Positions 1 to 64,000 of a stretch of DNA of 64,000 nucleotides are shown piece after piece (the first letter of the stretch is position 1; every line of letters begins with the position of its first letter). The notes below the pieces were generated by a model that did no database searches, was not told the origin of the DNA, and was given only the letters and a program-made list of their open reading frames with translations. The DNA lies in NCBI GenBank assembly GCA_019186985.1, contig JABARQ010000031.1, forward strand, positions 1-64,000. Direction: 5' to 3'. The position numbers and the translations under genes were made by a program. The DNA comes from Prosthecobacter sp. Its GTDB lineage: Bacteria > Verrucomicrobiota > Verrucomicrobiia > Verrucomicrobiales > Verrucomicrobiaceae.

Positions 1-26
1 GGCAGGACGCGAGAAGCCAGCGCATT

Positions 27-45
27 ACCTGGGCGAACCCCAGGT
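27..45. terminator. Small perfect hairpin at the window edge
   Basis: ACCTGGG at 27-33 pairs with CCCAGGT at 39-45 around a 5-base loop. There is no T-tract on either side. It may end a gene lying left of the window, but nothing in the window proves that. Confidence 0.25.
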
Positions 46-82
46 GCACCGCATTCAGGCGATTTGTCAAAGCACGGGAAAA

Positions 83-306
83 AATGACCAAGGCCCAGGA
101 GGCAATGACCAAGGAAGTCCCAAGCTTCAAAGCACAAGGCTGAACGATGAGTGTGTCCACGTGCGATCACATTGGGATCTCGACACCATCGTTCGTCTCT
201 CCTCACTCAGGCCATCTGAACCTTCGCGCCTTGGGTCATTCCATGGTCATTGGAACTCGGGCATTGGGATCTCGACGCCACCGTCCGTCTCCTCTCGCTC
301 AGGCCA
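83..306. repeat. Decayed intergenic repeat element with inverted arms and a 44-bp direct repeat
   Basis: The motif AATGACCAAGG occurs twice (83-93, 104-114). The arm at 103-125 is nearly complementary to 229-252, so most of the stretch can fold back on itself. A 44-base unit at 171-214 recurs at 263-306 with no indel and about 38 of 44 identities, most differences being transitions. No frame reads as a real protein. Low-complexity elements built on CATTGGTCATTGG-like words are, as I recall, dispersed through intergenic regions of Verrucomicrobia and Planctomycetes. That family link is memory and inference, while the repeats themselves are visible. Confidence 0.6.
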
Positions 307-611
307 GCGTCCGGCATTCCGGCAGGCCTGCCCTGAGGCTGGCCCAGGGCTGCTGGTCCGACACATCCTGCGGATCCGGCACCGCCGTCTGCTCGTCCGG
401 CAGCCTGGCCGGCGACAGGATGGCGAGGAACACCAGGGGCTCGCGATGCGGGTGAAAATGGAAAGGATGGCAGTGCATCGGGTCCATGTTGGCCCGCACC
501 AGCAGCAACTTCAGGCAGATGCGCTCAATCACATCGTCGGAGTCCTCCGCCTTGCGCAGGCTTGGCCAGCTTGCCAAGTTCCTTGAGCACCTTCAGGATG
601 CGTTCGTCCAT
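299..611 (-). pseudogene. Small conserved-looking protein split by a one-base frameshift
   Basis: From the ATG at 611 the frame reads MDERILKVLKELGKLAK and then runs into a stop after about a dozen more residues. Removing one C at 559/560 joins it to a frame that reads LRKAEDSDDVIERICLKLL and continues to the stop at 299, giving about 103 residues with a His-rich stretch (HCHPFHFHP). Both halves look protein-like, so I read this as one interrupted gene: a true pseudogene, a programmed shift or a sequencing error. The stop codon lies inside the second copy of the 44-base repeat, so the repeat may have replaced the original 3' end. I do not recognise the family. Confidence 0.45.
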
Positions 612-685
612 CCGCAGGTCGCCTGATTGTGAGAAACCATGGTCCGGAGCTGGCGCTGCCGCTGCGTGCGGGTTAGGACTTCCAC

Positions 686-1231
686 ATGATGGAATGGCTC
701 CAAGATTCCTGGGAATGGTTCACGCAGATGATCACGGCCCTGCCCTGGCAGGTGCTGGGAGTCTGGCTGCTGACCTCCAGCCTGCTGCTCACCGGCCTGC
801 TGGGATCGGTGCTGCCGCTGCTGCCCGGGCCCTTCCTCATCTTCCTGGCTGGAATCCTGCACACGGTGCTGATGCCCTCCCAGGGCATGAGCTGGGCCGG
901 CATGATCCTGCTCGGCCTGCTCCTTGCGGCCTCCTACTTCGTGGACATGGCCGCCGGGGCCATGGGCGCACGCTGGTTCGGAGCCAGCCGATGGGGCATC
1001 CTGGGAGTCTTTGTCGGCGGGGTCATCGGCCTCTTTTTCGCTCCTCTTGGCTTCGTGCTCGGCCCTCTGCTCGGCGGCCTGGTGTTTGAGCTCATCTTTG
1101 CCAAAAAGCGCATGGCACCTGCGGTGAAAAGCACCTGGGGCACCCTGCTCGGAACGGGCGTCGGACTTGCGGTCAGGCTGGGACTCAGCCTGGCGATGAT
1201 CACCACCGTGCTGGTCGACATCCTCTGGTAG
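686..1231 (+). CDS. DUF456 family membrane protein
   Basis: This 181-residue, very hydrophobic protein has about four to five predicted membrane segments. The Gly-rich segments are typical of DUF456: LLGSVLPLLPGPFLIFLAG near residues 38-56, a central hydrophobic stretch around 70-90, and GVFVGGVIGLFFAPLGFVLGP near 110-130. The function of the family is unknown, and I infer an inner-membrane location. It is transcribed away from the frameshifted gene on its left. A second ATG directly follows the first, and neither has a Shine-Dalgarno sequence. A TAGGAC hexamer lies 6 bases before the first ATG and could be a -10 box. A strong hairpin starts at the stop codon, so it looks monocistronic. Confidence 0.8.
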   Translation: MMEWLQDSWEWFTQMITALPWQVLGVWLLTSSLLLTGLLGSVLPLLPGPFLIFLAGILHTVLMPSQGMSWAGMILLGLLLAASYFVDMAAGAMGARWFGASRWGILGVFVGGVIGLFFAPLGFVLGPLLGGLVFELIFAKKRMAPAVKSTWGTLLGTGVGLAVRLGLSLAMITTVLVDILW

Positions 1232-1252
1232 CCCGGGCTCTCGCACCCGGGC
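1231..1252 (+). terminator. GC-rich hairpin on the DUF456 stop codon
   Basis: GCCCGGG at 1231-1237 pairs perfectly with CCCGGGC at 1246-1252 around an 8-base loop. No T-tract follows, so it is not a classical intrinsic terminator. It is the only strong structure between this gene and the sulfatase operon. The rest of 1253-1485 shows nothing else I can name. Confidence 0.5.
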
Positions 1253-1485
1253 CCGAATCAGGGCTGGTGCCTGAAATGTACGGCTCCCTGTTGGTTCATT
1301 CCCTCAAGAAAGGGACTTTTCCCATCCTGTGAATCCTGCACCCGACACCCTGCGGAATCTGGATGCGCAGGCCGCAGCCTGATTCTGGAAACCTGGGAAG
1401 ATCGCAGGCTGGAGATCGTTGCCTCCCAGCTTCATTGAAGCGCCGCCTCCCGCTGATCCAACCACGTCGATCCTGTCCCAGCCCC

Positions 1486-2844
1486 ATGCGAACTCTCCTT
1501 CCGCTGCTGTCGGCACTTTTCTCCCTGTCCCTGCCTGCGGCCGAACGCCCGAACGTGATCCTCATCATGGCCGATGACTTCGGACAGGAATGCGTCGCCG
1601 CCAATGGCGGTGAGTCCTACCGGACCCCCAACCTCGACAGGCTGGCCGCCGAGGGCATGCGCTTCGAGCACTGCCACTCGCAGCCGCTTTGCACACCGAC
1701 ACGCGTGCAGCTGATGACAGGCCGCTACAACGTGCGCAACTACCTGAACTTCGGCACCCTGCTGCGCCGCGAGACCACCTTCGGGCACCTGCTTCAAAAG
1801 GCGGGCTACGCCACCGGCATCTGCGGCAAATGGCAGCTCGGCCGTGAGACGGACGCGCCCAGCCACTTCGGTTTTCAGGAGGCCCTGCTCTGGCAGCACA
1901 CCCGCCGCCCGCCACGCTATGCCAATGCCGGGCTCGAACTCAACGGCGTCGAGAAGGACTACCCGGAGGGCTCCTACGGCCCGAAGCTGATCAACGACTT
2001 CGCGCTCGACTTCGTCACCCGCCACAAGGACGCGCCCTTCTTTCTCTACTACCCGATGATCCTGACGCATGACCCTTTCCAACCCACGCCGGACAGCCCG
2101 GACTGGGATCCGAAGGCCAGGGGCGAAAACGTCAGCCGCAAGACCGCCCATTTCGCGGACATGGTGGGCTACATGGACAAGATGGTCGGACGGCTTGATG
2201 AGCATCTGAAGCAGCTTGGCATCCGCGACAACACCCTGCTGATCTTCACCGGAGACAACGGTGCACACAGCAGCATCACCAGCCGTTTTCAGGGAAGGGA
2301 TTACCAGGGTGGCAAGGGGCGGACCACGAACAACGGACATCATGTGCCGCTCATCGTCAGCTGGCCGGCCGTGATGAAACAGGGACGGGTTTGCAGTGAC
2401 CTGGTCTCCTGCGCCGACTTCCTGCCCACCCTGTGCGCCGCCGCTGGTGCACCGCTTCCGGATTCCGTGGATGGTGTCAGCTTCCTGCCCCAGCTGCTTG
2501 GTGGGCCAGGAACTCCCCGAGAGTGCATCTACGCCTGGTATTCGCCCCGCCAGGGGCCGGACATGACCGTGCGCGAATACGCCTTTGACCGGGATTACAA
2601 GCTGTATCGCGACGGCAGCTTCTTTGACCTGAAGGCGGATCCCCTGGAAAAAGCCCCCCTGCAGCAACCCCTGACCGGCAAGGCGGCCAGCGCCAGAAAG
2701 AGGCTTCAGGCCTGCCTGGACCGTTACCAGGACGCAAGACCGGCGGAGCTCGATGCCACGTTCAAGGCTGCGGCGAAGGACATGCCTGGTTCCTCCAGGA
2801 AGGCCGGCCTAAAGGGCAAGGCTGGCAAAAACAAGAACCTGTAA
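1486..2844 (+). CDS. Secreted type I sulfatase (arylsulfatase family)
   Basis: Sulfatases hydrolyse sulfate esters, here probably on an algal or mucin-type polysaccharide. Starting at the ATG at 1486 gives 452 residues with a signal peptide (MRTLLPLLSALFSLSLPAA). The frame is open further upstream, but that part is Arg/Pro-rich and not protein-like. Asp30-Asp31 are metal ligands. C69-T-P-T-R73 is the CxPxR motif whose Cys must become formylglycine. GKWQLG and TGDNGAH are the later active-site motifs. The C-terminus ends in a Lys/Ala-rich tail. It is the first gene of an operon, with the next gene starting 6 bases after its stop. The substrate cannot be told from sequence. Confidence 0.9.
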   Translation: MRTLLPLLSALFSLSLPAAERPNVILIMADDFGQECVAANGGESYRTPNLDRLAAEGMRFEHCHSQPLCTPTRVQLMTGRYNVRNYLNFGTLLRRETTFGHLLQKAGYATGICGKWQLGRETDAPSHFGFQEALLWQHTRRPPRYANAGLELNGVEKDYPEGSYGPKLINDFALDFVTRHKDAPFFLYYPMILTHDPFQPTPDSPDWDPKARGENVSRKTAHFADMVGYMDKMVGRLDEHLKQLGIRDNTLLIFTGDNGAHSSITSRFQGRDYQGGKGRTTNNGHHVPLIVSWPAVMKQGRVCSDLVSCADFLPTLCAAAGAPLPDSVDGVSFLPQLLGGPGTPRECIYAWYSPRQGPDMTVREYAFDRDYKLYRDGSFFDLKADPLEKAPLQQPLTGKAASARKRLQACLDRYQDARPAELDATFKAAAKDMPGSSRKAGLKGKAGKNKNL

Positions 2845-2850
2845 AATCCC

Positions 2851-3720
2851 GTGAAGAGGCTTCTACGTCGGCTGCTGCTCCTGGCACCCCTGATGATCGG
2901 CCTGCTGCTGGGCGCCGGCCACCTGAACCGGGTCCCTTCCCTGCCGGCGCCTCCCGGCGTCATTCGCCGCACCGAACTAATCATGCTTCAAGGCGAACGG
3001 GTTCCCGTGGACCTGTTCCTGCCGGCTCCGGCCAGGAAGGCTCCGGTCGTGATTGTCGCGCATGGCTTCACCCGGCACCGCCGCGTCATGTCAGGCTGGG
3101 GGCACCGGATCGCCGAGAACGGCATGATTGCCGCCGTGCCCGGCCTGCCCGCCTTTGCCAACCATGCCCGCAATGCACGGGCTGTCGCCGAACTGGTCCG
3201 GCATCTCCACCGGCCCGGAGGCCTCGGGCCCGGCCATGAACCCACGGGCAGGACCGGGCTGGTCGGCCACTCGGCCGGCGGCTTTGCAACCCTGCTGGCG
3301 GCCGCAGGGTCCGACAATGTGCATTGTTGGATAGGCCTCGACCCCGTGGATTTCATGGACATGGGCCTGGAAGCGGTGAAATCCCTGTCGGTTCCTGCAC
3401 TCGTGCTGCTGGCCGAACCCGGCGCCTGGAACCGCTCCGGCAATGCGCAGCAATGGATCGGCAGGGGGGCAGCGGACCTCATGGCCCTGCGCATCAGGGG
3501 CTCCACCCACTGCGACCCCGAAAACCCGACTTCACGAATGGCCGAACTCGCCTGCGGCAGGACCGATGCGGCAAGACGTGAAAGCTATGAGCGCTATGCG
3601 CTGGCCATGCTCCGAAGCCACCTCCTGCATGATGCAGCGTCCGGCTCCATCCTCTCCCGCGCGGCTGAAGACCCCGGCGTTCTCATTCTTGGCCGGGACA
3701 GGCGCGCAAAAGTGGAATGA
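2851..3720 (+). CDS. Exported alpha/beta hydrolase between two sulfatases
   Basis: This 289-residue protein opens with a GTG start and an Arg/Leu-rich membrane or signal segment (residues 1-22). The hydrolase core is visible: HGF at 71-73 (oxyanion hole), GHSAGG with the nucleophile Ser141, an Asp in LDPVD near 170, and His in STHCDP near 218. The spacing and the THCDP motif recall chlorophyllase- or dienelactone-hydrolase-like esterases. It starts 6 bases after the first sulfatase, and its TGA overlaps an ATG of the second (ATGA), so the three genes are probably co-translated. A plausible role is removing ester decorations from the same sulfated substrate. That role is inferred from position only. 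Confidence 0.75.
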   Translation: MKRLLRRLLLLAPLMIGLLLGAGHLNRVPSLPAPPGVIRRTELIMLQGERVPVDLFLPAPARKAPVVIVAHGFTRHRRVMSGWGHRIAENGMIAAVPGLPAFANHARNARAVAELVRHLHRPGGLGPGHEPTGRTGLVGHSAGGFATLLAAAGSDNVHCWIGLDPVDFMDMGLEAVKSLSVPALVLLAEPGAWNRSGNAQQWIGRGAADLMALRIRGSTHCDPENPTSRMAELACGRTDAARRESYERYALAMLRSHLLHDAASGSILSRAAEDPGVLILGRDRRAKVE

Positions 3721-3752
3721 TTCGTCGTCCTGGCTCGTTTGCTGGCGTCCGC

Positions 3753-5300
3753 ATGAAACCCTTGTCACTCCACCTGCCCGGCATCGCGCTGCTGTGTTCG
3801 CTTCTCGCCGCCCCCCTTCCAGTGACGGCCGCAGGCCGCCCGAACGTGCTTTTCATCGCGATCGATGACCAGAACGACTGGATCGGCCACCTCGGCGGCC
3901 ATCCGATGGCGAAGACGCCCAATCTGGACAGGCTTGCCGCGCGCGGAACGACCTTCACCAACGCCCATTGCAACATGGCTCTGTGCAATCCTTCGCGCAC
4001 CAGCCTGCTGCTCGGCCTGCGCCCCACCACCACGGGCATCTACGGCCTGTCACCCTGGTTCCGCACCCTGCCGAGGTGGAAGGACCGCGTGACGCTGCCG
4101 CAGCACTTTGAAAACAACGGCTACCTCACCGCCGCCACCGGCAAGATCTACCACGGCGGCACAGGTGGCGGAGGAGGCAGGGCAAAGGGAAAGGCTGGCA
4201 GGGGCGCCAAGGCCGACGCTGCCGGCAAGCCTGAATTCATGGTCACCGCCCCCTTCGGAGGCGTCGGCACCAGGCCCCCGAAGAAGCTGATCGGCGACAC
4301 CCCCATGGGCAACAACCCGCTCATGGACTGGGGTGTCTGGCCCCTCGACAACGATGACACGCAAAAGGGCGACTACCAGGTCGCCACCTGGGCCGCCGAG
4401 CAGATCAAGTCGGCCCCGAAGGACAGGCCCTTCTTCATCGCCGCAGGCTTCTTCCTTCCCCACGTTCCTTGTTATGCCACGCAGAAATGGTTCGACCTCT
4501 ACCCCGATGATGACAGCGTGCTGCCGAAGGTGATGGAGAACGACCGCGCGGACACGCCCAGGTTTTCCTGGTACATCCACTGGCTGCTGCCCGAGCCCCG
4601 TCTGAAGTTCCTCAAGGAGTCCAGCCAATGGCGCAACCTCGTGCGCAGCTACCTGGCCTGCACGAGCTTCACCGACGCCCAGGTCGGCCGGCTGCTGACC
4701 GCGCTCGACGAATCCGGACATCGTGACGACACCATCGTGGTGGTCTGGGGCGATCACGGCTGGCATCTTGGTGAAAAGGAGATCTCCGGCAAGAACACGC
4801 TCTGGGACCGCGGGACCAAGGTTCCACTCGTCTTCGCCGGACCCGGCGTCACACCCGGGCAGCGCTGCGGACAGCCCGCCGAGCTGCTCGACATCTATCC
4901 CACCCTGGCCGACCTCGCCGGACTGCCCAAACGGGATGACCTGGAAGGCCTCAGCCTTGTTCCTCAGCTCAAGGATGCCGCCGCCCGCCGTGAACGGCCT
5001 GCCGTGACCAGCCACAACCAGGGCAACCACGCCGTCCGCAGCGAGAAGTGGCGCTACATCAGGTATGCCGACGGCAGCGAGGAGCTTTATGACATGGTCA
5101 ATGACCCCGACGAATGGACCAACGTCGCCTCAAAGCCGGAGAACGCCGCCGTCATCGCCGACCTTCAGAAATGGCTTCCATCCATGGACGTGCCGCCTGC
5201 TCCTGGCAGCGCCAGCCGCGTGCTCACTTATGACCGGAAAACCGACGAGGCCGTGTGGGAAGGCATCACGGTGAAACGTGGTGATGCGATCCCCGAATAA
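3753..5300 (+). CDS. Secreted sulfatase, iduronate-2-sulfatase-like
   Basis: From the ATG at 3753 the protein is 515 residues with a clear signal peptide ending PLPVTAAG. An earlier ATG at 3717 overlaps the previous stop but would bury the signal peptide behind 12 residues. Metal ligands are Asp38-Asp39. The formylglycine motif is C78-N-P-S-R82. The GDHGWHLGE motif is typical of iduronate-2-sulfatase-type (S1_7-like) enzymes. A Gly/Lys/Ala-rich insertion around residues 130-155 (GGGGRAKGKAGRG) is probably an exposed loop. Both sulfatases need a formylglycine-generating enzyme, and no catalytically competent one is seen in this window. Confidence 0.88.
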   Translation: MKPLSLHLPGIALLCSLLAAPLPVTAAGRPNVLFIAIDDQNDWIGHLGGHPMAKTPNLDRLAARGTTFTNAHCNMALCNPSRTSLLLGLRPTTTGIYGLSPWFRTLPRWKDRVTLPQHFENNGYLTAATGKIYHGGTGGGGGRAKGKAGRGAKADAAGKPEFMVTAPFGGVGTRPPKKLIGDTPMGNNPLMDWGVWPLDNDDTQKGDYQVATWAAEQIKSAPKDRPFFIAAGFFLPHVPCYATQKWFDLYPDDDSVLPKVMENDRADTPRFSWYIHWLLPEPRLKFLKESSQWRNLVRSYLACTSFTDAQVGRLLTALDESGHRDDTIVVVWGDHGWHLGEKEISGKNTLWDRGTKVPLVFAGPGVTPGQRCGQPAELLDIYPTLADLAGLPKRDDLEGLSLVPQLKDAAARRERPAVTSHNQGNHAVRSEKWRYIRYADGSEELYDMVNDPDEWTNVASKPENAAVIADLQKWLPSMDVPPAPGSASRVLTYDRKTDEAVWEGITVKRGDAIPE

Positions 5301-5369
5301 AATTTTCCGTGGTGCTGAATAAGGTTTCGCGGCGCTCGTCAGATGCCCGCGAACACCAAGTTCAACATC

Positions 5370-5705
5370 ATGAAAACCATCCTCGCCCTCGCCACCGCAG
5401 CCATCACCCTCGGTTTTGCCGCTCCCTCGGAGTCCAAGGCCTGGGACCGCTGCAGCCCCCACAGCCGCATCGTCAGCCACCTGCCCTGCGGACGTCCGGT
5501 CTACGCCAACTATGTCATCTATGGCCGTGACCGTTGCGGCAACCCGGTCGGCCGCTGGGTGACCCAGCGCCAGGCCTGCGGCTGCAGCCTCTGCAGCCCG
5601 CGCCCCGTCTGCCCGCCCCCTTCCTACGGTCATCACGGCTCGCACCATCACCATGGACATTCCTCACGCAGCGGCGTCAGCTGGTTTTTCTCCTTCGGCC
5701 GCTGA
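5370..5705 (+). CDS. Small secreted Cys/His-rich protein, unknown function
   Basis: This 111-residue protein starts at 5370 (MKTILALATAAITLGFAAP), which gives a signal peptide. An upstream in-frame ATG at 5343 would add nine polar residues before it. The mature part carries eight Cys (including CGCSLCSPRPVC) and ends with a His/Gly/Ser segment (HHGSHHHHGHSS) and FFSFGR. That composition suggests disulfides or metal binding outside the cytoplasm, but I recognise no family. It lies 69 bases after the sulfatase operon and 69 bases before apt, so it may be transcribed separately. Confidence 0.65.
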   Translation: MKTILALATAAITLGFAAPSESKAWDRCSPHSRIVSHLPCGRPVYANYVIYGRDRCGNPVGRWVTQRQACGCSLCSPRPVCPPPSYGHHGSHHHHGHSSRSGVSWFFSFGR

Positions 5706-5774
5706 TCCCCTGCGCCAAAAAACCCTCCAACCCCTCCTTGCATCGGCGCGGCAGTCCTCCAAGACTGCCGCGTC

Positions 5775-6308
5775 ATGCTTTCCGCCTCCATTGACCAGCT
5801 CCGATCCGCCATCCGTGACGTGCCTGACTTTCCAAAGCCGGGCATCCTCTTCAAGGACATCACCCCCGTCCTTGCCGACGCACGCCTGATGCAGCTCGCC
5901 ATCGATGGCATGATCGAGCCCTTCAGCGGTCAGAAGATCGACAAGGTGGTCGGCATCGACGCACGCGGATTCATCTTCGGTTCGATGATCGCGCAGAAGC
6001 TCGGAGCCGGCTTCGTCCCTGTGCGGAAAAAGGGCAAGCTGCCCTGGCGCACGCGCGGGCTCGACTACAGCCTCGAATATGGAAGCAACAGCATCGAGAT
6101 GCATCTGGATGCGCTCGCCCCGGACGAAACCGTCCTGCTGGCCGACGACCTGCTGGCAACAGGCGGGACCGCAGGTGCCGCGCTCGAACTCATCAGCCAG
6201 TCGGGCGCAAGGCTTCTCGGCTCCACCTTCTTCATCGAGCTCGCCTTCCTCGATGGCAGGCAAAGGCTCGCAGGCGGCGCCCCGGTCCACTCCCTCATCA
6301 CCTTCTGA
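5775..6308 (+). CDS. apt: Adenine phosphoribosyltransferase
   Basis: Apt makes AMP from adenine and PRPP (purine salvage, cytosol). The 177-residue length is normal. DVPDFPKPGILFKDITP near residues 15-31 is the Apt N-terminal signature, GIDARGFIFG near 62-71 shapes the adenine site, and VLLADDLLATGGTA near 119-132 is the PRPP-binding loop. The start at 5775 has no Shine-Dalgarno sequence. glnD begins 21 bases downstream, so the two may be one transcript, although their functions are linked only loosely through nitrogen and nucleotide metabolism. Confidence 0.95.
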   Translation: MLSASIDQLRSAIRDVPDFPKPGILFKDITPVLADARLMQLAIDGMIEPFSGQKIDKVVGIDARGFIFGSMIAQKLGAGFVPVRKKGKLPWRTRGLDYSLEYGSNSIEMHLDALAPDETVLLADDLLATGGTAGAALELISQSGARLLGSTFFIELAFLDGRQRLAGGAPVHSLITF

Positions 6309-6329
6309 TCCGAGCCTGAGGCGCCAAGC

Positions 6330-9125
6330 ATGACTGAACGTGAATATCAAAGGCACCTCGAGGCCATCCGCCTGAAAGTCTTCGGCGACGACAAGGCCCC
6401 GCCGCGAAGCCGCTCCGAGACGCTCAGGCTTGCCAGGCGTTTCCTGAAGCTCAAGGAGACTCGCATCAAGCAGCGGCACCGTGCCGGTGTCGGCGGTGCG
6501 GAGGTCTGCAGGATGCGGTCCGATGTCATGGACTGCCTGGCGCGCCAGCTCTGGGCGGAAAGCCTGGCCGCGCTGCCCGCCGACAGGCGCGCAAAAACCG
6601 CCGCCGTCAGCGTCGTCGCCCATGGCGGCTACGGCAGGCGCCTGATGAGCCCGCACAGCGACGTCGACTTCACCTTCATGCTCGCCGGCAACGGCGCCCA
6701 GGTGCCGCCGGACACCGCCCGGCTGATCGCCGACTTCCTGCTGTTCTACTACGACCTGAAGTTCAAGGTCGGCCGCGCCACCCGCAGCGTCGGCGGCTGC
6801 ATCGAACTCGCCAACGAGGACATGCTGACCAAGACGGCCCTCATGGAGGCGCGCCTGGTCTGTGGTGACGACACCGCCTTCAAGGAGTTCCGCCAGCGCT
6901 TTGACAAGGAGTGCATGGACGGGCGCGAGGCCGGCTTCCTGAAGCAGCGCCTGGACGACCTGGCCTCACGCCACGCCAAGAACGGCGGCACCCACTGCGT
7001 CCAGGAGCCTAACATCAAGAACGGCTGCGGCGGGCTGCGCGACTACCAGAAGCTGATCTGGATGACCTACGCCAAGATGCGCACGCTCAACCCGAAGGAC
7101 CTCGTGCAGAAGGGACACATGTCCCCCCTGGCCTGGCGCGAGCTTTCCGCCGCCTATGACTTCATCCTGCGCACGCGCAACGAAATGCATTACACGGAGC
7201 GCCGCGCCAGCGACGTCCTGACGCTCCGCCTCCAGGGCCAGGTCGCCACCAACCTCGGCTACCGCCACAAGCGCATCCTGCGCCGCATCGAGGCATTCAT
7301 GCGCGACTACTACACCGCCACGCGCGACATCCTCCAGCGCAGCAGCGAGGTCATGGACAGCCTCAACCTGGCGCAGCAGGAGAGCCAGGAGACAAAACGC
7401 GGCCTGCTTAATTTCATGGCGCGCCGCAAGGCCGCCCAGAAGCGCACCGAAAAGCTCGACGGCTTCATCATCCGCAGCGAACGCCTCTTCCCCGAGGACA
7501 AGGACATCTACAAGGCCGAGCCCGAACGGCTGATGCGCACCTTCCTGCACACCCAGAAGCGCCACCTGCGCATGAGCCCCGAGCTCTTCCAGCTCATGCA
7601 GGCCAGCTTCAGGCTCGTCAACGTCAGCTACCGCTACAACAAGAGCGTCCGTGAAACCTTCCTCGCCATCCTATCCCACAAGGGCGATGTCGCGCGCGTG
7701 CTGCGCCAGATGCACCGGGTCGGCCTCCTCGGGCGCTACATGCCCGAGTTCGGCGCCATGACCAACCTCGTGCAGCACGAGTTCTTCCACCGCTACACCG
7801 CCGACGAGCACACCCTGCGCACCATCGACATCCTCGACGAGCTCAGCGACGCCTCCTCCCAGTCACGGCCGTCGCTGTACCAAAAGCTCTTCCACGACCT
7901 GCATCAGCCTGAGATCCTCTACCTCGCGCTGCTGCTGCATGACGCCGGCCGCGCGGCCAACGCCAGGGCCCATGACGCCGAAAGCACCGTGCTCGCCGAC
8001 GCCGTCAGCCGCAGGCTTCAGATCAAGGGCGAGCGCCGCAAGCTGCTGCTCTTCCTGGTGGACAACCACCTGCTGATGTACCGCACGGCCACCACCTCCA
8101 ACCTGGAGGATCCCCAGGTCATCGGTGAGATCGCCGCCGTGGTGAAGACCAAGGAGTACCTCGACACCCTCCTGGTCATGACCTACGCCGACTCCAGGGG
8201 CACCAGCGAGGCGAGCTGGTCCGGATACAAGGAGGCCTCGATCCTTCAGCTCTACCACAGCGTCGTCGCCTACCTTGACGCACCCGCCGACTTCATGCGT
8301 CGCGTCTCCGTTCCGCTGGACGAGCTGCGCAAGGCCGTTGAGAAGGAGCTTGATGAAGGCTTCAGCATGGAGGTCAGCGCGCACTTCCAGCACATGCCGC
8401 GGAATTACTTCAACTTCCGCGAGCCCGCCGTCATCGCCGCGCACATCCGCCAGTTCCGCCAGTTCTTCGTCCAGCTCACCCAGGAGGACGCCGCCGCCGG
8501 GCTCATGCCCGTCATGACCTGGGAGGATCATCCCGAACAGGGCTACAGCGAGCTCACCGTGGTCTGCTGGGACCGCCACCTGCTGCTCGCCAGGATCTCC
8601 GGCGCACTTGCCGCCCAGAGCATCAACATCCTCAGCGCCGACCTCTATCAGCGCGGGGACAACCTCGTCCTCGACATCTTCAGGGTCTGCAACACCAACT
8701 TCGCCGCCGTCACCAACAAGAGCGCACGACAGCGGGTGGAGCAGGCCGTGCGTGACGCCTTCATCCAGCAGAAGTTCGACTTCGCCCCCGCCATCGCCGC
8801 GGTGCGCAAGGCCATCCCCGGCTTTGACGAGGTCATGGAGGAAATCCCCCAGCGCATCTTCATCAACAACGACGTCTCGCCCGACCACACCGTCGCGGAG
8901 CTTCAGCTCGTGGACAGGCTCGGCCTCCTCTACGACCTCTTCATGGCGATCGGCAAGCTTGGCCACAGCGTCACCCATGCCCGCATCTGCACCGAAAAAG
9001 GCGTGGCGATCGACGCCATCTACATCCAGACCGTCAAGGGCGACAAGCTCAGGGACAAGGACCAGCTCGACACCTTGAAGCGCACCCTTGACGCCGCTGT
9101 TTTCCCCGCTCAGGCCGAGGCGTGA
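6330..9125 (+). CDS. glnD: [Protein-PII] uridylyltransferase / UMP-removing enzyme
   Basis: GlnD uridylylates the PII nitrogen-signalling protein when glutamine is low and removes UMP when it is high. At 931 residues it is slightly longer than proteobacterial GlnD (about 850-900). Domains in order: a nucleotidyltransferase with GGYGRR near 99-104 and the SDVDF metal Asp pair shortly after; the GlnD signature EPNIKNGCGGLRDYQ near 226-240; an HD domain with LLLHDAG (His537-Asp538); and two ACT domains near 736-800 and 853-925 that sense glutamine. All catalytic motifs are intact, so both activities are expected. No PII or glutamine synthetase gene lies in this window. Confidence 0.95.
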   Translation: MTEREYQRHLEAIRLKVFGDDKAPPRSRSETLRLARRFLKLKETRIKQRHRAGVGGAEVCRMRSDVMDCLARQLWAESLAALPADRRAKTAAVSVVAHGGYGRRLMSPHSDVDFTFMLAGNGAQVPPDTARLIADFLLFYYDLKFKVGRATRSVGGCIELANEDMLTKTALMEARLVCGDDTAFKEFRQRFDKECMDGREAGFLKQRLDDLASRHAKNGGTHCVQEPNIKNGCGGLRDYQKLIWMTYAKMRTLNPKDLVQKGHMSPLAWRELSAAYDFILRTRNEMHYTERRASDVLTLRLQGQVATNLGYRHKRILRRIEAFMRDYYTATRDILQRSSEVMDSLNLAQQESQETKRGLLNFMARRKAAQKRTEKLDGFIIRSERLFPEDKDIYKAEPERLMRTFLHTQKRHLRMSPELFQLMQASFRLVNVSYRYNKSVRETFLAILSHKGDVARVLRQMHRVGLLGRYMPEFGAMTNLVQHEFFHRYTADEHTLRTIDILDELSDASSQSRPSLYQKLFHDLHQPEILYLALLLHDAGRAANARAHDAESTVLADAVSRRLQIKGERRKLLLFLVDNHLLMYRTATTSNLEDPQVIGEIAAVVKTKEYLDTLLVMTYADSRGTSEASWSGYKEASILQLYHSVVAYLDAPADFMRRVSVPLDELRKAVEKELDEGFSMEVSAHFQHMPRNYFNFREPAVIAAHIRQFRQFFVQLTQEDAAAGLMPVMTWEDHPEQGYSELTVVCWDRHLLLARISGALAAQSINILSADLYQRGDNLVLDIFRVCNTNFAAVTNKSARQRVEQAVRDAFIQQKFDFAPAIAAVRKAIPGFDEVMEEIPQRIFINNDVSPDHTVAELQLVDRLGLLYDLFMAIGKLGHSVTHARICTEKGVAIDAIYIQTVKGDKLRDKDQLDTLKRTLDAAVFPAQAEA

Positions 9126-9326
9126 CGGGATGACGGGATCCAGACGTCCCCTGTCTTCCTCACAAGGCCTGAGGCCCGGCGTCAAGGGCCGTAAAACTTT
9201 CACGGAAGACACGCGCCAGCACTCGGAAAACGCCTGACGCCATCCATGCGGACCATCGGATGAAGGAGGAGAGCAGGGCCGGATTTGCGCCGCTCTGAAC
9301 CTGCCTTGATCTCTTCTGAATCCCGC

Positions 9327-9354
9327 TTGCAGACCGGACTTGCGCCCCTACCAT
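9327..9354 (+). promoter_or_regulatory. Candidate promoter for rapA
   Basis: TTGCAG (9327-9332), a 16-base spacer and TACCAT (9349-9354) end 22 bases before the rapA ATG. A 13-base near-direct repeat, CCGGA(T/C)TTGCGCC, sits at 9279-9291 and 9334-9346, the second copy inside the spacer, which could mark a regulator site. The remaining gap after glnD shows nothing else. Confidence 0.35.
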
Positions 9355-9376
9355 CGCCCCCCCTTTTTCAAAGACA

Positions 9377-12112
9377 ATGGATCAACCTCTTCCTGGACAA
9401 CGCTGGGTCAGCAACAACGAGCCCGAACTCGGCCTCGGCGTGGTGATGAAGGCCCAGTATGGCCGCATCGAACTCTTCTTCCCCGCCGCCGGTGAAATGC
9501 GCCAGTACTCGCTCACCGGCGCACCGCTCCGCCGTGTCAGGTTTCAGCCGGGCGACACCATCAAGACCCATGAAGGCAGGCAGGTGGAGGTCGAGGGGAT
9601 CGAGGAGCGCAACGGCATGATCTTCTACCTCGGCGCCGATGCCGCCGAGATCAGCGAGGCGGAGCTCGCCGACACCATCAGCTTCAGTAAGCCCCAGGAC
9701 CGCCTCATGGCCGGCCAGGTGGATGACCTTGACACCTTTGACCTGCGCGTCGAGGCCCTGCAGCGCCGCGCCGCCATCCGTCAAAGCCCCCTGCGCGGCT
9801 TCTGCGGCGGCCGTGTGGACCTGCTGCCGCATCAGATGTACATCGCCAGCGAAGTCGGCGGCCGCCTGGTGCCACGAGTGCTGCTCGCCGACGAAGTGGG
9901 CCTTGGAAAAACCATCGAGGCAGGCCTGATCCTGCACCGGCTGCACCTCACCGGACGTGCCGAACGCGTCCTCATCCTCGTTCCCGACGCCCTGGTGCAT
10001 CAGTGGTTCGTCGAGCTGTACCGCCGCTTCAACCTGCGCTTCTCCATCTTTGACGAGGCGCGTTGTGACGAGATCGAAACCGGCGAGGAGGGCGCCAATC
10101 CCTTCCTCGAAAGCCAGCTCGTCATCTGCAGCACCAGCTTCCTCGCCAAGTCAGCAGGCCGCTCCGCCCAAGTGAAGGAGGCTGGCTGGGACCTCCTCAT
10201 TGTTGATGAAGCCCATCACCTTGAATGGAGCCCCAAGGAAGCCAGTCCGGCCTACACGCTGGTCGAAACGCTGGCCGCCAAGATTCCCGGCCTGCTCCTG
10301 CTGACCGCCACTCCGCAGCAGCTCGGCCCCGAGGGGCATTTCGCCCGGCTGCGCCTGCTTGATTCCAGCCGCTACGCCGACCTGGCCCAGTTTCTGGAGG
10401 AAACCGGCCATTATGAGGAGGTCGCCAGCGCCGTTGACCGCCTGCTGAACGGCAGGAACCTGACGGCGGCCGATCAAAAGCTCTTTGCCCGGAAGTCCAG
10501 GCATGTCCAGGAGCTTGCCAAGGCGATGAAGGACGGCGTGGAAGGCGCGAGGGAGAAGCTCATCGCGGCGCTGCTGGATGAATTCGGCACCGGCCGTGTG
10601 ATGTTCCGCAACACCCGCGCCGCACTGAGCGGGTTTCCGGAACGCAAGGCACGCCTCGCCGCGCTGGCGGCGGGCGGCGATGCCATCGAGGCGAAGGTGA
10701 AATGGCTCGCAGGCCTGCTGAAAAGCCTGGGCGAACAAAAAGTGCTTCTCATCTGCCGCACCCGCAGGCTGGCCGAGGAAATCCACGAGCGGCTCGTGCG
10801 TGAGATCAACGTCACCGCCGCGCTCTTCCATGAAGGCCTCACCCTCATGCAGCGTGACCGCCAGGCAGCGTTCTTCGCCGAGGAGGAGGAGGGCGCCCGC
10901 ATCCTGCTCTGCTCCGAGATCGGCAGCGAAGGACGCAACTTCCAGTTCGCCCACCACCTCGTGCTCTTTGACCTGCCCGAGGACCCGGAACTCCTGGAGC
11001 AGCGCATCGGCCGGCTCGACCGCATCGGACAGACCAGCACCATCCATGTCCATGTTCCCTATCTGAAGGACACCGGCGAGGAGGTCCTGGCCCGCTGGTA
11101 CGACGAGGGCCTGAACGCCTTCGAAAAAAACCTTCATGGCGCCACCGAGATCGCCCAGGGCCTCCGGGCTTCGCTTGAACCCCTCATGGCAGGCTTCCAT
11201 GAAAAGGCCCTCGCCGCCTTCATCAAGGAAACCCAGGCCTTCCGCGCCAGGGTGGTCAAGAAGCTGGAGAAGGGCCACGACCGCCTCCTCGAGCTGAATT
11301 CCTGCAAGCCCGAACAGGCCGATGGCGTCATTTCGGCCATCCGCAGCCAGGATGCCGATGATGAATTCGAGGAGTTCTTCATCCGCCTGGCGGATCACTT
11401 CGGACTTGAGATCGAGGAGATGGAAAACCGCAGCTACGTCTTCAAGCGTGGCGACCTCATCACCGACGCCTTCCCTTCCCTGCCGGAGGAGGGCCTGACC
11501 GTCACCTTTGACCGCCAGCGGGCCATCACCCGTGAAAACGTCTCCTTCCTGACCATCGATCATCCCATCGTCCGCGGGGCTCTTGACCTTTTGCTGGGTG
11601 GCGAACAGGGCAATTCCGGCTTCGCCGCCTGGCGTGCCTCCGGCAGTGAAGGCCTGGTCCTCGAAACCCACTTTGTGGTTGAATGCGTGGCCCCGGCCAG
11701 GCTCCATGCCGACCGCTTCCTGGCGCCTGCCCCGATCCGCATCGTGGTCGATCACGCCGGCAAGGACCTGCGTCAGGACGTCGCCTACCTTCATGCCAAG
11801 CTCGACAAGGCCAGTCCCACGCGGCTTCTGGAAAAGGCGCCTGTCCGCAAGAAGCTCTTCCCGGCCATGATGACGGCGTCCCGCAAGATGGCCGAGGAGG
11901 AGATGGCAAGGCTCGTCGCCGAAGCCACCAGTTCCATGAAGGCCCAGATCGAGGCCGAGATCACCCGTCTGGAGGACCTGCGACAGATCAACGACCATGT
12001 CCGGCCGGAGGAGATCGAGGCCCTGCGCGGCCAGATCGCCGAACTGGAGGAGGCCATCGGTTCGGCCCGCCTTCGCCTGGACGCCCTGATGCTCGTGCTG
12101 CAGTCCAAGTGA
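9377..12112 (+). CDS. rapA: RapA-type Swi2/Snf2 ATPase, RNA polymerase recycling factor
   Basis: RapA binds RNA polymerase and uses ATP to recycle it from stalled or post-termination complexes. This 911-residue protein follows the RapA layout end to end. The N-terminal Tudor-like region reads GQRWVSNNEPELGLG, then SFSKPQDRLMAGQ. DEVGLGKT (172-179) is Walker A and DEAH (277-280) is motif II. In the second helicase lobe, SEIGSEGRNFQF and EQRIGRLDRIGQ are motifs V and VI. The RapA-only C-terminal region ends RLRLDALML. Compared with the Escherichia coli protein as I remember it (about 968 residues), similarity runs the whole length, with one shorter stretch between the lobes. That closeness is unusual outside Gammaproteobacteria and suggests transfer. 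Confidence 0.93.
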   Translation: MDQPLPGQRWVSNNEPELGLGVVMKAQYGRIELFFPAAGEMRQYSLTGAPLRRVRFQPGDTIKTHEGRQVEVEGIEERNGMIFYLGADAAEISEAELADTISFSKPQDRLMAGQVDDLDTFDLRVEALQRRAAIRQSPLRGFCGGRVDLLPHQMYIASEVGGRLVPRVLLADEVGLGKTIEAGLILHRLHLTGRAERVLILVPDALVHQWFVELYRRFNLRFSIFDEARCDEIETGEEGANPFLESQLVICSTSFLAKSAGRSAQVKEAGWDLLIVDEAHHLEWSPKEASPAYTLVETLAAKIPGLLLLTATPQQLGPEGHFARLRLLDSSRYADLAQFLEETGHYEEVASAVDRLLNGRNLTAADQKLFARKSRHVQELAKAMKDGVEGAREKLIAALLDEFGTGRVMFRNTRAALSGFPERKARLAALAAGGDAIEAKVKWLAGLLKSLGEQKVLLICRTRRLAEEIHERLVREINVTAALFHEGLTLMQRDRQAAFFAEEEEGARILLCSEIGSEGRNFQFAHHLVLFDLPEDPELLEQRIGRLDRIGQTSTIHVHVPYLKDTGEEVLARWYDEGLNAFEKNLHGATEIAQGLRASLEPLMAGFHEKALAAFIKETQAFRARVVKKLEKGHDRLLELNSCKPEQADGVISAIRSQDADDEFEEFFIRLADHFGLEIEEMENRSYVFKRGDLITDAFPSLPEEGLTVTFDRQRAITRENVSFLTIDHPIVRGALDLLLGGEQGNSGFAAWRASGSEGLVLETHFVVECVAPARLHADRFLAPAPIRIVVDHAGKDLRQDVAYLHAKLDKASPTRLLEKAPVRKKLFPAMMTASRKMAEEEMARLVAEATSSMKAQIEAEITRLEDLRQINDHVRPEEIEALRGQIAELEEAIGSARLRLDALMLVLQSK

Positions 12113-12155
12113 AAACCGGCGCTGGGCCGTTCCATTCTGGCGAGCATTTGCTGTC

Positions 12156-12184
12156 TTGACCATGAGCGGCTTGGCCGGTTCAAT
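12156..12184 (+). promoter_or_regulatory. Candidate promoter for the FGE-like/TPR operon
   Basis: TTGACC (12156-12161), a 17-base spacer and TTCAAT (12179-12184) end 18 bases before the ATG at 12203. The match to the sigma-70 consensus is fair (TTGAC intact, four of six in the -10). Confidence 0.4.
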
Positions 12185-12202
12185 GCGGATCCTCCGCCCT
12201 CC

Positions 12203-13840
12203 ATGCTCCTCCTTCGCGCCCTTTTCAGCCTTGCCCTGTTCGCCACCGCGTCCGTCGCCCAGGAAGCCCCGGAGCTGAAGGAGCATGTGAGCACGGTGCT
12301 GAACGAAAAGTTTGTCGCCATTCCAAACACGGCGGTGCTGTTTGCCCGGCATGAAACGACGGTGGCCCGGTGGGAGGCCTTCCTGGCCGACTCCCGCTAT
12401 GAGTGGAGCTACAAGCCCCACTTCAAGCAGGGGCCGGATCATCCGGTCGTCGGAATCACCCTGCAGGACGCCAAGTCGTTCTGCGCCTGGCTGACCGACA
12501 AGGAGCGCACCCAGAAGAAGATCACGCCAACCCAGGCCTACCGCCTGCCAACACAGCTTGAATGGGACACCGCCGTCGGCCTGCTGAGGACGCGCAAGCC
12601 GGATCTGGCCGTGGATGAACAGGTGCAGGATGAGCAGACCTTCCCCTGGGGAATGCGCTGGCCTCCCCCGCCCAAGGTCGGCAACTTTGCCGAAGGAGAA
12701 ATTCCCGGATACGAAGACGGCTTCCCCTTCACCTCCCCCGTGGGGCAGTTCGCGCCCAGCGCCGAAGGACTGCACGACCTGGCGGGCAATGCCTGGGAAT
12801 GGTGCTGGGATGGTGAGATTCGCGCGGAACAGGACGGCGTGCTGCGGGGCGGCGCCTGGAACTACTTCCGTCAGGAATGCCTTCGCTCCGGCTACATTTA
12901 CAGGGTGCCGGGGGACCTGCGCATGCCCACCATCGGCTTCCGCTGCGTCTTTGAAGACCGTCAGCGCACGGCCACCCTGCTGGCAAATGCGGAGTCCAGC
13001 CGCGAACGCATCCGTGCCGAGCGCCGCTCCCAGGTCATGGGCGGACCTGTTGAAAAGTCCGAGGTGGAGGCCTTCCGGAAAAAGCTCCTCGCCGGAGACA
13101 CCAGCACGGCCCTGCCGGATCCTGCCAGCCTGAAGCCCGTCACCCCAGGCAAGCCCTTTGAAAACTCCCTCGGCATGTCCTTTGCCCCCCTGAACGAACG
13201 GCTTCTCGCGGGCAGGACCGAAGTGCGCGTCCAGGATTATGAAACCTGGCTGAAAAGCAGTGACCGATCCTGGAATGACAAGCCCACCTTCCTGCTCGGC
13301 GGCGGTCACCCGGCCGCCGGCCTGACCTGGCAGGACGCCCAGGACTTCTGCGCCTGGCTGACCAGGCGTGAACGCTCCAGCAGCCTGATCCCCTCAACCG
13401 CCTCCTACCGCCTGCCCACGGATCAGGAATGGAGCCTCATGGCCGGATTGAAAAATGAGCCCGGCGCTGACCCGGCGGCCCGCGATGGCGCCGACAAGCA
13501 GCACTTCCCCTGGTCTGCCGAAGGTTCCTTCCCGCCGCCGCCGATGAGCACCAATCTCGACGCGATCAACATCCCCAGCTTCTCCGACAACTATTCCTAC
13601 ACCGCCCCCGTGGCGACGGAAACCCCCAACGAACTGGGCCTCCAGGGCCTGGGCGGCAATGTGGCCGAATGGTGCGCCGATGAATGGCCGGGCGCCCAGA
13701 GCGAACGAGTCGTCCGCGGTGGTTCCTGGCTGATCTCCGCGCGTGAAAAGCTCCTCACCTCGGCACGACGCCATACCTCTGGTGATAAAACCAGCCCTGA
13801 CATTGGCTTCCGGGTGATTCTCGACCTTTCGGCACCATGA
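12203..13840 (+). CDS. Exported tandem FGE-sulfatase (SUMF1) domain protein, catalytic Cys missing
   Basis: The 545-residue protein has a signal peptide (residues 1-19) and two complete formylglycine-generating-enzyme folds, roughly 30-255 and 310-540. Each shows the ordered family motifs: FCAWLT, then YRLPT..EW, then G-NAWEW or GGNVAEW, then RGGAW or RGGSW, then GFR near the end. True FGE needs two Cys (RGGSW-x-C-x4-C). Domain 1 has Tyr and Cys at these places, and domain 2 has Ile and Lys. It is therefore unlikely to make formylglycine. It may bind substrate, peptide or cell-surface ligands, as many bacterial FGE-fold proteins do. Its stop overlaps the start of the next gene by four bases. 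Confidence 0.85.
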   Translation: MLLLRALFSLALFATASVAQEAPELKEHVSTVLNEKFVAIPNTAVLFARHETTVARWEAFLADSRYEWSYKPHFKQGPDHPVVGITLQDAKSFCAWLTDKERTQKKITPTQAYRLPTQLEWDTAVGLLRTRKPDLAVDEQVQDEQTFPWGMRWPPPPKVGNFAEGEIPGYEDGFPFTSPVGQFAPSAEGLHDLAGNAWEWCWDGEIRAEQDGVLRGGAWNYFRQECLRSGYIYRVPGDLRMPTIGFRCVFEDRQRTATLLANAESSRERIRAERRSQVMGGPVEKSEVEAFRKKLLAGDTSTALPDPASLKPVTPGKPFENSLGMSFAPLNERLLAGRTEVRVQDYETWLKSSDRSWNDKPTFLLGGGHPAAGLTWQDAQDFCAWLTRRERSSSLIPSTASYRLPTDQEWSLMAGLKNEPGADPAARDGADKQHFPWSAEGSFPPPPMSTNLDAINIPSFSDNYSYTAPVATETPNELGLQGLGGNVAEWCADEWPGAQSERVVRGGSWLISAREKLLTSARRHTSGDKTSPDIGFRVILDLSAP

Positions 13841-15570
13841 GTTCACCGCCCTCACCAGCCCCCGTCGAAATCCCGGGCGGCCCCGGAAAGCCCTGGGTGA
13901 CGTGGCTGCTCACCGGCAGCCTCCTCCTCGGCATCGCCAGCTGGTGGCTCTGGACACCCTTCAAGACGGGCGTGCGGAACTTCATGGCGGAACATCACGC
14001 AGAAAAGGCGGAAGCCAGCCTTGCCAGAAAGGAATGGACGGAGGTCCAGCATGCCATCCTCAAGGCGGAATACTGGCAGCGCGACAATCCCCGGGTGCTG
14101 CGCGTGATCGCCGACTACCTCATCACCACCAACGGCCCGCCATCCTCCACGCTTCATTATCTGCGGACGCTGGAAGATGAAAACCAGCTCACGGAGGACG
14201 ACCGGATCGAAATGGCCAGGCTGCATGTCCAGCTCCAGGACGCTGCCTCCGCGGAGGACGCGATGTCAAAGCTCTCCCCCGATGCGCGCGAAACCAGGCC
14301 AGCCCTGGAGGTGGCTGCCGAGATGCATCGCCTCCGGGGGGACCTGATCCTCGCCGACAGGACGTTGCGCCGAGCCCTCAAGCTGGATCCGAATGACCGC
14401 ATGTGCCGCCTCCGGCTCGCGCTGCTGGACAGGAGGGAACCCTTTGATGAGATCAGGGAGCAGGCCAGAAAAACCCTGTGGGAACTTGCCTCGGGCGATG
14501 ATGATGCAGCCCTGCAGGCCATTGAACATCTCGCCAGGGATGCGGCCCTGCTGCCTTCCGAAGCCCAGCGGCTTCTGGATCACATCAGCCGTCACCCGGC
14601 CCAGACGGATGCCGTGCGCCTGGCCGTCCTCTCAGGCTTCATCCGCTCCTCGCCGGAAAGGAAGGAGCAGATCGTGCTGGGGGAAATCGAACGCATGCGC
14701 GAGCTCAAGGTGGAAGACCTTGCCCCCTCCCTCTTCTGGCTGCTCCAGCAGGGCATGCCACAGCACCTCGTCGGAATGCACCCACGCGATTATTTCACCC
14801 GCTCGGCGGAGATCATCGAACCCTACCTGCAGGCGCTTGCCCAGCTTGGTCGCTGGCAGGAGATCGAACAGATGCTCTCACGTCCGGCTGGCATGCCCGT
14901 GTCCGAGGCCTACATCGCCTACTGGAGGGCCAGGGCCACCTGGAAGATCGATGGAGAAACCACACGCGCCCGCCAGCACCTGCTCACGGCCTGGGAGGCA
15001 ACCGGCCAGGGCAGGAATGCCGGGCTTGCCAATGCCTGCGCCGCCCTCGCGGAACAGGCCGGCATCTGGGACGCCGCCGCCAGGTTCTACAAGGACCTGG
15101 CCGAAAACCAGCCAGGCAGCCGCATTTCCATGCTGGAAAAGCTCCATGAAATGGCCCGCCACTCCCGCGATGTCGAAGCCCTCCTGGAATCCGCATCCAC
15201 CCTCCTTGAACTGCGCCCGGAGAACCAGCGTTACCTGCATGAATTCATCTATGTTCACCTGGTGACAGGACAGTCCATCGAGACCATCCGGAAGCGCCTT
15301 GAGGCACTTCCTCAGGGCAGCGGCCGGGGCGTGGATGAAGAACGCCTGTGCCGGGCCCTCTCCGCCTACCGGATGGGCAACCTGGATGAAATGCGGCATC
15401 ACCTCGTCACAATTGCCGACCCGCAGTCCCTGAGCGCCGGTCAGCGGGCCGTTCACGCCGGCCTGCTCAGCATCAGCGGCCGGGTTGGGGAAGCCTTTGC
15501 CATTGCCGAACGGATTCCGTCCGGCCTGCTGCTGAAGGAGGAACGTCGATTCCTTGACCGGGCCTTATGA
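13837..15570 (+). CDS. Membrane-anchored TPR-like helical repeat protein
   Basis: The 577-residue protein has a short Pro-rich cytoplasmic start, one membrane helix near residues 20-38 (WLLTGSLLLGIASWWLW) and then an all-helical region. TPR-like units are visible, for example AEASLARKEWTEVQHAILKAEYW and LRGDLILADRTLRRALKLDPND. The rest is degenerate helix pairs. I do not recognise a specific family. Its ATG lies inside the end of the FGE-like gene (ATGA overlap), so the two are made together. The FGE-like partner is predicted to be exported, and this protein could hold or sort it at the membrane. That is inference. Nine bases separate its stop from a convergent minus-strand gene. Confidence 0.75.
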   Translation: MSSPPSPAPVEIPGGPGKPWVTWLLTGSLLLGIASWWLWTPFKTGVRNFMAEHHAEKAEASLARKEWTEVQHAILKAEYWQRDNPRVLRVIADYLITTNGPPSSTLHYLRTLEDENQLTEDDRIEMARLHVQLQDAASAEDAMSKLSPDARETRPALEVAAEMHRLRGDLILADRTLRRALKLDPNDRMCRLRLALLDRREPFDEIREQARKTLWELASGDDDAALQAIEHLARDAALLPSEAQRLLDHISRHPAQTDAVRLAVLSGFIRSSPERKEQIVLGEIERMRELKVEDLAPSLFWLLQQGMPQHLVGMHPRDYFTRSAEIIEPYLQALAQLGRWQEIEQMLSRPAGMPVSEAYIAYWRARATWKIDGETTRARQHLLTAWEATGQGRNAGLANACAALAEQAGIWDAAARFYKDLAENQPGSRISMLEKLHEMARHSRDVEALLESASTLLELRPENQRYLHEFIYVHLVTGQSIETIRKRLEALPQGSGRGVDEERLCRALSAYRMGNLDEMRHHLVTIADPQSLSAGQRAVHAGLLSISGRVGEAFAIAERIPSGLLLKEERRFLDRAL

Positions 15571-15578
15571 ATCACCGC

Positions 15579-15833
15579 CTACTTCTCCCCGGGCGTCTCA
15601 TCCTGGAGGCCGGGGACAGGCCTGGCCTTGTCAGCGTAACGGTCAAATCGGTTCGACAGGATCAGCAGGGTAGGCGCCCACAGGCCCACAAAAATGCCAA
15701 AGCGCTCGGCATGCGCCTGCTGCTCAGGTTCGTCGCCATTCAGGAACCACCAGATCCAGATGGAAAGAAGAATGGAGAGGATTCCCGCCTGAAAACAGAG
15801 GGTGCTGAGGGCTCGACAAATGCTTGGGTTCAT
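15579..15833 (-). CDS. Small membrane protein, unknown function
   Basis: This 84-residue protein starts at the ATG at 15833; a TTG four codons upstream is less likely. Two hydrophobic segments are visible (residues 12-31 and about 47-60), separated by the acidic loop NGDEPEQQAHAER, with a charged C-terminal tail (RFDRYADK). The reading frame has protein-like composition, and the convergent TPR gene ends 9 bases away. No known family is recognised, so I treat it as a plausible real gene. The 176 bases between it and the next gene on the right contain no convincing ORF. Confidence 0.6.
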   Translation of the reverse strand: MNPSICRALSTLCFQAGILSILLSIWIWWFLNGDEPEQQAHAERFGIFVGLWAPTLLILSNRFDRYADKARPVPGLQDETPGEK

Positions 15834-16009
15834 TTCTTTTTGCAAAAGCTACAAAATCATCCGTGATGGAGACAAGCTCTAAACAATGCAGGCGACTTGA
15901 TCCGCAAAAAGCGCAGGTTTCCAAAATCCCCCTGAAATTCCACTCAACACTCCTCCTGCCTCCGCTTTCTGAGCGGACGCGTAAACCTAACAACTGAAAC
16001 AATCCCCCT

Positions 16010-16696
16010 ATGACGCTCCTTCTCATCCTCGGAACCATGCTGCTCGCCTTCTACGCGCAGTGGAAAGTCAGCTCCAGCTACAGGCGCTATTCACAAGTGC
16101 CCGCCTCCTCGGGTTACACCGGTGCCGAAATCGCCCAGCGCATCCTTGACCTCAACGGCATCCGCGACGTCAGCATTCATGCCTCCCCCGGACACCTCGT
16201 GGATCATTATGATCCCGCAAACCGCCGCCTGGTGCTCTCGGAGGAAAACTACTACGGCCAGTCCGTCGCCGCCCTGGGCATCTCCGCCCACGAATGCGGG
16301 CATGCCATCCAGCACGCCAAGGCCTATGCCCCGCTCCAGTGGCGCATGGCTGCCGTGGGCATCACCACCATGGCAGGCAACATCATCCCCATCCTGGCGA
16401 TTGGCGGCTGGTTCCTGGCACCCAAAATCGTCTTCCCCATGCTGGCGGTCGCCTTTGGCATCGTCATGCTCTTCCAGCTCATCACCCTGCCCGTCGAATT
16501 TGACGCCACCGCCAGGGCCAAGCAGATCCTGGCCGGAACAGGTGCTGTCGCCCAGGGGGCCGAGTTTTCCGCCATGAGCAGGGTTCTCGACTCGGCCGCC
16601 CTCACCTATGTGGCGGCCTTCCTCAGCGCCCTGGCAAGCTTTCTCCATTACGCCCTGCCCCTGCTGCTTGGCGGCCGCAGTGATGATGAAAGGTAA
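16010..16696 (+). CDS. YugP-like membrane zinc metallopeptidase
   Basis: This 228-residue protein belongs to the Zn_peptidase_2 (YugP) family. An N-terminal membrane helix (residues 1-17) precedes the conserved YTGAEIAQRILDLNGI segment (near 36-51). HECGHAIQH near 94-102 is the HExxH-type zinc motif of this family. EFDATARAKQIL near 162-173 supplies the further Glu typical of YugP. Two or three more membrane segments follow. Family members are integral-membrane proteases of unknown substrate. It has no Shine-Dalgarno sequence; the start is preceded by ACAATCCCCCT. It appears monocistronic. Confidence 0.88.
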   Translation: MTLLLILGTMLLAFYAQWKVSSSYRRYSQVPASSGYTGAEIAQRILDLNGIRDVSIHASPGHLVDHYDPANRRLVLSEENYYGQSVAALGISAHECGHAIQHAKAYAPLQWRMAAVGITTMAGNIIPILAIGGWFLAPKIVFPMLAVAFGIVMLFQLITLPVEFDATARAKQILAGTGAVAQGAEFSAMSRVLDSAALTYVAAFLSALASFLHYALPLLLGGRSDDER

Positions 16697-16824
16697 ATCC
16701 AGCCTGGACAGCATTCGTCCACCCCCTCAGGCACATGGACGTTTGATGTCCAAGTAGCCGTTGCATGATCGAAACCCTGGAATGTAATGCGCGGATGGTC
16801 TCCCATCCGCGTCTTTCTTGGTTC

Positions 16825-17592
16825 ATGCGTCTTGCCGCCGCCCTCTGTCTTTCATTTTTCAGCCTGCCTGCCCTTAGCGCCCAGCAGCCTGAGGAAAAAA
16901 CTGCGGCTGCTTCAGGATCTTCGACACCTGCCGTGGACGGTGCCAGGCAGCTGGCCGAAGCCCGGCAGAAGCTCAAGAAGCTCTCGGGCACCGAGTATGA
17001 CCTCGACGGCATTCACATCAACGCCTCCACACGCGAGGTTCGGTTCCCCGCCCAGGTCTGCCTGAAGAAGGCCCCCATTGAATACATGCTCACGACCGAC
17101 ACCGGCAAGACGCATGAAACGGTCCTGACCACCGTCATTCAACCAACGGCCATCCAGGTGGCCCTGCTCCTGGCCAGCTACGAGGCCGCCACCGAAGGCC
17201 TGCTCAAGGATGTACCCGAGGATGAAAGGCCCAAGGTTTGGAAGGAAGAACCACCCAAGACCCCGGGCGGCAACCGGGTGAAGATCGACATCGAATGGAA
17301 GGCCGGCGACCAGGTGAAAAAAGCCCCCTTGAAGCTCATGGTGCAGAACGTCGACACCCGGAAGCCACCCCCTGACCTGGACACCTGGGTCTTCAATGGA
17401 TCCTACATTGATGAACGCGGCTTCATTGCCCAGCACGAAGGCAGCATCATCGCCGTCTGGCTGGACCGTGGGGCCATCATCAACTCCGCCGCCAAAGGCA
17501 ACTGGCGCGACGACCTCTGGATCTCCCTGCCCGACAACATTCCCGACGAAGCCACCCCCGTCACCGTCATCATCACGCCCGCCCAGCCATGA
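16825..17592 (+). CDS. Secreted YdjY-domain protein
   Basis: From the ATG at 16825 the protein is 255 residues with a signal peptide (MRLAAALCLSFFSLPALSA). An in-frame ATG at 16765 would add 20 residues without a membrane character of their own. A linker and helix (LAEARQKLKKLSG) lead into a YdjY-like domain. Its marks are IHINASTREVRFPAQVC, then IEYMLTTDTGKTHETVLTT, and near the end WVFNGSYIDERGF and AQHEGSIIAVW. The domain function is unknown. The stop overlaps the ATG of the next gene (ATGA), so it forms a pair with the prenyltransferase-repeat protein, which is also exported. Confidence 0.75.
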   Translation: MRLAAALCLSFFSLPALSAQQPEEKTAAASGSSTPAVDGARQLAEARQKLKKLSGTEYDLDGIHINASTREVRFPAQVCLKKAPIEYMLTTDTGKTHETVLTTVIQPTAIQVALLLASYEAATEGLLKDVPEDERPKVWKEEPPKTPGGNRVKIDIEWKAGDQVKKAPLKLMVQNVDTRKPPPDLDTWVFNGSYIDERGFIAQHEGSIIAVWLDRGAIINSAAKGNWRDDLWISLPDNIPDEATPVTVIITPAQP

Positions 17593-18761
17593 AAACCCAC
17601 GCCGCCCTTGCGCTGCTGCTCGTCAGCCCTTCCATCACCTTTGCCCAGGCAGCCACCCCGCCGGCCCGCCAGGAGTCCCTGAAACAAGAGATCCGCCTCG
17701 CCTATGACCGTGGCCTGGCATTCCTGAAATCCAAACAGAACCCCGAAACCGGCCAGTGGGGCGATGCCGAGCCCGTTGCATTCACCGCTCTTGCCATCAC
17801 CAGCATCCTGCTTGCCCCCGAGCGAAAACCCACGGACCCGCCGCCATCCGAGGTCGAAAAAGGCATCGCCTTCCTCATGAAGAACGTCCAGCAGGATGGC
17901 GGCATCTACGTCAAGGCCCGTGCCAACTACAACACCTCCCTCGCCCTAACCGCCCTCATGCTCGCCCCCAGCCAGGAGCGTGAGCCCACCCTGCTCGCCG
18001 CGCGCCGCTTCATCATCGGTCAGCAGAACGACTTCGATGAAAAGGGCAGGCAGGACAACCCCTTCGACGGCGGCGTCGGCTACGGCACTCCCAAGCCTAA
18101 CAACCCGGCCCATGCGGACCTCTCCAACACCCACTTCGCCCTCGAAGCCCTTTATTACGCCCAGGCCCTGCTCGCCGACAAGGGGGACGCCGGCAAGAAC
18201 GAGCCCCAGCTCAACTACTCCGCCGCCATCCAGTTCATCAAGAACTGCCAGAACATGCCCGAGACCAACAAGGCCACCTGGGTCAGCAACGACCCGAAGG
18301 ACAGGGGCGGATTCATTTACAGCCCGGGAGAAACCCGTGGTGGTGAAACCAAGACTCCCGACGGCCGCACCGCCCTGCGCAGCTACGGCAGCATCAGCTA
18401 CGCAGGCCTGCTCAGCTTCGTCTACGCGGGCCTCGGCAAGGACGACGCCAATGTAAAGGCCGTGCTTCAGTGGCTGAGCGAAAACTACACCCTGGATGAA
18501 AACCCGGGCCTCGGCGCCCAGGGCATGTTCTACTATTTCCACACCATGGCCAAGGCCCTCGCTGTTGCCGATGTGGACTTCCTCAAGACCAAGGATGGCA
18601 AGGTCATCGACTGGCGGGCAGACCTCGCCGGAAAGCTTCTGAGCCTTCAAAAGGGTGACGGTTCCTGGGCCAACACCGAAGGACGCTGGATGGAAAGCGA
18701 CTCCACGCTGACCACCGCCTACATGCTCATGGCACTCGCCCGCGTCCACGCCACCTTCTGA
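17589..18761 (+). CDS. Secreted prenyltransferase/squalene-cyclase-repeat protein
   Basis: This 390-residue protein has a signal peptide (residues 1-19, ending ITFAQA) followed by repeated alpha-toroid units of the prenyltransferase/squalene-oxidase type. Units include GLAFLKSKQNPETGQWGD, GIAFLMKNVQQDGGIY, FIKNCQNM and LLSLQKGDGSWANTEGRW. The DxDD motif of squalene-hopene cyclases is absent, and export argues against terpene cyclisation, so it is more likely a binding or peptidase-inhibitor-like toroid. Such proteins are common and uncharacterised in Planctomycetes and Verrucomicrobia. It is translationally coupled to the YdjY-domain gene. Confidence 0.78.
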   Translation: MKTHAALALLLVSPSITFAQAATPPARQESLKQEIRLAYDRGLAFLKSKQNPETGQWGDAEPVAFTALAITSILLAPERKPTDPPPSEVEKGIAFLMKNVQQDGGIYVKARANYNTSLALTALMLAPSQEREPTLLAARRFIIGQQNDFDEKGRQDNPFDGGVGYGTPKPNNPAHADLSNTHFALEALYYAQALLADKGDAGKNEPQLNYSAAIQFIKNCQNMPETNKATWVSNDPKDRGGFIYSPGETRGGETKTPDGRTALRSYGSISYAGLLSFVYAGLGKDDANVKAVLQWLSENYTLDENPGLGAQGMFYYFHTMAKALAVADVDFLKTKDGKVIDWRADLAGKLLSLQKGDGSWANTEGRWMESDSTLTTAYMLMALARVHATF

Positions 18762-18765
18762 ACCG

Positions 18766-20127
18766 TCACGGATCCGCAGCAAGCCTGATCGACTTGATTT
18801 CGGCCCAGTCTCCCGGCTCCCCCCGGGGCACTGGGTCGAACCTTAAGCGGATCATGGCTCCCTGATAAGCGGGACAGTCTGCCAGCCGCAGCTCATAACT
18901 GCGCTTCACTCCATCTCCCTCGATGGGCAGAACGATGTGATCGTCCTTGCCGGGAGCCGCCTCACCAAGCCTCTGCCAGTAGATCATCGCCTGCCTGTGG
19001 CTTGTCTTGAAGGCCGCCTCGACAACAAGGCGCGGGGCTTTTTCCGCCTCCCAGAACACATGCGGGCCGATCATCTGCGGATCATCTGCCTCCAGCTTCA
19101 ACTTCAGCCCGCCCTTCACCGGCCATCCCTGGTCCTCCATGTTCTGGTAAAACCAACCCTGGCGGCCGGCGTCAAACACCCACTCCGGGGGAGCCACGCG
19201 TCGATGCTTCGCGGCGCGCCCGCGAATTTCCTCCAGGCCGCCGACCACCAGCTCGTAGCGAAATTCATGCACAATGTCGGGGTCGAGGATCTCCTGTCCC
19301 TGCCCCGCCAGGTAGCCCGTGCTGTCACTGAAGGTGTCGTTCTTCCCCGGCCTGCCGGCAAAGCCGCCCGTGAAATAAACGCGGCCGGGTGTGACAAGCC
19401 CGAGACCTCGGTCACTCTCATCCACAAGCGCCGCCCACCCCTCCGTGCCGAACCAAAAGGACCACGGATGCTTGCCGCCCGGCGCCGGCGCCGGCAAAAC
19501 CTGGCCTCCCGTGAACGGACGGCTCCCCTGATAACTGAGCACGCGGTGCAGTCCTGCGTTGGCATAAACCGCAGGCAGCTCCTGCAGCCTCGCCGGCCAC
19601 TGCGTCCTGTCACTGCGTGCGTTTGTCAGGCGCGCCCTGGCCCTGACCACCCGCCCCTCAAGCTCAAGCCAGCTGTCCATCACGCATTCCCCGGGCACGT
19701 TGTCCAGGGGCCACTGCAGCGGACGACAGCTGACATGCAGCATCCTGCCGTCGTTCTCATGCGCCAGGACCTTTGAACCATGGCCGAAGTCATCCCCTGC
19801 CTGAATGGGGTTCCATCCAATGTGCGCCCAGTGCGGGGCTGGCGATTTCCCTTCCACGCCATAAGGCACGGGGCCGGAGAAATACGAAAGCTGCACCTGC
19901 CGGCCAAGGTCGAAATTGTTCACCAGGTTTGCACCTCCAACCTCCCCCAGGTAAACAATCGCACCGCCGCGGGAGAGGTCCACCCCGACCTTGATCACTT
20001 CATTCTCCAGCCAGCTCATCCTGGCATTGCTCGGCACCTGGCTCCAGGCACACAGGCTGGCCGAACACACAAGCCATGCAAGCAGGCGCCCGATGACTGA
20101 TGACCTTCCTTTGGGATCCATTCGCAT
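18766..20127 (-). CDS. Secreted carbohydrate-active-type protein, unknown family
   Basis: The protein has 453 residues when started at 20127 (or 451 at 20121), with a hydrophobic signal segment (GRLLAWLVCSASLCAWSQ). The opening WLENEVIKVGVDLSRGGAIVYLGE resembles the galactose-mutarotase-like beta-sandwich seen in many Verrucomicrobia proteins. The C-terminal third (from about WVFDAGRQGWFYQN) looks like a separate beta-sandwich carbohydrate-binding module. I cannot name an activity. It is divergent from the propeller protein at 20246, and a shared sugar substrate is possible. The open frame continues to 20358, but that part overlaps the divergent gene and lacks protein character. Confidence 0.65.
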   Translation of the reverse strand: MRMDPKGRSSVIGRLLAWLVCSASLCAWSQVPSNARMSWLENEVIKVGVDLSRGGAIVYLGEVGGANLVNNFDLGRQVQLSYFSGPVPYGVEGKSPAPHWAHIGWNPIQAGDDFGHGSKVLAHENDGRMLHVSCRPLQWPLDNVPGECVMDSWLELEGRVVRARARLTNARSDRTQWPARLQELPAVYANAGLHRVLSYQGSRPFTGGQVLPAPAPGGKHPWSFWFGTEGWAALVDESDRGLGLVTPGRVYFTGGFAGRPGKNDTFSDSTGYLAGQGQEILDPDIVHEFRYELVVGGLEEIRGRAAKHRRVAPPEWVFDAGRQGWFYQNMEDQGWPVKGGLKLKLEADDPQMIGPHVFWEAEKAPRLVVEAAFKTSHRQAMIYWQRLGEAAPGKDDHIVLPIEGDGVKRSYELRLADCPAYQGAMIRLRFDPVPRGEPGDWAEIKSIRLAADP

Positions 20128-20245
20128 CAGGACACCCAAGATGCCGGAAGCCGAAAAGCAAGCATTCCTGTGAAAGCACGACGCATCTCTGTTCGTCTGG
20201 CTGCTCGGGCAGGCTGCACCCCGCCGCCCCATTCCCCACCCGGCC

Positions 20246-21784
20246 ATGAAATGGTTACCCGCCCTCCTCACCTGCCATTCCCTGCTGGCGACGGATCTCT
20301 TCGATGAAACGAAGACGAGAACCTTCTTTGCCTTCGACCAGGTTTCCATACCGCACACCCAGAACCTGCGGCTGGAAATGCGTCAGCCTGAACGGCACCC
20401 GCAAAACCCTGTGCTGAAACGCGGAGCACCCGGAGCACCTGATGCGAAAGGTGTGCAGTTTTACGGCTCCATCATCCGCGACAACGGGCGTTACAGGATG
20501 TGGTATGTAGCCTTTGATGATGATGAAAAGAGCAGGCCCGCCTCAGCCCGCTGGAGGGCGGCCTATGCGGAAAGCCAGGACGGGCTGACCTGGGAGAAAC
20601 CGAGGCTGGGGCTTGTGGAGTTCCACGGCAGCAGCGCCAACAACCTGCTCAACATGGGCGGCGAATCCTGGGGGTTCATCAACCTCAAGGTGCTCAAGGA
20701 TGAGCAGGAGCCCGATCCCGCCAGACGCTACAAGATGACGACGCATGTCTACTTCCGGCACCAGACCCGGCTCGGCACCCTGCTGCCCTTCGTCAGCCCC
20801 GACGGCTTGAACTGGAAGCCCGTCAGGGACGTCAGGCCGCTCAAGGCGGAACTGCGGAAGGAGGACCTGTTCATTCCCGGCTTTCATTTCGAGCCCTGTG
20901 GAGGCCTCTATCAGTGGGACGGCTTCTTCTACGCCTGCGGACAGAACGCCCTGGCTGGCATCCAGCCCTATCAGGGCCGCGTCAGCCGCCTCTATCGCAG
21001 CACCGACTTTGAAAACTGGGCGCCAACCAACAGCATCGCATTCGTCAGAGACACCCAGCACGATTACTGGGGACCGGGCCGCAGCCGCGAAGGTGAGCAG
21101 AACCATGAAGGCATCAGCGTCTGGAACCGGGGCAATGTGCTGCTCGGCATCTACGGCCGCTGGCATGGCGCGGCGGAGTGGAAGGATGTCCGCGTCGACC
21201 TCGGCTTTGTGCTGAGCAATGACGGCCTGAATTTCCGCGAACCCAGGCACGAATGGACCTTTTTGAAACGAGGGGACGAAGGTGCCTGGGATCAGGGCGG
21301 AGTCCTGCAGGGCCAGGGCTTTGAAAACATCGGCACCCGGACCTTGGTCTACTATGGCACCTGGGATCCAAGGCCGACGGGAGGCAGGGAGGCCCCCCGC
21401 GGCGGCGTTGGCGTGGCCACGCTGCCGCGCGATCGTTTTGGCGACCTCGTTGTGGACACCGTCAATGAAGGTCCGGGCGATTATCAGCTTCCCAAGGTGG
21501 ACGCCGAGCTTGTCACGGCTTCGTTTGAGCCCCCCGCCTCAGCCCGGTTTTGGATCAATGCCGACGGCCTTGGCAGGGAGTCCCGGCTTCGCATCACGCT
21601 GCTCGACCACCTGGAAAAGCCTGTTCCAGGATTCACGGCCACCGTGAACCAGAGCGGCTTTCAAACACCGGTGAAATGGACATCAGAAGGCAGGCCCCCG
21701 GCCAGGACACGTCTCCATGTGGCCTTTGAAGGCAGCAGGCGCGCCGACATCCGCCTGAGCGCGATCTACCTCGGCAGGCCCTGA
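20246..21784 (+). CDS. Glycoside-hydrolase-like five-bladed propeller protein
   Basis: The 512-residue protein has a weak signal-like start (MKWLPALLTCHSLLATD). Repeated propeller-type strands follow: FYGSIIRDNGRYRMWYVAF, YAESQDGLTWEKP, SPDGLNWKPV, RLYRSTDFENWAP and LSNDGLNFREP. The pattern of MWY plus S.DGL.W is that of GH32/43/68-like propellers and related uncharacterised proteins abundant in Planctomycetes and Verrucomicrobia. The C-terminal ~90 residues look like a beta-sandwich. I could not place the three catalytic acids, so enzyme function is uncertain. It faces the minus-strand carbohydrate protein across a 118-base promoter region, and its stop lies 12 bases from the argF stop. Confidence 0.65.
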   Translation: MKWLPALLTCHSLLATDLFDETKTRTFFAFDQVSIPHTQNLRLEMRQPERHPQNPVLKRGAPGAPDAKGVQFYGSIIRDNGRYRMWYVAFDDDEKSRPASARWRAAYAESQDGLTWEKPRLGLVEFHGSSANNLLNMGGESWGFINLKVLKDEQEPDPARRYKMTTHVYFRHQTRLGTLLPFVSPDGLNWKPVRDVRPLKAELRKEDLFIPGFHFEPCGGLYQWDGFFYACGQNALAGIQPYQGRVSRLYRSTDFENWAPTNSIAFVRDTQHDYWGPGRSREGEQNHEGISVWNRGNVLLGIYGRWHGAAEWKDVRVDLGFVLSNDGLNFREPRHEWTFLKRGDEGAWDQGGVLQGQGFENIGTRTLVYYGTWDPRPTGGREAPRGGVGVATLPRDRFGDLVVDTVNEGPGDYQLPKVDAELVTASFEPPASARFWINADGLGRESRLRITLLDHLEKPVPGFTATVNQSGFQTPVKWTSEGRPPARTRLHVAFEGSRRADIRLSAIYLGRP

Positions 21785-21796
21785 GTTCAGCAATCC

Positions 21797-22696
21797 TCAG
21801 TCACGCACGCATCTCACCATGACGGCCTTCTGCGCATGCAGACGGTTTTCAGCCTGGTCGAAAATCACCCCCGCGTGCTGCTCGAGCACCTCTTCGGTGA
21901 TCTCCTTGCCCCGGTAGGCGGGCAGGCAATGCATGACGATGGCATCCTTTTTGGCATGCCTCATCAGCTCGGCGCCGATCTGCCAGGGCCGCAGGATTTC
22001 GATGCGCTCGGCCCCCTCCGCCTCCTTGCCCATGCTCACCCACACATCCGTGTAGATCGCATCGATGCCTTCAACCGCCGCGCGCGGGTCATCCGTCACA
22101 CTGACCGTTCCGCCCGGGACGCGGGCCATGAAGTCCGCCGCGGGCTGGAACGGCTTCGGAGCCCCGATCACCAGATCAAAGCCGAGCCTTGCCGAAGCCC
22201 AGATCCAGGAACGCGCCACATTGCAGTCACCGTCGCCCAGGAAGGCCACACGCCTGCCCTTCCAGGAGCCAAACCGTTCGTTGATCGTCTGAAGATCCGC
22301 CAGGATCTGGCAGGGATGCTCGTCATCCGTCAGCGCATTGATGGTCGGTATGCCGCTGAACTGGGCAAACTCGACGACGTCATTCTGTGCAAAGGTGCGG
22401 ATGACGGCGCCATGAATCATCCTGCCCATGACCCGTGCCGTGTCCCTGATCGGTTCGCCGCGTCCAAGCTGGATGTCAGCGCCCGAGAGGAACATGACCT
22501 GGCCGCCTAGTTCACGCACGCCAACTTCAAAGCTGACGCGGGTGCGCGTGGACGACTTGGTGAAGATGAGCGCCCACTGCTGGCCCGAAAGCACCTGCGG
22601 CGAAGCCTTGCGGTCCTTTTTCAGGGCTGCTGCCAGCGAAAGGATGCCTTCGATGTCCTCGGCGGTGAGTTCTTCAATGGAGAGAAGGTGCTTCAT
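21797..22696 (-). CDS. argF: Ornithine carbamoyltransferase
   Basis: ArgF makes citrulline from ornithine and carbamoyl phosphate (arginine synthesis, cytosol). At 299 residues it is close to the usual 300-335. SSTRTRVSFE near 47-56 is the carbamoyl-phosphate loop, DDEHPCQ near 124-130 is the His-Pro-Cys-Gln region, DVWVSMG (with W-x-S-M-G) binds ornithine, and HCLPAYRG near 260 carries the active-site Cys. It lies 46 bases downstream of argD in the same direction. The gap contains a C6/A7 homopolymer on the coding strand and no clear terminator, so argF is probably read through from argD. Confidence 0.95.
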   Translation of the reverse strand: MKHLLSIEELTAEDIEGILSLAAALKKDRKASPQVLSGQQWALIFTKSSTRTRVSFEVGVRELGGQVMFLSGADIQLGRGEPIRDTARVMGRMIHGAVIRTFAQNDVVEFAQFSGIPTINALTDDEHPCQILADLQTINERFGSWKGRRVAFLGDGDCNVARSWIWASARLGFDLVIGAPKPFQPAADFMARVPGGTVSVTDDPRAAVEGIDAIYTDVWVSMGKEAEGAERIEILRPWQIGAELMRHAKKDAIVMHCLPAYRGKEITEEVLEQHAGVIFDQAENRLHAQKAVMVRCVRD

Positions 22697-22742
22697 GGAA
22701 TGGTCAAAACAGTCGAATGATTTTTTTGGGGGGACGGTCCGA

Positions 22743-23987
22743 TCAGCCGCCGCAAACGTCGTCCAGGACAGCCTTGAAGGTGCCGAGACCTTCCTGGACG
22801 TCCGCCTCCGTGATGTTCAACGGCGAAAGCCAGCGGACGACGTTGGGGCCCGCAGGCGTCACCATCATGCCGGCATCCAGGAGCTTCTGGGCCAGGAAGA
22901 TCGAGGGCAGCCTGCCGCCCGCCTTGTCCTTGAAGGCGTCGGCGTTCAGCTCCCAGCCGATGAACAGGCCAAGCTGACGAACCTCCTTGATCAGCGGATG
23001 CTTCCAGGCGCGCCCGGCCTCGGCGATGGCGGCGCCCCTGACCCTGGCGTTTGCACAAAGGTCCTGGTCAATGATGGTCCGCAGTGTGGCGATGCCGACG
23101 GCGCAGGCCAGCGGGGAGCCGCCGTAGGTCGTGCCATGCGTTCCTGGCCCCAAAAGTTTGTTCGGCTCAAGACGGTCGTTCACCCAGAATGCCCCCAGCG
23201 GGAAGCCGCTGCCGATGGCCTTGGCCCAGCTGATGGCGTCCGGCTGGATCTCATCTCCTGGAAGGATCGCACGCCAGCCCGCCAGCTCTCCCGCACGCCC
23301 GAAACCCACCTGCACCTCGTCCAGCAGGAGCAGCAGGTCCTTCTGACGGCACAGGCTCTGGGCGCCGCGCAGAAACTCGGCCGTCACTGCATTCACGCCG
23401 CTTTCACCCTGCACAGGCTCGACAAGAATCGCGACGGTCCTTTCCGTGACCGCAGCCTTCAGGGCCTCCAGGTCGTTGAAGGGCACGTAGACGAACCCGG
23501 GCGGCAGCGGACCAAAACCTCCATGAATCTTCTCCTGCGCCGTCGCGGTCATCGCGCCCAGCGTCCGTCCATGGAATGAACCGGTGAACGTGATGATCTC
23601 ATAACGGCCGCCCGTGGCCTGGCCGTACCTGCGCGCCAGCTTGATCAGGCCCTCGTTCGCCTCGGCGCCGCTGTTGCAGAAGAAACACTTGCCCGGAATG
23701 CCGACGCACTCCTCCACCAGGATGCGCGCCAGCTCAGCCTGCTTGTCGATGCAGTACCAGTTCGAAACATGAATCAGCGTGGCGGCCTGACGGGTGATGG
23801 CATCCACCACGGAGGGCGGGCAGTGACCGAGCGGGCAGACGGCCACGCCGCCGGCAAAATCGAGATACTTTTTCCCGTCCCGGTCCCACACATGCGCTCC
23901 CTCGCCTCGCACCGGCCAGACGTCGTAACGGCCGTAGTTGCCGAGCACGTAATGCGGAAGCCATTGGGTTTCTGGGTGTTCGTTCAT
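22743..23987 (-). CDS. argD: Acetylornithine aminotransferase
   Basis: This PLP-dependent class III transaminase acts in arginine synthesis. The ATG at 23987 gives 414 residues; the frame stays open upstream, but the extension is Arg/Ser-rich and overlaps an oppositely oriented ORF. Motifs seen: LDFAGGVAVCPLGH near the start, FCNSGAEANEGLIKLAR (phosphate-binding), FHGRTLGAM, LLLLDEVQVGFGR (Asp for PLP N1), SWAKAIGSGFPLGA (Schiff-base Lys) and HGTTYGGSPLA. Compared with many ArgD proteins, the LAK of the lysine motif is WAK. It lies between argB and argF in transcription order. Confidence 0.92.
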   Translation of the reverse strand: MNEHPETQWLPHYVLGNYGRYDVWPVRGEGAHVWDRDGKKYLDFAGGVAVCPLGHCPPSVVDAITRQAATLIHVSNWYCIDKQAELARILVEECVGIPGKCFFCNSGAEANEGLIKLARRYGQATGGRYEIITFTGSFHGRTLGAMTATAQEKIHGGFGPLPPGFVYVPFNDLEALKAAVTERTVAILVEPVQGESGVNAVTAEFLRGAQSLCRQKDLLLLLDEVQVGFGRAGELAGWRAILPGDEIQPDAISWAKAIGSGFPLGAFWVNDRLEPNKLLGPGTHGTTYGGSPLACAVGIATLRTIIDQDLCANARVRGAAIAEAGRAWKHPLIKEVRQLGLFIGWELNADAFKDKAGGRLPSIFLAQKLLDAGMMVTPAGPNVVRWLSPLNITEADVQEGLGTFKAVLDDVCGG

Positions 23988-24105
23988 GGAAAAAGGGGAA
24001 GCCGCAGTTAACCGCGCTCCCGGGGGCTGAAAAGGAAATATTCCGCCTTCTTGACCCTGCTGACGACCCGCCCCAGGATGCAGTGCCGAGACGGCCTCCA
24101 GCTCC

Positions 24106-24342
24106 ATGAACTCCCCTTTGACGGCGCTCCTTGAAGGCCTGGTCAGGCTGACGGATGCCATCATGGACTTCTTCAGCTTTCTGCACGATGCCGAACAGCA
24201 TGCTTCAGAGTCCTCCATTGTCGGTGAGTCAGGCTTCGAGCAGCAGGTCCGGCGGCGGCGGGCGCGGACGATCCAATGCTGGGCATGGACATCCCTGCTT
24301 CTGCTGGCTGCGGCGGCCCTTCTCAAAAGCTGGTTCGGCTGA
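24106..24342 (+). CDS. Small single-pass membrane protein lying between argB and argD
   Basis: The 78-residue reading frame runs opposite to the arg genes and fills the gap between argB and argD. The N-terminal half is amphipathic (ALLEGLVRLTDAIMDFFSFL), followed by an acidic patch, a basic patch (QQVRRRRARTIQ) and one membrane helix (CWAWTSLLLLAAAALLKSWF) at the C-terminus, as in a tail-anchored protein. Composition is protein-like, whereas the opposite strand is not. No family is recognised and no ribosome-binding site is seen. If real, it separates argB from argD-argF. Confidence 0.5.
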   Translation: MNSPLTALLEGLVRLTDAIMDFFSFLHDAEQHASESSIVGESGFEQQVRRRRARTIQCWAWTSLLLLAAAALLKSWFG

Positions 24343-24363
24343 TCCAGCCTGACATCTCCCGGA

Positions 24364-25221
24364 TCAGAGGTGAATTTCCGTGCCGATGCCGCGGTCGGTG
24401 AAGATCTCCAGGATCAGGGCATGGGGAATCCGCCCGTCGATGAGATGAACCTTGCCGACACCACCACGCAGGGAGGCGAGCGAGCTGTCCACCTTCGGGA
24501 TCATGCCGCCGGAGATGATGCCTTCCGCCTTGAGGTCGGCGATGCTCTCCTCATCGAGGCTTGGGATCAGGGTCGAATCATCCTTCGGATCACGCATGAC
24601 ACCTCGCACATCGCTGAGGAAGATGAGCTTCGTGGCCTTCAGCCGAGTGGCCAGGGCGCAGGCGGCGAGGTCGGCGTTGACGTTGAGCGTCCTGCCCGTG
24701 GCCAGGTCCCGCGCCACAGGAGAAACAACAGGCACAAACTCTCCGGCAACCGCAGCCTGGATCAGCCCCAGCCTGCAGTCAGTCACCTCCCCGACCCAGC
24801 CAAGCTCCGCCTTCATGCGCTGGCCTTGAAACACCTCCGTGCCGGGGATCCCCACGGCCTTTCCACCGAAGGCGTTGATCTTGCCGACGATCTCGGGGTT
24901 GATGACCCGGGCCAGGGTTTCCTCGACGATCTTGATCGTCTCCTCGTCGGTGACACGCATGCCGTTGACAAACCGGGCCTCCAGGCCGCTTTCCTGCATC
25001 GCCTTGGAGATGGCCTTGCCGCCGCCATGAACGATCACCGGGTTGACACCCACCGCCTCAAGAAAGACGACGTCACGCAGGAACTGGTCAACCACCACCG
25101 GATCCTCCATCGCGCTGCCGCCCACCTTGATGAGAAAGGTGCAGCCGCGAAACCCCTGCATGTACGGCAGGGCTTCAAGAAGAACGTCGGCTTTCTGGGT
25201 CTGGGCGGTGAGGTCGGTCAT
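24364..25221 (-). CDS. argB: Acetylglutamate kinase
   Basis: ArgB phosphorylates N-acetylglutamate, the second step of arginine synthesis. The ATG at 25221 (MTDLTAQTQKADVLLEALP) gives 285 residues, and the N-terminal helix resembles that of arginine-sensitive ArgB enzymes. KVGGSAM (Lys and GG of the nucleotide site), VIVHGGGKAI (substrate loop), FVNGMRVTDEET and LNVNADLAA are all present, as is the C-terminal SGGMIPKVDSSLASLRGGV. The long N-terminal helix and hexamer-type sequence suggest feedback inhibition by arginine. It is the first arg gene in transcription order. Confidence 0.95.
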   Translation of the reverse strand: MTDLTAQTQKADVLLEALPYMQGFRGCTFLIKVGGSAMEDPVVVDQFLRDVVFLEAVGVNPVIVHGGGKAISKAMQESGLEARFVNGMRVTDEETIKIVEETLARVINPEIVGKINAFGGKAVGIPGTEVFQGQRMKAELGWVGEVTDCRLGLIQAAVAGEFVPVVSPVARDLATGRTLNVNADLAACALATRLKATKLIFLSDVRGVMRDPKDDSTLIPSLDEESIADLKAEGIISGGMIPKVDSSLASLRGGVGKVHLIDGRIPHALILEIFTDRGIGTEIHL

Positions 25222-25247
25222 GTCTGGAAGGTAGTCGAAGGGTGCCG

Positions 25248-25274
25248 AGCATATCCCCCCAGGCACGGCGTCAA
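25248..25274 (-). promoter_or_regulatory. Candidate argB promoter
   Basis: On the minus strand TTGACG (25274-25269), a 15-base spacer and TATGCT (25253-25248) precede the argB ATG by 26 bases. The spacer is short, so the call is tentative. Confidence 0.3.
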
Positions 25275-25390
25275 GCCCGGTCCGCAGTTTTCTCAGGCCG
25301 TCAGGAATGCAAGGGCCGCCCAATCAAGAGCAAGCCCGGCAGAGCATGGCCTAACCATCCGGCCCAGGCTGGACTTGCAACCCGACAACC

Positions 25391-25810
25391 ATGAAAAAGC
25401 ACGAACCCATCTCCAAGATCATGAGCACCCACCTGGTCACCGTCCACCACGGCGACCCGGTTTCCAAGGTCCGCCAGATCGCCGCCTCACGCGGCATCCA
25501 CCACATCCCCGTCGTCAGCGGCGATCAGCTGGTCGGGCTCATCAGCTGGTCCGACATCCTGCGCGTCAGCTTTGGAGACACCTTCCAGGCCGATGAACGT
25601 GCCGTGGACGCAACCCTGGACCACACCTTCACGATCGAGCAGCTCATGCAGAAGAATCCGGTCGCCCTGCCGGATTCGGCCACGGTGAAGGACGCGGCGG
25701 AAATCCTGGCCCGTGGTGAATTTCACTCGGTGCCCGTGGTGCATGGCACAAAGCTGGTCGGCATCGTCACCTCCACCGACCTGATCAAGTACCTGCTCGA
25801 GCAGATGTAG
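25391..25810 (+). CDS. Two-CBS-domain protein
   Basis: The 139-residue protein consists of two CBS motifs, residues about 8-62 (ISKIMSTHLVTVHHGD...RGIHHIPVV...LVGLISWSDIL) and 80-138 (IEQLMQKNPVALPDSATV...GEFHSVPVV...LVGIVTSTDLI). Together they form one Bateman module that usually binds adenine nucleotides. No effector domain is attached, so it may act on a partner or sense energy state alone. The linker between the two motifs is acidic (QADERAVDATLDHTF). It is isolated between argB (divergent) and the lipid operon (convergent). Confidence 0.85.
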   Translation: MKKHEPISKIMSTHLVTVHHGDPVSKVRQIAASRGIHHIPVVSGDQLVGLISWSDILRVSFGDTFQADERAVDATLDHTFTIEQLMQKNPVALPDSATVKDAAEILARGEFHSVPVVHGTKLVGIVTSTDLIKYLLEQM

Positions 25811-25858
25811 GCGGACGCCGTCCGCATGGCAGGGGTGGATCACCCAGCCGCCCCTGCC
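25811..25858. terminator. Double hairpin between convergent CBS and fadJ-type genes
   Basis: GCGGACG/CGTCCGC (811-817/819-825 of this kilobase block) forms a near-palindrome. GGCAGGGG (25828-25835) pairs perfectly with CCCCTGCC (25851-25858) around a 15-base loop that reaches into the last codons of the minus-strand gene. No T-tract is present. The position between two converging stops suits a bidirectional transcription end. Confidence 0.45.
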
Positions 25859-27831
25859 AGCAGTCGGCGCGTCACCGGGTAACCCGTTCCCAGTGTCATC
25901 GCCATTTCGATGTCCTCGGCCGACCGTGCGACGCCTTCCTCATGGACACGCCTGGCCTCGTCGGCAAGCAGCCCGCCAAGGCGCTCACGGACACGCTCCA
26001 TGAGATGCATGTCGGCCTCCGTCCAGGAAGCCTTCCGCCGAACCGGGAGCGGATGCTGGTAGAAGCCTGCTCCGGTCTTCCTGCCCAGCCTCCCGGCGTC
26101 AATCAGCTCCTCAATCATTCCAGGGCGGACAAACCGCCCCGGAAATGCCTCTTCCAGCGTCCTCCCGACATGGGCGGCGACATCAAGGCCGATCTCATCA
26201 AGCAGGCGCAGCGGGCCCATCGGCAAGCCGAAGCTGACCATGGCCTCGTCAATGAGCTCCGCCGGCACGCCGGACTCATGCAGATGCACGGCCTCCATGA
26301 GATAGGGCACCAGGATGCGGTTCACGATGAATCCAGGGCTGTCCTTCACGACGACCGGCACCTTGCCCAGCCGCTGCACCAGGCTGACCGTCGTGGCCAG
26401 CACATCATCCGAAGTATGCTTCGTGATGATGACCTCCACCAGCGGCATCCGGTGCACGGGGTTGAAGAAGTGCAGCCCGATCACCCGCTCAGGATGCGGC
26501 ACGACGGCGGCAAGCTCAGCCACCGAAAGCGCTGAGGTGTTGGTGGCAAGGATCGAGTCAGGGCTGCTGCGCGCGGCCAGGTCGGCAAAGATCCTCTTTT
26601 TCAAGGCCATGTCCTCCGTGGCGGCCTCAATGATGATCTGCTGATGCAAAAGTGGAACCCTCTGGTGCTCGGGCACGAGACGGTCCAGCACCTCCCGCAT
26701 TTCACGACTGGAGATCGAACGGCGTTTCACCCCCTCCCGCAGGAGTTCATGAATGCGCCCAAGGCCTTTCGCCAGCGACTCGGTGCTGATGTCCTGCATC
26801 AGCACCCTGCATCCGCGCGAGGCAGTCCAGTGGGCGATGCCCGACCCCATGACTCCGGCTCCGATCACGGTCACGTCATGAACGGGAATCGCCACGCCTT
26901 GCGGCCACGGCTTCTTGCCAGCCTCCTCCTTGCGGAAAAAGAAGTCGATGAGCCTTTCCGTCTCAGGTGTCAGGGCGAGATCCAGGATCGCATGCCTCTC
27001 CATCTCCATCGCCCTGCTGGCTGTGGCAAACGGGGCGCGCGTGGCGACTTCGACCGCTCTGAGCGGCGCTGGATAAAGGCCGCGTGTTTTTGTCATGATC
27101 GCGGCCCTCGCCCTGCCGGCCATCCAGGGAGCAAGCAGGCGGTCCAGAAGACGGGGCCGGGGATGCGGGCCCGCGTGGGTTTCGCCGGCCTTCTTTTCCA
27201 GATGCTCCCTGGGCGCCACAGCGTTCACCAACCCGGCCCTGCGCGCTTCATCAGGCTTCAACAACTTCCCAGTCACGATAAGCTCCAGCGCCTTCGAAAG
27301 GCCCAGCAGTTTTGGAAGCCGTGTTGAGCCGCCCCAGGCTGGAATGAGCCCGATCTGCGTCTCCGGCAGCCCCAGGCGTGTGTGCTCGCTGTCACTGGCA
27401 ATCCGCACATCGCAGGCCAGGGCAAGCTCCAGCCCTCCGCCAAGGCATGCGCCGTGAATCAGGGCGACCTTGGTCATCGGCAGCGCGGCAAGACGGTTGA
27501 AGGTGGCCTGGCCAAGATCAATGAGCGACTCCAGCCTGGAGGCCGTGGCCCGGCGGAGCATCTTCAGGTCGGCGCCCGCGATGAAGACACGCTCCTTGGC
27601 GCTGCGAATGACCAGGGTCTTCACACCGCCATGATGAACCACCTGGTCGAGGCAGCGGTTGAACTCGCGGAGGGTGGCCTCGTTCCAGACATTGGCGGCA
27701 GCGCCGGCCATGTCGAAGCAGATCCAGGCCCGGCCTTCGGCGTCCACTTCAAGGTGGAAGTGCTTCAGCGGCGCATCAGTCCGGCCGGCTTCAGCGGGAG
27801 CGGCCAGGGAATCAAGCAGGGGGTGTTTCAT
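25840..27831 (-). CDS. Bifunctional enoyl-CoA hydratase / 3-hydroxyacyl-CoA dehydrogenase (FadJ/FadB-type)
   Basis: The enzyme catalyses hydration and NAD-dependent oxidation in fatty-acid beta-oxidation. The 663-residue protein has an N-terminal crotonase domain (ERVFIAGADLKML oxyanion region near 60; HGACLGGGLELALACD near 105-120). The Rossmann dehydrogenase begins at VTVIGAGVMGSGIAHWTA near 317 and has the HFFNPVHRMPLVEVI signature. Two C-terminal 3HCDH helical regions follow (SPGFIVNRILVPYLMEAVHL). It is slightly shorter than E. coli FadJ (about 714). It is the last gene of a minus-strand operon, 19 bases after the thiolase. A close paralogue acting on a non-fatty acyl-CoA cannot be excluded. 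Confidence 0.9.
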   Translation of the reverse strand: MKHPLLDSLAAPAEAGRTDAPLKHFHLEVDAEGRAWICFDMAGAAANVWNEATLREFNRCLDQVVHHGGVKTLVIRSAKERVFIAGADLKMLRRATASRLESLIDLGQATFNRLAALPMTKVALIHGACLGGGLELALACDVRIASDSEHTRLGLPETQIGLIPAWGGSTRLPKLLGLSKALELIVTGKLLKPDEARRAGLVNAVAPREHLEKKAGETHAGPHPRPRLLDRLLAPWMAGRARAAIMTKTRGLYPAPLRAVEVATRAPFATASRAMEMERHAILDLALTPETERLIDFFFRKEEAGKKPWPQGVAIPVHDVTVIGAGVMGSGIAHWTASRGCRVLMQDISTESLAKGLGRIHELLREGVKRRSISSREMREVLDRLVPEHQRVPLLHQQIIIEAATEDMALKKRIFADLAARSSPDSILATNTSALSVAELAAVVPHPERVIGLHFFNPVHRMPLVEVIITKHTSDDVLATTVSLVQRLGKVPVVVKDSPGFIVNRILVPYLMEAVHLHESGVPAELIDEAMVSFGLPMGPLRLLDEIGLDVAAHVGRTLEEAFPGRFVRPGMIEELIDAGRLGRKTGAGFYQHPLPVRRKASWTEADMHLMERVRERLGGLLADEARRVHEEGVARSAEDIEMAMTLGTGYPVTRRLLAGAAG

Positions 27832-27850
27832 GGTGGTTGCAGGTCAGGGG

Positions 27851-29128
27851 TTAGACACGTTCAAGAAGGGCGGCGCCCCCCTGGCCGCCTCCGATGCAGA
27901 GGCTGACCAGCGCATGACGCCCGCCGGACTGCCGCAGCTGATCCAGCGCGGTCAGAACCAGCCTCGCACCGGTGGCACCCACCGGATGGCCGAGGGCGAT
28001 GGAACCGCCGCGCGGGTTGAGCCGGTCCTCACGGAGGTCGCCGAGAGGCTGCTCAAGGCCCGCACGGCGGGCGCTGGCGGGGTTTTTCAGACACTGCCGC
28101 ACGGCCAGCACCTGCGCGGCAAAGGCTTCATTGATCTCGATGACGTCCATGTCGTCGAGCTGGCGTCCGCTGCGATGCAGCAGAAGGTCGATCGCGCGCA
28201 CCGGCCCAAGGCCCATGCGGCGGGGGTCGCAGCCGGTGTAGGCATAATCCGTCATCATGCCAAGAGGCTGCCAGCCATGGCGTTTCACCGCCTCCTCGCC
28301 GGCCACCAGCAGCGCGACGGCGCCATCGGTGACCTGGCTTGAGTTGCCTGCGGTGACGGTTCCATGCTCACGGGCGAACAGGGGCTTCAACCTGCCCAGC
28401 TTTTCCAGGCTTGAATCCGGGCGCATGCCATTGTCGGCGAGCACGGGCACGACATCGTGCCCCATCACATAGATCGGCGAGACCTCGGCCTGAAGTGCGG
28501 CGGCGGCAGCCACGGCCTTGCGATGACTGTTGAGGGCGAACTCATCCTGCTCCTCACGGCTGATGCCAAACTCACGGGCCAGCAGCTCGGCGGTCTCACC
28601 CATGTTCATCTCCACGACAGGGTCGGTCAGGCCGAGCCTGAGCCCGACGACGGGCGCAAAGTCCGCAGGACGAAAGGAAGCCGCCGCACCGGCCTTGCCG
28701 ATGAAGCCGCGCGCCCTGCCAAGGCCGGCAAATTTTTCGACCGCGCTGCGCGGAAAATAGAGCGGCATGCTGCTCATGCTCTCCGTGCCGCCGACGACAA
28801 AGACCTCCCCCTGCCCCGCCGACATCTTCGCGTGGGCCGTGGTGAGCGCTTCAAGGCCGGAGGCGCAGTTGCGATGCACGGTCATCGCCGGACGCGACTC
28901 CGGCAGGCCGGAACGAAGGGCGATCACACGGGCGATGTTCTGGGCATGGGCGGGCTGGCCGACGCAGCCGAAGATGGTTTCATCCACGGCGCCCGGATCA
29001 ACGCCGCTGCGCGCCATCAGGGAGGAGACGGCAGCCCTGCCAAGGTCCACGGCATCGAGCGATGCCAGGCCTGATCCAGCCCTGGCGAAGGGCGTCCTGG
29101 CGGCGGCGATGATGAAGAGCGGTTTCAT
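27851..29128 (-). CDS. Acetyl-CoA acyltransferase (thiolase, FadI-type)
   Basis: Thiolase cleaves 3-ketoacyl-CoA with CoA, the last step of beta-oxidation. The 425-residue length fits the FadI subgroup. AARTPFARAGSG opens the protein; MTVHRNCASGLEAL holds the nucleophilic Cys near residue 88; NPRGGSIALGHPVGATGAR holds the catalytic His; LCIGGGQGGA near the end holds the second Cys. All active-site residues are present. It lies between the CoA ligase gene (33 bases upstream in transcription) and the FadJ-type gene, a usual partner pair. Confidence 0.92.
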   Translation of the reverse strand: MKPLFIIAAARTPFARAGSGLASLDAVDLGRAAVSSLMARSGVDPGAVDETIFGCVGQPAHAQNIARVIALRSGLPESRPAMTVHRNCASGLEALTTAHAKMSAGQGEVFVVGGTESMSSMPLYFPRSAVEKFAGLGRARGFIGKAGAAASFRPADFAPVVGLRLGLTDPVVEMNMGETAELLAREFGISREEQDEFALNSHRKAVAAAAALQAEVSPIYVMGHDVVPVLADNGMRPDSSLEKLGRLKPLFAREHGTVTAGNSSQVTDGAVALLVAGEEAVKRHGWQPLGMMTDYAYTGCDPRRMGLGPVRAIDLLLHRSGRQLDDMDVIEINEAFAAQVLAVRQCLKNPASARRAGLEQPLGDLREDRLNPRGGSIALGHPVGATGARLVLTALDQLRQSGGRHALVSLCIGGGQGGAALLERV

Positions 29129-29161
29129 GGGTTTTCGGGTCGGTGGTTGAAGGAGGCTGCA

Positions 29162-30664
29162 TCAGGCCTGCAAGGCGGGCGCCGCCACCGGCGCGCCGGC
29201 CCCTGGTCGGGCGTCCAGGATCTTGGCCTCCTTGAGCAGGCGCCCCACGCCAAGCCTCGCACGCAGTCCGGCCAGGTCATGAAAATGGATTTCGTTAGGC
29301 CTGACCTCGGTGACCTCGGCAAAGCGGCGTTCCAGCCTGTGGCCCAGGTCCTGGGTGTTCACCCCGGTTTCGGGCGTGACATGGAGCAGGATCTCATCCA
29401 CCTCCATGGGGTCGTCATCATGCTTGCGGAGCTCGACCTGCCAGGCGGCGACGCCCTTCATGTCATCCAGCAGGTGCTCAAGGATGTTGAAGTTGACGAG
29501 CGTGCCCTTGACCTTGTCCAGGTGCAGCTCCCGGACCTCGCTGACACGGCTGATGGGGCCGTTCAGGCGCGGGCTGAGCCTTCCGCAATGAGGGCAGCGC
29601 GTCCAGGTCATGCCGCCTTCGGCGATGTCACCGGTGCGGTAGCGCAGCACCACCGTGCCGCGGGCGTCCAGCGGCGTGAAGACAATCTCACCCGCATGCC
29701 CCTCGGGCACCGGCCTCCCGGTGACAGGATGGACGATTTCAAAGAAGGCCAGCTCGGGACTGATGTGGAAGCCGCTGGAGCTGACGCCCAGATGCGTGGG
29801 GCACTCGGGCAGCGCCATCTTCGCCTCCGTAAAGCCGTAGGTGCTGATGATGTGGACGTCATCGGCGCCAAGCTCCTGCGCAAGGACAAGCAGCTTGGCC
29901 CGCATGCCTTCAGCCACCTTTTCACCCCCAAGCACGATGCGGCGGATCTGCGGCCAGAGCCTGCGGCCCTCCACGGCCTCTCGCAGGAGGTGATAAAGAA
30001 AGGTCGGCATGCCGATGATCACCTCCGGGCGGATCTTGTCGATCAGCCCGATGTTGCCCTCCGTGCCCATGACCTTGCCCCCGCCCGTGCTGAGCATGAA
30101 GGTGCCGAAGCCGAGCCCTGCGTGATGAGCCTGCCAGAAGGCCAGGTGCGGCGCATACGGAAAAGTGTTCACATGCCGCCAGTCCCTGCGGGAGCCGCCC
30201 ACCTCCATGAGGCGGCGCCCGGTGGTGTCCAGGTTGTGAAGGTCGTGCCTTGTGAACAGGAACGGCACAGGTTCGGCCGACCGCCCTGTCGTGCTGGTCA
30301 TCATCACCGGGCGGAACTCCTGCTCAAGCGCGCTGCGCGCAAAGCCGGGCCCGTGGAAGACCGTGTTCCAAAGCACGCCCCATTCCCTGCGCAGCACCTC
30401 CTGGGAGGGCATGAGCACAAACTCACGCTGCTGATCCCTCGGCACCGTCAGGTGTGACTTCGTGGTGAACGGCACCTTCGACCAGTCATCATAGGTGTAA
30501 ATGTCCTCGGGATGCAGGTCATGCGCCGCAAACAGGCGCCGGTAATGGGCGCTGAACGGAATCACGCGCTCCTTCAGGTAATGACGGAGGCGGTGAAGCT
30601 GCCAGTCCTGCCAGACGTCAGGCGGCGACGCATCCCAGGCCGGAGTTGATTGGAGGAATTTCAT
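29162..30664 (-). CDS. PaaK-like (phenylacetate-CoA-ligase family) adenylate-forming enzyme
   Basis: This 500-residue protein activates a carboxylic acid as an adenylate and probably a CoA ester. It resembles the PaaK/COG1541 branch, not long-chain FadD. Motifs: VMMTSTTGRSAEPVPFLF near 119-136 (P-loop-like ST-rich region), STYGFTEAKMA near 281-291, VLRYRTGDIAEGG (A8-type Asp) and a Cys pair CPHCGRLSPR that may bind zinc. The C-terminus ends in an Ala/Pro-rich tail. Its first 47 bases overlap the end of the patatin gene, so translation is probably coupled. In this operon it likely activates acids released by the lipase. The exact substrate is unknown. Confidence 0.75.
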   Translation of the reverse strand: MKFLQSTPAWDASPPDVWQDWQLHRLRHYLKERVIPFSAHYRRLFAAHDLHPEDIYTYDDWSKVPFTTKSHLTVPRDQQREFVLMPSQEVLRREWGVLWNTVFHGPGFARSALEQEFRPVMMTSTTGRSAEPVPFLFTRHDLHNLDTTGRRLMEVGGSRRDWRHVNTFPYAPHLAFWQAHHAGLGFGTFMLSTGGGKVMGTEGNIGLIDKIRPEVIIGMPTFLYHLLREAVEGRRLWPQIRRIVLGGEKVAEGMRAKLLVLAQELGADDVHIISTYGFTEAKMALPECPTHLGVSSSGFHISPELAFFEIVHPVTGRPVPEGHAGEIVFTPLDARGTVVLRYRTGDIAEGGMTWTRCPHCGRLSPRLNGPISRVSEVRELHLDKVKGTLVNFNILEHLLDDMKGVAAWQVELRKHDDDPMEVDEILLHVTPETGVNTQDLGHRLERRFAEVTEVRPNEIHFHDLAGLRARLGVGRLLKEAKILDARPGAGAPVAAPALQA

Positions 30665-31649
30665 GGCTGGTTGGGGTTGGGGTGGCTGTTGAGGAAATCA
30701 GGGCGCGGATGGCCGGCAGGGCTCGTTCAGCGGCCATGCGGCCGGTCTCGATGTAGCGGTCATGGTTCTCGAAGTCACACCAGGACGAGCCGCAGTGGAA
30801 CGGATGGATCAGCACATCGGCCTCGCGGGCCTCCTTTTCGACAAGCCCCACCTGGGCGCACATGAGCGCTCGACGGAAGGTGTCGAGAACGTTGCCGTCG
30901 GCGAGCAGGTTGACCGGGCGGAGCAGGCGCGAGACGATGCTCGTCTTCCGGATCAGCGAGGTGAAGGCCGCATCCTTGCAGCGCTCCAGGTCGTCGTAAG
31001 TCGGCAGCACGTTGACGGCGACCACGAGATCCACGTCAAAACGGCTGCGCAGAAGGGTGACCGGCAGTGGATCAACTGCACCGCCGTCCGTGTAACGACG
31101 CCCCCCCAGCTGAACCGGGGTGCAGATGCCCGGAATGGCGGCGCTGGCATGCACGGCGGGAGCGACAGGGCCCGAATCAAAAACATGACTTTGAAGCGCG
31201 TCCAGGTCCGTGGCCACCACCATCAGCGGCCGCCTGAGCTGCTCAAAGGTCAGGTCACCCAGCGTCCGCTCAAGGTGACGACGGATCCTGTTTCCCCGGA
31301 TCAGGCCCGCCGTCGGCGGAATCGCGAAGTCCAGCATGGCACGCAGCGCCTTCCGGTCGGGAATTTCCCGGGCAAGCCGCTCCAGTCCGGCACCATCAAG
31401 GCCTGCGGCATAAACAGCTCCCACATAGGCGCCCATGCTGGTTCCGGCGATGGCAGTGACTGGGATGCCGTTCTCCTCAAGAACCTGGATGACGCCCACA
31501 TGGGCCAGGCCGCGGGCGCCGCCAGCGGACAGCACCAGCCCGAGCCTCGGCGACCTTGGGCCTCCCGCGCAGCCCGCATGCTCCAGGGCGTCGTTTGCAG
31601 CGCGGAAAATCCCTGTCCCTGAGTCCGGTGTGGAATGGGTGGGCTTCAT
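30618..31649 (-). CDS. Patatin-like phospholipase (RssA/NTE type)
   Basis: The ATG at 31649 gives 343 residues and is preceded by a strong Shine-Dalgarno sequence, AAGGAGG, 5 bases upstream, which is rare in this window. The frame stays open upstream into the divergent photolyase gene, but I prefer this start. GLVLSAGGARGLAHVGV near residues 35-51 is the Gly-rich oxyanion region, GTSMG near 68 holds the nucleophilic Ser, and DGGAVDPLP near 207-215 holds the catalytic Asp. No signal peptide is evident. It heads the operon lipase, CoA ligase, thiolase, FadJ-type protein and probably releases the acyl groups that the others degrade. Confidence 0.87.
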   Translation of the reverse strand: MKPTHSTPDSGTGIFRAANDALEHAGCAGGPRSPRLGLVLSAGGARGLAHVGVIQVLEENGIPVTAIAGTSMGAYVGAVYAAGLDGAGLERLAREIPDRKALRAMLDFAIPPTAGLIRGNRIRRHLERTLGDLTFEQLRRPLMVVATDLDALQSHVFDSGPVAPAVHASAAIPGICTPVQLGGRRYTDGGAVDPLPVTLLRSRFDVDLVVAVNVLPTYDDLERCKDAAFTSLIRKTSIVSRLLRPVNLLADGNVLDTFRRALMCAQVGLVEKEAREADVLIHPFHCGSSWCDFENHDRYIETGRMAAERALPAIRALISSTATPTPTSHEIPPINSGLGCVAA

Positions 31650-31776
31650 GGCGACCTCCTTGCTGACTTCAGACTCAATCCGCGCACAGCGCCGTTCAAA
31701 AGATGCTGTCTTTTTTGTTAGGTAAGGCTCCCCATTTTCATCGGCCAGGACCACCTCGCGGACGTATGCAGGGGAC

Positions 31777-33198
31777 ATGCCCAGACACAAGACCGTCATC
31801 CACTGGTTCCGCCGCGACCTCCGCCTGACTGACAATCCTGCATTGACCGCGGCTGCAGCGGACGGGGAACGGGTTGTGCCGGCCTACGTGCTGAGCGGCT
31901 GGAAGTCCGCCCATGGCTGGACGGGAGGCATGCGCCAGCAGTTCCTCTGCGGCTGCCTGGAGTCCCTGGCCAGGAACCTTGAGAGCATCGGCTCCAGGCT
32001 CATCCTGCGCTGCGGACGGGCTGATCTGGAGCTTGAGAGGCTGATCAGGGAGGCCGAGGCGGGGGCTGTTTACTTCAACCGTGACTATGATCCCTACGGT
32101 CGCGAAATGGAAAAGAAGCTGCGCGAAGCCTGCGCGAGGCTGGGCGTTGAATGTCATGGTTTCAAGGACCGCGTCCTTCATGAACCCGACGAGGTGAAGA
32201 CAGGAAGCGGCGGACATTACCGGGTTTACACGCCATATTCCAGGAACTGGCTTTCCCTGCCGAAGACCGCCCCGGTTTCACGCCCCTCCCGCCTGGGAGC
32301 GGCGCCGGAGGCTTCGCTGCAAAGCCACCCGCTGCCGGGCCTGGATCATTGGAAGCTTGCCCCCACGCATGCCAGGATCCCCGCGCCCGGCGAAAAGGCG
32401 GCCAGGGAGCGCATGAAGGCCTTCATTGAAGATCGCCGGCTGAACCGCTACGGCATGCAGCGCGACATTCCGGCGGGCGTGACCACCTCCCGGCTTGGAC
32501 AGGACCTGCGCTTCGGACTCATCTCCATCCGTGAACTTTATGCCCGCTGCATGAGGGCCCGGGAGGATGTCAGCGCCCCCCAGGAACGGACCTCCATGGA
32601 CACCTACATCAAGGAGCTTGCCTGGCGTGAGTTCTACTTCGCCATCCTCTGGTTTCATCCGGAGGTCTTTGATGAGGAGTTCAATCCGGAGTTCCGGGGC
32701 ATCCACTGGCCGGGCAGGGATGACCACTTTGAAACCTGGTGCCGTGGCATGACCGGCTTTCCCATTGTCGATGCAGGCATCCGGGAGCTGCTGGCCACCG
32801 GATTCATGCACAACCGGGTGCGGATGATCGTCGCGATGTTCCTGACCAAGGACCTCCACTGCCACTGGCGGCTCGGGGAAAGCTTCTTCATGCGCCACCT
32901 GGTCGATGGCGAAAACGCCAGCAACAACGGCGGCTGGCAGTGGAGCTCGGGCACAGGCGCGGATGCCGCCCCGTATTTCCGCATCCAGAACCCATGGACC
33001 CAGACCAGGCGCTACGACCCCGGGGGCAGCTACATCCGCCAGTGGGTGCCCGAACTGCGCGGAGTTTCGCCGGCACGCCTTTGTGAACCACCCACCGACG
33101 GCAGGCCGCTCGCACCCGGCTATCCCCTCCCCATGGTGGATCATGCAACGGAGCGCGACCGCACCCTGGCCATTTTTGCCAGGCACAAGGATGGCTGA
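31777..33198 (+). CDS. phrB: Deoxyribodipyrimidine photolyase (class I CPD type)
   Basis: The enzyme repairs UV-induced pyrimidine dimers with light. It has 473 residues. The N-terminal antenna domain starts VIHWFRRDLRLTDNPAL. The FAD domain shows VTTSRLGQDLRFGLIS (TSxLSPYLRFG-type), YIKELAWREFY, GFPIVDAGIRELLATGFMHNR and NNGGWQWSSGTGADAAPY, which includes the Asn and Trp contacts to FAD and DNA typical of class I CPD photolyases. The FAD-binding Asp region matches DNA repair enzymes better than cryptochrome photoreceptors. It is divergent from the patatin operon with a 127-base gap. Confidence 0.93.
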   Translation: MPRHKTVIHWFRRDLRLTDNPALTAAAADGERVVPAYVLSGWKSAHGWTGGMRQQFLCGCLESLARNLESIGSRLILRCGRADLELERLIREAEAGAVYFNRDYDPYGREMEKKLREACARLGVECHGFKDRVLHEPDEVKTGSGGHYRVYTPYSRNWLSLPKTAPVSRPSRLGAAPEASLQSHPLPGLDHWKLAPTHARIPAPGEKAARERMKAFIEDRRLNRYGMQRDIPAGVTTSRLGQDLRFGLISIRELYARCMRAREDVSAPQERTSMDTYIKELAWREFYFAILWFHPEVFDEEFNPEFRGIHWPGRDDHFETWCRGMTGFPIVDAGIRELLATGFMHNRVRMIVAMFLTKDLHCHWRLGESFFMRHLVDGENASNNGGWQWSSGTGADAAPYFRIQNPWTQTRRYDPGGSYIRQWVPELRGVSPARLCEPPTDGRPLAPGYPLPMVDHATERDRTLAIFARHKDG

Positions 33199-33234
33199 GG
33201 CGGCGGAATCAGCCACCAGGGAAGCGTTTGATGA

Positions 33235-33263
33235 TTGAAGCAGGCATCCTGCTTCGGTAGTCT
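33235..33263 (+). promoter_or_regulatory. Promoter with a perfect dyad in its spacer, PQQ-propeller gene
   Basis: TTGAAG (33235-33240), 17 bases, TAGTCT (33258-33263). The -10 box ends 7 bases before the ATG at 33271, so transcription would start at about the A of ATG (leaderless mRNA). GAAGCAGG (33237-33244) and CCTGCTTC (33248-33255) form a perfect 8-bp dyad around CAT, lying between and over the two boxes. It is either an operator or the terminator of the photolyase gene. Confidence 0.45.
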
Positions 33264-33270
33264 CGGACTT

Positions 33271-34509
33271 ATGCGCATCCCGACCCGACTGCTGATCTTC
33301 ATCTCCCTCACCGCCTCAGCCCTGGCGGAAAACTGGCCCCAGTGGCGTGGGCCGCGCATGGATGGCACCAGCCTGGACCAGGGTTTCCCAACCGGCACCA
33401 CTGAAAAGTCCCAGGCCTGGAAGGTGGAGCTGCCGGGCTCGGGCCATGCCTCGCCCATTGTCTGGGATGACAAGGTCTTCACGGTCGCCGCCCTCGCAGA
33501 AACGCAGGAACGCGTGCTGCTGTGCCTGGACCGCAGCAGCGGCCGGATGCTCTGGAAGACCTCCGTCCTGAAATCACCCCTTGAAGGAAAGCATCGCCTG
33601 AACAGCCATGCATCAAGCACGCCCGCCACGGACGGTGAACGAATCTTCACCGCCTTTCTGGACGGCTCGGAGGTCGTTGTCAGCGCCCATGACTTCAACG
33701 GCGGCCAGGCCTGGCAGGTCCGCCCGGGCGCCTTTGCCAGCAAGCACGGCTTCTGCTCCAGCCCGATCCTGTTTGATGACAAGGTGATCGTGAACTGCGA
33801 CCACGACGGCCCGGGCTTCATCGTCGCCCTGTCACGGACCGACGGCCGCCAGCTCTGGCGCATCAAGCGCCCCAACAACACGCGCAGCTACTGCGTGCCG
33901 ATGATCCGCCGGATGGCGGGCCGCGTGCAGATGGTGCTCTCGGGAACCAAATGTGTGACCAGCTATGATCCGGCGGACGGGTCGCTGATCTGGATGATCG
34001 ACGGCCCCACCGAGCAGTTCGTGGCATCATTGGTGCAGGATGACAGGTCGGGCCTGCTGCTGATGAGCGGCGGCTTTCCGGAGCACCACATCCTGGCCAT
34101 CCGGCCGGACGGCTCGGGCAATGTCACCGACACCCACGTCGCCTGGCGGACGAACAAGGGCGTCGCCTACGTCCCCTCGCCTCTCTGTGAGAATGGATGG
34201 TTCCTGATCGTCTCGGATTCCGGCATCGCCCACTGCTTTGACGCCGCCACGGGTGAGATCGCCTGGGAGGAGCGCATGAAGGAGCACCATGCCTCGCTCG
34301 TCAGCGCTGAAGGCCGGGTGTACTTCATCAATGACTTCGGCACCCTGCGCACCGTGAAGCCCGGCAGGGAATACAAGCTGCTCGCTGAAGCCGAGCTCGG
34401 GGAAAAAGTGTTCGCCTCCCCAGCCCTGAGTGAGGGGCAGATCTTCATCCGTGGAGAAAAAAGCCTGTTCTGCCTGGGCAGGCGCCAGGTCAAGACTGCG
34501 GCACGTTGA
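33271..34509 (+). CDS. Secreted PQQ-type beta-propeller protein
   Basis: The ATG at 33271 gives 412 residues with a signal peptide (MRIPTRLLIFISLTASALA). The mature N-terminus ENWPQWRGPRMDG is the hallmark of a large Planctomycetes/Verrucomicrobia family of PQQ-like propellers. Blade motifs follow (LLCLDRSSGRMLWKT, LSRTDGRQLWRI, DPADGSLIWMI, FDAATGEIAWEE). The conserved PQQ-binding acidic and Trp-docking sites of alcohol dehydrogenases are not obvious, so it may be a structural propeller and not a dehydrogenase. It is probably periplasmic. The next gene starts 17 bases after its stop. Confidence 0.82.
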   Translation: MRIPTRLLIFISLTASALAENWPQWRGPRMDGTSLDQGFPTGTTEKSQAWKVELPGSGHASPIVWDDKVFTVAALAETQERVLLCLDRSSGRMLWKTSVLKSPLEGKHRLNSHASSTPATDGERIFTAFLDGSEVVVSAHDFNGGQAWQVRPGAFASKHGFCSSPILFDDKVIVNCDHDGPGFIVALSRTDGRQLWRIKRPNNTRSYCVPMIRRMAGRVQMVLSGTKCVTSYDPADGSLIWMIDGPTEQFVASLVQDDRSGLLLMSGGFPEHHILAIRPDGSGNVTDTHVAWRTNKGVAYVPSPLCENGWFLIVSDSGIAHCFDAATGEIAWEERMKEHHASLVSAEGRVYFINDFGTLRTVKPGREYKLLAEAELGEKVFASPALSEGQIFIRGEKSLFCLGRRQVKTAAR

Positions 34510-34526
34510 GCCGGACACCTTGCATC

Positions 34527-35075
34527 ATGAAACCCGTCCGCCGCCACTGTCTCGCCCTGCTGCTCCTGATTGTCTGCGCCCAGCTTGCAGGCTGTTCGCT
34601 GCTGAGGAAAAAGCCTGAGAAAAAGCCAGGCCCGGTCGGACAGGCCACCTTGATCGGCATGATCGAAATGGTGAATCCCGAGCAGAATTACGTCGTCATC
34701 CGCTGTGACACGCCGCCTGCCATCCAGCCGGGCACGGAGCTCATCGCCCTGAGCTCCCTCGGCACGCGCTCCAGGCTGGTGCTTTCACCTGAACGAAAGG
34801 GTTACTATCTCACGGCCGACATCAAGGAGGGTTCTCCGTCCGTCGCCAACCTTGTCCTGCTTCCTCATTCTGAAGAGCCGCCGGCGCCCGCCCCGCCCCT
34901 GCCTGCTCCGGAGACACCGTCAACCAACGATGCTTCCACCCCGGGGCCGGCCTCCGCCGTTCCCTCGACGCCGCTGCCGGCATTGCAGCCGCAGGCACCG
35001 CCACCCGGCGCAACACCGCCCGCAGCCCCCGCCGCAAGCCTGGATGACCTGGAACCGCCCGTGGGAAATCCTTGA
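34527..35075 (+). CDS. Pro-rich lipoprotein, unknown function
   Basis: This 182-residue protein starts at the ATG at 34527 with a lipoprotein signal (ALLLLIVCAQLAGC, lipobox LAGC). A folded region of about 90 residues follows (GQATLIGMIEMVNPEQNYVVIRCD, then ADIKEGSPSVANLVLL), resembling a small beta-barrel. The last ~70 residues are Pro/Ala-rich and disordered. I do not recognise a family. A TTG start overlapping the previous stop is possible but would disrupt the lipoprotein signal. It is likely attached to a membrane. Confidence 0.7.
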   Translation: MKPVRRHCLALLLLIVCAQLAGCSLLRKKPEKKPGPVGQATLIGMIEMVNPEQNYVVIRCDTPPAIQPGTELIALSSLGTRSRLVLSPERKGYYLTADIKEGSPSVANLVLLPHSEEPPAPAPPLPAPETPSTNDASTPGPASAVPSTPLPALQPQAPPPGATPPAAPAASLDDLEPPVGNP

Positions 35076-35115
35076 ACAGTCACGGACAAACCGCTTCGGT
35101 TCGGCTCCGCCCGTC

Positions 35116-36327
35116 ATGCTGACCGAAACCGAAGCCCTCGAACATCTCCTTGCCCGGGTTCAGCCCGGCCCGGCTGAGACAACCCGCCTTTTGGACGCGC
35201 TTGGACGCTTCAGCACGGCGGACCTGCTCGCGACCCTTCCCCTGCCCGGCTTCGACAACTCGATGATGGATGGTTATGCCATCCAGGCCGCAGCATCGGC
35301 CGATCCATCGCACCTGATTTCCGTTCATGCCGAACAGCCGGCGGGCATCGACCTTCACCTGACCTGCCCGCCCGGCAAAGCCGTCCGCATCTTCACGGGA
35401 GCCCCCATGCCGGCAGGTGCGGATGCCGTCATCATGCAGGAGGATGTCGAGCTCGTCGACGATTCGATCCGCTGCAGGGAGCCGGTTCAGCCGGGTGAAA
35501 ATGTCCGTCGAGCCGGGGCGGACCTCTGCCGCGGGCAGGTCATGCTGCGTCGTGGAGAAAAAATGACCGCCGGCATCATCGGCCTGCTGGCCTCGCAGGG
35601 CCTGGAAAAGGTCGAGGTGCATTCAGCACCCAGGGTCGCCGTCCTGAGCACGGGGGACGAACTGCGGCGGCCGGGCCAGCCACTGGAAGACGGCTGCATC
35701 TTCAACAGCAACGGCCCCATGCTCCAGGCGCTGCTGGCAGGCCTTGGCATTCATGAGGTGCGGACAGCTCACTGCGCGGACGACCTGGAAGTCACCGTGT
35801 CGGTTCTCGCGGAACTTCTTGCCAGCCAGGACGTCCTTCTGCTCAGCGGCGGAGTCTCCGTCGGTGACCACGATCACATCAAACCCGCCCTGGCGAAGCT
35901 GGGCATCCGGCCCGAAATCTGGCGGATCAAGGTCAGGCCGGGCAAACCCTTCCTGTTCGCCCAGTCCCGGCACGATGAAAGATCCACGTCGACAAGCATC
36001 TTTGGGCTGCCGGGCAACCCCGTGTCCGCCTTCATCACCTTCCACCTCTTTGTCAGGCCCGCCCTGCTGCGCTGGATGGGGGCCTCGGATGTTTCACCCT
36101 TCACCCTCATGGCCGGGGTGTCGGGCAGGCTGCACAACGACGGTGACCGCCCCCATTACCTCCGGGGAAGCCTGAAGGACGGTGTTTTTCAAACCACGGG
36201 TCTTCAGCAGAGCCATGCCCTCTACGCCCTGAGCCAGGCCTGCGCCCTTTTGCGCCTCGACCCCGGCCAGACCCTGGAGGCCGGTGATGCCGCACGAATC
36301 CTGCTGCTCAACACCCCCACGGGCTGA
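35116..36327 (+). CDS. moeA: Molybdopterin molybdenumtransferase
   Basis: MoeA inserts molybdate into adenylated molybdopterin (molybdenum cofactor synthesis). The ATG at 35116 gives 403 residues, which is normal. FDNSMMDGYAI near 49-59 and PGENVRRAGAD near 127-137 are the MoeA N-terminal signatures. VAVLSTGDEL near 175-184, FNSNGPML near 196 and LLLSGGVSVGDHD near 243-255 form the MoCF-fold active site. FGLPGNPVSAF near 296 and the C-terminal RVGLRL-type barrel complete the protein. The frame is open upstream, but that portion is a shadow of the Pro-rich lipoprotein gene. No other mo- gene is nearby. Confidence 0.94.
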   Translation: MLTETEALEHLLARVQPGPAETTRLLDALGRFSTADLLATLPLPGFDNSMMDGYAIQAAASADPSHLISVHAEQPAGIDLHLTCPPGKAVRIFTGAPMPAGADAVIMQEDVELVDDSIRCREPVQPGENVRRAGADLCRGQVMLRRGEKMTAGIIGLLASQGLEKVEVHSAPRVAVLSTGDELRRPGQPLEDGCIFNSNGPMLQALLAGLGIHEVRTAHCADDLEVTVSVLAELLASQDVLLLSGGVSVGDHDHIKPALAKLGIRPEIWRIKVRPGKPFLFAQSRHDERSTSTSIFGLPGNPVSAFITFHLFVRPALLRWMGASDVSPFTLMAGVSGRLHNDGDRPHYLRGSLKDGVFQTTGLQQSHALYALSQACALLRLDPGQTLEAGDAARILLLNTPTG

Positions 36328-36336
36328 TCCGCCCCC

Positions 36337-36364
36337 TTGAAGGCGGCCGGAAACATCCTAATTT
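36337..36364 (+). promoter_or_regulatory. Candidate promoter for the 57-residue lipoprotein, leaderless
   Basis: TTGAAG (36337-36342), a 16-base spacer and TAATTT (36359-36364) end 7 bases before the ATG at 36372. This is the same geometry as at 33235-33271 and implies a leaderless transcript. Confidence 0.45.
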
Positions 36365-36371
36365 CCGCCCC

Positions 36372-36545
36372 ATGAAAACCGCCCTCCTTACCCTGATCCT
36401 GCTTCCTGTCTGCATCAGCCTTGCCTCATGCCGCGGGGCTGGCGGCCCCGCCCAGCGTGTCGGCTACGAAATGGACCGCGCGGCCTACAAGGTTGGCGGA
36501 GGCATCGCCCGCGCCGGACACTCGATCCAGCGTGCCGCCCGCTGA
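36372..36545 (+). CDS. Tiny lipoprotein, entericidin-like layout
   Basis: A 57-residue reading frame begins MKTALLTLILLPVCISLASC, with lipobox LASC at 17-20. The mature peptide is only 37 residues (Gly/Ala/Arg-rich, ending IARAGHSIQRAAR), which is amphipathic and basic. Entericidins and similar small envelope lipoproteins have this size and layout, but I see no diagnostic motif. Its stop lies 17 bases from the converging pal stop. The good lipobox, a dedicated promoter-like sequence and compact position support a real gene. Confidence 0.6.
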   Translation: MKTALLTLILLPVCISLASCRGAGGPAQRVGYEMDRAAYKVGGGIARAGHSIQRAAR

Positions 36546-36562
36546 CTCCCACGCCGGACCAG

Positions 36563-37045
36563 TCACTGCCGGTAGATCACCACCACCCCGGAGGTGGGCG
36601 AACTTGGTGAACTGTCAAAACCAAAGCCCACGGTCTGAAGGCTGGCCGCCTCGACACCCGCCTCGATCAGGAACTGCCTCACCGCCTGGGCGCGCCTTTC
36701 AGAAAGTGAACGCGCATAATCCTCGGGAAGCCCCGGCGCAGTATAACCAGCAATGAGATAGCGCGGCCTGCCCGCCTGCCATTCCGCCGCCAGCCCGCCC
36801 AGGATCTTCTGATGCCCGCCGCCGAGCCTGAAGACGGTCCCGGGAAACTCCAGGGCCTGGCAGGCAGGTTTCAAGGCGGCCTCCAGGGGGCTGCTGAACC
36901 CCTCCCTGCCGCCCAGGGCATAGACCACGGTCGGCTCGTCATTTTTCGTCAATCCGGGAACCCCGGGCAGCGCCTGACAGCAGGCCAGGACAGCCGGCAT
37001 CAAGGCTGCGGAGAGGAGGCGGAGGCTGGAGCGCGTCGATTCCAT
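36563..37045 (-). CDS. pal: Pal-like OmpA-domain lipoprotein of the Tol system
   Basis: This last gene of the tol operon encodes 160 residues from the ATG at 37045. It has a lipoprotein-type signal (LLSAALMPAVLACC). An OmpA-like region of about 100 residues ends with the peptidoglycan-binding helix SERRAQAVRQFLIEAG and the following VGFGFD. Several canonical OmpA/Pal residues (the NxxxF/D..G....N..LS core) are weak, so binding to peptidoglycan is inferred, not obvious. It starts 2 bases after the tolB stop; an alternative start at 37060 would overlap tolB. In the family, Pal tethers the outer membrane to the cell wall and is recruited by TolB. Confidence 0.7.
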   Translation of the reverse strand: MESTRSSLRLLSAALMPAVLACCQALPGVPGLTKNDEPTVVYALGGREGFSSPLEAALKPACQALEFPGTVFRLGGGHQKILGGLAAEWQAGRPRYLIAGYTAPGLPEDYARSLSERRAQAVRQFLIEAGVEAASLQTVGFGFDSSPSSPTSGVVVIYRQ

Positions 37046-37047
37046 GC

Positions 37048-38244
37048 TCACTTCATCCACCGGGGTTCACTGATGCGGCCCTGCTTTTCAAGAATCGCAC
37101 GCCGATGTCCGCTGGTCAGGTGATGGACGTAAAGCACCCCGTGCTGGGTATAGCATACATAGCGCCCGTTCGGGCTCCAGGACGGATGCGCGGCGCCACC
37201 GGCCTGAATGACGCGGGCATGACCATTCGGCCAGCCTTTCACGACGACGGCCAGATGACCGCCTGACCGGGCGGTGAAGGCGACGGACTGGCCGTCCGGC
37301 GAAAACTCCGGATCTGTCGAAAAGCGGTAGCCCGTCCGCCAGCGGACCAGGCTGGCCTGGCTCTGGTTCGTTTCCGGGACTTCCGCCACATAGAGCGCCG
37401 GCCCCTGCCCCCGGTCGTCGGAAAAAATCACCTGCCTGCCGTCGGGATGCCAGGATGGCGATCCAGGAACCCCCGTGGTGTCGCTGATGCAGGCCGCGGT
37501 GTTCGTGTTCAGGTCGGTCACGAAGACCTCGGGGTTGCCCAGGAAGCTCATCACCATCGCCAGACGCTGGCCGTCCGGGGAAAAGGCGGCGCCGAAACTG
37601 CTGCCCGATGTGTCGGTCACCGTCCGCTCCCAACCCTGCCCCAGGTCAAGCCACTGAACCACCGGGAAACCGCTGCGATAGCTCGTGTAGGCCACGGCTG
37701 AAGCATCTGAGTTCAAGGTGGGCGACACCGCACCATGCCTGTGATGGGTGACTTGAAAAACCTCACGCCCCTCGGGGTCGCTAAGGTAGACCTGCCTGAC
37801 TCCGGACTTGTCACTGACAAAGGCGATCCGGCTGGTGGCGAGCCCAGGCTTGCCGGTGATGGCCAGGATGACATCATCCGCAAAGGCGCGTGCGTTTTCA
37901 TCCAGGCCAGGCGCCGCATACGTTCGTTCCAGCAGCCTTTTGCCCGAGGAATCCATCACACGCCCCGTGAGACGTCCGCCGACCGACGCGCCCGAAATGA
38001 CAAACTCCGCCTGACCCGAGGTGATCTGAAACTCATGCGCCGACTCCAGCTCAGCCTGCACGGCACGCTGGCTGCTCCCGCCGGTGCCCCCGGTGAACTC
38101 GCCCATCTGCACCTTCTTCAAGGCGGCAGCCGCCACAGGCTGCTTCCGCGCCCTCCCGGAAACAAGCCAGGAAGGCAGCGTCAACGCCGTTGCCGCCGCC
38201 GCTGGCAGCAGGACAAGCAGGACGATGAGCGGCGCAAGGGGCAT
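37048..38244 (-). CDS. tolB: TolB-like periplasmic beta-propeller
   Basis: The 398-residue protein has a signal peptide (residues 1-24, ending PAAAATALT). An N-terminal alpha/beta domain (about 40-135) is followed by PD40/WD40-like propeller blades. Blade motifs include SRIAFVSDKSGVRQVYLSD, GAAFSPDGQRLAMVMS, SPSWHPDGRQVIFSDD, DPEFSPDGQSVAFTA and HPSWSPNGRYVCYT, the classical TolB blades. TolB links Pal with TolA. The gene lies 5 bases downstream of the tolA-like gene and 2 bases before pal, as expected for a tol operon. Confidence 0.87.
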   Translation of the reverse strand: MPLAPLIVLLVLLPAAAATALTLPSWLVSGRARKQPVAAAALKKVQMGEFTGGTGGSSQRAVQAELESAHEFQITSGQAEFVISGASVGGRLTGRVMDSSGKRLLERTYAAPGLDENARAFADDVILAITGKPGLATSRIAFVSDKSGVRQVYLSDPEGREVFQVTHHRHGAVSPTLNSDASAVAYTSYRSGFPVVQWLDLGQGWERTVTDTSGSSFGAAFSPDGQRLAMVMSFLGNPEVFVTDLNTNTAACISDTTGVPGSPSWHPDGRQVIFSDDRGQGPALYVAEVPETNQSQASLVRWRTGYRFSTDPEFSPDGQSVAFTARSGGHLAVVVKGWPNGHARVIQAGGAAHPSWSPNGRYVCYTQHGVLYVHHLTSGHRRAILEKQGRISEPRWMK

Positions 38245-38249
38245 TCAGT

Positions 38250-39251
38250 TCAGTCAATCTGGAGATTCACCTGAAGTGAATAACGTGTTCCAGGAAATTT
38301 TACAGGCAGGCTTTCGGAAATCTTGACGACTTTCTGAAGCATTTTGTCGACCGATTCGTCCAGCACCTGGGATCCGGACTTTTTGTGAACGACGGCATCC
38401 CTGAGAGCCCCATCACGCAACACGGCAAGCCTGACTTCCACACGACGCTGATCCGCCGGCACCAGGGTCGGTGAAGGCGGCTTCCAGGCTTCAAGCATGG
38501 CGCGCTGAAGCGCCTTCTCGACAGGCCCCATGTCAGCTCCGCCAGTTTCGGCAGCGAGAATCCTGTCAGCCTCATTGTGGACGGCAATCTGAAGCAGGCT
38601 GGGCACAGGCTGGGGAACTGAAACCATGGGCTGCGGAGCCGTCTTGGTAATCGCTGAAATCGCGATGTACTTGGCAGGTTCTCTCAAAGGCTGAACGGTT
38701 TCAGACGGACCTGCCGTGTCGGCACGTGGCCGGGCCGGTTCAGCCTGCCCGGCCACCTTGCCCTTGCCAGGCAGCCCACCACCAATCTGGGCGCTTAAAC
38801 CTCCTGCGGTGCGGCGAGGCAAAAAGGCATCCATTCCGGAAGCACTTGAAATCGAGTTCTCAAGCCCCCCCTCAACGGCCGCACCTGAGGCGGCCGCCCT
38901 GGGACTCGTCGGCAACGGTTCGGCAACGAGCTTGTTGAGTTCTGGGGAAGTCCCCTGCTTCGGCGGTGCAACAGTCACAGGAGCCGGAGGCGGCGGTGCC
39001 TTTTTCACCTCTGCAGCAGGCTTGGCAGGCGTCTCAGGCTTTGGCTGCTCCTGGGAAACCTCCCTGAAATCCCCAGGCTTTCGCCAGACCAGCTCAGTTT
39101 CCGGCATGCCAGTTCCTCGAACCTCGTCATCCGGCGCAAGCATGGGCAGCAGCGTCCAGGCCAGCATCCCCAGCAGCAGCAGGGCCAGCCCAATCCCCGC
39201 CAGGGCTGGAGCCAGCGGCTCCAGGGCTGTTCGTGTGGGTTTGCCGGGCAT
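38250..39251 (-). CDS. tolA: TolA/TonB-like energy-transducing protein
   Basis: The 333-residue protein has one membrane helix (residues about 16-39), a Pro/Lys/Ala-rich stretch (PKPETPAKPAAEVKKAPPPP), a low-complexity middle, and a C-terminal alpha/beta domain of about 90 residues. That domain runs from LQRAMLEAWKPPSP to RYSLQVNLQI and contains VEVRLAVLRDGALRDAVVHKKSGSQVLDESV. It is TolA/TonB-type. TolA is favoured by its place between tolR and tolB, although Verrucomicrobia TonB proteins look alike. It would span the periplasm and transmit force from the TolQR motor. Confidence 0.8.
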   Translation of the reverse strand: MPGKPTRTALEPLAPALAGIGLALLLLGMLAWTLLPMLAPDDEVRGTGMPETELVWRKPGDFREVSQEQPKPETPAKPAAEVKKAPPPPAPVTVAPPKQGTSPELNKLVAEPLPTSPRAAASGAAVEGGLENSISSASGMDAFLPRRTAGGLSAQIGGGLPGKGKVAGQAEPARPRADTAGPSETVQPLREPAKYIAISAITKTAPQPMVSVPQPVPSLLQIAVHNEADRILAAETGGADMGPVEKALQRAMLEAWKPPSPTLVPADQRRVEVRLAVLRDGALRDAVVHKKSGSQVLDESVDKMLQKVVKISESLPVKFPGTRYSLQVNLQID

Positions 39252-39259
39252 GATCAGGG

Positions 39260-39676
39260 TCAGTTGGCGGAGCTTGTGCTGACAACAACGGCCGTGTGCC
39301 GGACCTTCGCACTGCGCAGGGCGTCCATCACTTGAATGAGCTGGGGCGCGCTCAGGCTCGGCGGAATCACCACCACCACCCCGAGTTCCGGAGCGGCCGC
39401 CACCTGTCGGCTCAGCTCACCGATCAAGGCCTGGTGTTCGATGTCCTTCCCCGCCAGCATCAGCTTCAGGTCCTTGGCCACCCGCAGCTCCATGGTGGCC
39501 TTGGGAGACCGGTCCGCACCGGCCTGCAACGATGCCTCCGCCGATCCTCGCCCCTGGATTCCGACGGTGGAAAACACCGCCATCAAAAGCACGAACATGA
39601 GCAGCAGGTCCAGCCAAGGAACCACCTGCACCTCCGCTACCAGTCTCGGCAGATGACGGCTGGAGAGTCGCTTCAT
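39260..39676 (-). CDS. tolR: TolR/ExbD-family proton-channel protein
   Basis: The 138-residue protein has a single N-terminal membrane helix (VPWLDLLLMFVLLMAVFSTV, residues about 19-38) carrying the essential Asp of the TolR/ExbD/MotB family in PWLDLLL. The periplasmic domain reads VVVVIPPSLSAPQLIQVMDALRSA, typical of ExbD. It overlaps the end of tolQ by four bases (ATGA) and is followed 8 bases later by the tolA-like gene. Together with TolQ it forms the proton-driven motor. Confidence 0.88.
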   Translation of the reverse strand: MKRLSSRHLPRLVAEVQVVPWLDLLLMFVLLMAVFSTVGIQGRGSAEASLQAGADRSPKATMELRVAKDLKLMLAGKDIEHQALIGELSRQVAAAPELGVVVVIPPSLSAPQLIQVMDALRSAKVRHTAVVVSTSSAN

Positions 39677-40500
39677 GCCCGTGCGATGGGGTGACGTGTG
39701 GTTCCCGTTGAGGTGCCGGGCACCGGCATGGCAGGCGCCCCCAGGCTGCCAAGGCTGGGCAGGCTTTCCTCGACCTTTCGATGATCCACAAACTGCCTGT
39801 CAAAAATGCCGCTCAGCTCTGCGGCGTAATTGTCCATGCGCACGATCAGATGCCGGATCCTACCGACCACGGAATTGTAGCCGGCCAGGGTGGGGATCAC
39901 CACCGCGACTGCGGCGATGCTGCTCAGCAGGGCGGTGCACACGTCCTCTGCCAGGGTGGCCGGCCCGCCTCCCCCTCCCTGCACGGCAAAGGCATCCAGC
40001 AGACCCAGCAGGGTTCCCAGCACGCCCAGCAGCGGCGCAATGGAAATGACCGTGGCCACATATCCAAGACGCATCTCCAGCTTCAGGGCGGCGCTGCCGA
40101 TCGCCCGCTCCATTGAGTTCTGGACCGTGCTCATCTGGCTCGGGGAAATCCTTCCCGCCCCCTGAAGACGGGCGGAAAAGCTCCTCCCCGGCTCCTCCTC
40201 GCCCACCAGATGAAAGGCCAGGTCCTTGGCGGCAGCGTGATAGAGATAGTACAACGGTGACATGTCCGTCTGCTCCTTGGTCAGGTAGAGCGCCAGCGGA
40301 TGCGGACTTTCATGAAACTGCCGGAGAAACCTGCGGTTCGCCTTCTCCGTCCTCCGCAGCAGCAGCCACTTCATGAGCAGCGCGGCCCAGCTCACCGTGG
40401 AAAGCAGGCCCAGCAGGCCCAGGATCACCCAGGTTGCGGGGGTGATGTGCTCCTGCCCAAACCTAAGGCCGTTGATGAAGGAAAGTATGAAGGCAAACAT
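39673..40500 (-). CDS. tolQ: TolQ/ExbB-family motor protein
   Basis: The ATG at 40500 gives 275 residues; the frame is open for 41 more codons, but that part lies in the divergent promoter region. Three membrane segments are visible: residues about 21-41 (WVILGLLGLLSTVSWAALLM), 142-165 (RLGYVATVISIAPLLGVLGTLLGLLDAF) and 186-206 (ALLSSIAAVAVVIPTLAGYN), with the conserved APLLGVLGT. Such proteins form the pentameric motor with TolR. It is the first gene of the tol operon, facing parB. Confidence 0.88.
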   Translation of the reverse strand: MFAFILSFINGLRFGQEHITPATWVILGLLGLLSTVSWAALLMKWLLLRRTEKANRRFLRQFHESPHPLALYLTKEQTDMSPLYYLYHAAAKDLAFHLVGEEEPGRSFSARLQGAGRISPSQMSTVQNSMERAIGSAALKLEMRLGYVATVISIAPLLGVLGTLLGLLDAFAVQGGGGGPATLAEDVCTALLSSIAAVAVVIPTLAGYNSVVGRIRHLIVRMDNYAAELSGIFDRQFVDHRKVEESLPSLGSLGAPAMPVPGTSTGTTRHPIARA

Positions 40501-40715
40501 CACGCGGGAGAATAACCGACAGTTAATCAACCTTGAATGTCTGGCGTCAACCGGGGAATCGCGGGATTCAACGCCCCGGGCACCCCCCTGGACTCCGTGA
40601 ATCGTTGATGATGAGCTTCGCATGATCCTCTCGCGGGAGGGCCCGGGGAGTGAAGAACCGCCTTCAAAGGATTCCGCCTTGCTTGTCCTGCATGTCTCAT
40701 TACCCTCGCCATCCT
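40501..40715. promoter_or_regulatory. Divergent promoter region, tolQ and parB
   Basis: For parB, TTGCTT (40679-40684), a 16-base spacer and TACCCT (40701-40706) end 9 bases before the ATG. For tolQ, the best -35 is TTGACG on the minus strand (40550-40545), with no clean -10. No inverted repeat or other element is obvious. Confidence 0.3.
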
Positions 40716-41627
40716 ATGGCAAAATCGGCACTCGGAAAAGGTCTTGGCGCTCTCATCTCAGCCCCGGCAGCGGCGGCTGGCTCAGCGTCCAGGCTGCCGG
40801 CGCTCTCACAGCCCGCCCCGGGCGACATCGTCCGCAAGGTTTCCCTGGACCAGGTCGTCCCCAGCCCCCTGCAGCCCCGTAAGGAATTTATCGCCGAACA
40901 GCTCACCGAGCTGATGGAGTCGATCCGTGAGCATGGCATCATCCAGCCCTTGATCGTTCGCCAGGTGTCCGGCAAACTGGAGCTGATCGCTGGTGAAAGA
41001 CGTTTCCGCGCCTCCACCCAGCTAGGCCTGAAGGAGGTGCCCGTCATCATCCGCCATGCCACTGACCGCGATGTCCTGGAGATGGCGCTCATCGAAAACC
41101 TCCAGCGCGAAGACCTCAACCCCATCGAAGAAGCGCGAGCTTACCACCGCCTCGCCGAGGAATTTGCCATGAAGCAGGAGGACATCGCCCGGCGTGTTGG
41201 CAAAAACCGGGCCACCGTCGCCAACGCCATCCGCCTGCTTGACCTGGCTCCTCCGGTCCAGGAAATGCTGACCCAGGGCAGGATCACCAGCGGTCATGCC
41301 AAGGTGCTGCTCATGCTGAAGGACGCCGCCCAGCAGGAAAAGGCCGCCGAGGAGGTGGTCCGGAAAAGCCTCACCGTACGCGCCACGGAAAAGCTCGCCC
41401 ACAACATCATCACCCCGCCGGTTCCGAAGCCCAAGTTCGACGACCAGGATGTGCTCCGGGCCATCGAAACCTGCGAACAGCGCCTCATGCAGCACCTCTC
41501 CACCAACGTGGCCATCAAGCACCACGAAAAAAAGGGCAGCATCGAGATTGACTATTATGGGGTCGAAGACTTGAACCGTCTCCTCAGCCTCATGGGCGTT
41601 CCCGAGGAAAAGATCGAGGAGGAGTGA
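40716..41627 (+). CDS. parB: ParB/Spo0J chromosome-partition protein
   Basis: ParB binds parS, slides on DNA using CTP, and segregates the chromosome origin with ParA. The ATG at 40716 gives 303 residues beginning MAKSALGKGLGALI, the ParA-stimulating N-terminus of ParB. VVPSPLQPRKEF is the ParB/Srx start; GERRFRAS and ENLQREDLNPIEEARAY are the CTP-binding boxes II and III. KQEDIARRVGKNRATVANAIRLL is the helix-turn-helix for parS. A C-terminal dimer region with heptad-like Leu follows. No parA and no convincing parS (TGTTTCACGTGAAACA-like) is in this window, although parB is usually next to parA. Confidence 0.94.
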   Translation: MAKSALGKGLGALISAPAAAAGSASRLPALSQPAPGDIVRKVSLDQVVPSPLQPRKEFIAEQLTELMESIREHGIIQPLIVRQVSGKLELIAGERRFRASTQLGLKEVPVIIRHATDRDVLEMALIENLQREDLNPIEEARAYHRLAEEFAMKQEDIARRVGKNRATVANAIRLLDLAPPVQEMLTQGRITSGHAKVLLMLKDAAQQEKAAEEVVRKSLTVRATEKLAHNIITPPVPKPKFDDQDVLRAIETCEQRLMQHLSTNVAIKHHEKKGSIEIDYYGVEDLNRLLSLMGVPEEKIEEE

Positions 41628-41634
41628 AGGACTC

Positions 41635-42078
41635 ATGCCCCCCATCCTCAAGCGCATCGCCAGCCTGACCGCCGCCCTGCTCTGCGCCTGCTCCCAGGCG
41701 GCACATCCCGAACAGGCCGGCGTCGAGACCTTCCTCCAGCGCTATTTCTCGACCTGGTCGGCCAGGGACATGGAGGGCTATGGTTCCTGCTTCCATCCCA
41801 CCGCCCGCATCACCTTTGTGGAAAAAGGCGGGGCGGCTGGCAGCCAGGGCCTGACGGATTTCCTTCATGGTCAGAAAATTGGGCATGAACGCGCCGCCAC
41901 GCCCATGACCGAAACGCCCACGGAGATGAACATCAGCGGTGACACCCGGGTCGCCCAGGCCGCAGTGCGCTGGAAGCTGACCAAGGGTCGCGAAATCATC
42001 ACCGGCACCGACTACTTCACCCTCGTGAAAACCGCCGAAGGCTGGAAGATCGCCTCGCTGGTCTTCTACAACGACTGA
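41635..42078 (+). CDS. NTF2/SnoaL-like lipoprotein
   Basis: The 147-residue protein has a lipoprotein signal (ASLTAALLCAC, lipobox LCAC) followed by a single NTF2/SnoaL-like fold of about 120 residues. Typical marks are VETFLQRYFSTWSARDMEGYGSCFHPTARITFV near 30-62 and the closing strand RWKLTKGREIITGTDYFTLVKTAEGWKIASLVF. Such domains bind small molecules or act as weak enzymes; no catalytic motif is clear. It starts 8 bases after parB and ends 17 bases before the spermidine-synthase-like gene, so it is co-transcribed with one or both. Confidence 0.75.
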   Translation: MPPILKRIASLTAALLCACSQAAHPEQAGVETFLQRYFSTWSARDMEGYGSCFHPTARITFVEKGGAAGSQGLTDFLHGQKIGHERAATPMTETPTEMNISGDTRVAQAAVRWKLTKGREIITGTDYFTLVKTAEGWKIASLVFYND

Positions 42079-42095
42079 CCAGGAAGCCCCTCCGC

Positions 42096-43634
42096 ATGTC
42101 CAAGAATCCCCACCCGCCCTCCTCTACATCCATCCGCTGGTTCCTTGGCGCGGCCTGCTTCCTGGCCGGCGCCGCCATGATGGTGATTGAAATCTGCGCC
42201 TTCCGCCTCCTGGCCCCCATCTTTGGCAACAGCGTCTACACCTGGACAGCGTTGATCGGCGTCATTCTCGTCGCCTTCAGCGCCGGCGGCTTCATGGGAG
42301 GCCGGCTCGTGGACCGCTTCACCCACCTGCGGCTGCTCGGATGGCTCCTGGCAGGTTCCGCCATCCTCACCTACCTCATCCCACCGCTGCACCAGGGCTT
42401 CGGTGAACATTTTCTGACCAGCGGCCTGATTGGTGGCTCGATCATGGCCTCCGTCTTTTTCTTTGCCATTCCCGGAGCCCTCCTTGGCGCTGTTTCACCG
42501 GCGGCCGTGCGCCTTTACAGCCTCACCCAGAAAGACACCCATGTGGGGGCCGCCGCCGGCACCATCTCCATGCTCGGCTCGCTCGGCAGCTTCGTCGGAA
42601 CCTTCCTGTCCGGCTTCGTGCTGCTTTCGCACTTCGGCGTCCGCACGATCTTCCTCGGCTGCGCGACCCTTCTCGTGCTGCTGGCTCTGATGTCATTCCT
42701 TCTTGAAAAGCTCCAGAAAAAAGCTGCCGGAGCCCTGGTGGCCTCCGCCCTGACGGCCGGCTTCATCGGCTCTCAGGCCCATGAGCAGCCGGGCAGGGAC
42801 GTCCTGCATGTCGAGGAGTCGTTTTATCACCGCATTGAAGTGTCGGAATCCGGTGTCAGCCCGCACAAGCAGCGCCTCCTGCGCCTGGACTCCACCCCCG
42901 AAGGCGCCATGAACCCGGACGACGGCTCCCTGGTCATGGACTACCAGCATTACTGGAGGCTTCCCCTGCTCAAGGACCAGCCCAGGATCCACAGCGCACT
43001 CTTCATCGGCGCAGGTGCCTTTGGCATGCCCGAGGCGGTCTCCCGGGAGTTTCCCGAGGCAACCGTCGATGTGGCTGAAATCGACCCGCGGGTGATCGAG
43101 GTCGGAAAAAAATACTTCAAGCTTGCCGACCACCCGCGGGTGCAGGCCTACCCCGGAGACGCACGGCGATTCCTCAACGAGCACCAGGACAAGAAGTGGG
43201 ACCTGATCTTTGGCGATGCTTATGCAGGGGTTCGCTCCATCCCATCGCACCTTGTGACCCGTGAGTTTTTCCAGCTTGTGGCAGACCATCTGACCCCGGA
43301 GGGCAGTTTTGTCATGAATGCCATCACCTCCGTCCAGGGCCCCCGTTCCGAACTGCTTGCCGGACTGCTGGCCACCCTGCGCACCGTGTTCCCCAAGGTG
43401 GAGGTCTTTGCCGTCCAGCGACCGCGTACGATTGCCCAAAACATCATCATCCTGGCCTCCAGGCAGGATTGGAGCACGCTGCTGACCGATCGCTTCTACG
43501 CCGAAGGAACCTGGCAGAACCGACTCGTGGCCAGCCATGTCACAGGCTCCCAGCTGCCGGCGGGAGGAACCGTGTTCACCGACGACTTCAACCCCGTCGA
43601 CCGCATCATCGCCCGCAGCCTGCTCCTGGAATAA
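42096..43634 (+). CDS. Membrane-fused spermidine-synthase-like protein
   Basis: The 512-residue protein has about seven to eight membrane segments (residues 10-225, beginning WFLGAACFLAGAAMMVIEICAFRLLAP), followed by a soluble spermidine-synthase/methyltransferase-like domain. That domain shows ALFIGAGAFGMPEAV (Gly-rich SAM-type loop), VAEIDPRVIEVGKKYF, GDARRFL and LIFGDAYAG. Canonical SpeE has GGGDG and a second Asp pair for putrescine, and these are replaced here, so polyamine synthesis is doubtful. Fused proteins of this kind occur widely and are uncharacterised. It lies in the parB transcription unit and converges on the GDSL gene 6 bases away. Confidence 0.8.
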   Translation: MSKNPHPPSSTSIRWFLGAACFLAGAAMMVIEICAFRLLAPIFGNSVYTWTALIGVILVAFSAGGFMGGRLVDRFTHLRLLGWLLAGSAILTYLIPPLHQGFGEHFLTSGLIGGSIMASVFFFAIPGALLGAVSPAAVRLYSLTQKDTHVGAAAGTISMLGSLGSFVGTFLSGFVLLSHFGVRTIFLGCATLLVLLALMSFLLEKLQKKAAGALVASALTAGFIGSQAHEQPGRDVLHVEESFYHRIEVSESGVSPHKQRLLRLDSTPEGAMNPDDGSLVMDYQHYWRLPLLKDQPRIHSALFIGAGAFGMPEAVSREFPEATVDVAEIDPRVIEVGKKYFKLADHPRVQAYPGDARRFLNEHQDKKWDLIFGDAYAGVRSIPSHLVTREFFQLVADHLTPEGSFVMNAITSVQGPRSELLAGLLATLRTVFPKVEVFAVQRPRTIAQNIIILASRQDWSTLLTDRFYAEGTWQNRLVASHVTGSQLPAGGTVFTDDFNPVDRIIARSLLLE

Positions 43635-43640
43635 ACCGGC

Positions 43641-44945
43641 TCATTCCACGACATCTCCGACCAGCAAGAGGGCTCCGGGGAAGAACTTCGTGCCGTTAAA
43701 ACGCTCCGGCTTGTCGATGCTGTTCTTGTTCCTGGCCAGGATCGCGGCCTTGTCCGGCTGGTCTGGATGAATTTCGATTTTCACCGAATGCACCCCATCA
43801 GGCAGGCCGTCGCCGATCATCAGTGTGGAAAGGCGATGGTAGGTGCAGTAGGCGTCAAACCGAGGCACGACGCGCGCGGGTTTGTCATCCAGTGTGACGA
43901 TGACCTGTCCACAGTCAGGACCGACGATGTCATAGATCGCACAGCGGGTTCCCTTGAATCTGAAGGAAAGAGTCTCGCCAGGGGTCGAGCCGCTGTGCAG
44001 GTCAGGCAGACGATCCGCCCAGCGCTTGCCAAAGACATCCTGCTTCACATCCACCGGCTGGATGCCCGGTGAACGCCGGGTGACGCTGATCGGCACCAGC
44101 TTTGCCCGCTCATAATTGTCCGGATTCAGGGCCGCCTTGAGTTCATGAGGGCCGGCTCCCGCCGAGGCACGGCTGATCGGCTCCCAGGAACGCACGATCG
44201 CCTGGAGATAGAGCTCATGGCCCGTGCTGACATGAGGATGCACGCTGTCAGGGGCGAAGATGAACTTGTCGCCCGCCGCCTTCTTCTCCTCGTCGTTCAC
44301 CGGCAGCCTGGCCTTCCACTCCAGTTTTCCCGCCTTGGCAAGCCGCGCCACCTCCATGCCCAGATGAATGGTCGGGATTCCGTAATGGTCGGCCACCTTC
44401 TCCATGGCGCTCGCGGAACGCTGAAACCTGCCTTCAAGCATCGGCGGCACCAGAGCCTCGGTGATGGTGTAGACAAAGCAGATGTCACACTCAGGCAGCG
44501 CCTTCCAAGTCTGCCGGACAATGCCCTCCATGCAGCGGATGATCTGTTCCGGAGCCGCCCCGCCGTCGTTCACCGCAAACTCGACAAACAAAAGATCAGG
44601 CTTCCGATCCAGCACATCCTGCCTCAGACGGCAGACGCCCAGGTCGGAGCCGGTGCCGCCAATCGCCGCGTTGATCTCGCTGATCCTCGCCTCAGGCCAG
44701 GTCTTCTGGAAGTGCGCCAGCGTCTTCACCCGCCAGCCCGGCTGGGCCGTGATGCTGCCGCCCAGATAGCCGACACGCACCTCGGACCCCGGCCTTGCAA
44801 CCTTGGTCAAAAAATTGGGCAGGCCGGAACGGGGGCGGCACTCCCGCGCTTCGACCAGGGGAAACTCAGGCTCCGCAGCAGTCACCAGGAGGACGGAGCC
44901 AAGGATGTGCGAAGCCAGCAGCAGGTAAGGGAGGGGTGGGCGCAT
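43641..44945 (-). CDS. Secreted SGNH/GDSL esterase with C-terminal beta-sandwich
   Basis: The 434-residue protein has a signal peptide (residues 1-23, ending LVTAAE). The SGNH hydrolase domain shows the nucleophile motif GYLGGSIT near 59-66, block II GTGSDLGVCR near 97-106, FVEFAVND (Asn) near 120-127 and DSVHPHVS (Asp and His) near 236. The last ~150 residues form a beta-sandwich-like region (TRRSPGIQPVD..., FRFKGTRCAIYDIVG, VHSVKIEIHP) that could bind polysaccharide. It probably removes acetyl or other ester groups from an extracellular glycan. It is transcribed toward the spermidine-synthase-like gene. Confidence 0.85.
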   Translation of the reverse strand: MRPPLPYLLLASHILGSVLLVTAAEPEFPLVEARECRPRSGLPNFLTKVARPGSEVRVGYLGGSITAQPGWRVKTLAHFQKTWPEARISEINAAIGGTGSDLGVCRLRQDVLDRKPDLLFVEFAVNDGGAAPEQIIRCMEGIVRQTWKALPECDICFVYTITEALVPPMLEGRFQRSASAMEKVADHYGIPTIHLGMEVARLAKAGKLEWKARLPVNDEEKKAAGDKFIFAPDSVHPHVSTGHELYLQAIVRSWEPISRASAGAGPHELKAALNPDNYERAKLVPISVTRRSPGIQPVDVKQDVFGKRWADRLPDLHSGSTPGETLSFRFKGTRCAIYDIVGPDCGQVIVTLDDKPARVVPRFDAYCTYHRLSTLMIGDGLPDGVHSVKIEIHPDQPDKAAILARNKNSIDKPERFNGTKFFPGALLLVGDVVE

Positions 44946-45015
44946 CGGGATTCAGGTTGGACGGACCCGCTCCTTTTCGGTGACAGTTTCTTTTCGGCAA
45001 ATCCTTTTCCGAGGC

Positions 45016-45044
45016 TTGCCATCCGTCAGTCACTCACCTAAAAC
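45016..45044 (+). promoter_or_regulatory. Candidate promoter of the Crp-type sensor gene
   Basis: TTGCCA (45016-45021), a 17-base spacer and TAAAAC (45039-45044) end 17 bases before the ATG at 45062. Confidence 0.4.
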
Positions 45045-45061
45045 CTGCCATCTCCACAAAA

Positions 45062-45520
45062 ATGAGCGCAGACTTCTCCACCCCTCAAATTCCCGCCCTC
45101 GGCATCATGGAACCTCTTGGTGACGAGGATCGTGACATCCTCAGCGGCTATGGCGAGTTCAGGCCCGTTCAACCCGGCAGCCACCTGATTGAAGAGGGCA
45201 GCGTGCAGACCAGCCTGTATTTCATCATCAGCGGCAAGCTGCATGCCACCGCCATGCGCGGCGGTCACAAGGTGCTGCTTGGCAGCGTTGGCACCGGCGA
45301 AACCGTGGGCGAAATCAACCTTCTCGACCCCTCCGCCGCCAGCGCCACGGTCACGGCCGTCGAATTCAGCCAGGTCTGGCGCATCGACTCCAAGAGCCTG
45401 GAATCCTACATCAACGAGTATCCAAGGGCCGCCGCATGGCTGCTGATTGGTGTCGGCAGGACCATCGCCCGCCGCCTGCGTTCCGTGAACGAAAAGATCG
45501 CCAGCTTCTACGGAGGCTGA
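45062..45520 (+). CDS. Crp/cyclic-nucleotide-binding-type sensor domain without DNA-binding domain
   Basis: The 152-residue protein is a single Crp-like jelly roll (residues about 15-130): RPVQPGSHLIEEGSVQTSLYFIISGKL, then VLLGSVGTGETVGEINLLDPSAASATVTAVE. In true cNMP binders the phosphate-binding segment is GE..L....PR.ATV. Here the Arg is replaced (SAASATV), so classical cAMP binding is unlikely. A long C-terminal helix (YPRAAAWLLIGVGRTIARRLRSVNEKIASFY) follows where Crp has its dimer helix, and there is no helix-turn-helix. It may control a partner by dimerisation. It lies upstream of the tRNA-Arg gene in the same direction. Confidence 0.82.
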   Translation: MSADFSTPQIPALGIMEPLGDEDRDILSGYGEFRPVQPGSHLIEEGSVQTSLYFIISGKLHATAMRGGHKVLLGSVGTGETVGEINLLDPSAASATVTAVEFSQVWRIDSKSLESYINEYPRAAAWLLIGVGRTIARRLRSVNEKIASFYGG

Positions 45521-45558
45521 TCGACGATCAACGAAGTTGAAGAAAATCGACAGCGCGT

Positions 45559-45586
45559 TTGACAAAGTGGCTTGAACGTCTAGTCT
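45559..45586 (+). promoter_or_regulatory. tRNA-Arg promoter
   Basis: TTGACA (45559-45564, perfect -35), a 16-base spacer and TAGTCT (45581-45586). The transcript would begin about 30 bases before the mature tRNA. This stable-RNA promoter shows the -10 form TAGTCT that also occurs at 33258. Confidence 0.55.
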
Positions 45587-45625
45587 CCACGTCCCGCAGC
45601 GAACTTCAAAAAAGTTCAACGCAAA

Positions 45626-45702
45626 GCACCCGTAGCTCAACGGATTAGAGCATCTGACTACGGATCAGAAGGTTTCAGGTTCGAATCCTGACGGGTGCGC
45701 CA
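45626..45702 (+). tRNA. tRNA-Arg (anticodon ACG), CCA encoded
   Basis: The cloverleaf is complete: acceptor GCACCCG/CGGGTGC, D arm GCTC/GAGC, anticodon stem TCTGA/TCAGA with loop CTACGGA (anticodon ACG), T arm TCAGG-TTCGAAT-CCTGA, discriminator G and encoded CCA (45700-45702). It reads CGU, CGC and CGA after A-to-I editing at the wobble base, so a TadA homologue is expected in the genome. Confidence 0.97.
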
Positions 45703-45762
45703 CTCAGAATCAACGAGTTACAAAGATTCTGCGAACACGAAAATCTTTCACCCGTGCATTTT

Positions 45763-45789
45763 CCGGAGCCTTTTGGGTTCCGGCCTTTC
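45763..45789 (+). terminator. Terminator downstream of tRNA-Arg
   Basis: An 8-bp stem (45763-45770 with 45776-45783, one G-T pair) with a TTTTG loop is followed by CCTTTCTC. It is the expected end of the tRNA transcript. Confidence 0.55.
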
Positions 45790-45827
45790 TCTAAAACGCA
45801 AGCCGCCCAAAGCCTGTTAAAGCAATA

Positions 45828-45858
45828 ACGCCGTACGGGCTCCCGGCTCGCACGGCGT
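45828..45858. repeat. Nested inverted repeat between tRNA-Arg and the globin gene
   Basis: ACGCCGT (45828-45834) pairs perfectly with ACGGCGT (45852-45858). A smaller hairpin CGGG/CCCG lies within the loop. It lies 29 bases beyond the globin stop codon and may terminate that minus-strand transcript, though there is no T-tract. Confidence 0.4.
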
Positions 45859-45887
45859 CATGTTACCAGTCAGGTTATGGACCTCAC

Positions 45888-46484
45888 TTAACTGGCCTTC
45901 TTCGGCCGGCCAAGCACATCATCCTTGGTCGTCGCCACGACGGCGATGACCTGGTCGATGAGTTCCTGGCTGACTTTCAGATCCTTCAGCGTCGCCACGA
46001 GGTTTTCAGCGATGGCGTTGAAATGCTCCTCCGTAAGCCCCATGCCCTCATGGGCCTTGCGCATGTCCTTGCCGGTCCAGGGCAGCGGGCCTCCCAGGGC
46101 ATAGGAGAGAAACTCCTTCTGCTTGCGGTGCTGCTTGGGCATGCTGACATCGTCAAAAAAGTGCTTCACCCGGTTGTCCGCCAGCACCTTGACATAAAAG
46201 GCGTCCACGGCGGCGTTGATCGCAGCCCAGCCTCCAAGCTTTTGATACAGGCTGTCCTCGCGTGCCTTGAGCCACTTGGCCTTGCAGGCCTCCTTGGCAA
46301 AACTCCACTTCCGGCCCTCATAGTCGGCCGTGATGGAAGGATCGACAGGCTTGCCGCTGATCGGGCAGAGGCTGTTGGTGGCCGTTTCCATGGCCACGGT
46401 TGCAGGGTCTGCCGCCATCACGGCGTTGACGAGCAGGGACATCACCACGGCGACCGTGGCGAGCGAGGGAACGATGAACTTCAT
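45888..46484 (-). CDS. Exported YHS-domain / group I truncated haemoglobin fusion
   Basis: The ATG at 46484 gives 198 residues. Residues 1-24 are a signal peptide (ending NAVMAA). Residues about 38-75 are YHS/TRASH-like (LCPISGKPVD, YEGRKWSFAKEACKAKW; Cys40 and Cys67), a fold that binds metal. Residues 78-190 are a truncated globin: LYQKLGGWAAINAAVDAFY, FFDDVSMPKQHRKQKEFL, GGPLPWTGKDMRKAH with proximal His145, then LTEEHFNAIAENL. Globins of this kind bind O2 or NO. The mature protein should be periplasmic, which is unusual for a globin. An Rrf2 regulator lies upstream in the same orientation, with a dyad between the two genes. The frame continues upstream but without signal or fold. Confidence 0.82.
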   Translation of the reverse strand: MKFIVPSLATVAVVMSLLVNAVMAADPATVAMETATNSLCPISGKPVDPSITADYEGRKWSFAKEACKAKWLKAREDSLYQKLGGWAAINAAVDAFYVKVLADNRVKHFFDDVSMPKQHRKQKEFLSYALGGPLPWTGKDMRKAHEGMGLTEEHFNAIAENLVATLKDLKVSQELIDQVIAVVATTKDDVLGRPKKAS

Positions 46485-46530
46485 GGGGGTGGCTGGATTG
46501 GGTTGGTTAGGTTTTGACAAGTTTGCCATT

Positions 46531-46558
46531 CTATTACGGAACTCAGATTCTGTAATAG
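46531..46558. promoter_or_regulatory. Candidate operator dyad upstream of the globin gene
   Basis: CTATTACgGA (46531-46540) and TCtGTAATAG (46549-46558) form an interrupted inverted repeat with 9 of 10 arm positions paired around an 8-base centre. It starts 47 bases upstream of the globin ATG and downstream of the Rrf2 stop. Rrf2 factors bind AT-containing dyads of this size, so this is the natural target of the neighbouring regulator, by inference. Confidence 0.5.
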
Positions 46559-46672
46559 ACGGACGACCAAACGCATTGAGCGCCCACCCCTCTTTCATCC
46601 CGCCAATAAAGGCGTTTTTCATGACAAGATCCGCACAACAGGCAAACACTGGCCGAACCAGACAGCCGGAAT

Positions 46673-47125
46673 TCAAGGCTTGCCGTCCGCAGGCTCACTC
46701 CGGGCAGGGCTGCTCCTCAGCCCGCGAAAGGGACCGAGGTTCTGCTTCTGCAAAAAACGCTCAACATCATGGGACACACGGGCGATCGCCTCATGCATCG
46801 GGCATGGAGGGCCGCTGCCACACCAGTTTGGTCCGAAGGGGCACATGGGCCGCACGTCCGGCCGCTCAAAGACGGCCACGATCTCATGCAATGACACGTT
46901 CTCCGGCGGCCTGGCCAGCCTGTATCCCCCGGAGGGTCCGGTGGTGCCGCTCGTGATCCCATGCAGGGAAAGCTGCGCCAGCACCTTGGCGACCACCGGC
47001 CTGGGCAGGTCGCGGGCATCCGCGATTTCCCTGGCGCTCACGCGCGTTTCATCCTCGTCATACTGCTCCGCCAGATAGCTGGCGGCCGCGATGGCCTGCT
47101 GCGCAAGTTTGCCAATTTTAAGCAT
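46673..47125 (-). CDS. Rrf2-family Fe-S transcription regulator
   Basis: The ATG at 47125 gives 150 residues. An N-terminal winged helix with KIGKLAQQAIAAASYLAEQ and the recognition region PRPVVAKVLAQLSLHGI is followed by GPSGGYRLARPPENVSLHEIV, the Rrf2 wing. C95, C102 and C108 (CPFGPNWCGSGPPCPMH) form the three-Cys cluster ligand set of NsrR/IscR-type members. It is therefore expected to sense NO, iron-sulfur status or redox. A globin gene directly downstream favours NO. Its last ~20 residues are disordered (SSPARSEPADGKP). Members are usually repressors whose clusters are lost on stress. Confidence 0.88.
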   Translation of the reverse strand: MLKIGKLAQQAIAAASYLAEQYDEDETRVSAREIADARDLPRPVVAKVLAQLSLHGITSGTTGPSGGYRLARPPENVSLHEIVAVFERPDVRPMCPFGPNWCGSGPPCPMHEAIARVSHDVERFLQKQNLGPFRGLRSSPARSEPADGKP

Positions 47126-47304
47126 GAATGTTTCCAGATGCACCCATCAGGACGGCAGACAAGGCATGATTTTGCCGCCGAACAAAAAATGCGCCACGGA
47201 AACCATGATCGGCACGCCTGCGCCGTCCCAGCATGCGGAGCCCTCCCGAAAAGTCGCCCTCAGGGCTGCCCCGGGATCCACTCCGGCGACGGGCAGGCAG
47301 GGCT

Positions 47305-47351
47305 CCCGGGCAGTTTTTGGCGTTGCCCGGGCTTGTTCCCACATCCATAAG
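47305..47351 (+). promoter_or_regulatory. FKBP-gene promoter with dyad over the -35
   Basis: TTGCCC (47323-47328), a 17-base spacer and CATAAG (47346-47351) end 11 bases before the ATG. CCCGGGCA (47305-47312) and TGCCCGGG (47324-47331) form a perfect 8-bp inverted repeat around GTTTTTGGCGT, covering the -35. The rest of the 237-base divergent region shows no clear promoter for the Rrf2 gene. Confidence 0.4.
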
Positions 47352-47362
47352 GCGCGCTCCCC

Positions 47363-47767
47363 ATGCCTTCCCAAGCCCTGCTCACCGGACAAGCCTTCCT
47401 CGCTGAAAACGCCCAAAAGCCCGGCGTCATCACCACGTCCAGCGGCCTTCAATACCTGGTGCTTCGGGAGGGCGACGGCAAAAGCCCGAAAAAGAAGGAC
47501 ACTGTCGTGGTGAACTACCGCGGAACCCTGCTGAACGGGGTCGAATTCGACAGCAGCTATCTTGCGGGACGTGAACCGGCGGAATTTCCCCTGAATCGTG
47601 TCATCAAGGGATGGACGGAAGGGCTGCAGCTGATGAAGGAGGGTGCAAGATACCGCTTTTTCATCCCACCCGGCCTGGCCTACGGCTCACGCGGCGCAGG
47701 GCTGGACATCGGGCCGGACGAGACCCTGATCTTCGAGGTCGAACTGCTCAAGGTCTGGGAGGACTGA
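47363..47767 (+). CDS. FKBP-type peptidyl-prolyl cis-trans isomerase
   Basis: The 134-residue protein is one FKBP domain: VITTSSGLQYLVLREGDGKSPKKKDTVVVNYRGTLLNGVEFDSSY, then PAEFPLNRVIKGWTEGLQLMKEGARYRFFIPPGLAYGSRGAG, ending LIFEVELLKVWE. Catalytic-pocket residues (Tyr, Phe, Asp in FDSSY; Val-Ile-x-Gly-Trp; Tyr in LAYG) are present. It resembles the catalytic half of FkpA/FklB/Mip proteins without their N-terminal dimer helices. No signal peptide is seen, so it is probably cytosolic. It converges on the PHP gene 18 bases away. Confidence 0.92.
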   Translation: MPSQALLTGQAFLAENAQKPGVITTSSGLQYLVLREGDGKSPKKKDTVVVNYRGTLLNGVEFDSSYLAGREPAEFPLNRVIKGWTEGLQLMKEGARYRFFIPPGLAYGSRGAGLDIGPDETLIFEVELLKVWED

Positions 47768-47785
47768 ACGCTTTGGCCTTCTTGC

Positions 47786-49252
47786 TCAGGCATTGGCGTC
47801 GGCGGCCTTCTTGATGCTGGAGATGACATCGCTGATCTTGAGATCGATCCTTGCACGCTTCTTGAAATAGCTGACGTGATCGTAGCCGGCCTCGACGAGG
47901 TTGTTCAAGGCGGTCACAAAGTGCTCACCCACACGCTGGGCACGATGCGCGTCACTGCCAATGACCACGGGAATCTTCCGTTCGGCCATCATCCGCAGCA
48001 TCTCGTTGCCTGGATTCATCTCCGAATAGCTCTTGTTCAGCCCTGAGGTGTTCAGCTCCATGGCCACACCGGTCCTGGCGATCCGGTCAAGCACACCTGC
48101 CACCGTGTTCTTGATGATGGCGAAGCACCAGGAGTCGGGATGGTAGTTTTTGACCAGGTCCGGATGGGCGATGCAGTCATAAAGCCCGGTCTCGGCGCTG
48201 ACAGCAAGATGCTCAAAATAGGTTCGGCGAAATCCTTCGATGGTTCCCTGCTCAAACTTGCCCAGATACTCCTTGGCCTGCCAGTGAAGGCCGCCGAGGC
48301 AGTAGTCGAACTCCACACGCTGGTGAAGCCCCTCGATGTATTTTTCGTAACCGGGAAAGAACTCGCTCTCGATCCCCAGGCAGACGTCCAGCTTCCCGGC
48401 GTAGGCCGCCTTCGCCCGCTGAACCAGGGAGACATAGAGGTCAAACTCTCCCTCGCTCATCCGCACGCTGGGCCAGAAGCCGTCCGGCATCGGGCAGTGG
48501 CAGGTGAAAATGATGCCCTTGAGACCTGCCTTGACCGCCTGGGCGCAATATTCCTCCGGCTCACCCCAGGCGTGCTTGCACAGGGGGGTGTGCATGTGGG
48601 AGTCGTAATAGAGCGCCCCTGACTTCACCGCCTGGGGCTTTTCAGAGGAAATCACCGGAGGCTTCGGCGCGGCGATAGGCTCACCCGCCGTGCTTGCCAG
48701 AACCGTCTTGGTGGAAGCCGCCGGCTTGGCTGGCTTGGGTGTGGATGGAACGGCCACGGGCAGTGTTGCCGATTTCAAAACCGGCTCCGCTGGCAGGGAG
48801 ACCGGAGCTGGCTTGACGACGGAGGCGGCTGCCGCCTTGGAAGTGGGAGGAGCCGTCTTGACGGGAGTGACGGGCTTCGCTGCAGCAGGAGCCACCCTGG
48901 CTTTCTTTGCGGGTGCTGGAGGTGGAGGGGCGGGCTTTTTGGCCGCAGCCTTCCTGGCCTGAACCGGAGCCGACTTGACCGCCTTTTTTGTACGGGTCCC
49001 CGTGAAAGCCTTCCCCGCCTTGGACACCGGCTTTTTCACTGGTGCCGCCTTCTTGGCGGGAACCTTTTTCGGTGGAAGCTTCCGCGCGGGCTTGCTCACA
49101 GCCTTTACGGCCTTGGGCGTCGGCGTCTTCTTTTTGGCGGCCGCAGGTTTGGAGGCCTTCTTGACCGGTTTCACGGCCTTGGAGACGGTTTTTTTCGAAG
49201 CCGTCTTGGTGGCCTGCCTTGCCTTCGGCTTCTGGTTTTTGCTCTTGCTCAC
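47786..49252 (-). CDS. PHP-family phosphoesterase with histone-H1-like N-terminal tail
   Basis: The 488-residue protein has two parts. Residues 1-212 are a Lys/Ala/Pro-rich, disordered tail with 38 Lys in the first 140 residues, like the C-terminal tails of histone H1 or AlgP/Hc1. Residues about 213-485 are a PHP domain of the HisK/HisJ type: DSHMHTPLCKHAWGEPEEY (His219, His221), IIFTCHCPMPDGF, CLGIESEFFPG, YCLGGLHW, IAHPDLVKNY and VIGSDAHRAQRVG. The metal-binding His/Asp/Glu set is complete. Activity would be a phosphatase, as in histidinol-phosphate phosphatase, but a nucleic-acid substrate is possible because of the DNA-binding-like tail. It overlaps the upstream small membrane gene by four bases. 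Confidence 0.85.
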   Translation of the reverse strand: MSKSKNQKPKARQATKTASKKTVSKAVKPVKKASKPAAAKKKTPTPKAVKAVSKPARKLPPKKVPAKKAAPVKKPVSKAGKAFTGTRTKKAVKSAPVQARKAAAKKPAPPPPAPAKKARVAPAAAKPVTPVKTAPPTSKAAAASVVKPAPVSLPAEPVLKSATLPVAVPSTPKPAKPAASTKTVLASTAGEPIAAPKPPVISSEKPQAVKSGALYYDSHMHTPLCKHAWGEPEEYCAQAVKAGLKGIIFTCHCPMPDGFWPSVRMSEGEFDLYVSLVQRAKAAYAGKLDVCLGIESEFFPGYEKYIEGLHQRVEFDYCLGGLHWQAKEYLGKFEQGTIEGFRRTYFEHLAVSAETGLYDCIAHPDLVKNYHPDSWCFAIIKNTVAGVLDRIARTGVAMELNTSGLNKSYSEMNPGNEMLRMMAERKIPVVIGSDAHRAQRVGEHFVTALNNLVEAGYDHVSYFKKRARIDLKISDVISSIKKAADANA

Positions 49253-49497
49253 TGTTGGTCTCCTCCTGAGTTGAATTTGTCAGCCTTCCCGGCCTGCGGC
49301 GTCTGCGCTTCGGCATCCATGGAATGCTGAGGTGCTGTCCGCGGGCCCGTCCGGTCCACATCAGTGAGCAGGACATAAAAAACCGAAGCCACGGTCAAGA
49401 CCAAAGTGGCCGCCCCCACCAACTTGGCGATCACCTCCAGGGCAAGCACCTGACGCCGATGGCGCATGGGGCGGTGCGGAACAGGTTGGCTGGACAT
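49249..49497 (-). CDS. Small membrane protein coupled to the PHP gene
   Basis: The 82-residue protein has a basic N-terminus (PHRPMRHRRQ), one membrane helix (residues about 24-45, VIAKLVGAATLVLTVASVFYVLL) and a polar C-terminal tail of about 35 residues. The ATGA overlap with the PHP gene means the two are translated together. I do not recognise the family. It could hold a partner at the membrane, but nothing in it shows that. Confidence 0.65.
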   Translation of the reverse strand: MSSQPVPHRPMRHRRQVLALEVIAKLVGAATLVLTVASVFYVLLTDVDRTGPRTAPQHSMDAEAQTPQAGKADKFNSGGDQQ

Positions 49498-49521
49498 GGC
49501 ATGGCGCTCAGTTCACCGAGC

Positions 49522-49596
49522 TGGAGCCGAAGGCGGGAATCGAACCCGCGACCCGCGCATTACGAATGCGCTGCTCTACCGCTGAGCTACTTCGGC
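49522..49596 (-). tRNA. tRNA-Thr (anticodon CGT), CCA encoded
   Basis: On the minus strand the acceptor GCCGAAG/CTTCGGC, D arm GCTC/GAGC, anticodon stem GCGCA/TGCGC with loop TTCGTAA (anticodon CGT), T arm GCGGG-TTCGATT-CCCGC and discriminator T are complete. CCA is encoded at 49524-49522. It reads ACG codons. Confidence 0.97.
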
Positions 49597-49620
49597 CTGT
49601 GCAATGGAACACTTGGATCG

Positions 49621-49649
49621 CCTATATCTGCGCGCCCCGCGCTTGTCAT
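49621..49649 (-). promoter_or_regulatory. tRNA-Thr promoter
   Basis: On the minus strand ATGACA (49649-49644), a 17-base spacer rich in GCGC and TATAGG (49626-49621) lie 24 bases before the 5' end of the tRNA. The position and spacing suit a stable-RNA promoter. Confidence 0.5.
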
Positions 49650-49741
49650 ATGCTTTCTGCTTCAGCAGAAAAAAAACCAGGCTCCTGAGATCACGAGGCG
49701 CTTGCGACCCTGCGGCGGCACCGGATATTTCCCCTCCCCCC

Positions 49742-49939
49742 ATGCCCGATCCCGCCTTTCCGTCCTCCCCCTATGCCGAATTCCAGGCTGAACTGGCCGA
49801 AATTCACCGGCACAAGTGGCTGACCAGCGAAAAAGCCGGCCGGGATGTCGGATTTGAAAAAGCCCTGACTGAGTGGGCCGGCAAACATCGTCAGATGTGG
49901 CGCAAGGAAAGGAACCGAAGATCTCAGAAAAGCTCCTGA
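49742..49939 (+). CDS. Small conserved-looking charged protein
   Basis: The ATG at 49742 gives 65 residues: a Pro/Ser start, then a helical charged core FQAELAEIHRHKWLTSEKAG, then RDVGFEKALTEWAGKH, ending basic (MWRKERNRRSQKSS). I recall the pattern HKW..SE.AG.D.GFE.AL..W in short uncharacterised proteins of several phyla, but cannot name it. The frame is open upstream through the tRNA region, which is not coding. No partner gene is evident; pyrC starts 129 bases later. Confidence 0.6.
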   Translation: MPDPAFPSSPYAEFQAELAEIHRHKWLTSEKAGRDVGFEKALTEWAGKHRQMWRKERNRRSQKSS

Positions 49940-50023
49940 TTGCAGCAAAGGATGCACTTGCCTGACAGCATCCCGCTGTCCGCAGTTGTCTTCTTTCTGC
50001 CGCATCGAATGCAACGCCCCTCC

Positions 50024-50051
50024 TTGACCCTGGGACCAGCCACGACATCAT
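50024..50051 (+). promoter_or_regulatory. Candidate pyrC promoter
   Basis: TTGACC (50024-50029), a 16-base spacer and CATCAT (50046-50051) end 17 bases before the ATG at 50069. Confidence 0.4.
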
Positions 50052-50068
50052 GCCCCCCAGCCCGAAGC

Positions 50069-51349
50069 ATGAAACGCCTCTACCGCAACGCCCTGATCGC
50101 CTCTGAAGACAGTCCGAAGCTGAACCAGGGAGACGTGCTGGTCGAAGGTGACAGGATCGTCGGCGTTTCCGCCGGCATCACAGGAATCGAAGACTGTGAG
50201 GTGATCGACTGTGCAGGGCGCGTTCTCATGCCCTCCATGTTTGACATTCATGTCCACGCCCGGGAGCCCGGCCAGGAGGAAAAGGAAAACATCACGACCT
50301 GTGCCGAGGCCGCCATCAATGGAGGCGTCACCGGTTTTGTCATGATGCCCAACACTGTTCCGGCCATCGACAATGCCGGGGTGGTCCGCACGGTGCTGGA
50401 AAGCGCACGCCGCACCCGCATCGGCCCCGGGATTTACACGGCGGGCGCCATCACCAAGGGACGCAAGGGTGAGGAGCTGGCCGGCATCGCCGGCATGAAG
50501 GCGGCCGGCTGTGTCCTCCTCACCGACGACGGCTTCCCCGTCGACAACCCCCAGGTGCTGCGCAGGGCCATGGAATATGCGCGTGACCACGACCTGCCGC
50601 TTGCCAGCCACTGTGAAGTCAGGGAGCTCTCGGGAAAAGGCTGCATGCACGAAGGCAGGGTCAGCTATTCGCTCGGCCTGGCAGGCATCCCGAGCATCAG
50701 CGAGGAAATCTGCATCTCCAGGGACATCCGGCTCGCCGAATACACCGGAGTTCACCTCAACATCCAGCATGTGACCACCGCCGAAGGCATGCGCACCATC
50801 AAGCGCGCCAAGGACCGGGGCATCCGGGTGACCTGCGAAGTCGCCCCCCATCATCTCATTTTCAATCACGGGCACATCGGCAGCTACGACACTCATTACA
50901 AGATGAATCCCCCCCTGCGCACAGAGGAGGACAACGAAGCCCTCCTGCATGGCCTCAAGGAGGGGTGGTTTGACGTGATTGCAACCGATCACGCACCCCA
51001 TACCCCCTTTGAAAAGAACCAGGACTTTGCCAGCGCCCCCTTTGGAATCACGGGGCTGGAGACCGCGCTCCCCAGCCTGCACCACCACTTCATCAGCCGT
51101 GGCATCCTGGACTGGAGCCTGGTCGTGAAACGCTACTCGGCGGAACCGCGCCGCCTCATGAAGCTGCCTCCCGTTCCGGTCAAGGAAGGCGGACGGGCCG
51201 AGTTCATCGTCTTCAACCCGGAACGAACCACCACCTTCAACCGGGAGTTCATGAAGTCGAAAAGCGTCAACACACCCTACCTTGGCCAGACGCTCAAGGG
51301 CATGGTCGAACGTGTCATTTTCGGCGGCCAGGAACTGCTCGCCAGATAA
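50069..51349 (+). CDS. pyrC: Dihydroorotase
   Basis: Dihydroorotase closes the ring of carbamoyl aspartate in pyrimidine synthesis. The ATG at 50069 gives 426 residues. The zinc motif is MFDIHVHAREPGQEEKE near 56-72. FVMMPNTVPAIDN near 90-102 is the substrate region. CEVAPHHLIFNH holds a zinc His. ATDHAPHTPFEKN near 308-320 holds the catalytic Asp. The metal-bridging Lys position is probably in the LLTDDGFPV region (class I style, where a Lys or Asp bridges). The length and signature fit the class I/PyrC-type of Bacteroidetes and PVC bacteria. The PmtA-like gene starts 74 bases downstream. Confidence 0.93.
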   Translation: MKRLYRNALIASEDSPKLNQGDVLVEGDRIVGVSAGITGIEDCEVIDCAGRVLMPSMFDIHVHAREPGQEEKENITTCAEAAINGGVTGFVMMPNTVPAIDNAGVVRTVLESARRTRIGPGIYTAGAITKGRKGEELAGIAGMKAAGCVLLTDDGFPVDNPQVLRRAMEYARDHDLPLASHCEVRELSGKGCMHEGRVSYSLGLAGIPSISEEICISRDIRLAEYTGVHLNIQHVTTAEGMRTIKRAKDRGIRVTCEVAPHHLIFNHGHIGSYDTHYKMNPPLRTEEDNEALLHGLKEGWFDVIATDHAPHTPFEKNQDFASAPFGITGLETALPSLHHHFISRGILDWSLVVKRYSAEPRRLMKLPPVPVKEGGRAEFIVFNPERTTTFNREFMKSKSVNTPYLGQTLKGMVERVIFGGQELLAR

Positions 51350-51423
51350 TGGCGGCCCTCCCTGCCTGTCCATCCGTCCCCTGCCCTGAACTGCCGCCTG
51401 CCGGCCTCCAGCCCCCATCTCCA

Positions 51424-52014
51424 ATGTCCGCCGCCGCCTTCTTCCGTGAATTCATCAGCAACCGGCATTCCGTGGGCGCCGTGGCGCCTTCTAGCCCGGC
51501 CCTGGCCGAAAGGATGGTCGAGTCGGCCGGAGTCTGGAAGGCCAGGCACATCCTGGAACTCGGCCCTGGCACGGGAGCCTTTACGGAGGCCATCCGTGAC
51601 GCCATGGCCGATGACGCCGAGTACCTGGGCATTGAGATCAACACCACCTTTGCCGGCCAGCTCCGTGAACGATTCCAGGACATGCGTTTCGAAGTCGCCG
51701 GCGCCCAGGAGTTTGATTTCAGCACCTATCTGCAGTCACGCCCCGCCTTTGATGTCATCGTCAGCGGCCTGCCTTGGACCGCCTTTCCCTCGTCCCTGCA
51801 GGAAGGCATTTTGCGCAACGTGCTGCCCCATCTCAGCCCGGGCGGCAGCTTCGCCACCTTTGCCTATCTCGGCTTTCACCAACTGCCGGGCGGACGCCGC
51901 TTCAGGCAGCTCCTGCATCGCCATCTCCCCGGGGTGGAAACCAGCCGCATCGTCTGGGCCAACCTGCCGCCCGCCTTTGTCTATGTGGGCCGCAAGGGCG
52001 CGGCCGAACCTTGA
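51424..52014 (+). CDS. SAM-dependent methyltransferase, PmtA (phospholipid N-methyltransferase)-like
   Basis: The ATG at 51424 gives 196 residues. FFREFISNRHSVGAVAPSSPALAERMV near 6-32 matches the start of PmtA-type enzymes, which methylate phosphatidylethanolamine. LELGPGTGAFTEAI near 44-57 is the SAM motif I; EINTTFAGQL, FDVIVSGLPWTAFP and LSPGGSFATFAYLG follow, as in this family. An alternative is a KsgA-like methyltransferase, but the SGLPW motif and short length favour PmtA. No TM segment is seen; PmtA is peripheral to the membrane. The frame extends upstream into pyrC's end without conserved sequence. Confidence 0.8.
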   Translation: MSAAAFFREFISNRHSVGAVAPSSPALAERMVESAGVWKARHILELGPGTGAFTEAIRDAMADDAEYLGIEINTTFAGQLRERFQDMRFEVAGAQEFDFSTYLQSRPAFDVIVSGLPWTAFPSSLQEGILRNVLPHLSPGGSFATFAYLGFHQLPGGRRFRQLLHRHLPGVETSRIVWANLPPAFVYVGRKGAAEP

Positions 52015-52030
52015 CCGGACCGGCCGTCGG

Positions 52031-52984
52031 CTACTTCCAGTCCGGCTGCCTGCGCTTCAGGCATTCGCACAGCCACTGGACCATTTCCTCGACAGGCTCA
52101 TGCTTCTTTCTCAGTGAAGACAAGGCCTGCCAGTCGATCCTCTGACGCGGCGCCCCGATGGTGATTCGCTGCGGGCGCATCTTCTCCTGAACTTTTTCAA
52201 ACTGGTCCAGGCTCATGCTGCGAAGCTCTCGCGAAGTCGGCAGGTCATCCAGCTGGTCAAGCTGCAGCCCCAGGCTGCTGATGCCGACCCCAAATTGATG
52301 CCCCAGGCTGCGCAATGCCTCCACCAGGGCCTCATCATTCAGGGGTTCGGCAATGACCAGTTCGCTGACCAGGGTCCACCTTGTCGCGCTCACCGCCTGG
52401 AAAAATTCGGACGCGCAGTTGTCGAGGGTCAGCCCCAGCTTGACCTGCACGCCGACCAGGCTCGTCTCGGGCCCTCCCAGATGCCGGCGCAGATCGATCA
52501 TGCCGGCGTCAAAGCGCGCAACTTCATCCGCACCGGTTTCAATGTCCCACTCCGCCGCCACGAGGTCCGGAATGTCCCATAGGCCCTTGATGTCCGGGGC
52601 CGCCCCCTGGCCTCCGTTCAGTTGAAAGGGATACTGGGAACGCTGAAGGCAGCGCCGCTCGTAGATGGCCAGCACGCGCTGGAAGCGCATCAGCATGGAG
52701 TCCTCATCCACCTCCCCCCCGCCGAACAGAAGCCGTCCCGGGCCATGGACTCCGGCGGCCTTCTTCGTCCGTTGATAATATCCCTGCCCCTGGTCGACCT
52801 TGGCGATGGGCGACGTCGAATCATACGACAGGATGGAGAAATGATAACGCAGCGTCGCATCGCTGTAATCATCCCCGAGCCTGAGCCGCACCAGACGGAT
52901 CAGCTCCGTCCCCTTGATCGCCTCCTCGGGATCATGGGGCAGGATCTCGGGGAGGATGTTTCGGAGTTGTTCTCGTAAGTTCAT
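52031..52984 (-). CDS. Predicted winged-helix / restriction-endonuclease-like protein
   Basis: The 317-residue protein opens with a helix-turn-helix-like region (residues about 1-75: IKGTELIRLVRLRLGDDYSDATLRYHFSILSYD, ending KVDQGQGYYQR). The middle reads PDIKGLWDIPDLVAAEWDIE, then SLVGVQVKLGLTLDNCASEFFQAV and ELVIAEPLNDEALVEALRSLGHQFGVGISSL. This is the pattern of a PD-(D/E)xK nuclease core with D...VxVQVK and a following QA helix, as in HTH-plus-REase proteins (COG2958-like). The catalytic Glu of ExK is replaced by Gln (QVK), so activity is uncertain. The rest is helical. A regulatory or DNA-repair role is possible. A perfect hairpin lies just upstream of its start. Confidence 0.5.
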   Translation of the reverse strand: MNLREQLRNILPEILPHDPEEAIKGTELIRLVRLRLGDDYSDATLRYHFSILSYDSTSPIAKVDQGQGYYQRTKKAAGVHGPGRLLFGGGEVDEDSMLMRFQRVLAIYERRCLQRSQYPFQLNGGQGAAPDIKGLWDIPDLVAAEWDIETGADEVARFDAGMIDLRRHLGGPETSLVGVQVKLGLTLDNCASEFFQAVSATRWTLVSELVIAEPLNDEALVEALRSLGHQFGVGISSLGLQLDQLDDLPTSRELRSMSLDQFEKVQEKMRPQRITIGAPRQRIDWQALSSLRKKHEPVEEMVQWLCECLKRRQPDWK

Positions 52985-53007
52985 TCCAAACTGCGTCAGC
53001 CGTTGAG

Positions 53008-53027
53008 CAGCCTCAGCATGGAGGCTG
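53008..53027. promoter_or_regulatory. Perfect hairpin just upstream of the HTH/nuclease-like gene
   Basis: CAGCCTC (53008-53014) and GAGGCTG (53021-53027) pair around a 6-base loop, 24 bases before the ATG. It may be an operator for the winged-helix protein or the terminator of the upstream minus-strand gene. No T-tract is present. Confidence 0.4.
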
Positions 53028-53144
53028 GCGGCCTACATGGTCAAGATCGAATCGCAACCCGCACCGCGATCCTTCAGAACGCACACCCCATGCCTGGACC
53101 GTGCTCGGCACGAATCCAGTCCTGCATCTCCCAAAAACAAAGCA

Positions 53145-54161
53145 TCAGCGACCGACGCTGATGATCTGCGGCGCCCGTTTGCGCACCCCGATGAAGACAG
53201 GTGAGCGCTGCCTCTCAAGCGGATGCCAGGACAGGTCCTTCTCCGTGTTGGTCGCGGCAAAGTGCCAGGGGCCGTCATCTGTCGAAAGACTGTATTGAAG
53301 CGCCCTTCCGCCATCCAGAAGCGTCGCATGCTGAACATCCAGCTTCCTGGCCAGTTCGGCGGCCTCGCTGACGTTCATGACTCCCCCGTCGCCGGAAAGA
53401 ACGAAAACAATCGCACCGTCACGCCTCATGCCGGCCAGGGAGCGATAGGTGATCTTGGAGCCGTCAAAAAAGGCGTCCGGCTTCTGGTCCACATAGGAAA
53501 ACACCGTGTGGTTCTTCATCACCGCAGGATAACCCTGGGTGGCCTCCTCCATGGGGCCGGGAACCTCGTCAAGCAGCGACTTCGGGCCGAAATAAGGCCT
53601 GCCACCCTTCACAAAAAACGTGCCGCTCCACTCCTTGAAGGCGGCGTTCACCTGCCTCCCCTCATGGTAGACATAGCCAAGCGGTCGGCCCTTCGGATCC
53701 CTGAAGTTGGCGGTGATGACAAAGTTCAGGCGCTCGGACTTCAACCGCTCATGAGCCGTTGTGAGCTCGAACCTTGGCAGAAAGCTGGTCATGAACTCGA
53801 ACTTTTCCGGCTCGATCACAACCACATGCACCTCGGCGCCCAGCAGGGCCTGCACCTGGTTGCCAGGAAACCTTGCCGGCCGCCTCACCTTCAGGGTGCT
53901 CCAGCGCAGGCCCTCCTCCGCATGCCGAGTCAGCATCGCGGACGCCAGGTCACCCGGAGTCAGGCTTGAAGCCCTGCGCCAGTCCCCCTTTCGCCCCCTC
54001 ACCTGCAGGGCTTCGGGCGAATCCTTCACAACCAGGGCCACGGTGTTGCTGCCCAGGTTGAAGAAGACCTCGCCATAGATCCAGCCCGCAAGAACGGCCG
54101 CCACCATAAGCAGCAGGATCATTTTCAGCCGACGAGGCTTGGCTGGCGGGACAGGGGGCAT
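53145..54161 (-). CDS. Phosphodiester glycosidase family protein (NAGPA/DUF2233)
   Basis: The 338-residue protein has one N-terminal membrane helix (residues about 12-33) and an extracytoplasmic domain of the family that includes mammalian NAGPA, the uncovering enzyme. Motifs: NFVITANFRDPKGRPLGYVYHEG near 149-171, EEATQGYPAVMKNH near 208-221, FDGSKITYRSLAGMRRDGAIVFVLS near 233-257 and VQHATLLDGGRALQYSL near 278-294. Members hydrolyse phosphodiester-linked sugars on polymers or teichoic-acid-like glycans. Substrate is unknown. It is divergent from the His-rich lipoprotein gene. Confidence 0.82.
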   Translation of the reverse strand: MPPVPPAKPRRLKMILLLMVAAVLAGWIYGEVFFNLGSNTVALVVKDSPEALQVRGRKGDWRRASSLTPGDLASAMLTRHAEEGLRWSTLKVRRPARFPGNQVQALLGAEVHVVVIEPEKFEFMTSFLPRFELTTAHERLKSERLNFVITANFRDPKGRPLGYVYHEGRQVNAAFKEWSGTFFVKGGRPYFGPKSLLDEVPGPMEEATQGYPAVMKNHTVFSYVDQKPDAFFDGSKITYRSLAGMRRDGAIVFVLSGDGGVMNVSEAAELARKLDVQHATLLDGGRALQYSLSTDDGPWHFAATNTEKDLSWHPLERQRSPVFIGVRKRAPQIISVGR

Positions 54162-54241
54162 GCAATCTCAGGAACCACGCCGACCATGCTGCTCTTTGAT
54201 GCCATGTAAAGAGGGGCGCGCGCAACCCCGCGAAAAGGTCA

Positions 54242-54269
54242 TTGCACAGCGTCTCATTAACCCTAGGAT
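54242..54269 (+). promoter_or_regulatory. Promoter of the His-rich lipoprotein
   Basis: TTGCAC (54242-54247), a 16-base spacer and TAGGAT (54264-54269) end 24 bases before the ATG at 54294. The boxes match the form seen at other starts in this window. Confidence 0.5.
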
Positions 54270-54293
54270 GCCGGACCCTTTCCCGTCCCATTC

Positions 54294-54485
54294 ATGAAAA
54301 AAGCCGCCTTCACCGCCGCCATCGCCGCCGTCCTCATCCTGGCCCCCTCCTGCGCGAAGCACAGCTGGGAGGAAACCCAGGTCCTGCATGAAGGCATGCA
54401 CAAGCCCCACGGCCATGGCGATGCAGGTCACGACGCACATGCCGCTCCCGCCACAGGTCATGAGGAGAAAAAGGCTGCTCATTGA
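54294..54485 (+). CDS. Small His-rich lipoprotein
   Basis: The 63-residue protein has a lipoprotein signal (MKKAAFTAAIAAVLILAPSC, lipobox APSC at 17-20). The mature 44 residues contain about ten His (HEGMHKPHGHGDAGHDAHAAPATGHEEKKAAH), suited to bind Zn, Cu or Ni outside the inner membrane. No family is recognised. It is monocistronic, with its own promoter-like sequence. The converging gene ends 18 bases away. Confidence 0.68.
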   Translation: MKKAAFTAAIAAVLILAPSCAKHSWEETQVLHEGMHKPHGHGDAGHDAHAAPATGHEEKKAAH

Positions 54486-54503
54486 GCCCGGATTCCCCCC
54501 GGT

Positions 54504-55541
54504 TCAGACCAGGTGCCTGCCAAGTGATATCTCCAGGTTTCGTTCGACCACGTCGCCCATGCTGGCGCAGGTCTCAAACCCGCTCGTCTGGTGATGCTCG
54601 CCCAGTTCGAGGGCGAGCTGACGCACCTTGTCCATGGGCTCCCGGGGATTGCGCTTCATGCAGTCCAGCAGGGCATGGATCCGCTGATGCTCGCTGATGT
54701 AACGCCGTGCGATGAGCGTGCGCTCCTCCTCCTGGTACTGCCGCATGGTCGGCAGGTTCAGGCACTTTGAGCAGAGCCAGACCACGGGGTTGTTCTCCTT
54801 GAAAAACTGCGGCAGGTAAAGGCTCCGGCGTCCTTCGTAGCTCTGCTGGTCGAAGTCGATGGCCCTCACCCGGTACTGAACGTCCTCGAAGTCGGGCGTG
54901 ATGTCGATCACATAGTTGTAGCTGCGCATGTCCCCCAGCAGGCGGATGAAGCAGCGCTCGCTGAACTTCACAAACTCCTTGGCGATGCGCACCTCGTTGA
55001 TGTCGGGACGCTCCAGATAGTCGCGGATGAAGACATCGCCCGGGATTCCGGCGATGTGCTCCTCCACCAGCGTGCCTGAATGGGCGAGGTAGTTGATGCG
55101 GTTGGGGGACAGCAGGTGCTCCAGCTCCAGCCCGTAGACGCGGGAGGCGTCCGCCCTCTTCACGTACAGATGGTCGTAATTGTCGTTGTACTGGTTGACC
55201 ACGCGCACCCGGAACGGACGCGAGTTGCCGAACTCGCAGAAGTCCACCCGCTCCACATAGAGGTGCGGCACGGCATGAAGGTCACCCGTGCGCAGCAGCG
55301 AGTAGATGCTGGTCAGCCTTGGGTAAATGTCCTGCTGCACCTCACGTGGATACAGCACCGTCGACCAGTGGGTCGGGTTGCCGTTCTTGTCATCCAGCGG
55401 ATAGCTTTCCGTGAACCCAAGGAGGTCGCCATAGGTCGCCGGCAGCGAATACCTCCGCCCGAACTGGTCCAGGTAGGTTTCAAGATCGTCCGTGAAAGGC
55501 AGGAACTCCTTCCTTTTGGTGATCTTTACGTCCGTGGACAT
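54504..55541 (-). CDS. Uncharacterised protein with possible kinase-like fold
   Basis: The 345-residue protein has no signal or membrane segment. Several segments recall an atypical kinase or aminoglycoside-phosphotransferase fold. Examples are THWSTVLYPREVQQDIYPRL early, SGTLVEEHIAGIPGDVFI near 155-172, then CFIRLLGDMRSYNYVIDI near 200-217 and YRVRAIDFDQQSYEGR near 226-241, where D-x-x-x-x-N and a following IDFD could be the catalytic and metal Asp. I cannot assign the ATP site (Lys/Glu pair), so this is a guess about fold, not function. The C-terminus is helical. It is followed 15 bases upstream by the YidB-like gene in the same orientation, so the two probably form an operon. Confidence 0.6.
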   Translation of the reverse strand: MSTDVKITKRKEFLPFTDDLETYLDQFGRRYSLPATYGDLLGFTESYPLDDKNGNPTHWSTVLYPREVQQDIYPRLTSIYSLLRTGDLHAVPHLYVERVDFCEFGNSRPFRVRVVNQYNDNYDHLYVKRADASRVYGLELEHLLSPNRINYLAHSGTLVEEHIAGIPGDVFIRDYLERPDINEVRIAKEFVKFSERCFIRLLGDMRSYNYVIDITPDFEDVQYRVRAIDFDQQSYEGRRSLYLPQFFKENNPVVWLCSKCLNLPTMRQYQEEERTLIARRYISEHQRIHALLDCMKRNPREPMDKVRQLALELGEHHQTSGFETCASMGDVVERNLEISLGRHLV

Positions 55542-55556
55542 CGAAGGTTCAGGGGG

Positions 55557-55988
55557 TCATGAACGTCCGCCGAACAGGCCGCCGAGCCCGCTTTTCATCA
55601 CATCGGCAAGCACGCCCTGAAGCTGGTCGGCGCTCGGAAACGCCTGGTCGATGCGACCTTCCGGAGTCAGCCTGTCGATGACCTGCGGGAGAAACTGGCT
55701 CATCAGGGGCTTCAGCATGCCAGAATCCAGCCCCAGCCTGCCCGCCAGTCCTGAGATCGCATCAGCCCCCAGCGCCTGCTCCATCTGCGCGGCGCCCAGA
55801 GGCTTGTTCTCACCCTGCGAAACCCAGGAGGCGAAAACCTCCTCAAGCCCGGCCCTCTCAAAACGCTCCATCAACCCAGTCAGCCCGCCGGCTTCCTGGA
55901 AAAGCGATGAAAGGAGGTCGGCCGGCTGCCCGCGCCCCCCGAGAAGGCTGCCGACGGCCTGTTTGGCAAGTGCATCAAAGAGTCCCAT
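55557..55988 (-). CDS. YidB-like DUF937 protein
   Basis: The ATG at 55988 gives 143 residues. The N-terminus MGLFDALAKQAVGSLLGG and the FASWVSQGENKPLGAAQMEQALG stretch identify the YidB/DUF937 family, with small amphipathic helices around ISGLAGRLGLD and a Gly-rich C-terminus (SGLGGLFGGRS). Function is unknown. It is the first gene of a pair with the possible kinase-fold protein. Confidence 0.82.
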   Translation of the reverse strand: MGLFDALAKQAVGSLLGGRGQPADLLSSLFQEAGGLTGLMERFERAGLEEVFASWVSQGENKPLGAAQMEQALGADAISGLAGRLGLDSGMLKPLMSQFLPQVIDRLTPEGRIDQAFPSADQLQGVLADVMKSGLGGLFGGRS

Positions 55989-55997
55989 GGTCAGGGC

Positions 55998-56025
55998 ATG
56001 GTGGGAAGCAGGCATGACAAGTCAA
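55998..56025 (-). promoter_or_regulatory. Candidate promoter of the yidB-like operon
   Basis: On the minus strand TTGACT (56025-56020), a 16-base spacer and CACCAT (56003-55998) end 9 bases before the ATG at 55988, again placing transcription start very near the start codon. Confidence 0.4.
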
Positions 56026-56115
56026 TCATCGGCGTTTTTGGACCAGCAATAAAAGCACCATCCCCCACCCAATTTTTGAATCAATGAAGCCTGCCAAGCC
56101 TCCAACAAGCTAACC

Positions 56116-56958
56116 ATGATTGCTCCCCAAACCCCGTTGCAGAGAAAGGAAAAGGAAGCTGTGTCAGGCCCCCTGCCGGCCTGCGACCCGAAAGACCTGA
56201 GCCCGGAGGCCAGAAGCAGCGACGAGGCCTTCTGCCGCCAGCTGGTGGACAGGTCCCTGCTCCGTGGCCCCAACCGCAGGCTCAAGGAACTGCTCCTGAT
56301 CTTCAGCGTCGCCGCCGAGTTCCTGAAGGGCTTCCGCGCCCTGCACTTTGTCGGCCCCTGCATCACGGTGTTTGGCTCGGCCCGGTTCGAGGAGGACCAT
56401 CCCTACTACCATCTGGCCCGCAGGATGGGCGCCGCCATCGCCCGGATGGGCTTCACCGTCATGACCGGCGGAGGCCCGGGAATCATGGAGGCGGCCAACC
56501 GCGGCGCCAAGGACGCCGGCGGACGCAGCGTCGGCTGCAACATCCAGCTCCCGTTTGAGCAGAAGCACAACCCATGGCTCGACCGCTGGGTCACCATCAA
56601 GTATTTCTTTGTCCGCAAGGTGCTGCTGGTGAAGTACAGCTACGGCTTCGTCATCATGCCCGGCGGGTTCGGCACCCTTGATGAAATGTTCGAAGCGCTC
56701 ACCCTGATCCAGACCAAAAAGCTGAAGAACTTTCCCGTCGTCGTCATGGGGACCGAATTCTGGAGTGAAATGCGGGGCCTGGTCGATCACATGGTGAAAG
56801 GCGCCACCATCAGCCCCGAGGACATTGACCTCATCTGCTGGACCGACAGCGTCGAGGAGGCCGTCACCCATCTTCAGGAGCGTGCGGTCAGGCAGTTCGG
56901 CCTGCGCCACGAGACGGCTCCATGCAGCAGCGTGCTTCTCGGTGAGAGGAGCCTTTGA
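56116..56958 (+). CDS. LOG-family nucleotide-sugar-processing protein
   Basis: The 280-residue protein has a helical N-terminal extension of about 75 residues (SDEAFCRQLVDRSLLRGPNRRLKELLLIF) followed by the Rossmann LOG domain: CITVFGSARF near 85-94, MTGGGPGIMEAANRGA near 116-131 and PGGFGTLDEMFEAL near 183-196. LOG proteins release cytokinin-type bases from nucleoside monophosphates; many bacterial members act on AMP-like or other nucleotides. The extension resembles the longer TIGR00730 group. The next gene starts 59 bases after its stop. Confidence 0.88.
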   Translation: MIAPQTPLQRKEKEAVSGPLPACDPKDLSPEARSSDEAFCRQLVDRSLLRGPNRRLKELLLIFSVAAEFLKGFRALHFVGPCITVFGSARFEEDHPYYHLARRMGAAIARMGFTVMTGGGPGIMEAANRGAKDAGGRSVGCNIQLPFEQKHNPWLDRWVTIKYFFVRKVLLVKYSYGFVIMPGGFGTLDEMFEALTLIQTKKLKNFPVVVMGTEFWSEMRGLVDHMVKGATISPEDIDLICWTDSVEEAVTHLQERAVRQFGLRHETAPCSSVLLGERSL

Positions 56959-57017
56959 CAATCTTCGCCCGATGGGTTGCACGACGAATGGCACCCCTTA
57001 AAGTCGGCGTCCCCCCA

Positions 57018-57908
57018 ATGGCCGACCACCTTCTCAAACTGCGCAACGGACTCACGCTGGGCTATGCTGAATTCGGCAGTCCCGCCGGGGAGGTGCTCTT
57101 TTACTTTCATGGCTGGCCAAGCGCACGTGTGCAGGGGGAGCTGATGGCGGATGTCGCGGCAAAGTTCGGCCTGCGTGTCATCGCCCCGGACCGGCCGGGC
57201 ATCGGCCTTTCCGACTACCAGCCAGGCCGGACCCTGCTGGACTGGCCCGACACCCTGGAACAGCTCGCCGAGCATGTTGGTGCGGAAAAGTTCCACCTGA
57301 TGGGTTGGTCCGGGGGCGGCCCCTATGTCCTGGTCACCGCCAGGGCCATTCCTGAACGCATCCTCAGCGCCAGCATCTGCTGCGGCGCCCCCCCGCTCAG
57401 ATTCCTGGGATATGAACACATGTTCTGGATCTACCGGCTCATGATTCATCTCCGCTCCACCTTTCCTCCGGTCCTGGGCCTTCTTCTGAGGATCGGCAGG
57501 ATCATCTCAGGCGGAAGTCCTTCCAAGGCCCCGCTCAAATGGCTGATGCGCATGCTTGGCAGGGAGGACCGTCGCGTGCTTTCCGATCCAAGGATCTTCA
57601 ACGTCGTCAGACAGGGCATCATCGAGGCCCTCCGGCGCGGCCCGCGAATGGTCATCGCCGATGCGGACATCTACCTCTCCGAATGGGGGTTTGAGGTGAG
57701 CGTCATCAACACGCTGGTTCATTTGTGGCATGGCAAGGAGGACCGCAACATCTCATGGAGGTACAGCGAGCATCTCGCCGCCCTGATGCCTCATGTGACG
57801 ACCCACTGGCTTGAGGACGAGGGACATTACTCGCTGCCCATCACGCACATCGAACAGATCGTGAGCAACGCCCTCGAATGCAGGCCGCTGCCAGGCACGG
57901 TGCGTTGA
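57018..57908 (+). CDS. Alpha/beta hydrolase
   Basis: The ATG at 57018 gives 296 residues; a TTG at 56955 overlapping the previous stop and an ATG at 56988 are possible but lack conserved sequence. FHGWPSAR near 30-37 is the oxyanion region, LMGWSGGGPY holds the nucleophile Ser98, LWHGKEDRN near 236 holds the acidic residue and DEGHYSLPITH near 262-272 holds the catalytic His. The middle is a helical cap (about 130-215). This is an epoxide-hydrolase/haloperoxidase-like esterase of unknown substrate. It ends 56 bases before the convergent giant FHA gene. Confidence 0.83.
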   Translation: MADHLLKLRNGLTLGYAEFGSPAGEVLFYFHGWPSARVQGELMADVAAKFGLRVIAPDRPGIGLSDYQPGRTLLDWPDTLEQLAEHVGAEKFHLMGWSGGGPYVLVTARAIPERILSASICCGAPPLRFLGYEHMFWIYRLMIHLRSTFPPVLGLLLRIGRIISGGSPSKAPLKWLMRMLGREDRRVLSDPRIFNVVRQGIIEALRRGPRMVIADADIYLSEWGFEVSVINTLVHLWHGKEDRNISWRYSEHLAALMPHVTTHWLEDEGHYSLPITHIEQIVSNALECRPLPGTVR

Positions 57909-57964
57909 AGCGGCTGCGGCCTCCTCCCCTGGCCGCCATGCCAGGGTGCGGCGGCACGGCTCGG

Positions 57965-60900
57965 TTACTTGCTTGAAGTCCTGACCTCGACCTTGCGCAG
58001 GATGACCTCATGCCCCTCCTCCTTGGCATACACATAGCCTGTCCGGCAGGTTTCGACCACCCGCGGCTGCGCCTTGCCGGGAATGCTGTCCACCACCGCG
58101 ATGCGCCGGCGCAGGTTGGTGTCCACCTCGGTTCCCTCAGGAACATCAAACTCGCTCACACCATGCTGCAGAAGGATGTCCTCGAAGGACGCCCTGAGCG
58201 TCTGAAGCTGGGCGACAATGTCCGTGCTGCCCTGGGTGCCAAAGCGTGAGGTGAGCGCATCGATCAGGTCGATGCGCTTGATGATGTCGTTGGCGAACAT
58301 CACCACCGTTCCCTCGTCCACAGGGATGCCGCGGCGCATGATCTCGTGCTTCTCCTCAAGTTCAAGCAGCTGGCCGCGCAGCCTTGCCTCAATGTCCTGC
58401 CAGTGCTTGATCCGGGCCTCGGCCTGGGCGAATTCGGCGCGCCGGTCCTTCAGCCCGGACAGCTCCGCCTTGAGCCTCTCGCCCTGGGTCAGCTGGTCCT
58501 GGAGAAGACGGTCCATCTCGGTCAGACGCTTGCGCTGCTCCCCTTCGAGGGCCTGCAGGGAGGCCTTCTGCTTCATCGCCTGCTCCGTAAAGGCAGCCAG
58601 TTCGGCCTCGGCACGCGTCCTCTCCTTCCTGACCTCCTCGACACGCGCCCCCTCACGGTGACAGCTTTCCTGAAGCGCGTTGATCTTCACCTGCAGCGCC
58701 AGCTCACGTTCAGCGGCCTCGCGAAGCGCCTTTGTCGTTTCATCATGCCTTGCTCCGAGCGACGCCAGGGCGGCGCCCAGGGACAGCACCTGACCACCGA
58801 CATGAGTGTATTCGCCGAGGCGCTTCTCCTCCTGACGTATCCTGTCCTGGACTTCCGCCAGGCTGGCCTGCGCCGCGGCCAGGCTGCGCCGGTGCTCCTC
58901 AGCTTCCCCGCCCAGGCGCTTCTCCTCAAGCTTCAGGGCCTCGATGCGGTCCAGTCTCGACTTCATGTCCGCATCCAGCCCTGCCAGCTGTGAGCGTACG
59001 GCATCCGCCCTCGACCTCGACTCTTTCAGCTCGCGCTCAACATCCTTGAGGGCGGTCTCCGCCGCCGCCGTCCTCTCCTGCGCCGTCTTCAGCCTTCCAG
59101 CCTCCAAGTCCACCTCTGCCTGAGCCTTCATGACCCGCTCCTCACGCAAGCGCTGGGCCTCCTCAAGCTGCGAAATCTGCTGCTGCAGGGCCGCGACCTT
59201 CTTCTGGGATTCGTCGGTGGAGACGTTCAGTCGCGTCACATACAGCGACGCCTCGTCACGCTCCCTGCCCAGCCTGGCAAGAAGTGTCTGAAGTCCGGCC
59301 ACCTCGTTGTTCAACGAGGGCACGGCCTTGCGCAGGGCCTTCTCCTCATCACGAAGCCTGACGGCGGAAGCCTCCGCCTCCGCACGCCTGGCCTCCGCCG
59401 CCTGCAGGGCTGCGCTGACCTTTTCAAGCCTTGCCGTTGCATCCGCAGCCCTTGCCTCCTCGGCCTTGATCCTCTTCGTCAGATCGTTGACCTGCACCGT
59501 TCCGGCCTTGATCCCCTCCTCCAGGGTCTGCAGCTCCCTTCGCAGCTTCTCCTGCTGACGTGTCAGATCAGCCAGCTGCTTGTCCTCCGTCTGCCGACGC
59601 TTCTCCGATTCCTTCAGGCGCGCCTGGGACTCCGCAAGCTGCTTCTGCACATCCGCCAGCTCGGCGGCGCGTTTTTCAGCGGCGGCGACGCCGGCCGTCA
59701 GGTCCTTCAAGCGGGCTTCCGCCTGCGTGATCTCGGCAAGCCTGGCCTTGAGCTCGGCGTCCAGCCTGCCCCGCTGTTCCGTCTGCATCTTCTGCAGGCT
59801 GCCGATCTCCAGCCGAAGGGACTCGGCCTCCTCCGAGGCGGCCTTTCGGTCCGCCCGGGCTTTTTCCAAGTCAGCCGTGACTGACAGCCTGTCCTTGTCC
59901 AGCGTCTTCATCTCGCCCCTCAGCGCCTCCACTTCCGTGCGCAGCGGCGGCAGCAGCTTTTCGTTGTCCTCACGCTGGGACATCAGCGCCTTCACATGGC
60001 CAAGCAGGTCATCTCGGTCACAGGAAACCTTGGCCAGCTCGCGTTTCACACCCGCCAGGTGGGATTCAACATGCTTGAGTTCAACGGCCCGGGTCTCCAG
60101 TTCCCTGACCTGGGCGGCAAGCCGGGAGAGCCTGGACTCGGTTTCCGCCTCGTCCTTCTGCAACGCTGTCAGCGCCTCCTGCGCCAGCCCGGCTTCCGAC
60201 CTCAGGGACGGCAGGCGTTCCTCAAGCCCTGACAGCTCCTCTGCGGCTTCATTCTGCCGAACACGCGTCTTTTCCAGGTCCGTCGTGGCCGTCGCCAGGG
60301 CGGACCGCGCATCCGCCAGGCTTGCTTCAGCCTCCTTCAATTGCGCCAGACGTTCCTCAAGACCCGCCGTCTGCTGCTTCAGGTCGTCAAGCCGTGCACC
60401 CGTCTCGACGGCCTTCTGCTCATCTTCCGTCGTTGACGCCACCAGTGAAGCATGGCGCGCCTCCAGTTCCGCAACCTGCGCCTGACGCTCCGTCTGCGTT
60501 GCAAGAAGCGTGGCGAGCAGGGTCTCCAGACCGCCGGCTTTTTCCCGCAGACCGGCGGCGAGTGCATCCTGGCGCTGCCTTTCTTCCGCAGCCTCCCTGG
60601 CGGCCTTTACCGCCACCTCCCTGTCATCGCGGATGACGTTGAGCTCCGCCTGCTCCTTCACAAGCTGGTCGCGCAGCCGGGCCAGCTCCTGCTCGACCAA
60701 GGACTGCTGCCGCAGGGATTCTTCGGACTGATGGCGGAGCTGCTCCAGCCGTGCCTCGGCTTCACCCAGCTCCTTCCTGCGTTCCTCATGCGCAGATTCC
60801 GTCGCCCGCAGGGTTTCGCGCAGCCTGGCAAGCTCGGCGGCTGCCGCCGTGTGCTGCTCCTCGGCCGCACGCACCTCCGCTTCGGCGCCCTCACGCCGGA

Positions 60901-63292
60901 GTCCAAGCGTGCGGAGCAGGGTGTTCTGGGCGCGCCCCATCTCCGTGGCCGCCAGCAGGTCGCGCGTCATGGAGTCACGGTCGGAGGTCAGCTGCATGAT
61001 CGCAGTCAGCAGCTCCGCCTTGTGCTGCTCAACGGCCTTCAGCGCCGAGTTCGCATCCGCAAGCCGGGCGTCCGTCCCTGAAAGGTCATCCAGCTTGTTG
61101 GTTAGGTCGGCGGAGAGCGCCTCAAGCCGGGCGTTCTCCGTCCGAAGCCCTTCCTGGACCTCGCTCAGTTTTTCAACAGCGGCCTTCTTCTCGGACAACT
61201 GCCCGTCCAGCGCCGCAAGTTCCGCCTGCTTCGCAGCCCTTGCCTGCGCCTGCGATGCATCCAGTTCCTTCCGCTTCTTCTCCAGCCTCATGACCTCGCC
61301 TGAAATCTGAGCCTGCTCAGCCCGGAGCGCCTCCAGCGAACGGGCGGCTTCGGCCAGTTCATGACGTGTCTGCTCCAGGGAGCCGGACCTCCTGCCAAGT
61401 TCCGCCAGTTCATCCCTGGCGGCCGTCAGCCTGGCCTCCAGTCCAGCCAGTTCCGAAGTCTTCTCCCTGGCCTGGTCTTCAAGGCGGACAAGCTTCTCGC
61501 CTGCGGAGGCATGACGGCCCTCCAGCTCCGAGAGGGCCGCCTGCGTCTGGAGCCTCCTCGCCTCCGCCTGCTCCTGCTCTCGCCGGGCGGACTCGGCCGT
61601 TTCCGAAAGGCTTGCCGCCTCCGATTCGGCATTGTCCTTCTTCAGCACCAGGGCTGCCAGGATCGTGTCCAGCATGCCGCGCTGCTGCTGAAGGCCCTCA
61701 ACCGCCTGCCGCCCCTCCTCCGCCTGGATGCCCAGGTCTCTGATCTGCTGCTCCAGCCCCGCCTTCAGCTTCCCCATCTCCTTGAGCGCCGCCTCGGCCT
61801 GCTCATGACCGGCGCGGGCCGCCCTTTGCGCCGAATCCATGCCCGTCCCCAGCTTTTCCAGCTCCGCCCTGCGCTCCTGAACCTGGGCGGACAGAGCCTG
61901 GATTTCCGCCGAACATTGAAGCTTCTGCTCCGCCTCCGACTTCTCAAAACCGGCAGCCTTCCTCTCCAGCTCGGCCAGCCTGGACTGATGTTCATCCGCC
62001 GTCCTGGCAAGCTCCTTCGCCCGGGCCTCCTCCTGCTTCAGGTCCTGACGGGTTTTCTCCAGGGCCTTTTCTCCTTCAGCACGCTCCGCCTTCAGCCTTT
62101 CAGCCTCCTGGCGGACCTCCGCCAGCCCGGATTCAGCCGCCTGACGCTGCTGCTGCAGCTGAATCGTTTGTTCACGGATCGCCTGAAGCCGCGTCTCATG
62201 CTCGGAGGCCTCCTGACGCATGGACTCCAGCCTTGCCGCCTCCGCCTGAAGGTCCGCCGAATGTTTGTGCTTCAGCTCCGCCTCCGACTTCTCGAAGGCC
62301 GCAGCTGTCTTTCGCAGCTCGGCCGCCCTGGCTTCCTCACGGCCGAGTTCGGCTCGCAGCGCCTCCAGCCGCCTTGACAGTTCGGCACGCTCCAGGCGGG
62401 TTTTTTCCGCATCCTTGTGCAGGGATTGCAGGGACTGGTCAGCCGTCTCCATGTCCGACTGCACCTTGGCCAGCTGACTGCGTGTGGACTCCAGCTGGCT
62501 GTCGAGGTTGGAGACCTCACGGCGTTTTGCCGCGAGATTCTCCAAGTCTGACCGGGTGGCGGCCAGGGATTGCTTCGCTTCGGCCAGCAGGGCGTCCGCA
62601 GCCTGCACCTCCTTCTGCCTTTCATCGATGGACTTTTCGAGCTGCCGCAGCTCATCACGCCGACGGGACTCCTTCTCGTTCTCCTTGCGCAGCAGGTCAC
62701 GCTCCTGCCTGAGGCGTGACACCTCCTCCTTCAGTTCATCCGCCTGCTTCAGGAGGACCGGGTCGGGCATGGACGCCGGACGTGCTATCGGCATCGCCGA
62801 AGGCGCTGGCACGGCTCCGGGCATGGACGGCTCCCCCCGGGCAAGCGGAGCCCGTGTCGGCTCGATTGGACTGGTTTCGGGCTTCGCCTCATCCCGGGCG
62901 GGAATGGATTCCGTGTCGCCTCGCCTGCCGTCGGATGGCGCAGGCCTCGCCCTTCCCGGACCGGCGGGCCTTGAGCCCGATGCCGGAGCCGTGCCCTTGG
63001 GCGCCCTTTCGCGGAAACGTGCATCCAGCTGGCCGAAGCGGATCTTGTCCCCGCCCTTCACCATCGACCGCTCAACGCGCCTGCCGTTGACAAAGGTGCC
63101 GTTGGAAGACTTCAGGTCCACCAGCTCATACCCACCGTCGGCCTGCCGCACAAATTCGGCGTGGAACCCGGAGATGTAGGTGTTGTCGATGACGATGTCG
63201 TTCTTCGCATCCCTTCCGATGGACAGCCGCTCCTCGAGAATGTCGAAGACGAACTCATTACCATCATTGAGGTTGAAGGCCAGGTACGGCAT
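57965..63292 (-). CDS. Giant FHA / coiled-coil / GrpE-like protein
   Basis: The 1775-residue protein has three parts. Residues about 20-95 are an FHA domain (LSIGRDAKNDIVIDNTYISG then FHAEF, and SSNGTFVNGRRV), which binds phosphothreonine; the usual SxxH is present as SGFH. A Pro/Arg/Ala linker (96-175) leads to about 1450 residues of nearly continuous heptad-rich coiled coil, full of Glu, Arg, Ala, Leu and Gln, with a KEEVSRLRQERDLLRKE start. The last ~110 residues (FANDIIKRIDLIDALTSRFG, then LLQHGVSEFDVPEGTEVD, RRRIAVVDS, CRTGYVYAKEEGHEVILRKVEV) resemble the GrpE DnaK nucleotide-exchange domain. No signal or membrane helix is seen. It lies downstream of a response regulator transcribed in the same direction. 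Confidence 0.85.
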   Translation of the reverse strand: MPYLAFNLNDGNEFVFDILEERLSIGRDAKNDIVIDNTYISGFHAEFVRQADGGYELVDLKSSNGTFVNGRRVERSMVKGGDKIRFGQLDARFRERAPKGTAPASGSRPAGPGRARPAPSDGRRGDTESIPARDEAKPETSPIEPTRAPLARGEPSMPGAVPAPSAMPIARPASMPDPVLLKQADELKEEVSRLRQERDLLRKENEKESRRRDELRQLEKSIDERQKEVQAADALLAEAKQSLAATRSDLENLAAKRREVSNLDSQLESTRSQLAKVQSDMETADQSLQSLHKDAEKTRLERAELSRRLEALRAELGREEARAAELRKTAAAFEKSEAELKHKHSADLQAEAARLESMRQEASEHETRLQAIREQTIQLQQQRQAAESGLAEVRQEAERLKAERAEGEKALEKTRQDLKQEEARAKELARTADEHQSRLAELERKAAGFEKSEAEQKLQCSAEIQALSAQVQERRAELEKLGTGMDSAQRAARAGHEQAEAALKEMGKLKAGLEQQIRDLGIQAEEGRQAVEGLQQQRGMLDTILAALVLKKDNAESEAASLSETAESARREQEQAEARRLQTQAALSELEGRHASAGEKLVRLEDQAREKTSELAGLEARLTAARDELAELGRRSGSLEQTRHELAEAARSLEALRAEQAQISGEVMRLEKKRKELDASQAQARAAKQAELAALDGQLSEKKAAVEKLSEVQEGLRTENARLEALSADLTNKLDDLSGTDARLADANSALKAVEQHKAELLTAIMQLTSDRDSMTRDLLAATEMGRAQNTLLRTLGLRREGAEAEVRAAEEQHTAAAAELARLRETLRATESAHEERRKELGEAEARLEQLRHQSEESLRQQSLVEQELARLRDQLVKEQAELNVIRDDREVAVKAAREAAEERQRQDALAAGLREKAGGLETLLATLLATQTERQAQVAELEARHASLVASTTEDEQKAVETGARLDDLKQQTAGLEERLAQLKEAEASLADARSALATATTDLEKTRVRQNEAAEELSGLEERLPSLRSEAGLAQEALTALQKDEAETESRLSRLAAQVRELETRAVELKHVESHLAGVKRELAKVSCDRDDLLGHVKALMSQREDNEKLLPPLRTEVEALRGEMKTLDKDRLSVTADLEKARADRKAASEEAESLRLEIGSLQKMQTEQRGRLDAELKARLAEITQAEARLKDLTAGVAAAEKRAAELADVQKQLAESQARLKESEKRRQTEDKQLADLTRQQEKLRRELQTLEEGIKAGTVQVNDLTKRIKAEEARAADATARLEKVSAALQAAEARRAEAEASAVRLRDEEKALRKAVPSLNNEVAGLQTLLARLGRERDEASLYVTRLNVSTDESQKKVAALQQQISQLEEAQRLREERVMKAQAEVDLEAGRLKTAQERTAAAETALKDVERELKESRSRADAVRSQLAGLDADMKSRLDRIEALKLEEKRLGGEAEEHRRSLAAAQASLAEVQDRIRQEEKRLGEYTHVGGQVLSLGAALASLGARHDETTKALREAAERELALQVKINALQESCHREGARVEEVRKERTRAEAELAAFTEQAMKQKASLQALEGEQRKRLTEMDRLLQDQLTQGERLKAELSGLKDRRAEFAQAEARIKHWQDIEARLRGQLLELEEKHEIMRRGIPVDEGTVVMFANDIIKRIDLIDALTSRFGTQGSTDIVAQLQTLRASFEDILLQHGVSEFDVPEGTEVDTNLRRRIAVVDSIPGKAQPRVVETCRTGYVYAKEEGHEVILRKVEVRTSSK

Positions 63293-63329
63293 GGACGGAC
63301 GACGGGATCAGAAAGGCCGGAAAACCAAT

Positions 63330-63369
63330 GCTTAATTTTAGATGATGATCGAATCAATCTTAATTAAGC
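63330..63369 (-). promoter_or_regulatory. Promoter of the FHA gene inside a perfect inverted repeat
   Basis: On the minus strand TTAAGA (63363-63358), a 17-base spacer and TAAAAT (63340-63335) precede the ATG by 42 bases. GCTTAATT (63330-63337) and AATTAAGC (63362-63369) form a perfect 8-bp inverted repeat with a 24-base spacer, overlapping both boxes. It is the most AT-rich stretch of this region. The dyad suggests a repressor or activator site. Confidence 0.55.
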
Positions 63370-63500
63370 GCGCATGACCGCCCTCGTCACAAAATGTCCG
63401 TCGCGGTTTCGCAGGGGCCTATCCAACAAAGCTTCCATATCCCGGGCCGCCGCCAGGAGCCATGAGGATGACCTCCCCCGGCAGGGCGGACGATGCGCCG

Positions 63501-64000
63501 CTACAGCATTCCCCCGCGCTGCTCGACCCACTGCATGGCATGGCGGACCAGCGCCGCGCCGTCCGTGATTCCGAGCTTGTCCTTGATGTGCGCCCGGTGC
63601 GCCTCGACCGTCCGGGCGCTGATGTTGAGGCGTGTCGCGATGTTCTTGGTCGCCACTCCACGGCCGATCATCTCCAGCACCTCCAGCTCCCTGTCAGTCA
63701 GTGTGTCGATCCCGGCGCCCTGGCGCGGGCGCTGTCCGCTCACCTGCTCCAGCATGCGGCTGGCCATGGCGTCGCTGACATAAATGCCGCCGGCGAGCAC
63801 CTTGCGCACGGCGGTGACCAGGTTGTCCGCCGCCACCTCCTTCATGATGTAGCCCCTTGCCCCAGCCCGGAGGGCGCGCTCGCCATACATGTCCTCATCA
63901 TGCATCGACAGGACCAGGCAGAGGGTTCCGGGGTGCATGGCCTGGATGTCCTTGAGAAGCTCAAGGCCGTTCTTGTCCGGCAGGGTGAGGTCGATGACCA
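63501..64000 (-). CDS. NarL/FixJ-type response regulator (N-terminus outside the window)
   Basis: The visible 166 residues are the end of a receiver domain and a LuxR-type helix-turn-helix. VIDLTLPDKNGLELLKDIQ holds the phospho-acceptor Asp, and LVLSMHDEDMYGERALRAGARGYIMKE holds the conserved Ser/Thr-like and Lys positions of the receiver. After a linker, LTDRELEVLEMIGRGVATKNIATRLNISARTVEAHRAHIKDKLGI is the DNA-binding domain. The gene continues beyond 64000, so its start, sensor kinase and operon are not visible. Its stop lies 131 bases upstream of the FHA promoter region; the two genes are in the same direction. Confidence 0.93.
   Translation of the reverse strand, partial: VIDLTLPDKNGLELLKDIQAMHPGTLCLVLSMHDEDMYGERALRAGARGYIMKEVAADNLVTAVRKVLAGGIYVSDAMASRMLEQVSGQRPRQGAGIDTLTDRELEVLEMIGRGVATKNIATRLNISARTVEAHRAHIKDKLGITDGAALVRHAMQWVEQRGGML

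Follow-up and report, generated by a model that had tools for sequence, protein, structure and literature searches.

The window analysed here, a 64,000-nucleotide stretch of a Prosthecobacter sp. contig, encodes on its minus strand a protein that combines an FHA domain, a linker, a very long coiled-coil rod, and a GrpE domain in a single uninterrupted, ATG-started frame of 1775 codons (Table 1). This FHA-rod-GrpE architecture, first described from the sequence in a first-pass annotation, is real. Upstream of the rod gene and on the same strand lies a LuxR-type response regulator (63501-64000 and on; L038:7502-9684), before which we found a 511-aa frame with a C-terminus resembling a histidine-kinase ATPase. 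No regulator/kinase-like neighbourhood of this kind was seen at the rod loci of relatives.

Table 1. Position and basis of the features of the rod gene in the window.
Feature	Residues	Positions	Strand	Basis
Whole gene: FHA - linker - coiled-coil rod - GrpE domain	1775 aa	57965-63292	-	ORF and Pfam
FHA domain with R27, S41, H44, N64-G65	1-100	62993-63292	-	PF00498, 68.6 bits
Pro-rich linker, probably disordered	101-185	62738-62992	-	18 Pro within residues 101-200
Heptad coiled-coil rod	186 to about 1597	58502-62737	-	3.50-residue periodicity
Degenerate trace of a module of about 102 residues	256-460	61913-62527	-	Lag-102 identity and ortholog indels
GrpE domain: stalk helix, helical bundle, beta domain	1598-1775	57968-58501	-	PF01025, AF2, Foldseek, hhalign

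The FHA and GrpE ends

The N-terminal domain is an FHA domain, as had been claimed: its Pfam match covers residues 24-87 of the 1775-aa protein, and the signature residues listed in Table 1 are all present in the sequence and conserved across the genus. In known FHA domains, these are the residues that contact phosphothreonine-containing peptides. The window's genome contains 17 matches to Hanks-type kinases. The rod gene often has in its vicinity the gene of a second FHA protein of only about 215 aa (MASVVFYMEDGTTLVH...), e.g., at L039:10635-11453, L042:14060-14707, L047:3285-3935, and L048:3387-4034.

At the other end, PF01025 (gathering cut-off 25.8 bits) matched residues 1614-1757 of the whole protein with 29.1 bits, covering model positions 13-153 of 165, and scored 35.5 bits in the genome search. 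Homologous C-termini, 23 in all, could be aligned over their full length, and the profile built from them matched GrpE among PDB sequences (1DKG, E 3.6e-7; 4ANI, E 3.2e-4), while profile-profile comparison (hhalign) with the ordinary GrpEs of the order spanned the full domain (E 9.4e-8). An AlphaFold (AF2) model of the C-terminal domain as a single chain (pLDDT 88.9) has a stalk helix (2-56), two further helices (61-90 and 93-112), and then the beta domain, with the stalk helix running as a single continuous element into the GrpE domain. When this model was compared with the PDB using Foldseek, the best nine matches were all GrpE (E 1.6e-5 to 6.4e-4), followed by a tenth match at E 0.23. The full-length alignment of the 23 ends together with the PDB profile, profile-profile, and fold matches argues that the similarity to GrpE is not due to chance. 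By four tests (genome search, PDB profile, profile-profile comparison, and fold match), the C-terminus is thus assigned to GrpE from sequence and predicted structure, which bears out the GrpE-like pattern noted in the first-pass annotation and provides the significant structural match that had been asked for.

Only about 20 alignment columns are common to rod-type and ordinary GrpE. The beta domain, which in known GrpE opens the nucleotide cleft, is remodelled in the rod type and carries TEVDxxLRKRI in place of FDPNLHEAV; across families, it keeps its fold as well as the invariant positions LRK, SF, and G. A separate, ordinary grpE, for which a search had also been suggested, is present in the window's genome on contig C23, adjoining dnaJ.

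The rod and its variation among relatives

Over residues 186-1600, the hydrophobic repeat is exactly 3.50 residues, with a spectral power 47 times the mean, and the rod is nearly free of Pro and aromatic residues. Its heptad phase drifts only slowly, as expected of an extended heptad coiled coil with a stutter here and there, and the heptad pattern is consistent with a parallel homodimer. The predicted very long coiled coil therefore holds for about 1,400-1,430 residues which, at a rise of 0.1485 nm per residue, would extend for about 210 nm if straight and parallel, in agreement with the earlier estimate of more than 200 nm. Pfam found no ATPase domain in the 1775-aa protein. A kinship with SMC/Rad50 was considered and rejected as generic similarity, given that the match was confined to the coiled coil and reached 123 bits against a cut-off of 567 bits.

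We searched the genomes of the order for rod-type GrpE with the single domain as query and found it in 102 of 241, including every listed genus of the f1 family. The window's genome groups with Prosthecobacter and relatives in Verrucomicrobiaceae, and Brevifollis gellanilyticus and P. debontii MAGs are among its named matches. In a thin phylum-wide sample, it was present in 8 of 384 genomes, all of the host's own family. The orthologs differ greatly in length, with proteins of 294 aa (L089), 467-621 aa, 1,147-1,262 aa, and up to 2,086 aa, and the 294-aa protein is an FHA-GrpE with hardly any linker. It is therefore the fusion that is constant and the rod that is variable. Within the genus, conservation is highest at the two ends, FHA and GrpE, while length varies in residues 300-725 and 1026-1125. 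The GrpE domain is conserved rather than lacking in the orthologs, and the long rod elaborates an FHA-GrpE fusion in a way that is specific to lineages and variable in length. One genus (g3 of family f3; G127) has up to three or more paralogues of rod-type GrpE, among them an FHA-rod-GrpE with the Hsp70, a 544-aa FHA-GrpE, and a 196-aa protein whose N-terminal part includes a hydrophobic segment (L163:8319-8909 and L164:6431-8065).

Closer orthologues differ by 39 distinct indel sequences, of which 22 have a length of 102 residues and another 8 one of 204 or 306 residues. Several orthologue rods show a periodicity of 98, 102, or 107 residues, and in one of them the repetition of the module is visible as a 294-bp tandem repeat. 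The length variation of the rod comes partly from duplication of 98-107-residue modules. The window's own rod retains only a degenerate trace, with an identity of 0.29-0.37 at lag 102 for residues 256-357, and no DNA-level tandem array of the module was found within the window.

Genes beside the rod gene in relatives

In 29 of 30 same-genus genomes (Prosthecobacter and relatives) with both genes, the rod gene is followed by a gene for an Hsp70 of ca. 496 aa and then by one for a protein of ca. 110 aa, with a spacing between rod gene and Hsp70 of usually 27-80 bp on the same strand. Of the other genomes of the order, 39 have both genes, and in 33 of these the rod gene and the short Hsp70 are likewise adjacent on one strand; both are absent together from G014, G131, and G166 (88-96% complete) as well as from the less complete genomes G020 and G025. 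No Hsp70 adjoins the rod gene in the window's own genome, where the Hsp70 pair is found on contig C16 (short Hsp70 at C16:17786-19273). Furthermore, G007 and G039 keep an FHA-GrpE without the short Hsp70, and G040 encodes beside its Hsp70 a 1075-aa FHA-rod protein with 107-residue repeats and without a GrpE domain (L092:7647-10874). A separate small operon in G049 (L053:8335-11105) comprises a J-domain protein, a 231-aa GrpE relative, and a 581-aa Hsp70 that carries a C-terminal tail.

The conserved linkage to the Hsp70 and the third gene, together with their co-absence, speaks against the idea that the protein is a structural rod, either cytoskeletal or a spacer, in which the GrpE fold merely ends or registers the dimer without any chaperone role. 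The 294-aa version, which lacks a long rod, points the same way, and we consider this explanation improbable even though rod length, heptad regularity, and growth of the rod through module duplication are all in its favour.

Measured against Hsp70 reference features taken from PMC8215388, the short Hsp70 has an intact set of catalytic residues in its ATPase domain (D8, K70, E171, and T199) and no lid, with 18 residues past DnaK position 507 compared to 82-131 in the Hsp70s of E. coli. Its LLL linker is replaced by EVCN(x)xYG, the GrpE signature (residues 290-295), which is present in the genome's own DnaK, is deleted, and two residues of the cleft salt bridges, R56 and E264, are missing as well. 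In a tree from a small sample, the short Hsp70 belongs to a clade of its own that excludes E. coli DnaK, HscA, and HscC (support 100/99). The suggestion that the rod protein may engage DnaK/Hsp70 is supported by gene linkage as far as an Hsp70 is concerned, with the likely partner being this dedicated lidless Hsp70 and not ordinary DnaK.

The rod protein might instead act on ordinary DnaK, as a localised exchange factor additional to GrpE, a very improbable arrangement in our view since the genome already has an ordinary grpE and the rod gene is linked with the short Hsp70 gene rather than with dnaK. It would nevertheless accommodate both the GrpE signature kept by the genome's own DnaK and the persistence of rod-GrpE in G007 and G039, which have no short Hsp70.

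The C-terminal 60 residues of the third gene's product model as a helical hairpin for which the nine best PDB matches in Foldseek are all J-domains, albeit with weak E-values of 0.44-1.8. By itself, comparison with the J-domain by hhalign (P 0.002-0.004, probability 8-12%) is no more than suggestive, and the HPD motif is absent, with YNRxASS standing in its place. The profile of the third gene also picks up proteins of 326-438 aa from other orders of the phylum, matching their C-termini; these proteins carry an N-terminal hydrophobic stretch and, in three of four cases, TerB. Their genes come after a short Hsp70 gene that is preceded by a GrpE-like gene at three of the four loci; the GrpE-like genes of L156 and L159 were recognised by Pfam (0.01 and 5.5e-4), and the one of L157 was assigned by position and C-terminal motif only. 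These homologues in GrpE-like/Hsp70 loci support a J-like origin of the third gene without HPD and an older GrpE-like/Hsp70/J-like operon to which FHA and rod would have been added in Verrucomicrobiales. The operons at L157:6244-11111 and L159:2843-9176 comprise genes for a GrpE-like protein, short Hsp70(s), the TerB-J-like protein, and an M48 peptidase, and one of the two Hsp70 copies of L159 lacks D8 and K70.

Proposed mechanism and known systems

We favour, as the probable though by no means assured reading, a cofactor role for the protein: tethered by its rod and localised through a phospho-signal, it would serve the specialised lidless Hsp70 either as exchange factor or as dock. In GrpE dimers, the stalk is made of paired helices (PMC4753570, PMC12987570), and the rod would most simply be a huge extension of that stalk. 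Two copies would pair in parallel through the coiled coil that prolongs it, which would bring two FHA domains together at the distal tip, where they would bind a site that one of the cell's Hanks-type kinases has phosphorylated on threonine. The dimeric GrpE domain at the opposite end would bind the ATPase domain of the 496-aa Hsp70 and open its nucleotide cleft, or at least hold the chaperone, and the HPD-less J-like protein would complete the set of three. FHA docking on the kinase-made site would bring the dedicated Hsp70 there, and its work could be placed up to about 200 nm from the phosphorylated anchor.

This reading is based on the GrpE fold and profile matches, the same-strand adjacency and co-absence with the Hsp70, the GrpE-like/short Hsp70/J-like order in other lineages of the phylum, the continuous stalk helix of the AF2 model, the conserved FHA and GrpE ends, the 17 kinase matches, and the intact catalytic residues of the Hsp70. 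Against it stand the lack of R56/E264, LLL linker, and lid in the short Hsp70, the small number of columns shared with ordinary GrpE, the FHA-GrpE proteins without short Hsp70 (G007, G039), the GrpE-less FHA-rod (G040, L092), and the unlinked genes in the window's own genome. The missing GrpE signature counts more specifically against classical exchange and, together with the missing salt-bridge residues, argues for an altered interface or pure docking.

Such pure docking would make the GrpE domain a clamp or dimer cap that fixes the lidless Hsp70 to the end of the rod, with exchange being intrinsic to that Hsp70. The retained beta-domain fold with its invariant LRK, SF, and G positions weighs against this alternative, as this domain is the cleft-opening part of known GrpE. 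In its favour are the replacement of FDPNLHEAV by TEVDxxLRKRI and the absence, as in HscA (PMC8215388), of GrpE signature and salt-bridge residues from the short Hsp70. We regard it as unlikely. HscA is a fast-exchanging, GrpE-independent Hsp70, and absence of the GrpE signature is described as a mark of Hsp70s that do not use GrpE (PMC8215388).

The change of lid, linker, HPD, and GrpE signature in one system suggests a re-engineered Hsp70 cycle rather than ordinary refolding. It is conceivable, and we propose this tentatively, that lid, linker, J-motif, and GrpE signature changed together in an undescribed Hsp70 machine that is operated remotely through a phospho-anchored rod of adjustable length and acts as a signal-gated, spatially positioned chaperone or switch. 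Bacterial GrpE has been described as free and evenly distributed, which was used to argue against localised exchange in bacteria (PMC8215388); if our reading is true, a GrpE fixed via a long rod to a phospho-reader would contradict that argument directly. In addition, the operon reveals an Hsp70 clade of its own that has neither lid nor classic linker.

No FHA-GrpE fusion was found in the open-access papers searched. Specialised Hsp70 triads are of a known kind, and the FHA-rod-GrpE architecture appears to be unreported. With GrpE itself (PF01025; 1DKG, 4ANI, 3A6M, and GrpEL1 9BLS), the rod protein shares the order of stalk helix, bundle, and beta domain, as seen in profile and fold matches, and in relatives also the linkage to an Hsp70 gene. 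It differs in its FHA domain and rod, its remodelled beta domain, about ten times the ordinary length, and a partner Hsp70 without the GrpE signature. HscA-HscB and HscC-DjlB/DjlC likewise pair a dedicated non-DnaK Hsp70 that lacks a DnaK-type GrpE signature with its own J-type partner, whereas the system described here includes a GrpE-type gene and an Hsp70 of a separate clade without lid and LLL linker. The domain of the third gene stands behind TerB elsewhere in the phylum, as in DjlA-type TerB-J membrane cochaperones, but it has no HPD motif and, in Verrucomicrobiales, no TerB. Genes of the Hsp70, GrpE, and DnaJ types also lie side by side in GAP1-N2 conflict systems, the closest gene neighbourhoods found in the literature, which, according to the parts of that description consulted, are GTPase-centred, occur mainly in actinobacteria and firmicutes, and are not reported there with an FHA-rod-GrpE (PMC7159879). 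Finally, the BAG-family exchange factors of eukaryotes similarly fuse an exchange factor to targeting domains (PMC4753570), in a functional analogy only, with a fold unrelated to GrpE.
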